A stretch of 36,408 nucleotides of DNA from Desulfobulbaceae bacterium (GTDB taxonomy: Bacteria > Desulfobacterota > Desulfobulbia > Desulfobulbales > SURF-16): positions 1 through 36,408 of the forward strand of contig PKTX01000067.1 in the NCBI GenBank assembly GCA_002868945.1. The letters are read 5' to 3'. A program made the position numbers and the translations under genes. The notes under the pieces were generated by a model that did no database searches, was not told where the DNA came from, and worked only from the letters and a program-made list of their open reading frames with translations. Position 1 is the first letter of the stretch; each line of letters opens with the position of its first letter. Below, one piece after another: positions 1-36,408 of the stretch.

Positions 1-9
1 CTTTGCCAT
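1..9 (-). CDS. Start of an unidentified gene running off the left edge
   Basis: On the minus strand the last readable codons are ATG GCA AAG (Met-Ala-Lys). They are preceded by AAAGGAG at a normal Shine-Dalgarno distance (about 15-21). The rest of the gene lies outside the window, so its product cannot be named. Its promoter probably lies between here and about position 100, which carries no other convincing gene. Confidence 0.5.
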
Positions 10-243
10 TGTTTTGCTCCTTTCTGTTTGAAATTAAGTTAACAGATTGGAACGGCATTTTCACTTAACGACCTGTCCAGTTTTCCCCGACCAGCTCTCT
101 GCGAACGGTCAGAGTAAAATTTAATCCAAAAGGCGGTTGATGCTCTGTCATCTTCCGCCTTTTCTGTTTTTAAAGAGGCTGGCCCGGCCCTGACCACAAC
201 TCCAGCACCTCTACCAGCCGATACCTCAGCCAAAGCAAGCAAG

Positions 244-282
244 AGCCGCCATCCACTAAAGACAGTGGTTGGCGGCTTTTTT
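244..282 (+). terminator. Rho-independent terminator
   Basis: A stem with arms AGCCGCCATCCACT and AGTGGTTGGCGGCT (one mismatch) around a short loop is followed at once by a run of six T. The T run is on the plus side, so it would stop plus-strand transcription. No convincing plus-strand gene precedes it in the window, so it may be the relic of a lost gene. Confidence 0.7.
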
Positions 283-598
283 GTCTGCTATGTTGCATAA
301 AATTCCTTATGTAACATGGGCGTGGCCGTCAGGCCGTACCAAGCTTGGCCGCATTTTACATAAGAAGATTTTATGCGGGCGAAGCCCCGGCATCACATGG
401 CGCAGCCGCCGGACATAGCCTGCACCAAAAGATGACAACCACATACCATGAACCCCTTCGAGGGGAGGTAAGCGAAACGAAGTGGAGACTCCGTTGGGGT
501 GATCCTCTAAAGCCGGATTACGGATAGCGAAGCGGAAGACGCAGCAGTTCGCGGCTGCAGCCGCTAGCCGGAGACCTTCCACCTCTCTTTCTCTGTGA
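283..598. other. Non-coding, palindrome-rich stretch
   Basis: No credible gene is seen. The stretch begins with a palindrome (290-317, ATGTTGCATAA / TTATGTAACAT). CTTATGTAA and GCATAAAAT then recur in inverted form at about 350-379, giving nested inverted repeats around a GC-rich core. A further hairpin, ACCCCTTCGAGGGG, lies near 450-463. Short open frames on both strands here read like translated non-coding DNA. This could be a mobile-element end or a structured RNA; nothing decides between them. Confidence 0.4.
290..317. repeat. 28-bp palindrome
   Basis: ATGTTGCATAA, six bases, then TTATGTAACAT: the arms pair with one mismatch. The CTTATGTAA half is repeated in inverted form about 45 bases further on, so the same right arm can pair with either partner. 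This could be a protein-binding site or an element end. Confidence 0.5.
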
Positions 599-861
599 TT
601 ATGGGAAGTAGCGGTAGATATCCCGCCGGTGAAGTGCCCGGATGAAAATGACCAGGTCATTCTCGACCTTGATGCCTATGCGGAAGTTGCCGAAGCGAAT
701 CCGACAATAGTCACTCTAAGTTTTTTGAGGTTGGCAACCCCGGAAAGGTCGGCGGCCTGCTCAACTTCCTCGATGACCTCTTTAACGCGATCCAGAAAGT
801 CTTTGTCCTTTCTGCGTGCGCGTAAATTCTTGGCAAAGCTGTTTCTGAACTCCGTTTTCAT
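599..861 (-). pseudogene. RelE/ParE-type toxin, frameshifted
   Basis: The first frame starts with ATG at 861 and reads MKTEFRNSFAKNLRARR, continuing to LKKLR near 705, then runs out of frame to a stop at 676. The neighbouring frame continues the family sequence with DYCRIRFGNFRIGIKV and ends HRRDIYRYFP at 599-601, the normal C-terminus of small RelE/ParE mRNA interferases. The 263-nt span lacks one base of a complete 88-codon frame, and the break sits next to a run of six A. The start overlaps the antitoxin stop as ATGA. Either the toxin is inactivated, which is common for this class, or there is a homopolymer sequencing error. What is seen is the two-frame homology; the toxin function is family knowledge. 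Confidence 0.75.
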
Positions 862-1022
862 GCAGAGTCTTCTTTGCCGTCCAGAATGTCGAAAATCTCC
901 TTCCTGCTGGCAGAGCCGGAAGACTCACCCTCCTCAATGGCCCGAACCATGGCAAGGTCTTCCATGGCCTGCTTGAAGAGATCCTTCAGCTTACCGTTGT
1001 CGATCGACATTGTTTCCATCAT
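858..1022 (-). CDS. Small antitoxin of a RelE-type TA module
   Basis: A 54-residue acidic protein starts MMETMSIDNGKLKD and ends EIFDILDGKEDSA. The C-terminal pattern (A.VRAIEEGE.SG.ASR.EIF..L.G) is that of small antitoxins partnered with RelE/ParE toxins. The ATG at 1022 overlaps the TGA of the upstream regulator (ATGA). It follows an AAAGGAGGT site at 1026-1034; a second ATG at 1019 has slightly better spacing and cannot be excluded. The gene is translationally coupled on both sides: regulator to antitoxin to toxin. Confidence 0.65.
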   Translation of the reverse strand: MMETMSIDNGKLKDLFKQAMEDLAMVRAIEEGESSGSASRKEIFDILDGKEDSA

Positions 1023-1378
1023 CTTACCTCCTTTCCTGCCAACTCCTGAAAGCAATACTTCAGGATAACAAGATCAAGTATTTCCTTGGCAAGCTCTTTT
1101 TCCTTCTTGCAAAGGGTATCTACCATCTCAAAGCGTCTTAGCAGCTCCCGATCCTGAACATTGAGTTTGGCGGGGCGGCCCTGTGGCTCAAAGGCCAGAT
1201 AATCAAGGGTCACATCAAATGCTTCGGCCAGCCTGATCAATATATCTGTGGAAGGCAAGTTTACGCCACGTTCATAGGCTGACACCTGCTTTTGGTGTAT
1301 CCCCAACCTCTCGGCAAGCTCGGCCTGAGTCCAGTGTTGTTCCTGTCTTAACTGCCTAATTCGTTCTGAAATAGTCAT
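1019..1378 (-). CDS. XRE-family transcriptional regulator
   Basis: A 119-residue protein with a Cro/C1-type helix-turn-helix in residues about 3-58 (ISERIRQLRQEQ, TQAELAERLGI, then QVSAYERG) and a helical tail rich in Lys and Glu. It is the first gene of the operon and overlaps the antitoxin gene by four bases. It probably represses the operon, as XRE proteins do in many toxin-antitoxin loci. The start ATG at 1378 has a weak GAGGG site nine bases upstream. A third regulatory gene besides antitoxin and toxin is less usual than a two-gene module. Confidence 0.85.
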   Translation of the reverse strand: MTISERIRQLRQEQHWTQAELAERLGIHQKQVSAYERGVNLPSTDILIRLAEAFDVTLDYLAFEPQGRPAKLNVQDRELLRRFEMVDTLCKKEKELAKEILDLVILKYCFQELAGKEVR

Positions 1379-1379
1379 A

Positions 1380-1770
1380 TTTGTTGCCCTCGCATGTGAT
1401 CAAGATAACTTTTTCGTTGAACTGTTCGACAAGGTAGGCTTCAAAGAGGCCGTGACCATGCTGGAGTCTGCAACCTTCCCCAAGAGATCAGCCAAGACCG
1501 TAGCCAAGAAGAGTAAGGAATAGCGGTTACAGATAAAAAGCTGCTGGCCGGGGGGGTGATTATTATCAGCATACCTTTGTAGAGGACAGTCGAGGCCCGG
1601 ACTACCTCAAGAATCGAGGCATCACCGACCACCAGAGCCAGAAAGACTTCGGGGCCGGTTTTATGACGGCAACAAATCAGAACAGTCCTGAGCGGTCCCT
1701 TTTACCTTCTTCCTTGCCGGCAGCTCCTGCTTACATACCATCCCACCCTGCCTCACTGACCAGCTCATAA
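1380..1770 (+). pseudogene. Remnant of a CHC2 zinc-finger/DNA primase-like gene
   Basis: One frame (1380-1523) reads DQDNFFVELFDKVGFKEAV followed by a Lys-rich tail. This matches the region after the CHC2 zinc finger of primase-like proteins (typically GGD...FV...VSFKEAV..L). After a stop, a second frame contains KLLAG. After a frameshift in the G7 run at 1550-1556, a third frame reads DYYQHTFVEDSRGPDYLKNR and GITDHQSQKDFGAGF, the pattern that links the zinc finger to the TOPRIM part in DnaG-like and CHC2 proteins (DYYHQT...YL.KRG). The N-terminal finger and the TOPRIM domain are missing. It abuts the xre gene, so the TA operon may have truncated it. The family call comes from remembered motifs, not a search. 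Confidence 0.5.
1403..1432 (-). promoter_or_regulatory. Possible promoter of the xre/TA operon
   Basis: On the minus strand TTGTCG (1427-1432), an 18-base spacer and TTATCT (1403-1408) resemble a sigma-70 promoter about 25 bases upstream of the xre start. It lies inside the primase-like remnant. This is pattern matching only. Confidence 0.3.
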
Positions 1771-1794
1771 TAATAATAAAAGGCAACAATTTCT

Positions 1795-1852
1795 GTTGAC
1801 AACTTGCGCGGCGGAAATATATTTGAGCAGTCAACTATTAAGGAGTCAACTA
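1795..1852. promoter_or_regulatory. Putative MarR operator repeats
   Basis: GTCAAC occurs twice as part of a direct repeat, AGTCAACTA (1829-1837 and 1844-1852). It also occurs once inverted as GTTGAC (1795-1800) over the -35 box. The copies straddle the promoter and the ribosome-binding site, the expected place for autorepression by the MarR protein encoded just downstream. The function is inferred from position. Confidence 0.4.
1796..1823 (+). promoter_or_regulatory. Sigma-70 promoter of the marR-efflux operon
   Basis: TTGACA (1796-1801), a 16-base spacer and TATATT (1818-1823) form a near-consensus promoter 29 bases upstream of the MarR start codon. It is the strongest promoter match in the window. 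Confidence 0.7.
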
Positions 1853-2316
1853 TGACCAATTGCCTTCAATACCATGAAGATCTGCCCCTCTCACGGTTGA
1901 TCTATCACACGGCCCATGCCATGAAGATTGTTGCGGAAAAGCTGCTGAAGCCCTATGACCTGACCATTGAGCAGCTTTACCCCCTGAAAATCCTGGCCAC
2001 CGAACCGGGCCTGAATCAACGGCAGATCGGTGAACAGTGCAGCAAGACGCCCTCCAACCTGACCCGCATCCTGGATCGTCTGGAGAAAAAAGAGCTGATA
2101 GAACGGCGCCGTGATCCCCATGATCGCCGCACCACCCAGATCTTTCTCACCTCCCGGGGCAAAACCCTGCTCACTGAGGTGACCGGTATCCTTGACGGAT
2201 TCTCCGAACGCATCATAGAGGGGATCAGCATGGCCGACCGGCAGATCACCAAATCCTCCTTAGACACAATAGTCCGCAACATCAAGGCATTAGAGTTTAA
2301 AAACCAACCCTCCTGA
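1852..2316 (+). CDS. MarR-family transcriptional regulator
   Basis: A 154-residue winged-helix regulator. The DNA-binding part includes LNQRQIGEQCSKTPSNLTRI followed by LDRLEKKELIERRRDPHDRR, the typical recognition helix and wing of MarR, and the ends are helical for dimerisation. The start is the ATG at 1852 with AAGGAG six bases upstream; an upstream TTG at 1804 lies within the promoter and is unlikely. It is the first gene of an efflux operon, with the adaptor gene 13 bases downstream. MarR proteins usually repress such operons until a small aromatic or toxic ligand binds, so self-regulation through the GTCAAC repeats is likely. The ligand is unknown. Confidence 0.9.
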   Translation: MTNCLQYHEDLPLSRLIYHTAHAMKIVAEKLLKPYDLTIEQLYPLKILATEPGLNQRQIGEQCSKTPSNLTRILDRLEKKELIERRRDPHDRRTTQIFLTSRGKTLLTEVTGILDGFSERIIEGISMADRQITKSSLDTIVRNIKALEFKNQPS

Positions 2317-2329
2317 ACGAGACCTCACC

Positions 2330-3385
2330 ATGCGAATCATCACCAGTATCGCCCTTGCCTTTCTTGTCCTGGCCCCCTCCTCGGCAGCGGCCCAGGAACA
2401 GCCGCCGGCCAAGGTGGTTGTCAGCCAAGTTTCTGAAAAAGAGGTGGCCCAGAACCAGGCCATGATCGGTACCCTCTACTATGACCGGGTGAGCCGTCTC
2501 TCCAGTGAACTTGCCGGTCTGGTAGCCGCGGTGCATGTCCGTGAGGGTGACCGCGTTGACCGCAACGCCGTGCTGGTTGAACTGAACACCGACATCCTGG
2601 ACACGGAAATCAAACTGACCGAGACCCGTATTGCGCAGATCGCCCTGCGCATCGAAAATGCTGAGAAAAACCTGAAACGTCTGGAACGACTCCATGCCCA
2701 GGAAGGTGTCAGCGAAAAGGATTACGAGGATTCCCTGTATGCCTATCAGGATCTGGTCAAGGAAAAGCAGGCCCACCAGGACATTCTGACAAAGCTGCAG
2801 ATTCAGAAGAAACGCAGCCGCATCAGAGCCCCGTACGCCGGTGTCATCCTCAGCAAGGATGTGGATGTGGGCGCCTGGGTCAGTCAGGGCAAGGAGATTG
2901 TCGGCATTGCCTCCAGCCGCGACCTCTTTGTCAAGGTGCCGGTGGGCGAGAGCATGCTGCGTCACATCACCATCGGTGCCGAGGTGCCGGTGCTGATCAA
3001 CGCCTATGACCGGCAACTCATCGGTACTATCCAGGCCATTGCCCCGGTGGCGGATGCCCAGACCAAGAACGTCTTCTTAAAGATCAACATTGCCGATCAG
3101 GATGACATTGCCGTCAACATGTCGGCCACCGTGCATGTGGCCACCAGCCCGGCCAGAAAACTTGCCATCATTCCCCGCGATGCCCTGGTCCGGAACCAGG
3201 GTCGCACTTTCATCTACACCATCAAGGAGGGCAAGGCGGCCATCCTGCCGGTGAACATTGTCGCCTTTCTCGGCAAAGAGGTGGGAGTGGATAATGCCCA
3301 TATCGTGCCCGGCATGCCGGTGGTCATTGAGGGCAATGAACGTTTACGTCCCGATCAGGCCGTCGAGGTAAGCGGAGAGCACTAA
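2330..3385 (+). CDS. RND efflux periplasmic adaptor (HlyD/AcrA family)
   Basis: A 351-residue membrane-fusion protein that bridges the inner-membrane pump and the outer-membrane channel. It has a Sec signal peptide (about residues 1-21, ending SSAAAQ) with no lipobox cysteine, so it is probably a soluble or loosely attached periplasmic protein. Next come a biotinyl-lipoyl half (LAGLVAAVHVREGDRVDRNA), a long alpha-helical hairpin with coiled-coil character (about residues 80-155), the second lipoyl half (SRIRAPYAGVIL) and beta-barrel and membrane-proximal domains. Its stop TAA shares one base with the ATG of the pump gene, so the two are translationally coupled. Length is normal for the family. 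Confidence 0.92.
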   Translation: MRIITSIALAFLVLAPSSAAAQEQPPAKVVVSQVSEKEVAQNQAMIGTLYYDRVSRLSSELAGLVAAVHVREGDRVDRNAVLVELNTDILDTEIKLTETRIAQIALRIENAEKNLKRLERLHAQEGVSEKDYEDSLYAYQDLVKEKQAHQDILTKLQIQKKRSRIRAPYAGVILSKDVDVGAWVSQGKEIVGIASSRDLFVKVPVGESMLRHITIGAEVPVLINAYDRQLIGTIQAIAPVADAQTKNVFLKINIADQDDIAVNMSATVHVATSPARKLAIIPRDALVRNQGRTFIYTIKEGKAAILPVNIVAFLGKEVGVDNAHIVPGMPVVIEGNERLRPDQAVEVSGEH

Positions 3386-6300
3386 TGGATATTATCAAAA
3401 GCTCCATAGAAAAGCCGGTGGGCATCGCCGTTGCCGTCATCCTGGTGGTGATGTTCGGCATCATCGGTCTCAACAAGCTGCCGGTCCAGCTTACCCCGGA
3501 CGTGGAAACCCCGGAGATCACGGTGAATACCACCTGGGCCGGCGCCACTCCCTATGAGATCGAAAAGGATATCATCGAAAAGCAGGAGGAGGTCTTAAAG
3601 GGGTTGCAGGGTCTTACCGAGATGGAAAGCGCCAGCTACAACAGCTATGGCGAGATCTCCCTCTCCTTTGAGCTGGAAACCGATATTGACGACGCCCTGC
3701 TGCGTGTCTCCAACAAGATGAACGAGGTCTCCAACTATCCGACCAATGCCGACAAACCGGTGATCGAGGCGGCCGGCGCCAGCAGTTCACCGGTGATCTG
3801 GATGATGCTGAAGACCAAGCCGGAGAATCCGCAGCACATCAATGAGTTCAAGACTTTTTTTGAAGACAATGTCCGCCAGCACCTTGAGAGGGTAAAGGGC
3901 GTTGGCTCCCTCTTTGTCTTCGGCGGCACGGAAGACGAGCTGCAGATCACCCTGGATGTCGAGAAGATGGCGCGCCACCAGATCACCATCAACCAGGTGA
4001 TCCGCGCCGTGCGCCAATCCAACTCCACCATCTCGGCCGGCACCCTGGGCATCGCCAAGAAGAATTACCGCATCCGCACGGTGAGCCAGTTCCAGTCGCC
4101 CATGGAGGCCTTGAACGTCGTTCTTTTTGATGACGGCAGCAAGCGCGTCTATCTCCATGACGTGGCGCAGGTGGCCAAGGGCTATCGCAAGGAAGATGTC
4201 TCGGTGCAGCATAGCGGCGACCAGGTTATTGTCTGCGGTGTCCGCAAGGAGCAGGGTGCCAATGTGCTGACCCTGACCGACACCCTCGAAGAAAAGGTCA
4301 ATGAGCTCAACCAGGGCCTGCTGGCCGACAATGACCTCTACATCAAATGGGTCTATGATCAGCGGCCCTACATCAATACCGCCATCAAGCTGGTAAAGCA
4401 GAATGTCCTGGTGGGCGGCAGCCTGGCCGTCTGCGTGCTGCTCATCTTTCTGCGCAGCCTGCGCACCACCATTACCACGGCCATTGCCATTCCCATATCC
4501 GTGACCGGCACCTTTATCTTTCTGTGGATCATGGGCCGCAACCTCAATGTTGTTACCCTGGCCGGTATCTCCTTTGCCGTGGGCATGCTGGTGGATAACG
4601 CCATTGTCGTGCTGGAAAACATCGACCGGCACCGCAAGATGGGCAAGCCTGCCAAGGATGCCGCCCTGGACGGCACCAAGGAGGTATGGGGGGCAATTCT
4701 GGCCTCCACCGCCACCACGGTGGCCGTCTTCCTGCCTGTTATCTTCATGCAGGAGGAGGCCGGCCAGCTCTTTCGCGATATTGCCATCGCCATCACCTCT
4801 GCCATCCTGATCAGCCTCTTTGTGTCGATATCGGTGATCCCTTCTGTTTTCCACCTCTTTTACCGGAATCAGAAAAACAGCCTGAAAGAGGTAAAGAAAC
4901 ATCGCTTCGGCAGTCTCTTTGTCGACCTGTTCATGAAAGTTGCCGACTTCTGCCTGCGCAACAAGGTCACCCGACTGGGCACCGTGGTGCTGCTCACCAC
5001 CTTTTCCGTTAGCCTGACGGCTCTGCTCATGCCGCCGGCCGAATATCTGCCCCTGGGCAATCGCAACCTGATCCTCAACATCCTCATGCCGCCGCCCGGC
5101 TATTCCGTCGACAAGCTCAAAGAGATGGGCGACTATATCTACGACGAAATTGAGCCGTACATGCAGGAAGATGAAAAGGACGGCATTCCACGGGTCCGCG
5201 ATATCTTTTATGTGGGGGCCGATCGCATCAACCTGTTCGGCGGCATCTCGGCCCATGAAACCAGGGCTGCGGAGATGATCCCCCTCTTTCAACGGATAAT
5301 CGACTCCATCCCCGGCATCTTCGGCATCAGCCTGCAGGCCGGTATCTTTGAAACCGGTCTGGGCGAAGGCAACAATATTGATATCAATATATCCGGCACC
5401 GACATCGACGCCATGATCAATGCCGGCCGCACCCTGTTCGGCACGGTGGGCCAGAAGATCCCCGGCGCCCAGGTGCGGCCCATTCCCTCTCTGGAAACGA
5501 GCTATCCGGAGGTCAAGATCATCCCCAACAAGGAGAAACTGGCTGCAAACGGCCTCACCGAAGAGGACCTCGGCATCTATGTGGATATCCTGATGGATGG
5601 CCGCAAGATCGATGAATATCGCCCCGAGGGCATCAAGCAGGTGGATATGGTGGTCAAGGGCAAGGAGACCCTCTTCACCACGCCGGAGGCCATTCTCGAC
5701 AGCACCATTGTCAACAGCTTCGGCCAGCTGATCCGCATCAGAGATGTCGCCGATCTCCAGTATAGCCAGGGCATGCCGCAGATCAACCACCTGGAGCGCC
5801 TGCGCACCATTACCCTGCAGGTCACGCCGCCACGGGGTCTGGCCCTGCAGAGCGCCATGGAGACGGTGGAAAAGGATATTGTCGGCGCCCTTAAAAAAAG
5901 CGGCGCCCTGTCCGAGGTAACAGTGGCGGTGGGTGGTAATGCCGACAAACTGACGGAAACACGGCTGGCCTTGCAGTGGAATCTGCTCTTGGCCCTGATC
6001 ATCACCTACCTGCTCATGTCCGCCCTTTTTGAGAATTTTCTCTACCCCTTTATCATTCTCTTTTCCGTGCCCCTGGCCGCGGCCGGCGGTTTTGTCGGCC
6101 TGAAAATGGTGGATTTCTTTATTGCGCCCCAGGGTTTTGATGTGGTGGCCATGCTCGGCTTTATCATCCTGATCGGCACGGTGGTCAACAACGCCATTCT
6201 CATTGTCCACGTCTCCCTCAACAACGTGCGCTACTACGACATGCAGGGCGTGGCTGCCATTTCCGATGCCATCCAGACCCGTATACGGCCCATCTTCATG

Positions 6301-6483
6301 AGTGCCACCACCAGTCTGCTGGGCATGCTGCCCCTGGTGCTCTCCACCGGGGCCGGCAGTGAGCTTTATCGGGGCTTGGGCAGTATCCTGCTTGGCGGCC
6401 TGGCCATGTCCACCATGTTCACCCTCTTTGTTATCCCATCGCTCCTTGCCTTTGTTATCGGCATGGAAAGGAGTCGCCGATGA
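3385..6483 (+). CDS. RND-superfamily multidrug efflux pump (AcrB-like)
   Basis: A 1032-residue inner-membrane proton/drug antiporter. It has the full RND layout: TM1 at about residues 10-30, a large porter/docking loop, TM2-7, a second loop and TM8-12. In TM4 the proton-relay motif reads GMLVDNAIVVLEN, with Asp404-Asn405 where AcrB has two aspartates. In TM10 the motif GTVVNNAILIV has Asn at 935, where AcrB has the relay lysine. The DN/NN pattern occurs in a known subgroup of RND pumps, so this is a variant rather than decay. It overlaps the channel gene by ATGA. The substrate cannot be read from sequence; antibiotic, solvent or bile-like compounds are typical. Confidence 0.95.
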   Translation: MDIIKSSIEKPVGIAVAVILVVMFGIIGLNKLPVQLTPDVETPEITVNTTWAGATPYEIEKDIIEKQEEVLKGLQGLTEMESASYNSYGEISLSFELETDIDDALLRVSNKMNEVSNYPTNADKPVIEAAGASSSPVIWMMLKTKPENPQHINEFKTFFEDNVRQHLERVKGVGSLFVFGGTEDELQITLDVEKMARHQITINQVIRAVRQSNSTISAGTLGIAKKNYRIRTVSQFQSPMEALNVVLFDDGSKRVYLHDVAQVAKGYRKEDVSVQHSGDQVIVCGVRKEQGANVLTLTDTLEEKVNELNQGLLADNDLYIKWVYDQRPYINTAIKLVKQNVLVGGSLAVCVLLIFLRSLRTTITTAIAIPISVTGTFIFLWIMGRNLNVVTLAGISFAVGMLVDNAIVVLENIDRHRKMGKPAKDAALDGTKEVWGAILASTATTVAVFLPVIFMQEEAGQLFRDIAIAITSAILISLFVSISVIPSVFHLFYRNQKNSLKEVKKHRFGSLFVDLFMKVADFCLRNKVTRLGTVVLLTTFSVSLTALLMPPAEYLPLGNRNLILNILMPPPGYSVDKLKEMGDYIYDEIEPYMQEDEKDGIPRVRDIFYVGADRINLFGGISAHETRAAEMIPLFQRIIDSIPGIFGISLQAGIFETGLGEGNNIDINISGTDIDAMINAGRTLFGTVGQKIPGAQVRPIPSLETSYPEVKIIPNKEKLAANGLTEEDLGIYVDILMDGRKIDEYRPEGIKQVDMVVKGKETLFTTPEAILDSTIVNSFGQLIRIRDVADLQYSQGMPQINHLERLRTITLQVTPPRGLALQSAMETVEKDIVGALKKSGALSEVTVAVGGNADKLTETRLALQWNLLLALIITYLLMSALFENFLYPFIILFSVPLAAAGGFVGLKMVDFFIAPQGFDVVAMLGFIILIGTVVNNAILIVHVSLNNVRYYDMQGVAAISDAIQTRIRPIFMSATTSLLGMLPLVLSTGAGSELYRGLGSILLGGLAMSTMFTLFVIPSLLAFVIGMERSRR

Positions 6484-7730
6484 AAACCGTAAGTCTCTTC
6501 ATAATTTTGATGATAACGGCCCTGCCCTGCCATGGCGCCAGCCTTGTCGAGCTGCAGAAGAGCGCCATTGCCAATCGCAGTATTGTCGAGCAGTATGAGG
6601 CCGAACTGGACAAGAGCAGCCGGGACGTCACCATTGCCGGTAGCCGCTTTCTCCCCAATGTGGGCGCCTCCTACACCGTTAATTCCCTGGACGAAGAGAC
6701 GACCCTGGAGGCCAGGGAAAACTCGGTTGCCCAGGGCATTATCACCTGGAACCTCTTTTCCGGCTTCTACGACTACTACAACCTGCGCTCGGCCCGGCTG
6801 CTGGAAAAGGCGCAGGAATACAAGCTGCAGGCCGTCAAACAGGACATTCAGTTGAATGTGGCCCTGCGTTATGTCGACATTTTCAACCGGCAAAGCAGCC
6901 TGCGGGTGGCCCGAGAGTCGCACGCCACCCTGGAAAAACTCCATGAGGATGCCCGCACCCGCCATGCCGTGGGTCTTATAGAAAAAAACCAGCTACTGCG
7001 CTTCCAGGTGGATCTTGACAATGCCTTTATCACTGTAAAAAAGGCGGAGGCCGAACTGGCCAAAAGCCTGCAGCGCCTCATCTTTGAGACGCAGCAGCAA
7101 CTCGTTCTGGACGAGCTCGACTTTACGGAGTTCGATCAGCTGCCGCAGCTGGCCGACAAGGAAGGCTACCGGATCGACATGCTGGCCAGGCGCAGTGAGA
7201 TCAAGACCCTGGAAGAGCTAGAAAAGGCCGTGAGCCTGCAGATCAGGGCCGCCTATGGCGAACACTTTCCGCAGCTTGACGTCAGCGGCAGCTACCGTAA
7301 GTATGAAGATGATTATATCAACGGTGACGGCACCTCTTACGATGAGGAGCTGCGCGCCCAGGCTGTCTTGAGCTTTACCTTTTTTGACGGCTTTGCCAGG
7401 CAGGCGAAAATCGGCAGGGCCCGCAGTGAAAAACAGAGTGTCGCCGCCCGGCTGCGGGAGTTAAAAAAGAGCCTGCAGACCGAGCTGACCAATCTCTTCT
7501 TTGATTATGAGGTCAGCATGGCCAATGCCCAGGTGGCCCGCAGCAGTATTGCCCAGGCCGAAGAAAACCTGCGCATCACCCACCTGAAGTATGATGAGGG
7601 CCTTGAAAAAGAGGCGGACCTGCTGGACGCCATTGCCAACCTGGCCCTGGCCAGAAACAGCTATGTGGCGGCCCGTACCGAGGTCTTTACCAACTACTTC
7701 ATGATATGCCGCGCCGTTGAAAAGTTTTAG
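6480..7730 (+). CDS. TolC-family outer-membrane efflux channel
   Basis: A 416-residue outer-membrane factor with a signal peptide (residues 1-20, ending CHGAS). Two repeated helical halves are visible, each with long coiled-coil helices, for example LRVARESHATLEKLHEDART and the later LRITHLKYDEGLEKEADLLD, the classical TolC-like motif near the C-terminus. It starts within the stop codon of the pump gene (ATGA overlap) and completes the tripartite adaptor-pump-channel set. It would form a trimeric channel in the outer membrane, which supports a diderm host. Confidence 0.92.
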   Translation: MKTVSLFIILMITALPCHGASLVELQKSAIANRSIVEQYEAELDKSSRDVTIAGSRFLPNVGASYTVNSLDEETTLEARENSVAQGIITWNLFSGFYDYYNLRSARLLEKAQEYKLQAVKQDIQLNVALRYVDIFNRQSSLRVARESHATLEKLHEDARTRHAVGLIEKNQLLRFQVDLDNAFITVKKAEAELAKSLQRLIFETQQQLVLDELDFTEFDQLPQLADKEGYRIDMLARRSEIKTLEELEKAVSLQIRAAYGEHFPQLDVSGSYRKYEDDYINGDGTSYDEELRAQAVLSFTFFDGFARQAKIGRARSEKQSVAARLRELKKSLQTELTNLFFDYEVSMANAQVARSSIAQAEENLRITHLKYDEGLEKEADLLDAIANLALARNSYVAARTEVFTNYFMICRAVEKF

Positions 7731-7808
7731 GGGACATGGCCGCTACTGATCGTGGCGGCAAGCCGGCAAACACGGCGCAAAAACAAGCCGAACCACGGAT
7801 AGACCACC

Positions 7809-8612
7809 ATGACCACCTTTAAATCCCCCCTGGACCTCTACAAGATCCTGCCGCAGACCAACTGCAAACAGTGTCAGCTCCCCTCCTGCCTGGCCTTTGC
7901 CGCAGAGGTCATCAAGGGGGAAAAACGGCTGAGCGCCTGCCCCCATCTCTCCCGCAAGATTCTTGATACGCATCAAGGCAACCTGAGTGCCAGAACCAGT
8001 CTGGATCAGGAGCTTAATGCCGTCTTACATGAGCTGCAGGCCAAGGTGACGGACCTTGATTTCAAGGAGGCAGCCGCACGCACCGGTGCTGTTCTGGCCA
8101 ACAACAGGATACGGATAAACTGCCTGGGCAACAAGTTTGAGATCGACCGGCAGGGCAAGGTCACCTCCCACTGCCACACCAGCGCCTGGTTCACCGTGCC
8201 GCTGCTCAACTACCTCCTGCTTGCCAAGGGCTCGGAGCCCACCGGCAACTGGCTGGCCTATCGCGAGCTGCCCGGCGGCAGTGAATGGAATCCCCTCTAT
8301 GAGCAGCGCTGTGAGACCCCCTTAAAAAAGCTGGCAGACAAGGAGCCGGAACTCTTTTCCGACCTGGTCGACATCTTCAGCGGCCGTCAGTCGGACCATC
8401 GTTTTGATGCGGATATCGGCGTTGAGCTGCTGCCCTACCCCAAGCTTCCCCTGCTCATCTGCTACTGGCTGCCGGAAGAGGACCTCTCCTCCAAATTGCA
8501 GATCTTCTACGACGAAACCGCCGGTCACAACCTCCCCACTGAATATATTTACAGGTTATGCACCGGCCTGGTGGTGATGTTTGAAAAGATCAGCCAACGC
8601 CACAGCCGGTAG
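7809..8612 (+). CDS. Fe-S domain plus DUF3786 protein
   Basis: A 267-residue protein. The N-terminus carries four cysteines, Cys19, Cys22, Cys27 and Cys44 (C-x2-C-x4-C...C-P), the 4Fe-4S pattern shared with small Fe-S domains of corrinoid/acetyl-CoA synthase proteins. The remainder matches my memory of DUF3786, a family common in sulfate reducers and other anaerobes and of unknown function. It lies 78 bases after the channel gene with no clear Shine-Dalgarno site, so membership of the efflux operon is uncertain. It is probably cytoplasmic. An electron-transfer or cofactor role is only an inference. Confidence 0.75.
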   Translation: MTTFKSPLDLYKILPQTNCKQCQLPSCLAFAAEVIKGEKRLSACPHLSRKILDTHQGNLSARTSLDQELNAVLHELQAKVTDLDFKEAAARTGAVLANNRIRINCLGNKFEIDRQGKVTSHCHTSAWFTVPLLNYLLLAKGSEPTGNWLAYRELPGGSEWNPLYEQRCETPLKKLADKEPELFSDLVDIFSGRQSDHRFDADIGVELLPYPKLPLLICYWLPEEDLSSKLQIFYDETAGHNLPTEYIYRLCTGLVVMFEKISQRHSR

Positions 8613-8638
8613 CCCGCGCTATCAGCGGGAAGGCTTTG
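8611..8638. terminator. Weak hairpin between convergent genes
   Basis: CCCGC...GCGGG with flanking AGCC/GGCT can form an imperfect stem directly after the DUF3786 stop, followed by TTTG. It lies where convergent transcripts meet and may act as a weak terminator. Confidence 0.25.
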
Positions 8639-8652
8639 TCCGGAGCCGGCCC

Positions 8653-10107
8653 TCACAGCTTCTTGGCAATGGCAATATAAAAGGTGACGCCCTCGTCGGC
8701 GGCGGAGCTGCTCCATACCTTACCGCCGTGCAGTTCGGCGATCTCCTTGACAATGGCAAGCCCCAGGCCGGAACCGGAAACATGCTGGCTGTGCGCCTCC
8801 CGGCTGAAAAGCTCAAAGACCTTCTGGCAGGCATCAGCGGAGAGGGCGGCTCCATCATCATGGACGGAGAGGATATGAAAGGAGGCATCCTCCTCATAGC
8901 CTATTTTGATATTGGCCAGATCCTCGCCACCATACTTCAAGGCATTATCGACAAAATTCCTGAATACCCGTAACAGGGCCAGCCTGTCGGCCGTCACCAG
9001 CGGCAGCTGGTCCGGTTCATGCCAGCTGACGGCCCGCTTTGACAAAGCCTGGCTGTGCTCCTGCCGCACCTGGGCCAAGATATCTTTCAGATCAAGCTCC
9101 TCCACATCAATGGGATGCTCGGTGGTGGATATATAGACATTGATCTGTTCGACAAGCTTGGTTATCTGCTCTGCCGAGCGGGTAATCTCCCGGCAATACC
9201 GTCTGCCCTTTTCATCGATCAGATCACCATACCTTTTTTCCAGGAGCTTGGTCAGACCATGGATGGAGACCACCGGGCTCTTCAGATCATGGGAGACGGA
9301 ATAGGCAAAGAGCTTGATCTTTTCAAAACTCTCGGCCAGACTTTCCTCAAAGAGGAGCCGTTCCGCAATACGCCTTTTGCCGCGATCAAAGAAAAGGGCA
9401 ATAACCAGGAGACCGAGAAGCCAGAAGAGGAGGTGGCTGATATAGATGACCCGCATGGCCTTGGCCTCCAGCTTCTTGTAGGGCTCCAAGGAAAGGGAGA
9501 CGCCCACGGCTCCGCGTACATCTCCCACCTTATAACCCTGATCGGCATGGCATTTCAGACATGACTCGGTGGCGATCATCGGCCGCATCAAACGCAGCCA
9601 GGAACGGCCCTCCCTCTCCTCCACCTCAAAGGCCTCCGGCATGCCTTTTTCAAACTTGACAAGGGCCCGGCGTTCCCACTCATCAGGGGCATTGCACTCA
9701 TTGGTGAGGTTGAGGCTGGTTATATGGCCCTTGACATCATACAACTTCTCATACTGATCCATGATCTGGCGCATCATGTAGGCCGGATTAAGCAGGGTCA
9801 AACGGGTCCCCTGCTCTGTAACGATATCGCGTTCCGGGATATGGCTGAGGGCGGGATTGGGCTGGGTTTCTTCGCTGACAGGTGCATAGACGCCGCCATG
9901 ACCGGTGGCCCACAAACGAAAGGCCTTATCCTTGTTGAAGATGGTGGTCGCCTCCTTGTGGGCCAGGTCCATGGTGCGGCCCTTTTCCATGCCGACATAG
10001 ACTAAGCCGGACAAGAGGCAGAGAAGTGTCCAGGACACGGCCACCAGCACTGCTGTCCGTCTCAAGGAGCGCAGATCGCTATGATGCTTGTTCCAAATCA
10101 TTACCAT
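8653..10107 (-). CDS. Sensor histidine kinase with a c-type-heme-like DUF3365 domain
   Basis: A 484-residue membrane kinase. A TM segment near residues 20-40 is followed by a periplasmic domain of DUF3365 (Tll0287-like) type that carries Cys183-Leu-Lys-Cys-His187, a CxxCH heme-attachment motif. A second TM follows (LLFWLLGLLVIALFF). The cytoplasmic part has HisKA with phosphoacceptor His273 (SHDLKSPV) and an HATPase (NFVDNALKYG, SGSGLGLAIV). The start is taken as the ATG at 10107 with AAGGGG upstream, because residues further upstream look non-coding. No response regulator gene is adjacent, so it is an orphan kinase. Heme binding suggests redox or gas sensing (inferred). Confidence 0.88.
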   Translation of the reverse strand: MVMIWNKHHSDLRSLRRTAVLVAVSWTLLCLLSGLVYVGMEKGRTMDLAHKEATTIFNKDKAFRLWATGHGGVYAPVSEETQPNPALSHIPERDIVTEQGTRLTLLNPAYMMRQIMDQYEKLYDVKGHITSLNLTNECNAPDEWERRALVKFEKGMPEAFEVEEREGRSWLRLMRPMIATESCLKCHADQGYKVGDVRGAVGVSLSLEPYKKLEAKAMRVIYISHLLFWLLGLLVIALFFDRGKRRIAERLLFEESLAESFEKIKLFAYSVSHDLKSPVVSIHGLTKLLEKRYGDLIDEKGRRYCREITRSAEQITKLVEQINVYISTTEHPIDVEELDLKDILAQVRQEHSQALSKRAVSWHEPDQLPLVTADRLALLRVFRNFVDNALKYGGEDLANIKIGYEEDASFHILSVHDDGAALSADACQKVFELFSREAHSQHVSGSGLGLAIVKEIAELHGGKVWSSSAADEGVTFYIAIAKKL

Positions 10108-10514
10108 CAGGCACAACCCCTTAAACAGCCGGCTGAAAGGACCATTGCACAGAGGGGGGTATGCCGGACTCGGCAATACTCCTGCACCCGAGCAACAAGC
10201 AGGCGGCCAGGCGATAGACAAGGCTGCTTTCGCCACATTTTTCGTGCCGTGAGCGACACTGGCCAACGTCTTGAGCGGCGTTAAATCTGCACCTGGCCAG
10301 TGTCTGCCCAGAAAAAGCCCACAATTATTAATTATATCATAGTGATGATAAATGGACCAAGAGAAATGCTATAAAATCAAGGCCTTGAAAAAAAGGGGAA
10401 CAGACTTCCTGTTCCGGGTCCAGGCCTCGACACAATGGCAAGCGGTCCGGCGCCAGACAGGAAAAGGAGACCACACCCTGCGGGGGGTCAGGTCAAGCAC
10501 GAGGGCGCGGAGGG
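10108..10514. other. Intergenic region, kinase promoter side
   Basis: No convincing gene. It holds the upstream region of the histidine kinase and an AT-rich block (10321-10350) that could contain its promoter. A 57-codon plus-strand frame (10352-10525) has no ribosome-binding site and overlaps the end of the selenoprotein gene on the other strand; it is not annotated as a gene. Confidence 0.4.
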
Positions 10515-10733
10515 TTAGCCCTTGATCAAGTTGACGATCTCGCCCTCGTCCGGAAAACGCTTCAGGGCCTTTTTGGAAAAGATGTTCCGGCCGTCCACAT
10601 CCACCTCAAAGACACCGCCAGAGCCGGCGACAAGCTCGACATCGGCGCCAAGGGCGGACTGCAGTTCGGCTCCCAAACTGGAAGCACGGGGTTGGTAGTT
10701 TCACTTTGAACAGTAGGTGATGACAACACGCAT
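10515..10733 (-). CDS. SelW/Rdx-family selenoprotein (in-frame UGA = Sec)
   Basis: Reading the minus strand from ATG 10733 gives MRVVITYCSK, then TGA (10701-10703), then NYQPRASSLGAELQSALG and on to LKRFPDEGEIVNLIKG with a TAA stop at 10515. The 72-residue product, with UGA read as selenocysteine, has the CxxU redox motif (Cys8, Sec11) at the end of the first beta strand and the GVFEV.VDG...F.KK....FP.EGEIV pattern of SelW/SelT/SelH (Rdx) thioredoxin-fold proteins. A perfect AAGGAGGT lies seven bases before the ATG. A SECIS-like hairpin follows the UGA. Rdx proteins are thought to act as thiol-redox partners; the substrate is unknown. Conventional ORF calling splits or drops it at the UGA. 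Confidence 0.88.
10667..10688 (-). promoter_or_regulatory. Candidate bacterial SECIS element
   Basis: In the mRNA, 15 bases after the UGA, GCUUCC pairs with GGGAGC (one G-U pair) around the loop AGUUU. Below it, two further C-G/G-C pairs form if one U is bulged. A G in the first two loop positions, a loop about 21 bases from the UGA and a bulged U are the features expected for SelB-dependent Sec insertion. It lies inside the coding sequence, as is normal in bacteria. Confidence 0.6.
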
Positions 10734-11015
10734 GGGATATACCTCCTTAATTTCTTAACGGAATGTAACAGGGTGACAAAGCATTTCGTTGCTTGCTGGC
10801 CTGTTTGTGAATATGCTATTATTTTAACAAATTACTGGCAAGCCTCAAGATCTCGCCAGACCAATGAGTGCCTGTCCGGGAATGGCCCTCTCGGAGTCTC
10901 GCATATATGCCTGCGCTTATTTTTCTCGCAGTCCTTGATCTCGAACGAAATGACCTATTTCTGGACAGACACTAACTATTCTCTTGAACGACAAACACTT
11001 TTTTTGGAAACAGAC

Positions 11016-11381
11016 ATGGCAGAAGAACAGGACACACAGACAACAGGCAGGAGATTTTTCCGCATCCCCCTGGAAGATCCGCAGGAGGCCTCTGTCGTCA
11101 TAAAGGGCCATCACTATAACGTCATCAATGTCACCTCCCAGGGCGTTGGTATCTACCTTGAAGATGCCGACGCCTTTGAGGTGGACAGCGAAATCACGGA
11201 TATCAATCTCACCATCAACGGCAGGTCATGCAATGTCAAAGGTCGGATTGCCCATGTGACCCCCACCAGCATCCATTATCTTTGCGGACTTGAGATCATT
11301 GATATGGACCAGGACGCATCTGAAATTCTGAAAGGCTTCATTGATCAGCACAAGGCCAGCCTTTTCTCCTTTATGAGCTGA
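11016..11381 (+). CDS. PilZ-domain protein
   Basis: A 121-residue protein that is essentially a single PilZ domain. Arg12-x3-Arg16 (RRFFR) and Asn-Val-Thr-Ser-Gln-Gly (NxTxxG) are the two c-di-GMP-binding motifs. It would be a cytoplasmic c-di-GMP receptor. The start is set at the ATG at 11016 because the domain begins just after it; an earlier in-frame ATG at 10950 would add a tail without recognisable structure. The Shine-Dalgarno is weak in both cases. It lies 13 bases upstream of the next gene and is probably co-transcribed with the RHH-like and ParA genes. Confidence 0.8.
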   Translation: MAEEQDTQTTGRRFFRIPLEDPQEASVVIKGHHYNVINVTSQGVGIYLEDADAFEVDSEITDINLTINGRSCNVKGRIAHVTPTSIHYLCGLEIIDMDQDASEILKGFIDQHKASLFSFMS

Positions 11382-11394
11382 ACAGGACACCCCT

Positions 11395-11820
11395 ATGACG
11401 GTTGGGCCCACCAAGACAAGCATTATGAACGAGATCATGACCGGCAGCGCCCATGGCGGTGATCCCATTCCGGTGCTCGACGAGTTGACCCAGCTCATCC
11501 GGCTTTACTCACCCCAGGATCCCGTTGCCCCTGTTCCGCGCAACACAAGCCACGCATCCCCCTTACTCAACAAGCTCCTGCCGCCGGAATACAACAGAAA
11601 AAAAAGCAGCTTTCAACTCTCCTGCAGCGTTGTGGAGGATCTGGAGAAGGCCACCAGGGCCATTCGCCAACAGCTGCCGGACGGCGCCAAGATGCAGATC
11701 AGCAAATCACGAATCGTCGAATATGCCCTGGAGCTTCTCCTGGAGGATTTTAACGAATATGGCGCTGACTCCATTCTGGCCCGCAAGATCCTCAAAGAGT
11801 TCAAAGTCGACAAAACCTAA
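11395..11820 (+). CDS. Small putative ribbon-helix-helix protein upstream of parA
   Basis: A 141-residue protein without a family I can name with certainty. The N-terminal half (about residues 1-65) looks disordered and Pro/Ser-rich. The C-terminal half has a strand (SSFQLSCSVVEDLEKATRAI) followed by helices (ISKSRIVEYALELLLEDF), which resembles ribbon-helix-helix DNA-binding domains such as those of ParA partner proteins. It lies 26 bases upstream of the ParA-like gene, so it may be the DNA-binding partner. An internal ATG at 11425 is an alternative start. The DNA-binding role is inferred from pattern and position. Confidence 0.6.
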   Translation: MTVGPTKTSIMNEIMTGSAHGGDPIPVLDELTQLIRLYSPQDPVAPVPRNTSHASPLLNKLLPPEYNRKKSSFQLSCSVVEDLEKATRAIRQQLPDGAKMQISKSRIVEYALELLLEDFNEYGADSILARKILKEFKVDKT

Positions 11821-11846
11821 AGTTCCCAGCGCCGGGAGAGACCGAC

Positions 11847-12752
11847 ATGATCATCACCTGTCCGCATTGCTCAAAAGAACACTCCATTGACGAGACCAGA
11901 ATTCCGCCCAACGTCAAGCGGGTACGGTGCAAGTTCTGCAAGCAGCTTTTCTTGTTTGGTGAGGGGCAGGAAGAAAAGGCCCGGGAAAATCAGATCCGGA
12001 AGCTGGCTGTGTCGCTGAGCAAGGGCGGCGTGGGCAAAACCACCACGGCCGTCAATCTGGCCGCCGGTCTTGCCCTGGCAGGCTACAAGGTGCTGCTCAT
12101 TGACACCGACACCCAGGGTCAATCCTCCTTTATGCTGGGCGTACGGCCGTCGGCAGGCCTCACGGAACTGGTCACCGAGGAACTGGCGCCGGAGGAATGC
12201 CTCTTTCAGGCCCGCCAGAACCTCTGGCTGCTGGCCGGCGGTAAATCCCTGGCCGGGGTCAAACGGGTTATCGATCGCAAGGATTTTGGCGGCGAAATGA
12301 CCCTTGCGGAAAAGATTTCCCCCATTGACAATCAGTTCGACTTTGTCATTGTCGACACCTCTCCGGGCTGGGACCCGCTCATCGTCAATGTCCTTTTCTA
12401 TGTAACGGAAATCCTCATCCCGGTGTCGCTGGAGGTCATGACCCTGCAGGGCCTTGTCGAGTTCCTGAAGTCAATCTCCTCTATCCAGAAATATCAGCCC
12501 GCCCTTGGTTTAAAGTATATCCTGCCCACCTTTCTCGACAAGCGGGTGAAAAACACCACCGGCATCCTGCTCAAACTGGAAGAACTCTACGGTGAACATG
12601 TCTGCAAGCCCATTCGCTACAATGTGCGGCTCACAGAGGCGCCGGCCCATGGCCAGACCATCTATGAGTTCGCGCCGGGCAGCAACGGCGCCAGTGATTA
12701 TCGCGATCTGGTACGCAAGGTCAGCGGCAACAGTAAACTGTTCACCGAATAG
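11847..12752 (+). CDS. Zinc-ribbon/ParA (MinD-family) ATPase fusion
   Basis: A 301-residue protein. Residues 1-36 form a zinc ribbon of the MJ0042 type, with Cys5-x2-Cys8 and Cys28-x2-Cys31. Residues from about 50 are a ParA/Soj ATPase with the deviant Walker A KGGVGKTT (Lys59 as signature lysine), DTDTQGQSS as the A' region and [10 protein letters not shown] as Walker B. ParA ATPases position DNA or protein cargo by dimerising on the nucleoid. Here no parB or parS is seen, and the upstream neighbours are a PilZ protein and a small DNA-binding-like protein. The cargo could be a chromosomal or polar structure rather than a plasmid. The zinc-ribbon fusion is unusual. Confidence 0.85.
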
Positions 12753-12767
12753 CTTGCCTGCAAGACC

Positions 12768-12825
12768 ACGGCGAGCCGCCGGGCTGCCGGATCATCTCCG
12801 ACAAGCGCCGCCGGCCGTTTTTTTT
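12768..12825 (+). terminator. Probable terminator after the ParA gene
   Basis: ACGGC (12768-12772) can pair with GCCGT (12814-12818) around a GC-rich region that can form inner hairpins, followed by eight T (12818-12825). It sits 16 bases after the ParA stop, which suits transcription stopping there. Confidence 0.4.
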
Positions 12826-12835
12826 AACCGGAAAA

Positions 12836-13069
12836 CTAATCAGCCTGGCGAAACCCCTCCCGCAGCCCCTGCCAGACACTCTTACCGGCCTGTCCTGATT
12901 TTCGGAAGATTTTCTTCGATTGTCTGGCCACCCCCTTGGAGGTTTCCTTGATCTCCTTGTTGACCCTCTGCCCCTCCTGGTCGGCAGCCTTTTCCTCCTG
13001 AGCCGGACAAGGATCGGCGCTTATAACCAGGGCCATGCAACAACAGAGTAGTAATAGCTTTTTTTTCAT
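12836..13069 (-). CDS. Small exported protein of unknown function
   Basis: A 77-residue protein starting MKKKLLLLCCCMALVISA, a clear Sec signal peptide with probable cleavage after PCPAQ. Several cysteines lie in the hydrophobic core but there is no clear lipobox. The mature part is short, charged and helical (Lys, Glu and Gln rich). GGGAGGAG precedes the ATG at 13069. No family is recognised; it is probably periplasmic. It stands alone between the ParA gene and the PRPP-synthetase-like gene. Confidence 0.65.
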   Translation of the reverse strand: MKKKLLLLCCCMALVISADPCPAQEEKAADQEGQRVNKEIKETSKGVARQSKKIFRKSGQAGKSVWQGLREGFRQAD

Positions 13070-13204
13070 CGCACTCTCCTCCCTAACCGGGTACCAATAG
13101 ACAGTTCTGTAACGAAAAAGGCCGATTCTCGGCCCTCATCTCATTTTTTCAAGCTGTTTTTTTTATTTAAGGTACAATATTAACCTGCGACTACTAGAAA
13201 TATC

Positions 13205-14134
13205 ATGAAAAGAACCTTCCGAAAAGACCTCATTATTCTTGCCAACGGCGCCTCTGAACATCTTGGTCGCAAGGTGGCCGATTTCTGCGGCTGCAGCTTT
13301 ACGGCCATGAACAAAAAGATCTTTGCCGACGGCGAAATCTACCATGCCTTTCCCTGCGACATCACCGGCAAGGATATTGTCATTATCGCCGCCACTCCTG
13401 ATGACGGCGCCCTCCTTGAACTTATCGACATGATTGACGGCTGTCATCACTATCTCGCCAACAGCGTCAACATTATTGTTCCCTACCTGGGCTATTCCAC
13501 CATGGAACAGGCCAAACCGGGTTTTCAGGAGATTCCCAAGGGCATCACCCGCACCAGACAGATATTCCGGGCCAGGCCCCATTTTGCCGCCTTTGTCGAT
13601 CTCCACTCCGAAGCGGTCTTAAATGCCCATGGCGGCGACATTCACACCCTGCACCTGCAGACGGACCAGCTCATTGTGGAGAAGATCAACGCCCTGGCCA
13701 TCGACAATTTCGTCCTGGTATCCCCCGACTATGGCCGCTCCAAATGGGTGGCCCGGTTGGCCGGTCTGCTCGGCGTCTCCCACACGGCCGCCGACAAAGA
13801 CCGCTACGCCATGGACAAGACCATGGTGGGCCAGGTGGCCAGTGTCGTGGAGGGTAAAACCGCCATTATCTGTGATGATATGATCCGCACCGGCGGTTCC
13901 ATCATCCAGACGGCCCAGCGTTGCCGGGAGGCCGGCGCCACCGACGTTATCCTCTTTGCCACCCACCTTGTCATGGCCGGCAACTGTGAAAAACGTTTCC
14001 GGGAAAACGGCATTAGAAAAATCATTGGCTCAGACACCTATCCTGACAGAACAAACAACGATCTCTTAGACATATATTCAGTGGCGCCTCTGTTACATAA
14101 AGCCATCACAAAACAACTGCAGATAATAGACTGA
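13205..14134 (+). CDS. Divergent ribose-phosphate pyrophosphokinase (Prs-like)
   Basis: A 309-residue phosphoribosyltransferase-fold protein. The N-terminal domain has FADGEIY (residues 40-46) and the second half has the PRPP-binding loop CDDMIRTGGS (residues 223-232), both marks of Prs. Where classical Prs has the ARQDR ATP motif, this protein reads YLGYSTMEQAKPGFQ; the flexible-loop and catalytic DLH regions (VDLHSEAV) are also altered. It belongs to a divergent Prs-like group found as a paralogue in Proteobacteria. It may still make PRPP from ribose-5-phosphate and ATP, but a changed substrate is possible. Its stop shares one base with the PilZ gene downstream. Confidence 0.8.
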   Translation: MKRTFRKDLIILANGASEHLGRKVADFCGCSFTAMNKKIFADGEIYHAFPCDITGKDIVIIAATPDDGALLELIDMIDGCHHYLANSVNIIVPYLGYSTMEQAKPGFQEIPKGITRTRQIFRARPHFAAFVDLHSEAVLNAHGGDIHTLHLQTDQLIVEKINALAIDNFVLVSPDYGRSKWVARLAGLLGVSHTAADKDRYAMDKTMVGQVASVVEGKTAIICDDMIRTGGSIIQTAQRCREAGATDVILFATHLVMAGNCEKRFRENGIRKIIGSDTYPDRTNNDLLDIYSVAPLLHKAITKQLQIID

Positions 14135-14508
14135 TGACCAATGAACAGCCCAGAGAACATCGTTTTCCGTGCCAGGGAGAGGCAGCCCTCTTCCTGAGCG
14201 ACAAGAACGGCCACACCAGCATGAGCCGACGGCTGCATGGCAGGCTTGTCGATATCTCCTGTCATGGAGCGAGCCTTGCCCTGGCAGAGATCATCACCGA
14301 ACGCCTGCACCTCATCTATACGCCCATGGAATCGGACCGATACCACCTGCGTCTCGTCTTACATATGGAAGAGGGCGAGCTGATCCTGCCGGTGCAAGCA
14401 ATATGGTTCAACAAAAAGATCAACCATGAGGAGCTCCCCTTCCGCATCGGTCTGAAATTCCTCGAACCCCTTACCTCCGAGCAGCTCAAAAAAATCCAGG
14501 GCGTCTGA
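14134..14508 (+). CDS. PilZ-domain protein coupled to the Prs-like gene
   Basis: A 124-residue single PilZ domain. The second c-di-GMP motif is clean (Asp40-Ile-Ser42-Cys-His-Gly45, DxSxxG). The first is atypical: REHR (Arg7, Arg10) instead of RxxxR, so binding may be altered. The ATG overlaps the stop of the Prs-like gene (TGATG), implying translational coupling. It could link c-di-GMP to nucleotide metabolism, but that rests on gene order alone. Confidence 0.75.
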   Translation: MTNEQPREHRFPCQGEAALFLSDKNGHTSMSRRLHGRLVDISCHGASLALAEIITERLHLIYTPMESDRYHLRLVLHMEEGELILPVQAIWFNKKINHEELPFRIGLKFLEPLTSEQLKKIQGV

Positions 14509-14533
14509 GGGGGCAGCCCTTGCCGCTGCCGCT

Positions 14534-17047
14534 TTAAACTTGCGGCGGCGCATAGAAGCGCAGACGCAGGGCGTTTGTCACCACGGACACCGAACTCAAG
14601 GCCATGGCAGCCCCGGCAATCATCGGATTCAAGGTGGGGCCGCCGAAGATATAGAGCAGACCGGCCGCCACCGGGATGCCGGTGACATTATAGGCAAAGG
14701 CCCAGAAGAGATTCTGCTTAATATTGGTCATGGTGGTGCGGCTCAAGGAGAGGGCGGTCACCACACCGTCGAGATTACCGCGCATCAGCACGACATCCCC
14801 GGACTCAATGGCAACATCAATGCCGGTCCCCATGGCAATGCCCAGATCAGCCGTGGCCAGGGCCGGTGCGTCATTGATGCCGTCACCCACCATGGCCACC
14901 ACCTTGCCCTCCTCCTGCAGCCGGCTGACCTCCAGGGCCTTATGGTCGGGCAGTACTCCGGCAATGACCCGCTCGATACCGGCCTCGGCGCCAATGGCTC
15001 GGGCGGTCTTTTCGTTGTCGCCGGTGAGCATCACCACTTCGATACCCATCTGCTCAAGCTTCTTGATGGTGGCCGGTGTCTCAGCCTTTATGGCGTCGGC
15101 AATGCCGAGCACGGCCTGCAGTTCACCATTCACGGTGAGGAAGAGCGCGGTTTTGCCGGCCCCGGACAGCTCATCCGCCCGGGCCAGGGCGTCACGGCTC
15201 AGTCCCAGCACCTCTCTTTCTTGCATCAGGGCATGGTTGCCCAACAGCAGGTCAAACTCCTCCTCCCGCATGGTCAAGCGGGCCTCGATACCCTTTCCCG
15301 GAATGGCCTGAAAGCTCCGGGGCTCCAACAGGGCGATCTTTTTCTCCCTGGCATGTCGAACAATGGCTTCGGCCAGGGGATGCTCGGAGCCGCTTTCAGC
15401 CGAGGCGAGCAGGACCAGGAGCTCCTCCCGGCTAAAACGGTCGGTAAGCAACTGAAAGTCAACAAGCGACGGCTGACCGTGGGTCAGGGTACCGGTCTTG
15501 TCAAAGACAATGGTCCGCACCCGCTGGGCCATCTCAAGGGCGCCGCCGTTTTTGATCAACACCCCGAGCTGGGCGCCCCGGCCGGTGCCCACCATGATCG
15601 AGGTGGGGGTTGCCAGGCCCATGGCGCAGGGACAGGCAATAACCAGAACCGCGATAAAGATGCGCAGGGCAAAGGTAAATTCGGCACTGCCGATAAAATA
15701 CCAGGCCAGACCGGCCAGCAGGGCCACCAGCATCACCGTGGGCACAAAGTAGAGACTGATACGATCCGCCAGATTGGCGATGGGCGCCTTGGAGCCCTGG
15801 GCATCCTGCACCATGCGGATAATGCGGGCCAGCATGGTCTCCTCGCCCACCTTGTCGACCTCCACGGTCAGGGCACCGTTTTTATTCAAGGTGCCGCTGT
15901 AAACGAGATCCCCCTTTTTTTTCTTTAAGGCAACACTCTCACCGGTGAGCATCGACTCATCAACGGCCGACTCCCCTCGCAGGACAACACCATCCAGGGG
16001 CAGCCTGTCGCCGGGCCGCACCAGAATATGATCGCCCTTGACGATTTCATCCACCGGAATCTTGATCTGTTCGCCGTCCTTGAGCAATAACGCCGTCTCA
16101 GGCGCCAGTTCCATCAACTTACTGATGGCATCAGAGGTCTTCAGCTTGGAGCGGGCCTCCAGATACTTGCCCAGCGACACAAGGGCAATGAGCATGGCCG
16201 CGGATTCGAAATAGAGGTCATGGGCCTTGGCCATGGGATCTATGCCGAGACCGATTTCAATGAGATTCCATGTTGAATAGATAAAGGCGGCACCGGTGCC
16301 CATGGCAATAAGAGAGTCCATGTTCGGCACCCTGCGGATAAGGGCCGGAATGCCGATGATATAAAAACTCCTGCCCAGCCACAAGACAGGCGCCACCAGG
16401 GCAAACTGGATCAAGGCAAAACGAAAGGGATGCTGCATGGAGCTGACTGCGGCAGGCTGACGCAGGCCGACCATTTCACCCATGGAAAAAATCATGACAA
16501 GCAGGGCAAGGACAAGGGAGGGCCACAGACGGCTCAGCATGGTGCGCAGCTTTTCCTCGTTCTCCTGCTGTTTTCTGGCAAAGGCGTTCCGGCCATCACC
16601 CTGACTGATTAGTGCAGTAAAACCGATTTCCTTGATGGTCGCCAGAAGATCACGAACCTGAAGGCGCTGCGGGTCATAGATCACAACGGCCTTCTGGGTG
16701 GCAAGGTTGACGCTGCACTGTTCAACACCGGCCATGTCACCCACCACCTTTTCAATACGGCTTGAACAGGAGGCGCAGCTCATGCCTTGGATATCAAGGG
16801 AAACCTCCTTGTTCTCGGTGGAGTGCAGAACAAGCTCAAACCCCAGCTCATCAATATGCTCGGCAATCTCGGCAAGGGATATAATTGCGCTGTCAAAGAC
16901 GAGGTGTACCATCTCGGTTGCCAGGTTCACCTGGCAACTTTCAACACCCTCCAGATCACCAATCACCTTTTCAATGCGAGCGGAACAGGAGGCACAATGC
17001 ATGCCCTGAACCGGGAGGCGGAGCTCTTCAAACTGGGCGGTTTCCAT
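14534..17047 (-). CDS. copA: Copper-exporting P1B-type ATPase (CopA)
   Basis: An 837-residue Cu(+) pump. Two N-terminal heavy-metal domains carry CASC (Cys18/Cys21 and Cys91/Cys94). Eight TM helices follow, with the membrane metal site CPC at 472-474. The catalytic Asp516 sits in DKTGT, and SEHPLAEA and MVGDGINDAPA form the ATP-binding and hinge regions. Tyr-Asn in TM7 and MALSSVSVV in TM8 complete the Cu(+) signature. The start is the ATG at 17047 with GAGG seven bases upstream; an upstream ATG would add 29 residues without homology. It is transcribed away from the CopZ-like gene across a shared 169-base region. The role is export of cytoplasmic copper. Confidence 0.95.
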   Translation of the reverse strand: METAQFEELRLPVQGMHCASCSARIEKVIGDLEGVESCQVNLATEMVHLVFDSAIISLAEIAEHIDELGFELVLHSTENKEVSLDIQGMSCASCSSRIEKVVGDMAGVEQCSVNLATQKAVVIYDPQRLQVRDLLATIKEIGFTALISQGDGRNAFARKQQENEEKLRTMLSRLWPSLVLALLVMIFSMGEMVGLRQPAAVSSMQHPFRFALIQFALVAPVLWLGRSFYIIGIPALIRRVPNMDSLIAMGTGAAFIYSTWNLIEIGLGIDPMAKAHDLYFESAAMLIALVSLGKYLEARSKLKTSDAISKLMELAPETALLLKDGEQIKIPVDEIVKGDHILVRPGDRLPLDGVVLRGESAVDESMLTGESVALKKKKGDLVYSGTLNKNGALTVEVDKVGEETMLARIIRMVQDAQGSKAPIANLADRISLYFVPTVMLVALLAGLAWYFIGSAEFTFALRIFIAVLVIACPCAMGLATPTSIMVGTGRGAQLGVLIKNGGALEMAQRVRTIVFDKTGTLTHGQPSLVDFQLLTDRFSREELLVLLASAESGSEHPLAEAIVRHAREKKIALLEPRSFQAIPGKGIEARLTMREEEFDLLLGNHALMQEREVLGLSRDALARADELSGAGKTALFLTVNGELQAVLGIADAIKAETPATIKKLEQMGIEVVMLTGDNEKTARAIGAEAGIERVIAGVLPDHKALEVSRLQEEGKVVAMVGDGINDAPALATADLGIAMGTGIDVAIESGDVVLMRGNLDGVVTALSLSRTTMTNIKQNLFWAFAYNVTGIPVAAGLLYIFGGPTLNPMIAGAAMALSSVSVVTNALRLRFYAPPQV

Positions 17048-17216
17048 ATTTTTTCCTCTTTTAGGGCATGATGCGGTCAGGAGGGCGAAAAAGTTCTTGA
17101 AGTTAGAGGGCCCGGAAATTAAAATTGTTCCCAAACTCGCAAATATCTCATTAAGATTATTTCATTTTTTTTCAAAGACCCAGGTAAAAAAATGCCTGGT
17201 CGACAAGGGGACTGAA

Positions 17217-17414
17217 ATGGCTACACTTAAAATCAAGGGCATGAAATGTCAACACTGCCTCTCCTCGGTAACCAAAGCCCTGGAGGCCATTGCCGGCGTC
17301 TCCAACGTCTCGGTTGATCTTGACAAGGCGGAAGCGACCTATGACGCCGAGGCCACCGTTGACCAGGAGACCCTGCGCCAGGCGATCCGCAAAATCGGTT
17401 TTGACCCTCAATAA
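17217..17414 (+). CDS. copZ: CopZ-like copper chaperone (HMA domain)
   Basis: A 65-residue single heavy-metal-associated domain with Cys13-Gln-His-Cys16 in the metal loop (MKCQHC) and the usual beta-alpha-beta-beta-alpha-beta pattern ending IRKIGFDPQ. It is divergently transcribed from CopA, and AGGGG lies six bases before the ATG. It would carry Cu(+) to CopA. The CQHC loop instead of CASC may tune metal affinity. Confidence 0.88.
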   Translation: MATLKIKGMKCQHCLSSVTKALEAIAGVSNVSVDLDKAEATYDAEATVDQETLRQAIRKIGFDPQ

Positions 17415-17462
17415 TCGCCCGCTTTTCCTGCCTTTCGCAGCCCCGCCCCAAGGGCGACAAAC

Positions 17463-17769
17463 TTACATTTCTTCAAGCAGTTCGTGACGGCAAGGATGCA
17501 GGTGCTGCACATGGCGGGAAAAGCAGGCAAAAAGCTGGCGCGGACTCTTCTCCGGCCGCCCGCATCTGTTCCGGGTGGAGGAATTCCTCTGAGAACAGGG
17601 GATTACCGGAGTTCGAGACCACGGCCAAAGGCAGGAACAGCGCGCAACCACCACCATTTCAGTAGAGATCTTCCAGCGCCTCCAGACAGATCACCTCCCG
17701 GAGACGCCACCAGGAGAGTTCTGCGCTGCGATCACCTGCCTGTACCGCAGGTATCCCTTTACGCGGCAT
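17463..17769 (-). pseudogene. Decayed small gene (in-frame UGA and frameshift)
   Basis: From ATG 17769 (GGAGG eight bases upstream) the frame reads MPRKGIPAVQAGDRSAEL and on to LREVICLEALEDLY, then TGA. The same frame continues in coding-like fashion (NGGGCALFLPLAVVSNSG, NPLFSEEFLHPEQM). Near 17560-17580 the sense moves to the next frame (PRQLFACFSRHVQHLHP, CRHELLEEM), ending at a TAA at 17463. The span is about 102 codons. I do not recognise the family. The simplest reading is a gene broken by one nonsense change (TGG to TGA) and one frameshift. The UGA could instead be selenocysteine, but no good SECIS follows it. Confidence 0.4.
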
Positions 17770-17878
17770 CTCCCGGCCCTCCATTTTTCGGCCACAAACG
17801 GTCGGCGCGGCGGAGGTCTTGCAGCGCCATCTGACCACTGCTGCACCAAAACAAATAACCCCGGCAGGTGTTGTGTTC

Positions 17879-20560
17879 ATGGGTTCTTCCACCACCGACA
17901 AACCGTGCATTCTCTACCTTGATGCCGTTCCGGAACAACGCCGGGACTTCAAAGAGACCTTTGCCACCGACTTCACGGTGCTGGTGGCCGCTTCCCCGGA
18001 AAAGGCCCATGACCTGCTGCGTCGCCATGATATCCTGGCCGTTGTTGGCGACCAGCCCGCAGGTGACAGCTCTATCCTCCATTTTTTTGCCGAGATCCGC
18101 GCCTCCTTTCAGGATGTCTTCCGCATTCTGCTTCTGGATGCGGCGCACGTCGACCAGCAGACATATCTTACAGCCATCAACCAGGCCAATGTCTACCATC
18201 TTTTCACCAGGCCCTTTGAACCTGCCGAAGTGCGGCTGGTCATCCATCACGGCCTGGACAGCCTCAACCAGAAACGGCAGCTGCAAGCCAAGATACGCCA
18301 CATCGAGATTGAAGAGGCGAGCCGTCTGGCCGAAGATGCCAATCAACACAAGAGCCGTTTTCTGGCCGACATGAGCCATGAGATCCGCACGCCCCTCAAC
18401 GCCATTATCGGCATGGCCCATCTTATCGCCGAGACCTCCCTCTCCAACAAACAGCTTGAATATATCAACAAGATTAATCAGGCATCCCGCAACATGCTTG
18501 ACATTATCAATGACATTCTCGACCTCTCCAAGATAGAGGTGGGCAAGTTGAAACTAAAGGAGAGTGAGTTCACCCTGGAGGATATTCTGCAAAATGTTAC
18601 GGACATTGCTGTCATCAAGAGGCTGCATCCCAGCGTCGAGCTTATTGTCTCCACCGGAGCCGATGTTCCCGCCACCCTCATCGGCGACCCCCTGCGTTTG
18701 ACTCAGGTCCTCATCAACCTGGTGACCAATGCCGCCAAGTTTACCGACATGGGGGAGATCATCATCAGCACCGAGCTGTTGCAAAAGGAGGAAGATCATG
18801 TGGATCTGCGTTTCTCGGTAATGGATACCGGCATCGGCATGACAGCCCAGCAGCAGGCCGTTATCTTCGAAGCCTTTCAGCAGGCCGACAACGCCCCCTG
18901 CCACGACTACTCCGGCACCGGTCTCGGCCTTACCATCAGTCGATTGCTGGTGGGCATCATGGGCGGCACCCTGCAGGTGGAGAGTCGTCTCGGCCAGGGC
19001 TCGACATTCAGCTTTGAACTCACCCTGGCGCGGCTTGTCACAGAGAGTGGCGGCGGCGACCACCTGCCGGAAGACCTCCGCCATATGCCTGTCCTGGTGG
19101 TGGATGACCACCCCACGGTTCGCAAGATCTTCCGTATTCACCTGCAATCCTTGCATCTGCAGGTCACCTTGGCCGCCTCCGGCCATGAGGCCCTGGCGCT
19201 TATCGATCAGGCCGAGGCAGACAACGAACCCTTCCAGCTCATCATCTGTGACTGGCAGATGCCGGGCCTCAACGGCATAGAGTGCGCCCGCCGTATTCTT
19301 GCCCATACGGGGCTCTCCCTGCAACCGGCCATCATCATGGTTACCGCCTACGATTCCGCCGATATCCATCGGCAAGCAGAGGAACTGGGCCTGAGCGGCC
19401 TGTTGTTCAAGCCGGTCAACAAACAAAGGCTTGTGCAAACCATCCTGACCGCCTTTAACAAAAAAAGAGTGGCCGCGCCGCCGAAGCAGGTCGATGCATG
19501 CCCTGCCGAGGAGCTCAAAAAGGTTATTGCCGGGGCGGAAATCCTCGTTGCCGAAGACAACTCCATCAACCGGCAGGTGACCAGGGAGATCCTGGAATCG
19601 TGGGGAGTTACCGCAACCATGGCCCACAATGGCCATGAAGTGGTGGAACTGGTCAAGAAAGGCCGTTTTGATCTGCTTCTGCTGGACATCCAGATGCCGG
19701 TCATGGACGGCTTTGAGGCCTGCAGACAAGTCAGGCAATGGGAGCAACACAGCCCGAGACGCAGACTGCTCGGCCCCCTGCCGATTATTGCCATGACCGC
19801 CTATGCCATGAGCGGCGACCGGGAAAAATGCCTGGCCACCGGCATGGACGACCATATTGCCAAGCCCCTGGATCCCGGCAATCTCTTTGACATTCTGGTT
19901 ACATGGCTGGCCAAGCCGGCAGGCAGGAATGAGGAAGCGGCACTGCCGGTCCGGCGCCGACAGAGTATACCGCCTGATCTGCCCGGCATCGATCAGGTCA
20001 GCGCCCTGCGCCGCCTGGCCGGCAACAAGCTGCTCTATCGCAACCTGCTCATCCAGTTTGCCGGTGACTACCGGGAAATCCTGCCTTTGATTGAAAAATA
20101 CATCGACAAAAACAACTGGCCCGAGGCCACCAAGCTGGTCCACACCCTGAAGAGTGTTGCCGGCAATATCGGCGCCCTGGAGGTGGTGCAGGCCACCACC
20201 CTGCTTGAGAAGGAATTGCGCCACAAGGGCCCGGACACCAGGGCATACTTCAAGATTCTCACGGAAAAACTGCTGCCCATCCAGCAATCCCTGGCCGAGG
20301 CCTTCCACGAGTTGAGCGGCCAGCGCCGGCAGCAGAGAATCGGCGCCGCCCTGGCCGACGAACAGAGCCGCATGAAGCAACTCAACATGTTTATCAACAG
20401 CGCGGCACCGGAAGCAAAACCGCTCTTTTATATCCTCAAGCCCACCCTGCTCTCCATGGCCACGGATGAGACATGGCAACTGCAGGAGTTTCTGGAAGAA
20501 GACGATTTTGAGCAGGCCGGCCATGCCATGCAGGAGATCCTGAGGATCACCGACCAATAG
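17879..20560 (+). CDS. Hybrid sensor histidine kinase (REC-HisKA-HATPase-REC-REC-Hpt)
   Basis: An 893-residue soluble phosphorelay protein. In order: an N-terminal receiver-like domain (residues 8-125, with GDQ at the expected acceptor Asp), a coiled linker, HisKA with His167 (SHEIRTPLN), HATPase (NLVTNAAKF, DTGIGM, SGTGLGLTIS), receiver 1 with Asp458 (CDWQMPG), receiver 2 with Asp603 (LDIQMPVMDG) and a C-terminal Hpt domain with His755 (VHTLKSVAGNIG). No TM segment is seen, so it is cytoplasmic and receives its signal through the first receiver or a partner. The start at 17879 has only a weak site. No separate response regulator is adjacent; output must pass to one encoded elsewhere. Confidence 0.93.
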   Translation: MGSSTTDKPCILYLDAVPEQRRDFKETFATDFTVLVAASPEKAHDLLRRHDILAVVGDQPAGDSSILHFFAEIRASFQDVFRILLLDAAHVDQQTYLTAINQANVYHLFTRPFEPAEVRLVIHHGLDSLNQKRQLQAKIRHIEIEEASRLAEDANQHKSRFLADMSHEIRTPLNAIIGMAHLIAETSLSNKQLEYINKINQASRNMLDIINDILDLSKIEVGKLKLKESEFTLEDILQNVTDIAVIKRLHPSVELIVSTGADVPATLIGDPLRLTQVLINLVTNAAKFTDMGEIIISTELLQKEEDHVDLRFSVMDTGIGMTAQQQAVIFEAFQQADNAPCHDYSGTGLGLTISRLLVGIMGGTLQVESRLGQGSTFSFELTLARLVTESGGGDHLPEDLRHMPVLVVDDHPTVRKIFRIHLQSLHLQVTLAASGHEALALIDQAEADNEPFQLIICDWQMPGLNGIECARRILAHTGLSLQPAIIMVTAYDSADIHRQAEELGLSGLLFKPVNKQRLVQTILTAFNKKRVAAPPKQVDACPAEELKKVIAGAEILVAEDNSINRQVTREILESWGVTATMAHNGHEVVELVKKGRFDLLLLDIQMPVMDGFEACRQVRQWEQHSPRRRLLGPLPIIAMTAYAMSGDREKCLATGMDDHIAKPLDPGNLFDILVTWLAKPAGRNEEAALPVRRRQSIPPDLPGIDQVSALRRLAGNKLLYRNLLIQFAGDYREILPLIEKYIDKNNWPEATKLVHTLKSVAGNIGALEVVQATTLLEKELRHKGPDTRAYFKILTEKLLPIQQSLAEAFHELSGQRRQQRIGAALADEQSRMKQLNMFINSAAPEAKPLFYILKPTLLSMATDETWQLQEFLEEDDFEQAGHAMQEILRITDQ

Positions 20561-20704
20561 GGGGCATGCCTCTCCCGGTGCCCAGCGGCGTGGGCACGGC
20601 GCTACAGTGTGGTTTAGAGAAAATTCAGGAGTCAGGAGTCGAGAGGCGTGAGGCGGTACGGGAAAGACGAAGCCTCCAGAGATTCACCACGTCGGAAGGG
20701 TGCG

Positions 20705-21433
20705 TCACATATAGAGACCGCCATTGACGCCGATCACCTGGCCGGTGATATAACCGGCCTCCTCGCCCAGCAGAAAATTGACCACTCCGGCCACCTCGGC
20801 GCTGCTGCCGAAACGCCCCAGGGGGATGGTGGGCAGCAGCTTGTCCTTGGGCAAGGCATCGGTCATTTCCGTGTCAATAAGCCCCGGTGTCACCACATTG
20901 ACCAGGACATTGCGGCGCGCCATTTCCCGGGCCAGGGCCTTGGAGGCGCCGATAAGGCCGGCCTTGGCCGCTGAATAGTTGACCTGACCGGCCTGGCCGG
21001 TTTCGCCGGAAACAGAAGAGATCGCCACGATCCGACCGGCCCGGGCAAAGAGCATGTTTCTGGCCAGCACCCGGGTCAACAGAAAGTAGGCGGTGAGATG
21101 GACATCAAGGACATTGTCCCACTGCTCCCTGGTCATGGTTGCCACCAGGGTATCGCGGGTTATACCGGCATTGTGGACCAGCCCCCAGACCTTATTATCG
21201 TCAAGCAAGGGCTCCAGGGCCGCCTTGACCTCTTCTTCGTCCGACACATCAAAGGGCAGCAGACGACAGCAGCCGCCCCGTGACTCGATCTCCGCCTGCA
21301 CCGCCTTGGCGCTGTCATGATCGGAGCGATAGTTGAGCCAGATATCATAATGGGGGGCCAGGCGCCCGGCAATGGCAGCGCCGATTCCCCGGCTTGCCCC
21401 GGTAACCAGGACAATCTTCTTTTTTTCTTGCAT
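20705..21433 (-). CDS. FabG-like 3-oxoacyl-ACP reductase (SDR)
   Basis: A 242-residue short-chain dehydrogenase/reductase. TGASRGIG (11-18) is the NAD(P) motif, NAG is at 88-90, and the catalytic Ser140 (SSVSG) and Tyr153-x3-Lys157 (YSAAK) are present. The Asn of the usual catalytic tetrad (NLT) appears replaced by His112 (VHLTAYF). It most resembles 3-oxoacyl-ACP reductases. It is ten bases downstream of a lipoprotein gene, an arrangement reminiscent of specialised lipid or aryl-polyene-type clusters, but no ketosynthase or acyl carrier gene is in the window. Whether it serves housekeeping or specialised fatty-acid synthesis is open. Confidence 0.85.
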   Translation of the reverse strand: MQEKKKIVLVTGASRGIGAAIAGRLAPHYDIWLNYRSDHDSAKAVQAEIESRGGCCRLLPFDVSDEEEVKAALEPLLDDNKVWGLVHNAGITRDTLVATMTREQWDNVLDVHLTAYFLLTRVLARNMLFARAGRIVAISSVSGETGQAGQVNYSAAKAGLIGASKALAREMARRNVLVNVVTPGLIDTEMTDALPKDKLLPTIPLGRFGSSAEVAGVVNFLLGEEAGYITGQVIGVNGGLYM

Positions 21434-21443
21434 GGTATCTTCC

Positions 21444-22196
21444 TTACGGCAATGCCCTTTGCAGGGCGGCTATACTTTTCACCACTTCCGGGGTGAGGAT
21501 TTGGGCAAAGTTCCAGGCAATGATGTCCTTGCCATCCTTGCCGCGGCTCAGACTGTAGACGTTGTAATACTTATCCTCCGCCGTCCCGCTGAGCCGGGTC
21601 CGCCAGACAATCTCGTCGGTGGCCACCTTGCGCAGCTTAAGCTCCACCTCAAGCTCGAAACCATAGGAGACGTAGGGCAGGCCGATCACCCGCGTCAACC
21701 AGGCATACATAAAGGAGCCGTAGTAATAACCGGTCTCATGCACCAGACTGCGCTGCAAGGAACCCTCCAGCCGATAGTCATAGTCGGAATGGTTATTGTG
21801 GGGGATAAAAAAGACATCCTGAGCGGCGCGACACTCTGCCAGAATATCGGCAACAGCCAGGGCAACGGTGTAATTCATCGGCTTGGAGCTGAAGGAGGAA
21901 AAGGCGGTATAGATCTCCGGGATATCGGAGCCGATCTCAAGCCAGAGAATACCCGGGATCAGGCCCTTCCACTTCTGATTATCGCTGCCGTGGACCTGGG
22001 GCCGCATGTCAACAAAGGGCTCCACGCCGATACGAACCGGCGGCGACACCACCAGGCCGGGGCACTCCTCGGCCAGGGGCGCGTCAAAGGAGAGGTCCAG
22101 TCGAGGCGCGGCACAGCCGCCCAGCACCAGAACCATAAGCCCCATCATGACCGGCAACAAAACCGCCCGGCCGACATTCTTCCTCTTTGTCTTCAT
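21444..22196 (-). CDS. Predicted outer-membrane or periplasmic lipoprotein
   Basis: A 250-residue protein with a lipoprotein signal peptide: positive N-terminus, hydrophobic core and lipobox VLGGC with Cys28. The mature part has no domain I recognise; it is beta-rich with motifs such as YDYRLEGSL and FELEVELKL, resembling lipoproteins that form small beta-barrel or sandwich folds. GGAGGAAGG precedes the ATG at 22196. It is followed after ten bases by the FabG-like gene, so the two are probably co-transcribed. The function is unknown. Confidence 0.75.
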   Translation of the reverse strand: MKTKRKNVGRAVLLPVMMGLMVLVLGGCAAPRLDLSFDAPLAEECPGLVVSPPVRIGVEPFVDMRPQVHGSDNQKWKGLIPGILWLEIGSDIPEIYTAFSSFSSKPMNYTVALAVADILAECRAAQDVFFIPHNNHSDYDYRLEGSLQRSLVHETGYYYGSFMYAWLTRVIGLPYVSYGFELEVELKLRKVATDEIVWRTRLSGTAEDKYYNVYSLSRGKDGKDIIAWNFAQILTPEVVKSIAALQRALP

Positions 22197-22430
22197 GCAC
22201 CCTTCCTCCCCGGCTGAAATCTCTTTTTTTACCTTTCAAAAACAGGCTTTTCCGTTTACTATCCGCCCTTCGGATGAATCAGACACTACTATAACAAAAT
22301 CGAGACTCTCTTGAATTCTCTTCCGGCTTTTTTGTACGACGGTACCCCTGCCTCTTTAAAATAAAATGCATGCCATGGCAAGCCGGGCCTTGTCGATCGC
22401 CGTCGTCATCCTGTTTGGGTATCAACACTC

Positions 22431-23651
22431 ATGACCTCTGCTTCTTCTTTACCAGCCACCATTCTGACCATTGACTCCACCCTGCGTGATGGTGAACAGG
22501 CGGCCGGAGTCTACTTCACCCGGGCGGAAAAGGTGGCCATTGCCACGGCCCTTGATGCGGCCGGGGTCTCCATCCTTGATGCCGGCTTTCCCATTGTCTC
22601 CAGGGAAGAAACCGCCGCCTTTGCCGCGGTGGCCGCCGCCGGTCTCCGGGCCAGGGTCTTTGCCACGGTACGGCCCGACATTGTCGAGATCTCCAACGCC
22701 AGGAAACTGGGCGCCCAGGGCATCTTCCTCTTTTTCCCCATCTCGCGCATCCTGAGCGGCCTGATCCGCACCATGAGCCTGTCCCAGTTTCAGGAGGTGA
22801 TCGTCAAGGCGGTCCAGCATGCCATGGACCTGGACCTGGAGGTCATTGTCGTTCTGGAGGACGCCGGTCGGGCCGGGTCAGGCACCGAGGCCGAGACCAT
22901 AGAACGCCTGAGACCCGAAGGGGTCACATCCTTTATAATTGCCGAAAGTGTCGGCGCCCTGACGCCTTGGGCCATGCAGGCCAAGATCAAGGAGCTGTGC
23001 AACAGCTTCCCGGACCTCAAATTCGGCATTCACTGCCATGACGATTACGGCCTGGCCACGGCCAACAGCCTGGCCGCCATAGAGGCGGGCGCCCTCTACT
23101 TCTCCGGCACGGTCAACTCCATCGGAGAACGGGCCGGCAACGCCTCCCTGGAGGAGGTTATTGTTGCCTGCCGCAATCTCCTGCTTCGGGAAACCGACGT
23201 TGACCCCCGCCACCTCTGCAAACTGTGCCGACTGGTGGAGGAGATTTCAGGCTTAGTCATCCCGCCCATCAAACCGATCAGCGGTTCCAACACCTTCAAG
23301 TGCGAGTCGGGCCTCCACTCCCGCGCCCTGCTGCGCCAAAAGGGGAGCTACGAACCCTATGCCCCGGAACAGGTGGGCCAGGAACGCTCCTTTTCCCTGG
23401 GGAAACACACCGGCATGGAATATCTTGACCACCTCCTTGCCGAGCAGGAGATTTCCCTGGACGATGGCCCCAAAAAAGTACTGCTTGCCAAGATCAAGGG
23501 CTACCAGGAGGAGCACAAGTCTGCCGAGATGCGTGATTTTGTCATGACATGTCGGACCTTTCAGCGCAGCCATTCAGGCCTGAACATGGAGATCTTCCAG
23601 CACCTGCTGGCCGAGGTAAAAGAGGATGGAAATGGCCCGGACCCTGATTGA
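22431..23651 (+). CDS. NifV/homocitrate-synthase-like acyl transferase
   Basis: A 406-residue TIM-barrel enzyme of the 2-isopropylmalate/homocitrate synthase (HMGL-like) family. STLRDGEQAAGVYF (Arg19, Asp20) has the AAGV signature of NifV-type homocitrate synthases rather than the SPG of LeuA. The metal site reads His201-Cys-His203-Asp-Asp. The chain ends soon after the linker domain, and the LeuA-type regulatory domain is absent. It would condense acetyl-CoA with a 2-oxoacid; 2-oxoglutarate is the family default, but no nif genes are near. It is the first gene of a four-gene operon and overlaps the next by 20 bases. The ribosome-binding site is poor; a 22-codon leader frame overlaps the start as ATGA. 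Confidence 0.85.
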   Translation: MTSASSLPATILTIDSTLRDGEQAAGVYFTRAEKVAIATALDAAGVSILDAGFPIVSREETAAFAAVAAAGLRARVFATVRPDIVEISNARKLGAQGIFLFFPISRILSGLIRTMSLSQFQEVIVKAVQHAMDLDLEVIVVLEDAGRAGSGTEAETIERLRPEGVTSFIIAESVGALTPWAMQAKIKELCNSFPDLKFGIHCHDDYGLATANSLAAIEAGALYFSGTVNSIGERAGNASLEEVIVACRNLLLRETDVDPRHLCKLCRLVEEISGLVIPPIKPISGSNTFKCESGLHSRALLRQKGSYEPYAPEQVGQERSFSLGKHTGMEYLDHLLAEQEISLDDGPKKVLLAKIKGYQEEHKSAEMRDFVMTCRTFQRSHSGLNMEIFQHLLAEVKEDGNGPDPD

Positions 23652-24864
23652 CAAGATTCTGCAGGCACACCTGGTACGCCGCGAGGATGACCATCTGCTC
23701 ATCAGCTATGACCATCTGCTGCTGCATGACGCCACCGGCGCCCTGCTCATCAAACCCTTTGCCGAGCTGGGCCGGCCCCTGGCCCACCCGGAGCGCATCC
23801 TGGCTGCCGCCGACCATTTCGTGCCGCCTGCCACTGCCGAGCGAGCCGCCATTCTGCAGAATTACCTTGATTTCACCGCCGGTCTCAAGGGCATCAGACG
23901 CAAACCCTTTGAGGGGATCTGCCACCAGATCCTGGTGGAGGACCCCGGCGTCGGGCCGGGCCAGTTTATTATCGGCGCCGACTCCCACACCATCATGGCC
24001 GGCGCCCTGGGCAGCATGGCCTGCGGTCTCGGCTCAACCGACATCCTCTTTTCCATGGTCACCGGCTACACCTGGCTGCCCAGCCCCCCTACCTGCCGAC
24101 TGGAATTGACCGGCACCCCAGCCGCCCACATCCGCGGCAAGGATGTCGCCCTGGCCATCCTCGCTAAGATCGGCGGCAGCCGCGCCCTGCCCGACTATGC
24201 CTTTGAGTGTTTTGACCTGAGCAGTGGCCCACTCAGCATGGATTCGCGCCTGTCGCTCTGCTGCATGGCCCAGGAGATGGGCGCCGCCTTTTTTGTCATG
24301 GTGCCGGACCAGCGCACCATGGCCTTTCTGCAGGCCAAGGGCAATGACGCCGATGCCCTGCTGCCTGACGAGGATGCCGTCTATGACGAGACCCTGACCA
24401 TCCCCATGCCCGATCACAGCCTGGTTTCCGTACCACCGGCCCCCTGGCACGTGCAGGAGGCAAAAGAGCTGGGCACCGTCATGATCAATCAGGCCTTTGT
24501 CGGCTCCTGTACCGGCGGTCGTCTTGAGGATATCGCCGATACGGCCGCCATAGTACGCCACAACAGGGTGGCCGACAATGTCCGGCTGGTGGTGATCCCC
24601 GCCTCTCGGGCTATCTACCTGCAGGCCCTCAGGGCCGGTTATATCGAAGATATCATCAGGGCCGGCGGCATTGTCGAGGCGCCCTCCTGCGGACCGTGCG
24701 GCGGTATCGACAAGGGCATTATCGGCGCCGGCCAGACCATGATCGCCACCTCAAACCGCAACTTCCCCGGCCGCACCGGCCCCGGTGACACCTACCTTGC
24801 CTCGGCCCCGGTGGTGGCGGCCAGTGCCCTTACCGGCGTCATAACCGATCCGGAGAATCTCTGA
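23632..24864 (+). CDS. LeuC/homoaconitase-like hydro-lyase large subunit
   Basis: A 410-residue aconitase-superfamily large subunit of the short archaeal/bacterial LeuC2 type. Fe-S ligands are Cys293 (GSCTGG) and Cys353/Cys356 (CGPCGG). GADSHT and SNRNFPGRTG are the substrate and cluster motifs. The start at 23632 is preferred, as GAGG lies six bases upstream; an ATG six bases earlier is too close to that site. It isomerises a 2-alkylmalate-type acid to its 3-isomer together with the small subunit, which starts two bases after its stop. Gene order makes the product of the NifV-like enzyme the likely substrate. Confidence 0.9.
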   Translation: MARTLIDKILQAHLVRREDDHLLISYDHLLLHDATGALLIKPFAELGRPLAHPERILAAADHFVPPATAERAAILQNYLDFTAGLKGIRRKPFEGICHQILVEDPGVGPGQFIIGADSHTIMAGALGSMACGLGSTDILFSMVTGYTWLPSPPTCRLELTGTPAAHIRGKDVALAILAKIGGSRALPDYAFECFDLSSGPLSMDSRLSLCCMAQEMGAAFFVMVPDQRTMAFLQAKGNDADALLPDEDAVYDETLTIPMPDHSLVSVPPAPWHVQEAKELGTVMINQAFVGSCTGGRLEDIADTAAIVRHNRVADNVRLVVIPASRAIYLQALRAGYIEDIIRAGGIVEAPSCGPCGGIDKGIIGAGQTMIATSNRNFPGRTGPGDTYLASAPVVAASALTGVITDPENL

Positions 24865-24866
24865 TC

Positions 24867-25358
24867 ATGAGCATACACCGCGCCTATATCATGGGCGACA
24901 ATATCTGTACCGACCTTATCCACCCGCCCGACTACTTCAGCCTGGACAAGAACAGGCGACAGCAGGGCTTTCTGCGCGGCGTTTCCGCCAAATGGGCCGA
25001 CAGCATCAGGCCCGGCGCCATCATTATCGGCGGCGACAATTTCGGCTGCGGCTCATCGCGCGAGGTAACGGCCCAGGTCTTTGCCGACCGCGGCGTCTCC
25101 CTGGTACTGGCCCGCAGCTTTGCCCGTATTTTCTACCGCAACATGGTCAATCTCGGCATACCGCTCTGCCGCTATAGGGGCGACCATCCCTGGCAGCATG
25201 GCGAGGAGATCAAGGTGGAGCTTGATGAACGACAGTGCCGCATCACCAACTGTCAGGCCTCCCTGATCTACGATGCACCCTCGCAATTCGTGCAGAAGCT
25301 GGTGGCAAGCGGCGGCCTCTTATGCGCCATAGACTCCCTTTTCAGCCATGCAGAGTAA
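24867..25358 (+). CDS. LeuD/homoaconitase-like hydro-lyase small subunit
   Basis: A 163-residue swivel-domain subunit, normal length for LeuD2-type proteins. GGDNFGCGSSRE is the conserved active-site strand and loop. The usual D-x-D/N-TD-x-I motif near the N-terminus is changed to GDNICTDLIH. The specificity loop that normally reads P..YL is PPDYFSL, unlike LeuD or known homoaconitases. This suggests a substrate other than isopropylmalate. It overlaps the flavoprotein gene by 11 bases. Confidence 0.88.
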   Translation: MSIHRAYIMGDNICTDLIHPPDYFSLDKNRRQQGFLRGVSAKWADSIRPGAIIIGGDNFGCGSSREVTAQVFADRGVSLVLARSFARIFYRNMVNLGIPLCRYRGDHPWQHGEEIKVELDERQCRITNCQASLIYDAPSQFVQKLVASGGLLCAIDSLFSHAE

Positions 25359-26574
25359 GACGGCCGCCGACTTTCCCTGGACCGGCAGCCACCCCTGGGA
25401 CGTGGACATCGCCATTGTCGGCGGAGGACCGGCCGGTCTGGCCGCGGCCATCCGATTACGCTGGCTCAAGAGCATGCCGCCCCTGCCCCTGTCCACCTGC
25501 CTGATCAACTCAGGGCCCCTGGGAGGGCTGGCCTGTCTGGGCAACTCCATCCTCACCGGTCCGGGCCTGGCCTTTCCGGCCGCTGGCCTGGTCAGTCGGC
25601 TGCGGGACGACCTGGACAGGTGGCCCCTGCCCATCCTGAACAACAAGGTGATCGGCGTGGAACGCCGGCACGATTACTTCCGGCTGCAGCTCGAGGATGG
25701 CGGCAGCCTCCGTGCCGCCGCGGTGATCATGGCCTGCGGCATGCTGGACATCCGTAACATGGCCCGCTTCTGGCGGCAGGGCGTACTGGCCACCTTCGGC
25801 AATCGGGCCAATATCTTTACCATCCTGCGCAGGGAACTGCCCGCCTGCCGACAACCCCTGGTGCTGGGAGGCGCCCACCTCAGCCGTCTGCAACAGACCA
25901 TCACGACCCTCAACGCCAATGCCACCCTGCTTGTGCCGCCCTCTTGCCAAGGCGCTGCCGATACCGGCAACCTGCTGCAGGGCGAGCTCCTGGAGCTCCG
26001 CGAATCAGCCGGTGTCCTGAAGGGGGCCCTGCTCAAGACCGACACCGGTCTGGTGGAAAAGCAGGTGGACAGGGTCATCATTGAATTCAACTCCCTGGAG
26101 CTCGGCCGCGGCCTCCTGCCCAGCGGCCTCCCCTGCCTGGAGAACGGCTACCTGCAGACAACAACCAACTGCCGAACCACGATCAGCGGTCTCTTTGGCG
26201 CCGGCGACTGTACCGGCCCGCCCTTTGCCGCCCTGGTGGCCATGGGTCAGGGGGCCGAGGCCGCCTTTGCCGCCTACGACTATGTGCACAGGATGAAGTA
26301 TAATCTGGAACCGGCCCTGTTCGCCTATTTCGGTGACAGCCGGGTGAAGGACAACCTGGCGGCGCCGGACGACTTCCCCCTCCGGGCCGAGCTGGTGCCG
26401 GCCCGGCTCCTGCGGGAGTGCCCCGTGGCAGGCTTGGAGGATCTCTGGCACTGCCTTGACGGCCGCACCAGCCTCGGGGCCCTATGTCAGAGACAGGGCC
26501 TCGGCGAAGAAGAGCTCTTCCGCCGCATCAACCAACTGGTCAAGGAGAGGGCCCTGACCTTCTGTCCTTTGTAA
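25348..26574 (+). CDS. Thioredoxin-reductase-like FAD oxidoreductase
   Basis: A 408-residue flavoprotein. An FAD-binding Rossmann motif, IVGGGPAG (about 23-30), is near the N-terminus. A second FAD contact, GLFGAGDCTGPP, lies near residue 290, followed by the usual A..AMGQG..AA helix. The overall layout is that of the thioredoxin reductase/NAD(P)-flavin family, but the redox CxxC is absent, so it is not a classical thioredoxin reductase. A C-terminal extension of about 100 residues ends in a helical segment. The gene overlaps the LeuD-like gene and is the last of the operon. It may act on the product of the hydro-lyase or supply electrons; this is inferred from gene order. Confidence 0.8.
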   Translation: MQSKTAADFPWTGSHPWDVDIAIVGGGPAGLAAAIRLRWLKSMPPLPLSTCLINSGPLGGLACLGNSILTGPGLAFPAAGLVSRLRDDLDRWPLPILNNKVIGVERRHDYFRLQLEDGGSLRAAAVIMACGMLDIRNMARFWRQGVLATFGNRANIFTILRRELPACRQPLVLGGAHLSRLQQTITTLNANATLLVPPSCQGAADTGNLLQGELLELRESAGVLKGALLKTDTGLVEKQVDRVIIEFNSLELGRGLLPSGLPCLENGYLQTTTNCRTTISGLFGAGDCTGPPFAALVAMGQGAEAAFAAYDYVHRMKYNLEPALFAYFGDSRVKDNLAAPDDFPLRAELVPARLLRECPVAGLEDLWHCLDGRTSLGALCQRQGLGEEELFRRINQLVKERALTFCPL

Positions 26575-27949
26575 GCAAGGGATCAAAGCTGCTCTGCCAG
26601 CGCCGCACCATCTGGAAAAACTGCATGTTCATGCCCAGATAAAAGAGGGGATGCACCCGCGGCCCCTTGATAATGCGCCGATAGATGGAAGAGAGGGAAA
26701 AGGTATGGCGCCACAGGCTCTTGAGCCCCTCTTCCAGCTCCGTCACGGTCATGCCTTGCGGCGCAAAGACGCAGTGCAGGGTGTCATACTTCTCCCAGTC
26801 CCGTTCAATGATCCGGCCCTCCTTCTCCATCTGGGCATAGAGGCTGGTGCCGGGATAAGGGGTGCGGATAAAGGTGAGGGACCAGTCGAGCTGATGGTCG
26901 ATGGAGAAATCAAAGATACGCCTGAAGATGGAGGGATCTTCATCATCAAAACCAACGACAAAGGTGCCCATCACGCCGATATTATTATCGTGAAAGGCCT
27001 TGATGGCGGCGCCGTAGTCATGCCGGGCCGCATAGGACTTGTGCATGGTCTTGAGGTTTTCCGGCGACAGCGACTCAAAACCGACATTAACCGCCAGACA
27101 GCCTGAATCATTCATCCGGGCGAGAAACTCCGGGTCCCGGGCAATATCCACGGTGGCATGGCACCACCACTTGACGTCGAGACGCTGCAGAACGGCCATG
27201 ATCTCCAGGGCATACTTCTTGTCGGCCGCAAAATTGGAGTCGATGAAGTAGATGAGGCGGCGCTCGATAAAATAGGGCATATCTAGGCCCAACCGGGCCA
27301 GCAGGCGACTGACGCTGTGCCGGAAACCGCCGCCGAACATCGATTCCAGTTCAGCGGTGATCTCGGCAATGGGCCGTTTGCGATAGCGATGCCCGAAAAA
27401 CTTGGAGACGCCGCAGAAGTCGCAGTGATGGGGGCAGCCGCGCGTCGTCTCCACCAGGGTCAGGGGGATGTAGTAGCGCGGGTTAAGAAGATCACGGCGT
27501 GGCCAGGGCAGTCCGGCCAGGGAGTGGTCCGTGCCGCTGATGTAACGCTCCTGGAGCTCCCCCTTTTCCAGATCGGCAAGCAGCCCCGGCCAGACAAACT
27601 CCCCCTCGCCGATGATCACCGCATCCACATGCGCCAGGGCCTCCTCCGGCAGGGTGGAGGCGTGCACACCACCCATCACCGTGGTGACGCCGCGCTGCCG
27701 GAACCGGTCAGCCACCTCATAGGCGCGCGGCGCAATTGGCGTCTGCGCGGTGAGGGCCACCAGCCAGACGTCATCATCAAAGTTGATAACCTCCTTCTCT
27801 TCGTCTATAATCTCCACCTCATAGTGGGCCGGCGTTACCGCGGCCAGATAGGGCAGATTGAGAAAGCTCAACTTGAAGATGAAGTCCTCCTCAGGGCCGC
27901 GATCACGGGCCGGTGAGATGAGCAGAATTTTTTTATTTTTCGTTTGCAT
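26540..27949 (-). CDS. B12-binding-domain radical SAM protein
   Basis: A 469-residue enzyme. An N-terminal cobalamin-binding-like domain (residues about 5-145, with GGVHASTLPEEAL and GEGEF) is followed by a radical SAM core with Cys172-x3-Cys176-x2-Cys179 (GCPHHCDFC) and a C-terminal accessory part. This is the class B methyltransferase/BchE-like architecture. The substrate is unknown; lipid (hopanoid-type), antibiotic and tetrapyrrole roles all occur in the family. It converges on the flavoprotein gene with a 35-base tail-to-tail overlap. The ribosome-binding site is weak. Confidence 0.85.
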   Translation of the reverse strand: MQTKNKKILLISPARDRGPEEDFIFKLSFLNLPYLAAVTPAHYEVEIIDEEKEVINFDDDVWLVALTAQTPIAPRAYEVADRFRQRGVTTVMGGVHASTLPEEALAHVDAVIIGEGEFVWPGLLADLEKGELQERYISGTDHSLAGLPWPRRDLLNPRYYIPLTLVETTRGCPHHCDFCGVSKFFGHRYRKRPIAEITAELESMFGGGFRHSVSRLLARLGLDMPYFIERRLIYFIDSNFAADKKYALEIMAVLQRLDVKWWCHATVDIARDPEFLARMNDSGCLAVNVGFESLSPENLKTMHKSYAARHDYGAAIKAFHDNNIGVMGTFVVGFDDEDPSIFRRIFDFSIDHQLDWSLTFIRTPYPGTSLYAQMEKEGRIIERDWEKYDTLHCVFAPQGMTVTELEEGLKSLWRHTFSLSSIYRRIIKGPRVHPLFYLGMNMQFFQMVRRWQSSFDPLLTKDRRSGPSP

Positions 27950-28223
27950 ATAAACTCGGCGCCTTGCCGTTTAGGCCATCTTGAATAATTGCTCTTTTGT
28001 CCGATTTTTTCGGAGCTACGAAAATAAAATTCCTCACATATACTCGATATGCTGCACCCCAAGGGCACCCGGAGTGTCGCAGGCTCCCTTACCTCTTGCA
28101 GGGCGCGCTTTTTATTTTCTATGCTTCTCAAACTCGAACAGCTAAGCGAACGGAGCGAGACTCCGAAATATCTAATAATTCAAGATATCTTTTATTATTT
28201 GTCTTAACAGTGCAGGAGCAGGC

Positions 28224-28604
28224 ATGCCACTCTTTGGAAAATCACCGCTGGCCATCACCTCGAAAATCATCTTCCACGCCTCCACCCTGGGCCTGCCGGA
28301 ACGCCAGCAGCTCGGCAAGGCCAGCCTGTCGGCGGACGGCTTCACACTCGCCATCCCGGCCGCCAAGGGCAACGATGCCATCCGGATCAAGGTGCCGCTC
28401 AGCCGCATCAGCAACCTGCGCGCCTTCCAGAAGAAGACCTACAGCTCCATCTTTTACATCATCCAGGTCGATTACCTCAATGACAAAAACAAGGCCTGTA
28501 TGGTCTCCTGCGAGATCCGCGTCTTCCTGCGCCGCGGCCAGGCCCTGGCCACGGTCAGGCAGTGGAAGGAGATCTATGGGCGTCTCGTGTCGCAACAGGG
28601 ATAA
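28224..28604 (+). CDS. Conserved-looking protein of unknown function, PH-like pattern
   Basis: A 126-residue protein with no family I recognise. GGAG lies five bases before the ATG. The sequence alternates short strands (KASLSADGFTLAI, DAIRIKVPLSRI, SIFYIIQVDYL, CMVSCEIRVFL) and ends in a helix (QALATVRQWKEIYGRL). That is the layout of small PH-like beta-sandwich domains. No signal peptide or TM segment is present. It stands alone, with a 274-base upstream region that is AT-rich and could hold its promoter. Codon use matches the core genome. Confidence 0.55.
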   Translation: MPLFGKSPLAITSKIIFHASTLGLPERQQLGKASLSADGFTLAIPAAKGNDAIRIKVPLSRISNLRAFQKKTYSSIFYIIQVDYLNDKNKACMVSCEIRVFLRRGQALATVRQWKEIYGRLVSQQG

Positions 28605-29048
28605 AGGGCATGAGCAGGCAGCCGCTGGTGTCACCGGGAGTGTCGAATGCATGAGAGCCCGCAGGGCATCATCCTTATGACACTTCCCCATATGGAACGG
28701 GTGAAAAGGGCACCCCGGCAGAACTGGCCTGGCGACCCGCTCGCCTTTCGCCGTAAAAAGGGAATTGTTCTTCGACGGGCTACAGACCAGTCCCTGAGTC
28801 TGTCGAAGGGACACGGCGCCCTGCTCGCTCAGTTCTGCAATGGGGATAAAAAGCATTGGTACTGATCCAGATTCAAGGGTGGCATGAAGACCCGACATGG
28901 CAGACGCCGTGCCCTCCCCTTCCCCCATCCACTGGATTTATACTGAATCCCCCTTTTAAGAATTGAGTGTGCTGTCCTCGGAACTCTCGCCAGAACTCTC
29001 GCGTGGATGCCGTTCACGCGATTATTAGGTATGCTGTGTTGATGACTA
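28605..29048. other. Intergenic region with extragenic repeats
   Basis: No credible gene on either strand. It contains an inverted repeat of the CTTCGAC type (28770-28810), a direct repeat of GAACTCTCGC at 28981 and 28993, and a hairpin TCGCGTG/CACGCGA at 28999-29021. The base composition shifts here from the GC-rich core genes to the more AT-rich accessory island. Confidence 0.45.
28770..28810. repeat. CTTCGACrGrCT-type extragenic inverted repeat
   Basis: CTTCGACGGGCT and its inverted partner AGTCTGTCGAAGG flank a short spacer and include CCCTGAGTCTGTCGAAGGG. This closely resembles a repeat (CCCTGAGCCTGTCGAAGGG) found scattered between genes in many bacterial genomes. Confidence 0.55.
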
Positions 29049-29567
29049 TTATTCCGACCGAATATCATTAAGAAACTCTCTAATGGCGCGTGGCGACCTC
29101 AAGTGATGAACTTTCTTTGATTTCATAGAGTTGGTGACAAGTTGTCGGTATGCGGGGGTCAACCTTCTATGGCACAGCCAAAGAACCCGGTAACTATTAA
29201 GTGTTCCCTTTAATATTGGACTGTTATCAGGCCAGCCTTCGGGATCTACAAATAAACCTTTTAGGAACCGTTTTGTCACCCACGTACCATGTGTTAATAA
29301 CGGGAGGTCAATGAAAATTAGCGTATCTGCAGCAGAGAAACGCTCCCATGCTGATGCGACACAACCAAATCCATCAATAATCCATTCCTCTTGGCTTAAG
29401 AGACCAGAATGGATGTTGAGATATTCGGTATGAGGGACTTCTCCGCCTCCTGCCTTGTATTTTATTTTGTCCAGCGAATATAGGGGAAGGCTAGTTGCTT
29501 CGGCCAACTGCTTAGCCAGCGTAGATTTTCCTCCTCCCGCATTACCAAATATTGCTACTTTTTTCAT
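29049..29567 (-). CDS. Small P-loop kinase (FlaR/adenylate-kinase-like)
   Basis: A 172-residue P-loop NTPase with Walker A GNAGGGKST (residues 8-16), an LID-like middle region (GFGCVASAWERFSAADTLIF) and a basic C-terminus. It resembles small nucleotide-kinase-like proteins annotated as AAA or DNA-topology-modulation (FlaR-like) proteins. The start at 29567 has AGGAGG five bases upstream; an upstream start would include a palindrome. Its base composition is more AT-rich than the core genes. It is a single-gene unit bounded by a terminator upstream. The substrate is unknown. Confidence 0.75.
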   Translation of the reverse strand: MKKVAIFGNAGGGKSTLAKQLAEATSLPLYSLDKIKYKAGGGEVPHTEYLNIHSGLLSQEEWIIDGFGCVASAWERFSAADTLIFIDLPLLTHGTWVTKRFLKGLFVDPEGWPDNSPILKGTLNSYRVLWLCHRRLTPAYRQLVTNSMKSKKVHHLRSPRAIREFLNDIRSE

Positions 29568-29579
29568 GTTGCCTCCTAT

Positions 29580-29595
29580 GGCTTTAGCTAAAGCC
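29580..29595. repeat. 16-bp perfect palindrome upstream of the kinase
   Basis: GGCTTTAGCTAAAGCC is a perfect palindrome 13 bases upstream of the kinase start codon. It is placed where a repressor dimer or an mRNA hairpin would affect translation. No known operator matches. Confidence 0.6.
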
Positions 29596-29605
29596 CAAGA
29601 AGCTG

Positions 29606-29635
29606 ACAACAAAAACCCGCCTCTTGGGCGGGTTT
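29606..29635 (-). terminator. Rho-independent terminator, minus strand
   Basis: On the minus strand AAACCCGCC, a five-base loop and GGCGGGTTT form a nine-pair stem followed by TTGTTG. It would stop minus-strand transcripts entering from the transposase side, before the kinase gene. The symmetric A/T flanks could give weak activity on the plus strand as well. Confidence 0.65.
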
Positions 29636-29797
29636 AAAAAACTACTGACGCGTCAAAACCCACCATTCCTATGGAATGATGGAAATAATTCGAAAAGATT
29701 GATGTGCAGAGTCTGTATTCATAACTTAAATAATCCCAGACAAGTTTCAAGCTGTCAACTCTCGACCTGCCTAACGTACGTAACGGGCTTACGAGAC

Positions 29798-30726
29798 GGG
29801 GTCAGGTCTTGAAAAATCAGTTTTTACCCTTGAGGCATACAATCTTGCTGATCGTAGTGTAATGCAGTCCTATAACATCGGCTATATCCTTCAGGGTATA
29901 GCCATATTTCAGGTGGGCATCGCAAATCCGTTGATTCCGAACCTCCTTGTCACCCTTGCCCACATCGCTGAAATACTGAGCCAACTCCGGTCGGTCCGGA
30001 TAGCGCTGCGACCTGGGAATCTCGCCGATCTCCTGCCTCTCGCCAAGAAGGTCCCTCATTTGGGTGACAAATTCGCCACTTCCCAAAAAAATCTGGCCGG
30101 AGAGTCTTTTCCACGGACTCTCCTCTTTGCCACTGATGCCGGCGAGCACAAACTCTCTGTACAGCCTCCTGGCCCGAGTTCTCTTGGTCGAGAACTGTGC
30201 CAATACCCAGTCAGTGGTCAAAAAGTCGGGAACCGCTTTTCCGAAAGCCGTGGCCTGGTAACTACTCCATGGCCAAGAGGAAGGGCTCCCCACCATGCGG
30301 GCACGTACGGGATTGAGAACGACATACCGACACAGTTCCAACAAGTGGGTATTCTTCTCGACCACAATGGCCTTGTAGCGCCCCTGAAAAACATGGCCAA
30401 CTCGTTGATGGGCACGGTTAAAAGCTTGGGTATAGACGCCGTTGAGGTGCCGCATACCAAGAGAGAGGTTGGGGTCGGGAGTTTCGACAACCAGGTGGTA
30501 GTGGTTGTCCATCAGGCAGTAGGCGTGACAGAGCCAATTGTACTTGGCCACGGTCATCGCGAGGATGCCGAGAAAGCAATAGCGGTCCTGCTCTGTGACA
30601 AAGATCGCCTGCTGCGCATTGCCGCGCGACGTGATGTGATACAGTGCGCCGGGATATTCAACTCGGAGTGGACGGGCCATACAGAAACGATAGCACCAAA
30701 AAACTAATTTTTCAAGACCTGACCCC
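29798..30726 (-). mobile_element. RAYT element with 28-bp inverted ends
   Basis: The transposase gene is enclosed by GGGGTCAGGTCTTGAAAAAT... at 29798-29825 and its inverted copy at 30699-30726. The two 28-base ends differ at one position. A third copy, a perfect match to the inverted left end, lies at 30883-30910. The left end covers the stop codon of the transposase. Such flanking repeats are typical of REP-associated tyrosine transposases (RAYTs). Confidence 0.75.
29817..30680 (-). CDS. REP-associated Y1 transposase (RAYT, IS200-like)
   Basis: A 287-residue single-strand HUH transposase. MARPLRVEYPGALYHITSRG is the signature N-terminus; the HUH motif is His60-Tyr-His62 (MDNHYHLVV), and the probable catalytic tyrosine is Tyr119 (RYVVLNPVRA). 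The C-terminus carries a helix-turn-helix (YTLKDIADVIGLHYTTISKI) that standard IS200 TnpA lacks. RAYTs process REP hairpins and are often domesticated single copies. The stop lies in the left inverted repeat. Both ends are complete, so the gene appears intact. Confidence 0.9.
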   Translation of the reverse strand: MARPLRVEYPGALYHITSRGNAQQAIFVTEQDRYCFLGILAMTVAKYNWLCHAYCLMDNHYHLVVETPDPNLSLGMRHLNGVYTQAFNRAHQRVGHVFQGRYKAIVVEKNTHLLELCRYVVLNPVRARMVGSPSSWPWSSYQATAFGKAVPDFLTTDWVLAQFSTKRTRARRLYREFVLAGISGKEESPWKRLSGQIFLGSGEFVTQMRDLLGERQEIGEIPRSQRYPDRPELAQYFSDVGKGDKEVRNQRICDAHLKYGYTLKDIADVIGLHYTTISKIVCLKGKN

Positions 30727-30728
30727 GG

Positions 30729-30864
30729 GCAGACCGGTCATCGCGAAGATGCCAGAAGAGAAAAGGCGGTCCTGGTCGGTGACAAAGATCCCCTGCTGCA
30801 CATTGCCACGCAACGTGATGTGATACAAAACGCCGGGATATTCAACTCGGAGTGGACGGGCCAT
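30729..30864 (-). pseudogene. Truncated second copy of the RAYT 5' end
   Basis: The frame from ATG 30864 reads MARPLRVEYPGVLYHIT, then LRGNVQQGIFVTDQDRL, clearly homologous to the first 40-odd codons of the intact transposase, then diverges. Together with its copy of the 28-base end it forms a tandem repeat of 184 bases (30544-30727 versus 30728-30911). The substitutions between copies show that the duplication is not recent. Confidence 0.8.
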
Positions 30865-30932
30865 ACAGGAACGATAGTACCAAAAAACTGATTTTTCAAG
30901 ACCTGACCCCGGGAAGAATGCTACCCCTCATA

Positions 30933-33900
30933 CTAATAAAGCCCAAAGCCATGCTCTTCATCTCGCTTTGATTCTTCAATTATTTGCCGGTTTATATATG
31001 CAATATGATCTTTAACCCAGCGCCTTACATTAGAATTTTCATGTTCAATCAAGGGGCTTAGTGCTGATTTATCTGATTCTAGGTAGGGTACTAGAGACCC
31101 TGACCAACCACGGGTTCCCATATTAGCGCTCAGTTCACTCGCTACCCGTTGGTCATTTCCAAAGTTCTCAAGCAAGGCGATAAACAAAGCCGAAGGCTGT
31201 TGCATCTCATCAACTGTTTCGATGACATTTAAACAACGGGCAACAAAAATTGGGCCAATATCTGGTTGCTTTAAGCACCATTCCATAACGCTTTCAACTG
31301 GAATAACAGAAAGTACACTTGGCACATTTCCTACCAAACTTGTTTCCCTATCTAAGAGCTGCTGTAACCAATACTTATCCATCCCTTCAGCTCGAACGAT
31401 AGCCTCACCAAATATCGGCCAGATTACGTCACCATAGTCGCTCATTAGGTTTAACATTAAAGGTTTGGTATAAGACCAGATATCACCATGATTTAAGCCG
31501 AATTTACTCGCTGCAATTAACTGATTAGTTAGCGCAACCGCAAACTCTTCATCTCGCTCTTTTAATAGCTTTTCAGCCATGTCATGCCAATGGTGTGTAT
31601 CTGTTGCAGTGTTCTCTTGCCCTTTATGTAAAGGTACGGCTGTGACTAAATACTTAAGCTGATCTCTTAGCACATTGACGCTGTCTTTATTGCTAAAACA
31701 ATACATATAAATCACATTGAGTGCGGCCCAGCTGGCCTGATCGCCCAGCTCAGCTAACTGTAGGCAAAAACCGGCGATCACATCCGGTTCAATGCTGTCA
31801 GTCACACTGCCATAACTCAATGCATTCGCGCTATTTGGCGATAACACACCTCGCTGAATGAGCTCCAGTAGAACATCTAAATGTGTCTTTTTGATATCAC
31901 CCGTTCGTATAAAATCTGGATAAAGATGAACCAACTTCTCATCCGTAACTAACCGACCGATATTCTCTTGCCAAAGCTCTGGCGACTGCTCAAACAAACC
32001 TCGATATAAACCTAAAACTAACCGAGAGTCAGGCTTTTCAATGGCTGCTAAGCGCTCTAGAGCCAAACCAAGTATTGGCACAACATCAGTTAAGTCATGA
32101 GCCAGTTGGTGTCCAAAAGCGTATGACTGCTTTTGCTCTCCCTGTAACAATAAGCCAAGGTGAGGGAGTAGTTCTTCAATATTATGGGAGAGCTCTGTCG
32201 CAAGTACTTTCGCATTCTCTGCTGCCACATCAACGTAGTGACCATCCTCACCTTTATGATGTTCCCAGGGAGGATTGGTTACCAGAATCTTTAACTTCTC
32301 AGGCAGTTCTGCTTCATCGGGGCTTAGCAGCTCTAACCAGTTATTCAGCACATCAGTCACTTCTTGCTTGATATCTACTGAATCATACTCAAAAGTTTTT
32401 TTGATGCTGTCTAGAGCTTCTGGCCAATAGCGGCCATTGATACTTACGACCTTCCTAATCGCCGAATCCAACATTTCAATCCGGCCACGAGCAACAAAGC
32501 CCCGAATTGAATGACCTATATCTGACAGGACTTTTTCTTTTTGTGCATCGCCCCGCTCAAAAAGAACCAGCATCAAATCAAAAGCTTGTTGCCAGAAATC
32601 AAAAATATCTTGCCATAGCTCTGGTCGCCACTCTTCAAGCGGTGCTTTAGTCCCCTGATACTCAGCCCCAACAGTTCGTGTGCCTCCATAAGTACTGATT
32701 GCTTGACCTAAAGCCTCAAGAACGACCATATCTATATCGGTCTGATTAACTGCAATAGCCCGCTTTAAGATATCAAAGCGAATATTAGGCTTCGCTTGCG
32801 TTCCAGATAGATTCACTCGAAATAACTGAGCAAACATGCCGGTTGCATTGTTGCTCCAACTTTCATTTTCAGCTGATGCCAGCAACAACATACACCATGC
32901 TGATTTTTCAAATACATCCTTATGAAAACACAGCTTTTCCAATGCCCATACTAGGTTTCTTCGCGTGTCACCATCTATAGCCTGAAGTTGATCATGACTA
33001 TACTCAGACAAAACTCTGTATAAAGCATTGCTCGTTGACTCGGGGTTCACCTCAACAAATGCGCGGAAGAGTTTCGAACCCCTTTCTGTAAGCAGCCCCT
33101 CCGCTTGGACAAAAGGGCTTTGCCCTCCAAATAGTTGATCTGAAAATCTTTGAACATTCGGCTGGTCATCAAGATATGAAGCCTGAGTACAAAAACTCTG
33201 CATTAAGGAATCGGGGAGGGTATCAATTAGCTGCTTTTGACGATCATATGACGCTTCCTTCCACCATTCTGACGCCAGTGTCAGTGCCAGCGGCTTAGGT
33301 ACCAGTCTTGCGTACCGCCCCCCGCGATTTATGACTTGCCGACGGGTAAATATTTTTAATACTCTGTCAAATATTTTTAGGTCAGACCCAGCAACATCTT
33401 CCGCAATATATTTAGCCTCTTCGCCGGCTGTACCAAAGACATCGAACAAGGAACAAGCAGATAACATTTCCTTCTCAACATCTGTTATACCACCGTCACC
33501 ATCGATCAATTTTCTTACGACAGAGCTACTTTCTATCGAACCAAGCAATCGGCCCTCTTTCTGATACTGCTCTGCGATTAGAGTAGCCATAAGAGGATAA
33601 CCCTGAGCAAACCGAGCTACACGATCAACATCACTCGAATCCATTCCAACTAATATTGGGGACAGGACCTGCTTTATGGCCTCATCTGACAATGGGGAAA
33701 GTTGAATATGAATAGATTCATCAACCTGTTCATCTGAATAGCCAACTGTAACAAGTTTTAGTAAGCAATCTGTTTTATTGGCCTCCTTCGCCAAATGGTT
33801 GTGCAAATCAATATTACAATTTTCAATTACTACCAAGCCATGAACACGATCTTCAACCATTGCCCGAATACTTTCTTTAATTGTGGTGTCGTAACCAGGT

Positions 33901-34820
33901 GCATCAAAAATAAGAACGCAGGAATCATCGATAGAACTAGATGCATCAATAGCTTCTAATAATAAGCGTGTTTTACCTAATCCAGATGCGCCTGTTAGCC
34001 TTATCACAGCTCGTTCTAAATCAATAGCAGCAACAAACGACTCAAAATCATTTGTTCGCGTTTCATCAGTCGCATAATGATAACTATGATTTCTTTCTAC
34101 ACTTTTCCAGTCTTCAAGGTCTCGTGAGGCAGTATTTTTATACCTGTTTACGGTATTTTCTTCCAAAATAAATTTTTTAAAAACAATATATGATGATGAT
34201 TCCATACTTTCTGGTTTAACAATTGTGCAGTGATCAACATCGTTAATTGTTTCAACCTGATGATGCCTGAAAATACTCTTTGAACTAGAAGAAGATACAA
34301 TATCGTCATTTGCAGCGACAATACTCATAATTTCCAGAGCATTGTCCAACTCACTATCTACCCACTGATCATTTAAATCATCGAGTTCGCTGGAATCACG
34401 ACACAAACTTTTAAGATGCCGATTTCTAAATGAAATATACTTGCCAACATTTGCGAACCCTGACCCATCATGTGGAACGGCAAAAAAGCATACTTTTCTG
34501 ATTTTATGGTTTATTTTTTTATCCTTCATGCGAAGGAGAAGTTTTTTAACCACTAAGCCACCCAAACTATGGCCAGCAAGAATAATTTCATCGTTATCCA
34601 AGTCACACCGAGCTTTTATATCGGTGAGTAGGCCATTTGCTATATTAAGAATACTGGGGGCACGCTGATAAAATTGTTTAAGTATATGGGGCGACTGATA
34701 GCCATATGAAACAATGCTGTAATCAAGGTCATTGTCCTTTTCCAAGAAATCTGGAAAATCCCCCCATGTTCCGTCGGAGGTACCGCCTAATCCGTGGACG
34801 AGTATTATTTTTTTTCCCAT
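30933..34820 (-). CDS. Alpha/beta-hydrolase-STAND NTPase fusion (putative defence)
   Basis: A 1295-residue protein. Residues 1-215 form an alpha/beta-hydrolase (lipase/esterase, DUF676/PGAP1-like): HGLGGTSDGTW for the oxyanion region, nucleophile Ser85 in GHSLGG, a probable acid at Asp172/173 and His197 (VDHCTIVKP). Residues about 255-560 are a STAND-type P-loop NTPase with Walker A GASGLGKT (277-284), a Walker-B-like strand LVVIEN (329-334) and a winged-helix-like segment. The rest, about 700 residues, looks like helical repeats that could sense a ligand. Effector-NTPase-sensor order is that of NLR-like immune proteins (for example Avs), and hydrolase-type effectors occur in fungal NLRs. The role is inferred. 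The gene is AT-richer than its neighbours, with a weak ribosome-binding site. Confidence 0.85.
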   Translation of the reverse strand: MGKKIILVHGLGGTSDGTWGDFPDFLEKDNDLDYSIVSYGYQSPHILKQFYQRAPSILNIANGLLTDIKARCDLDNDEIILAGHSLGGLVVKKLLLRMKDKKINHKIRKVCFFAVPHDGSGFANVGKYISFRNRHLKSLCRDSSELDDLNDQWVDSELDNALEIMSIVAANDDIVSSSSSKSIFRHHQVETINDVDHCTIVKPESMESSSYIVFKKFILEENTVNRYKNTASRDLEDWKSVERNHSYHYATDETRTNDFESFVAAIDLERAVIRLTGASGLGKTRLLLEAIDASSSIDDSCVLIFDAPGYDTTIKESIRAMVEDRVHGLVVIENCNIDLHNHLAKEANKTDCLLKLVTVGYSDEQVDESIHIQLSPLSDEAIKQVLSPILVGMDSSDVDRVARFAQGYPLMATLIAEQYQKEGRLLGSIESSSVVRKLIDGDGGITDVEKEMLSACSLFDVFGTAGEEAKYIAEDVAGSDLKIFDRVLKIFTRRQVINRGGRYARLVPKPLALTLASEWWKEASYDRQKQLIDTLPDSLMQSFCTQASYLDDQPNVQRFSDQLFGGQSPFVQAEGLLTERGSKLFRAFVEVNPESTSNALYRVLSEYSHDQLQAIDGDTRRNLVWALEKLCFHKDVFEKSAWCMLLLASAENESWSNNATGMFAQLFRVNLSGTQAKPNIRFDILKRAIAVNQTDIDMVVLEALGQAISTYGGTRTVGAEYQGTKAPLEEWRPELWQDIFDFWQQAFDLMLVLFERGDAQKEKVLSDIGHSIRGFVARGRIEMLDSAIRKVVSINGRYWPEALDSIKKTFEYDSVDIKQEVTDVLNNWLELLSPDEAELPEKLKILVTNPPWEHHKGEDGHYVDVAAENAKVLATELSHNIEELLPHLGLLLQGEQKQSYAFGHQLAHDLTDVVPILGLALERLAAIEKPDSRLVLGLYRGLFEQSPELWQENIGRLVTDEKLVHLYPDFIRTGDIKKTHLDVLLELIQRGVLSPNSANALSYGSVTDSIEPDVIAGFCLQLAELGDQASWAALNVIYMYCFSNKDSVNVLRDQLKYLVTAVPLHKGQENTATDTHHWHDMAEKLLKERDEEFAVALTNQLIAASKFGLNHGDIWSYTKPLMLNLMSDYGDVIWPIFGEAIVRAEGMDKYWLQQLLDRETSLVGNVPSVLSVIPVESVMEWCLKQPDIGPIFVARCLNVIETVDEMQQPSALFIALLENFGNDQRVASELSANMGTRGWSGSLVPYLESDKSALSPLIEHENSNVRRWVKDHIAYINRQIIEESKRDEEHGFGLY

Positions 34821-34918
34821 TTTTAAACTCTAATCTAGTGAACTTTTAGGAAACGATAAAACAATATCGCCCTTCGTTTTCCAGCACACACACTTGGCTG
34901 CCACCGTCGATACCCATG

Positions 34919-35011
34919 GCGCTAAAGGCATATCACTTGCAGCATGCGCGCCCTTGGAATGGAGCCGAAGGCGCAATGGAAAGGGCGTCGCCGTGCCTGC
35001 ATTGGTTAGGC
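34919..35011. repeat. Integron attC-like hairpin
   Basis: GTTAGGC (35005-35011) matches the attC core site GTTRRRY. About 90 bases away, GCGCTAA (34919-34925) is an imperfect partner of the complementary core. Between them lie long imperfect inverted arms (CGCCCTT with AAGGGCG, GCAG with CTGC) that can fold as in attC. On the minus strand the stop codon of the preceding gene is embedded in the core (GCCTAAC), as in many gene cassettes. No integrase is in the window and one core is degenerate. Confidence 0.4.
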
Positions 35012-35752
35012 ATCACTACCGCTCGGCCTTAAATCCATATAAGACAGTATCGCCGGAAGCCATTTCTGAACCAGTCCATATTCAGCTCGAGGCATTTGAA
35101 CCCACATAGCTGAATCATGATTAAGCAAGTCCCGCTCTCGGCAGACAAGAATTCTCGTAGCACTTCCCTTTTCATGTCCACACCATTCTAGGAAGAACCT
35201 GCGAAGAAAATTCGTAGCAACTTCTGCTACCTTCATACCCTCGCTGTGAGACCACTCCCTATTGTCCAAGGCGATCCCAAGCACTTTCGTTGCGCCATAA
35301 TCCACGTATTGGCTCTCACCCTCTCCAACAATCGACCCTGGCTTCATCTTTGGGTGGACGATGTGATCACGAAGTTTAAGAACGTCACTGGCAAGTTGAG
35401 CCTCGCAGCAACCACGGTCAATGTGTTTGCTCGTGCGAGAAAACAGGTAGTAATCAAATTTAGACAACGGAGGCAACCGATCAAGCTCTTCAAGTAGCCG
35501 GGATGGCAAGGACAATGATCCTAAGCAGCTGTTAGCCACACATTCTAGCATCAAGGCTGCATTGGTGATGGCACACCGAGCGAACGCGCTTCCATGCCAG
35601 GCATCCTTCGTTCTTTCACTCTCTTCCAGCAAAAATGCGATATCAACGGCCAGTGTTAAAGCGCGTTGATCGACGAACCGAATGTCTTCTACTTTATTGA
35701 CCATGATGCTTTCTTGTCCTAACAGTGTAATAGGTGAAATCTTGTCCGTCAT
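35006..35752 (-). CDS. Helical protein with a HEPN-like RxxxxH motif
   Basis: A 248-residue, mostly helical protein of no family I can name. It contains LKLRDHIVHPK, with Arg128-x4-His133, the catalytic motif form of HEPN ribonucleases. Helices precede and follow it as in that fold. The start is the ATG at 35752 with AGGGGG four bases upstream. It is the gene upstream of the hydrolase-STAND gene on the same strand, 185 bases away across the attC-like hairpin. It may be a partner RNase or toxin, or an independent cassette gene. Base composition is intermediate. A helical signalling or non-catalytic HEPN role is also possible. Confidence 0.45.
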   Translation of the reverse strand: MTDKISPITLLGQESIMVNKVEDIRFVDQRALTLAVDIAFLLEESERTKDAWHGSAFARCAITNAALMLECVANSCLGSLSLPSRLLEELDRLPPLSKFDYYLFSRTSKHIDRGCCEAQLASDVLKLRDHIVHPKMKPGSIVGEGESQYVDYGATKVLGIALDNREWSHSEGMKVAEVATNFLRRFFLEWCGHEKGSATRILVCRERDLLNHDSAMWVQMPRAEYGLVQKWLPAILSYMDLRPSGSDA

Positions 35753-36408
35753 ATCACCCCCTATAGGTGGACGGGATTTCCACTTATTTCCATATTAAAA
35801 CGGTAAACATGGAAAACTCGCTTGTTTTTTGTCCGCTTATTACATTTTAACGGGTCGGTTTCCACTGATTGCGATATTAAGCGATACTCCTTGAGCCCGT
35901 AAGGCTTGGCTCGGGCCAAGCTCACAAAATGAATTTAGTATTGGTGGTATAGCGGAGTACATAACCCCGCAACGCTACTGCGTAAAGGGCATCCTGACAA
36001 CCCTTTTTCACACGAAACCGGTTTCCCGGATAGCCTGCCGCTCAGGATGATTTGATGAGAAGGCAGGGGGCAGGGGGCAGAGGGCAGAGGGCAGAGGGCA
36101 GAATTCAGGATTCAGAATTCAGGATTCAGGAGAAAAACTTGAGAAGAAGGTGTTCTGGCGTCTGGATTACTGAAGGCTTTTTCAGATTTCTACTGTCTCA
36201 CATGCGGTACGTGAGCATTTTTGGGCCATTTTTCCTCGGTACCCCCTTGAGGGGTGAACGCAGGATTTCCTGGCGCGGTAGTTTTTCACCAGCCTGCCAC
36301 TAAAGTACCTTAACTCAACTTTCTGAGTTGTTTTATCTTACCGTAATATCGTTATAGTTTTCCAATGGCACCGCCCTTTTATTTTGCCGGTGAAGAGTGA
36401 GACGTTAA
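35753..36408. other. Intergenic region with several repeats, no gene seen
   Basis: It contains a degenerate direct repeat (35772-35803 and 35858-35885; shared TTTCCACT, ATATTAA), a seven-pair hairpin GCTTGGC/GCCAAGC (35904-35921), a heptamer array with ATTCAG units (36062-36132) and a weak hairpin with a T run (36312-36334). The 83-codon plus-strand frame over the array encodes low-complexity sequence and is not a gene. Confidence 0.5.
36062..36132. repeat. Tandem heptamer array and ATTCAG repeats
   Basis: Six adjacent heptamers, GGCAGGG twice, GGCAGAG three times and GGCAGAA once (36062-36103), are followed by alternating GAATTCAG and GGATTCAG units to 36132. A shorter ATTCAGGAGTCAGGAGTC block occurs at 20623-20640, so this is a dispersed extragenic repeat type. 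Confidence 0.8.

Follow-up and report, generated by a model that had tools for sequence, protein, structure and literature searches.

The window, a stretch of 36,408 nucleotides from a Desulfobulbaceae bacterium, almost certainly contains, to judge from its sequence, a functional gene for a selW-like selenoprotein of the Rdx family. The gene lies on the reverse strand and is interrupted at codon 11 by an in-frame UGA, which would be decoded as selenocysteine. The evidence consists of the match of the translated frame to the Rdx family on both sides of the UGA, the conservation of this codon in related genomes, an RNA hairpin that has been conserved in its synonymous codons, and a full set of genes for selenocysteine (Sec) synthesis and insertion in the genome. 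The positions of the gene, its signals and its neighbours are given in Table 1.

Table 1. Positions in the window of the selW-like gene, its signals and the adjoining genes
Feature	Position	Strand	Basis and remarks
selW-like gene (Rdx family selenoprotein)	10515..10733	-	translation with TGA as U; TAA stop included
In-frame UGA, selW codon 11, predicted to be read as selenocysteine	10701..10703	-	sequence and alignment
bSECIS hairpin	10667..10688	-	RNA fold, consensus fold, pair counts, frozen synonymous codons
bSECIS core stem	10684-10679 paired with 10675-10670	-	RNA fold
bSECIS apical loop GUU	10678-10676	-	invariant G at 10678
Shine-Dalgarno AAGGAGG	10742..10748	-	8 nt upstream of the selW ATG; sequence
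Candidate sigma-70 promoter TTGAGG-16-TAAAAT	10821..10848	-	9/12, extended -10 TG; consensus scan only
Candidate intrinsic terminator GGAACAG-GAAGT-CTGTTCC, then T run	10391..10415	-	pattern scan only
Histidine kinase gene	8653-10266	-	one flank of the gap left by Sec-blind calling
PilZ-domain gene	10773..11381	+	mechanical ORF, homologous part from about residue 80; divergent to selW; Pfam PilZ, tblastn
Small protein without Pfam match	11395-11820	+	follows the PilZ gene

The selW-like gene and its product

Translation with TGA as selenocysteine gives a complete product of 72 residues, which begins MRVVITYCSKU, ends IVNLIKG and carries the sequence CSKU at residues 8-11. An earlier note on this DNA had proposed that reading through the TGA restores a complete Rdx protein of this length, and the translation, together with an Rdx match that spans the UGA, confirms it. 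The CxxU motif and the Shine-Dalgarno sequence described there are both present, the latter at the spacing listed in Table 1, and all claims of the note proved correct as to place and content. They included the loss of the protein in standard gene calling: no open reading frame of at least 60 residues is listed over selW under the standard code, so that a caller blind to selenocysteine leaves a gap that extends from the histidine kinase gene to the PilZ gene. The CxxU motif on its own is weak evidence, as TGA codons in a CxxU or UxxC/S/T context with some open frame around them turn up many times at random in the window.

For profile searches the selenocysteine was replaced by cysteine. The Pfam Rdx profile (PF10262) matches residues 2-71, that is, either side of the UGA, with 73.4 bits (cut-off 22.6) and an E-value of 1.8e-20. 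The NCBIfam model NF041051, for SelT/SelW/SelH family (seleno)proteins, gives 98.9 bits against a cut-off of 88, and TIGR02174 gives 58.5 bits against 34.2. The frame is therefore not a chance one, given the Rdx match across both sides of the UGA and the occurrence of the same UGA-interrupted frame in 46 of 58 related genomes.

The top sequence matches in the PDB are SelW-related proteins. An AlphaFold2 model, calculated with 12 aligned relatives, has a mean pLDDT of 93. In this model a strand (residues 2-8) is followed by a helix (residues 14-28), with Cys8 and Sec11 in between, and residues 8 and 11 are thus predicted to occupy the redox position of thioredoxin-like folds. Foldseek ranks only Rdx structures at the top (2fa8, 2obk and 2oka, with TM of about 0.9), and mouse SelW (2npb) comes after them with a TM of 0.70. 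The scores above the curated cut-offs and the thioredoxin-like fold with a CxxC/U pair both place the protein in the Rdx or SelT-SelW-SelH family.

Conservation of the UGA codon

The order-level sample comprised 58 genomes, that of the window among them, drawn from its genus, its family and its order. A full-length selW copy with exactly one internal stop, TGA, was found in the 46 genomes mentioned above; two further partial matches span only residues beyond the motif. In the alignment of SelW genes TGA occurs at codon 11 in 57 of 57, of which 50 come from the order, all with CxxU and the UGA at the same codon, and seven from other phyla. Copies from Gemmatimonadetes and actinobacterial metagenome-assembled genomes likewise have the UGA. 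Plasmid records gave only distant selW relatives, with less than 60% identity.

In the wider phylum the family was matched in 38 of 247 genomes, and an internal TGA is present in 35 of the 38 copies listed. The other three copies, which are more distant, have no internal TGA and carry cysteine at the Sec column (CTQC, CGVC), showing that Sec and Cys exchange at this position. Aligning the homologues for U or C at this column, as had been recommended, thus yields UGA, or Cys in a few distant copies, and the in-frame UGA of the window falls at the Sec/Cys column of the family. Within the order sampled, no Cys form of SelW was seen.

Cys forms do occur in the phylum, and TGA is a single substitution away from the cysteine codons TGC and TGT, so the gene might be imagined as a Cys-type Rdx gene broken by such a mutation. 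This pseudogene would have to share its TGA with every one of the 46 full-length copies from the order, as well as with copies in other phyla, while the protein beyond the TGA has been conserved as protein, the synonymous sites of the hairpin are frozen and the Sec machinery of the genome is complete (see below). Conservation already refutes it, and we give this reading next to no credence and have rejected it in favour of the selenoprotein gene.

The bSECIS hairpin

Published criteria for a bacterial SECIS element (bSECIS) are a loop of 3-9 nt, a stem of 4-16 bp, a G in the first two loop positions, a distance of 16-37 nt from the UGA and a minimum free energy of at most -7.5 kcal/mol (PMC13188914). 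When scored in this way, as the earlier note had advised, the hairpin of the window falls within all of these limits, with a 3-nt loop GUU, a stem of 6-7 bp and an energy of -11.2 kcal/mol. The loop lies 22 nt from the UGA and has G as its first base, which bears out the hairpin with a G in the loop that had been seen at the expected distance.

The folding energy is unexceptional when compared with dinucleotide shuffles (z -0.19). Shuffling of synonymous codons in 57 genes likewise revealed no significant excess of stability (the window gene has z -0.22, and 50 relatives average -0.41). Since the shuffled sequences fold as well, energy was dropped as an argument, and the significance of the hairpin rests on codon conservation and covariation.

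Synonymous codon choice is frozen precisely where the hairpin lies. All 49 of the 49 sequences encode Ser18 as TCC (codon identity 1.00, 0.20 expected). At codon 19 the residue varies between Ser, Arg and Gly, but only AGT, AGG and GGT are used, all of them codons that preserve the loop G and a purine in the closing pair. For Leu20, 47 of 49 sequences use CTG or TTG; the other two have CTT and are the genes whose stem is shifted by one base. The remaining selW codons are mostly near expectation, and the next most biased, one Ser and one Arg codon, reach a log2 ratio of only 1.1.

The stem itself is paired in 96.4% of cells. Shuffles reach 90.5%, and sliding the partner strand by 1-3 positions leaves no more than 59.4%; both sides of the stem have changed in 21 cells. 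RNAalifold recovers the same stem unaided. The third positions of codons 17 and 21, on which the protein places little constraint, covary (U-A 33, C-G 11, C-A 4, U-G 2), and for these stem columns (21-33) the Fisher test gives p 2e-6, uncorrected for relatedness. The loop G is invariant. The core stem is broken in some genes, four of which re-form it one base over, and the five Gemmatimonadetes genes have one A-C mismatch in the stem. The frozen codons together with the covariation of the stem show that the bSECIS is selected as RNA; SelB would be the protein that binds it.

A bulged U at position 10686 would recall the fdhF element of E. coli, but it was rejected as a conserved feature because the position varies freely among T, G, A and C.

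Selenocysteine machinery and probable decoding

The genome assembly (3.7 Mb in 83 contigs, 99.99% complete) was searched by family for the genes of Sec synthesis and insertion, a search that had been proposed when the gene was first noticed. The complete set was found: selA (621 bits, contig C52), selB (366 bits, above the cut-off, contig C57), selD (365 bits, contig C76) and tRNA-Sec (74 bits, contig C36), the last called with anticodon TCA by Infernal and ARAGORN alike. A lack of selenocysteine machinery, which would speak against the gene, thus does not apply here. The selD gene (C76:5878-6801) has an in-frame TGA of its own close to the start, in the context KASG-TGA-AAK, and SelD of this genome is probably a selenoprotein itself.

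A point against this reading is that among the relatives selW occurs without a full-length selB in a few draft, fragmented assemblies (G039, G044 and G048), although all three have selA. Loss of selW showed no link with loss of selB in the sample; several genomes without selW keep both selB and selA, so its absence does not track loss of the machinery here.

An open frame does not by itself reveal the residue inserted at the UGA, and this codon could be imagined to be read as another amino acid, for instance as Trp in a reassigned code or by a near-cognate suppressor. Support for this was not found. The presence of tRNA-Sec with anticodon TCA and of SelA, SelB and SelD speaks against it, as do the column itself, which is Sec or Cys and never Trp in the copies read, and the hairpin at the place expected for a bSECIS. 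Moreover, translation table 11 gives long open frames for the remaining genes of the window. Code reassignment is extremely improbable and was rejected on account of the machinery, the Sec/Cys column and the bSECIS.

Decoding of the UGA as selenocysteine would, by analogy with known systems, proceed as follows. Ribosomes would begin translation at the ATG that follows the strong Shine-Dalgarno sequence, and selenocysteine would be made by SelA and SelD. SelB carrying Sec-tRNA-Sec would bind the hairpin downstream of the UGA, and because of this binding UGA-11 would be decoded as selenocysteine. The product is expected to be a compact, thioredoxin-like Rdx protein, with the CxxU pair in the loop that connects the first strand to the first helix, where thiol/selenol redox centres usually lie. 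Most likely SelW acts as a small cytoplasmic selenol-disulfide oxidoreductase.

The UGA comes so early in the gene that failed decoding leaves only a decapeptide, which raises the possibility of a selenium-dependent switch, in which the protein does contain Sec and termination at low selenium is meaningful. Sec genes in general share this dependence on decoding, nothing regulatory was found that would distinguish selW from others of the kind, and the protein sequence is conserved throughout. We consider such a switch very improbable.

Neighbourhood of the gene

The PilZ gene, the small protein and an ATPase gene form a group (10773-12752, forward strand) divergent to selW. The third gene encodes a ParA-like ATPase with an N-terminal CxxC segment resembling a zinc ribbon. 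Searches with tblastn locate a PilZ gene near selW in some 15 relatives from several genera, divergently wherever the orientation was checked, and in many of these the genes for the small protein and the ParA-like ATPase also adjoin. The recurrence of the PilZ neighbour indicates that selW is a real gene at a stable place. SelW appears to be Sec-only in the order and stands beside this cluster in several relatives, and it might have a specific redox role tied to surface or cell-position functions that the neighbours govern, and not be a general antioxidant, a proposal that we regard as quite unlikely.

Relation to known SelW proteins

The Sargasso Sea data set of 2005 had SelW-like selenoproteins as its most abundant family (PMC1088965). 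A list of 2006 includes them for Desulfotalea psychrophila and Geobacter, among others, and comments that organisms using Sec rarely have the Cys form (PMC1794560); a 2022 review enters SelW as Rdx, with CxxU. Read-through of the UGA in Campylobacter jejuni selW has been observed by Ribo-seq, with proteomic support for the full-length product (PMC11955535). The protein of the window passes the equivalog cut-off of NF041051 (SelTWH_Campy), a model named for Campylobacter; C. jejuni SelW (CJnc60, PMC11955535) belongs to a different phylum and has 80-81 residues, in contrast to 72 here.

The Cys-type Rdx proteins of Proteobacteria and Actinobacteria (2fa8, 2obk, 2oka, 3dex) have the same fold, with a TM of about 0.9, and the same position of the active pair, but the pair is CxxC instead of CxxU. 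Mouse SelW has the Rdx fold and the CxxU family in common with the window protein, although the sequence match is weak (E 0.26). In eukaryotes the SECIS element is situated in the 3' UTR. The SelW-like selenoproteins of D. psychrophila and other bacteria agree with the present one in family, in CxxU and in a UGA with a downstream bSECIS; compared with the Desulfotalea protein, the window copy differs only in sequence and genomic neighbourhood. Desulfotalea belongs to the order Desulfobulbales, as do the relatives of the window.

The window SelW is thus an ordinary new addition to the long-known bacterial SelW-like (Rdx) family. Its identification corrects the annotation, in that a conserved selenoprotein gene is recognised where ordinary callers can miss it.

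Other features of the window

An Rfam match to the Pseudomonas sRNA P9, unexpected in this lineage, is found at 29612-29692 on the reverse strand, with 54.6 bits against a gathering score of 43, and lies immediately upstream of a small P-loop open reading frame (29049-29612). A gene for an IS200-like (Y1) transposase is situated in the same region (29817-30680). The peptide QRSPAAHC(R/H)AT*CDT(V/K)RRDIQLGVDGPYRNDSTKKL is encoded twice on the forward strand, at 30632 and 30816, 184 bases apart (window positions about 30600-30930), and the DNA upstream of the transposase gene therefore looks tandemly duplicated.

The mobile-element sequence adjoins a gene for a protein of 1295 residues (30933-34820, reverse strand). 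According to Pfam, this protein has an N-terminal alpha/beta-hydrolase domain of the PGAP1/serine esterase-like kind. Behind this domain come a probable P-loop segment (GASGLGKTRLLLEA) and then a long C-terminal part, and in its layout the protein resembles NTPase-type defence proteins.

What the first reader, a model, noticed from the sequence alone, without database searches (positions are those of the whole stretch)
30933..34820. Alpha/beta-hydrolase-STAND NTPase: candidate undescribed defence protein
One 1295-residue chain joins an N-terminal lipase/esterase-like domain (GHSLGG, catalytic His in VDHCTIVKP), a STAND P-loop (GASGLGKT) and a long helical C-terminus. Effector-switch-sensor order is the logic of Avs and other NLR-like antiphage proteins, and fungal NLRs carry a similar hydrolase (SesB-like) as effector. 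Membrane-lipid or ester hydrolysis on phage recognition is a testable idea. It sits in an AT-richer island beside a transposase.
Basis: partly seen in the sequence, partly recalled or inferred. Interest (0 to 1): 0.85.

Follow-up and report, generated by a model that had tools for sequence, protein, structure and literature searches.

The report
Cassette-borne bacterial immune receptor with lipase
A single bacterial protein joins a lipase-like enzyme to an immune-receptor switch and a long sensor, and its gene is built like a mobile integron cassette with near-identical copies in distant bacteria, so it is probably a portable phage alarm; its activity has not been tested.

Summary
The ORF is real: 1295 aa, 30933-34820, minus strand. 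AlphaFold models show a serine-hydrolase fold at the N-terminus (nearest solved fold: phospholipase PlaB), an NB-ARC/CED-4-like switch, and a long helical-repeat part. S85, D172 and H197 lie at the usual triad positions. The switch-sensor part is not undescribed: it matches PADLOC's PD-Lambda-4_A model (4.9e-50). In relatives the same core carries other N-termini: a PD-(D/E)xK-like domain in most (50 of 76), and TIR-, calcineurin- or trypsin-like domains in five.

A 4.0-kb block, 91-94% identical in DNA, recurs in Methyloversatilis, Pseudomonas and Photobacterium with one shared start, next to attC sites in the first two. In the window it follows an attI copy, one other cassette and that cassette's attC. 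Its own 3' attC is missing; a REP-transposase repeat stands there. The genome has an integron integrase elsewhere. Two nuclease-type sisters have attC-like ends too.

Antiphage function is inferred, not shown. Neighbourhood enrichment was inconclusive, and no copy was found in the phage, viral-contig or E. coli collections. Verdict: new variant of a known kind.

The parts
30933..34820 (-). Gene for the 1295-aa hydrolase-STAND-sensor protein
   Evidence: purifying selection
34152..34820 (-). Residues 1-223: alpha/beta-hydrolase effector domain (S85, D172, H197)
   Evidence: Pfam; AF2; PlaB Z 21.5; invariant residues; LmuA model
33141..34118 (-). Residues 235-560: NB-ARC/CED-4-like STAND NTPase and following helical domain (Walker A GASGLGKT, residues 277-284)
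30936..33140 (-). Residues 561-1295: long helical (HEAT-like) putative sensor
   Evidence: AF2; Foldseek company of HEAT-type proteins (label recalled); PD-Lambda-4_A model
30915..34936 (-). Cassette body shared at DNA level with three other genera; 5' end is the cassette boundary, 3' end truncated in the window
34928..35013 (-). attC site of the preceding cassette (stop codon of the upstream ORF lies in its first core box)
35006..35704 (-). First cassette gene, about 232 aa within the cassette (ORF as listed 35006-35752, 248 aa, starts inside attI); no Pfam, NCBIfam or PADLOC match
35720..35886 (-). attI region, 88% identical to the stretch between intI and the first cassette on contig C66 of the same genome; similarity ends at CACTGTTA
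30551..30917 (.). Two adjoining 183-nt copies (89% alike) at the REP-transposase start, abutting the truncated 3' end of the cassette
29817..30680 (-). REP-associated tyrosine-type transposase gene (neighbour)

Best explanation
It is an NLR-type single-protein phage sensor of the PD-lambda-4A-like STAND family whose effector is an alpha/beta serine hydrolase, carried as an integron gene cassette. Shown: the ORF, the domain folds as predicted models, the conserved triad positions, different effectors on one core in the family, the attC/attI context, and near-identical copies in distant genera. Inferred: a conserved phage product binds the long helical C-terminus; the NB-ARC-like NTPase exchanges nucleotide and oligomerises like an Avs or resistosome; the clustered hydrolases become active and cleave an acyl ester, most likely membrane phospholipid; the infected cell stops growing or dies before phage release. 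The attI copy upstream is the natural place for its promoter (inferred; no promoter was found there by scan).
For: PD-Lambda-4_A model over residues 264-1290, E 4.9e-50. Core model pLDDT 89.5: Foldseek first hit is Avs3 bound to a phage terminase, E 7.0e-9; VIA Z 20.2 for the NRC4 resistosome and 19.6 for CED-4 over 284 and 296 residues; plant NLRs ADR1 and NRC1 are also found by sequence profile, at weak E 0.0011 and 0.018. Hydrolase: PlaB Z 21.5, next other proteins Z 19.0; PlaB by profile 1.9e-6. S85, D172 and H197 are invariant in 18 of 18 aligned hydrolase-type rows and follow the expected strands. Of 76 N-termini on this core, 50 cluster as PD-(D/E)xK-like, 21 as hydrolase, 2 and 2 in two further clusters, and 1 stands alone. 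Pfam reads those five as TIR-like (one hit to CAP12/Pycsar TIR just under cut-off, the other very weak), calcineurin-like (2, above cut-off) and trypsin-like (1, under cut-off). PADLOC links the window's hydrolase to LmuA, the trypsin-like one to LmuA and Avs2 and the calcineurin ones to a defence effector; the two TIR-like ones match nothing there. Cassette.
Against: I saw no phage test of this protein or of any hydrolase-type relative. PD-Lambda-4_A's own N-terminus is the nuclease-like domain, not a hydrolase. In the wider 22-row alignment the D172 column is not an Asp in the three distant plasmid proteins L008-L010, although S85 and H197 hold in all rows. Neighbour genes in the window carry no PADLOC match, and the wider neighbourhood test was not decisive. 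The hydrolase substrate is unknown; fold similarity does not fix it. Whole-model Foldseek TM-scores to Avs3 are low (0.22), and the VIA rows cover the sensor part barely. The cassette's own 3' attC is missing in the window.
Confidence: 0.62

Rival explanations
1. The protein is a STAND immune receptor, but the hydrolase acts on something other than membrane lipid (a thioester, a protein-bound acyl group, an ester metabolite or a nucleotide-linked ester), causing dormancy by metabolite loss.
For: VIA also ranks TesA thioesterase (Z 19.0), feruloyl esterase (Z 17.9) and other esterases close together; Palm_thioest and DUF676 Pfam models match below their cut-offs.
Against: PlaB stands about 2.5 Z above the next other proteins and is the second best by profile, after a putative lipase.
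Confidence: 0.22
2. Defence against plasmids or other mobile elements rather than phages, or a cassette-stabilising function.
For: Carried by a mobile cassette; homologues of the core occur on plasmids (43 records).
Against: PD-lambda systems were found by phage selection in E. coli (PMC9519451, section 7 and passages read; PD-lambda-4 itself is not named in that text, the naming is recalled); several N-terminal domains resemble antiphage effectors.
Confidence: 0.1
3. A non-immune STAND regulator or housekeeping hydrolase.
For: STAND proteins also include regulators (recalled); 8bob, by its title about regulation of the maltose system, is at rank 30 of the Foldseek list.
Against: Patchy occurrence (5 of 97 related genomes including its own), occurrence in several phyla, and exchange of the whole effector domain.
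Confidence: 0.04

Closest known systems
PD-lambda-4 (PADLOC PD-Lambda-4_A)
   Same: Core 264-1290 matches the 1283-position model at 228-1278, E 4.9e-50; three of four nuclease-type relatives tested match it nearly end to end (L004, L007, L011; L005 only at 222-1011).
   Different: The N-terminal nuclease-like part of the model (positions 4-177 in L007) is replaced by an alpha/beta hydrolase; no partner gene recognised by PADLOC beside it.
Avs (AVAST) proteins
   Same: Effector-STAND-sensor order; Avs3 is the first Foldseek hit of the core.
   Different: No Avs model of PADLOC matches at E up to 1.
Lamassu LmuA hydrolase-type effector
   Same: Hydrolase domain matches LmuA model PDLC03851, E 3.7e-10.
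   Different: The four window neighbours scanned carry no LmuB or other Lamassu match; beside the distant homologue L009 a 203-aa protein matches LmuB weakly (1.1e-4, model 194-279 of 610). Here the hydrolase is fused to STAND and sensor.
Integron gene cassettes with antiphage genes (Vibrio chromosomal and mobile integrons, 2025 reports)
   Same: Defence-type gene between attC sites behind attI.
   Different: About 4 kb, single large NLR-type receptor; no such cassette was named in the passages read (PMC12444791, PMC12409362). The 2025 reports themselves were not read.
Fungal NLRs with SesB-like lipase (named in PMC12881547, passages read)
   Same: Same general logic of a lipase-like effector on an NLR.
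   Different: Relationship not tested here; bacterial, HEAT-like sensor.

Membership tests
STAND / NLR-type NTPase | P-loop NTPase of the AAA/NB-ARC type with following helical domains | tested here: met
   Walker A GASGLGKT; K283 invariant in A2 and in the 58-row core alignment; VIA Z 20.2 NRC4, 19.6 CED-4; weak profile hits to ADR1 and NRC1. No Pfam STAND model above cut-off
STAND / NLR-type NTPase | Ligand-driven oligomerisation | not testable with these tools
   needs protein biochemistry
PD-lambda-4 (component A) | Match to PADLOC PD-Lambda-4_A over switch and sensor | tested here: met
   168.2 bits, residues 264-1290
PD-lambda-4 (component A) | Nuclease-like N-terminus as in the model | tested here: not met
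   model positions before 228 unmatched, hydrolase instead. Hence filed as a relative, not a member
PD-lambda-4 (system) | Any partner gene (suffix _A suggests one) | tested here: inconclusive
   4 window neighbour ORFs and 5 ORFs near homologues scanned, no PD-Lambda-4 model matched; partner definition not seen
Avs (AVAST) types | Match to a PADLOC Avs model | tested here: not met
   no Avs model at E up to 1
Avs (AVAST) types | Recognition of phage terminase or portal | not testable with these tools
   experiment needed
Alpha/beta serine hydrolase | Nucleophile elbow, acid and His after the right strands | tested here: met
   S85 after strand 78-84, D172 after 163-169, H197 after 188-192; invariant in 18 of 18; D172 not kept in 3 distant rows of 22. 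Distances in the model were not measured
Phospholipase | Phospholipid cleavage | not testable with these tools
   fold nearest to PlaB only
Lamassu | LmuB SMC-like partner | tested here: not met
   no LmuB match in the 4 window neighbours scanned; one weak LmuB match beside the distant homologue L009
Integron gene cassette | Discrete unit with shared ends in unrelated surroundings | tested here: met
   start at the same base in L016, L017, L022 and the window; one aligned block per pair at E up to 1e-5
Integron gene cassette | Preceded by attI or another cassette's attC | tested here: met
   window 34928-35013 is homologous to a site between cassette genes in a Providencia integron; attI copy 35720-35886
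Integron gene cassette | Own attC at the 3' end | tested here: not met
   absent in the window beyond 30915; present in L017 and, by inspection, in the nuclease-type L025 and L031. So the window copy is a truncated cassette
Integron gene cassette | Integron integrase in the genome | tested here: met
   C66:39198-40145, 437.7 bits, cut-off 265; 14 of 14 control genomes ring, 0 of 14 over cut-off; not adjacent to the window copy

The most novel reading that the evidence does not exclude
NLR-type phage receptors circulate between bacterial phyla as roughly 4-kb integron cassettes in which the killing domain is exchangeable (lipase-like or nuclease-like) while sensor, switch and cassette format are kept; integrons thus stock and trade complete innate immune receptors, here in a probable Desulfobulbales genome with several scattered attI copies and one complete integrase.
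Probability: 0.5. Interest if true: 0.78.

Novelty: new variant of a known kind. Interest (0 to 1): 0.64.

Why it matters
If true, it gives a way by which large single-protein immune receptors jump between very distant bacteria, extending integron-borne phage defence to a full NLR-like receptor. It also provides a natural experiment: nearly the same sensor with a lipase-like or a nuclease-like effector, so the roles of sensor and effector can be separated. The lipase-like effector would set bacterial STAND proteins beside the lipase-type NLRs of fungi.

Tried and rejected
'Undescribed protein' was rejected: PADLOC names the core. A phage-borne origin was looked for and not seen: two viral-contig scans and the phage records gave no relative; E. 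coli genomes gave none at megablast level. These are absences in those collections at those settings only.

Home-made attC finders were too noisy to use on their own. In the loci scanned the first gave about as many hits as block-shuffled sequence; its L016 hit and one of its L017 hits (each on both strands) sat exactly at the cassette edge, but in the window it missed the site I call attC and reported an unrelated one. A second scoring scheme found 2 of 41 clade ends and 2 of 107 other ends at p up to 0.02, i.e. nothing. The claim therefore rests on shared block ends, on BLAST homology of flanking sites to annotated integrons, on the stop-in-core-box test (4 of 5 loci tested, L051 failing; in the same four loci 4 of 23 core-box-like sites in all follow 150 or more open codons) and on the end-complementarity test. 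Folding of the flanking sites was mixed: z -3.44 (L016), -2.56 and -1.36 (L017, 5' and 3'), -0.95 (window).

Integrase presence does not track the hydrolase type: over cut-off in 9 of 40 genomes, by my count 4 of 18 hydrolase-type and 5 of 22 nuclease-type. None of 12 fetched integrase loci (short flanks) overlaps a homologue locus.

Defence neighbourhood: 128 neighbour proteins (32 of 37 loci; five loci dropped to fit the size limit) hit 135 PADLOC models at 1e-15, against 44 models for 102 control proteins from 17 stretches of the homologues' genomes. The test proteins are longer on average, many models overlap on one protein, only 25 families are listed and per-protein counts are not returned, so I call this suggestive, not enrichment. 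Controls also contained AbiE and PD-T4-6 hits. A Pfam scan of the 128 showed no dominant family (at most 3 members share one); 10 nearest neighbours of four cassette copies were mostly unknown proteins.

A sigma-70 scan of 34700-36000 found 1 site, shuffles 1.7. A search for further copies of the window's attC in its own genome found only itself.

Not in print: my open-library searches named no hydrolase-type PD-lambda-4 relative and no STAND integron cassette in the listings and passages seen. Two main Avs and bacterial NLR papers are not held, so this is weak.
Full report
Observation. The frame at 30933-34820 is intact on the minus strand and codes for 1295 residues. Compared with the closest copies its dN/dS is 0.198 (L016, Methyloversatilis), 0.174 (L017, Pseudomonas profundi) and 0.173 (L022, Photobacterium angustum), with 0.15-0.23 in each of the three parts, so all three parts are maintained. 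The stretch is AT-rich against the rest of the window.

Anatomy. AlphaFold on residues 1-620 (18-row alignment, pLDDT 80.2, pTM 0.60) gives an alpha/beta hydrolase; VIA ranks phospholipase PlaB first (Z 21.5, rmsd 2.6, 210 residues; a second PlaB entry 21.3), the next other proteins at Z 19.0. Foldseek on the same model puts a wheat resistosome and Avs3 first. A profile search finds a putative lipase (5.8e-7) and PlaB (1.9e-6). S85, D172 and H197 are invariant in 18 of 18 rows and each follows the expected strand in the model; distances were not measured. In a wider 22-row alignment S85 and H197 hold in all rows, but the D172 column is not Asp in L008-L010. The core, residues 235-1295 (58-row alignment, pLDDT 89.5, pTM 0.75), gives an NB-ARC/CED-4-like module over model residues 1-322 (NRC4 resistosome Z 20.2, rmsd 3.7, 284 residues; CED-4 Z 19.6) and a long helical repeat part, which the VIA rows hardly test. 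Avs3 with phage terminase is the first Foldseek hit of the core (E 7.0e-9, but TM 0.22). A sequence profile finds plant ADR1 at E 0.0011 and NRC1 at 0.018, both weak.

Family. PADLOC's PD-Lambda-4_A matches residues 264-1290 at E 4.9e-50. The PD-lambda names come from a functional selection in E. coli (PMC9519451: outline, passages and section 7 read; PD-lambda-4 is not described in that text). A later table lists a P-loop NTPase for PD-lambda-4 (PMC10952713, passages). A scan of named genomes gave 67 loci; the related-genome search found 5 of 97, the window's own included; plasmids gave 43 records, 3 of them covering at least 80% of the query.

Effector swap. Among 76 N-termini on this core (two genomes counted twice), 50 cluster as PD-(D/E)xK-like by motif (D-G-G..Q-x-K, recalled), 21 as hydrolase with the window, and three small groups hold 2, 2 and 1. 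Of four nuclease-type N-termini scanned with Pfam, three have no hit at E up to 0.5 and one only chance-level hits; two of them match PD-Lambda-4_A's own N-terminus. Pfam reads the small groups as TIR-like (CAP12/Pycsar TIR 5.9e-5, just under cut-off, for one; very weak for the other), calcineurin-like phosphoesterase (both above cut-off) and trypsin-like (3.4e-4, under cut-off). PADLOC matches the calcineurin ones to a defence effector model, the trypsin-like one to LmuA and Avs2, and the window's hydrolase to LmuA (3.7e-10); the TIR-like two match none. On a quick tree of 70 cores, effector class needs 6 changes in all (least possible 4; shuffled mean 23.0) and the hydrolase 3; long branches meet in places, so exact counts are soft. 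The 12-row hydrolase clade that holds the window is sister to 9 nuclease-type rows.

Integron cassette. At DNA level the window block 30915-34936 is 94.4% identical to L016, 93.7% to L017 and (30927-34936) 90.7% to L022, starting at the same base in all three; in the pairs tested BLAST finds this one block only, at E up to 1e-5. The start reads GTTATATG in L016, L017, L022 and L044, with one mismatch in the window. The site after the gene in L017 matches 634 plasmid records, 1 of them over 80% of the query; the one opened lies after estX in an aadA2-cmlA1 array. The window's own upstream site matches 12 records at 29 places, 1 over 80%; of two opened, one is an annotated integron with integrase and dfrA46, the other, on a Halomonas plasmid, has no integrase in view. 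The L031 site matched one record only. In window, L016, L017 and L031 the upstream gene (167-248 codons) ends with its TAA inside the first core box; L051 fails this test. Complementary 8-base ends, as expected if the cassette circularises, occur in 5 of 21 clade loci and 0 of 48 others; mismatched pairs give 54 of 4272. The window is not among the five, as its 3' end is lost; the four hydrolase loci among them are related and not independent. The fifth, L025, is nuclease-type; it and L031 share a block at 96.0% and have attC-like sites at the 3' end. So both effector versions have been cassettes, but most homologues show no recognisable cassette ends.

attI. Window 35720-35886 is 88% identical over 168 columns to the stretch between intI and the first cassette on contig C66, and the similarity stops at the insertion point. 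The integrase there scores 437.7 bits (cut-off 265; 0 of 14 controls over it). Five copies of this attI stretch exist in the genome; the one on C46 is preceded by much the same bases as the start of intI, so it looks like a remnant platform; the C25 copy ends differently. In gene direction the window thus reads attI, cassette 1 (unknown protein of about 232 aa), attC, hydrolase-STAND gene, then a REP-transposase repeat where its attC should be. The contig ends at 36408, so the rest of the platform is unseen.

Function. Defence is inferred from the family model, from the menu of N-terminal domains, from mobility and from NLR-like folds. Against it, I saw no direct test, window neighbours have no PADLOC match, and the neighbourhood comparison is not decisive. 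Integron-borne antiphage genes were reported in 2025 (seen through passages of PMC12444791 and PMC12409362, which cite those works; the works themselves not read). P4-satellite STAND proteins with exchangeable TIR, SIR2 or nuclease effectors are known (PMC9122126, passages). So the kind is known; the hydrolase version of this family and its cassette form are, as far as my limited searches show, new.

Noticed in passing
window 35720-35886; own genome C50:102386-102558, C46:13394-13560, C66:40204-40371, C25:113089-113254: Five copies of one attI region in the genome, only the C66 copy beside a complete integrase gene found by the search; what follows each copy differs.
   Followed up: partly
L025:7081-11022 and L031:9326-13264: A nuclease-type sister of the protein is 96% identical in DNA between a Methylococcaceae and a deltaproteobacterial MAG, with attC-like sites at the 3' end.
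   Followed up: partly
L007 (Pseudanabaena galeata plasmid), 1-5109: A nuclease-type homologue (49% in the core) lies beside a DNA phosphorothioation-associated gene and a DUF4007 gene, a defence-island-like setting.
   Followed up: no
L008, L009, L010 (Vibrio, Lelliottia, Enterobacter plasmids): About 1375-aa hydrolase-STAND proteins on a separate branch; the one scanned (L008) is much closer to the PADLOC PD-Lambda-4_A model (780 bits).
   Followed up: partly
L075 and L080: Calcineurin-like phosphoesterase fused to the same STAND core in Bacteroidota; N-terminus matches PADLOC PDC-S60 and a defence effector model.
   Followed up: no
L022:13659-15428: The gene after the Photobacterium copy is an AAA_21/AAA_15 ATPase of the kind seen in defence genes.
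   Followed up: no
window 35006-35752: First cassette gene: unknown protein, no Pfam, NCBIfam or PADLOC match.
   Followed up: no
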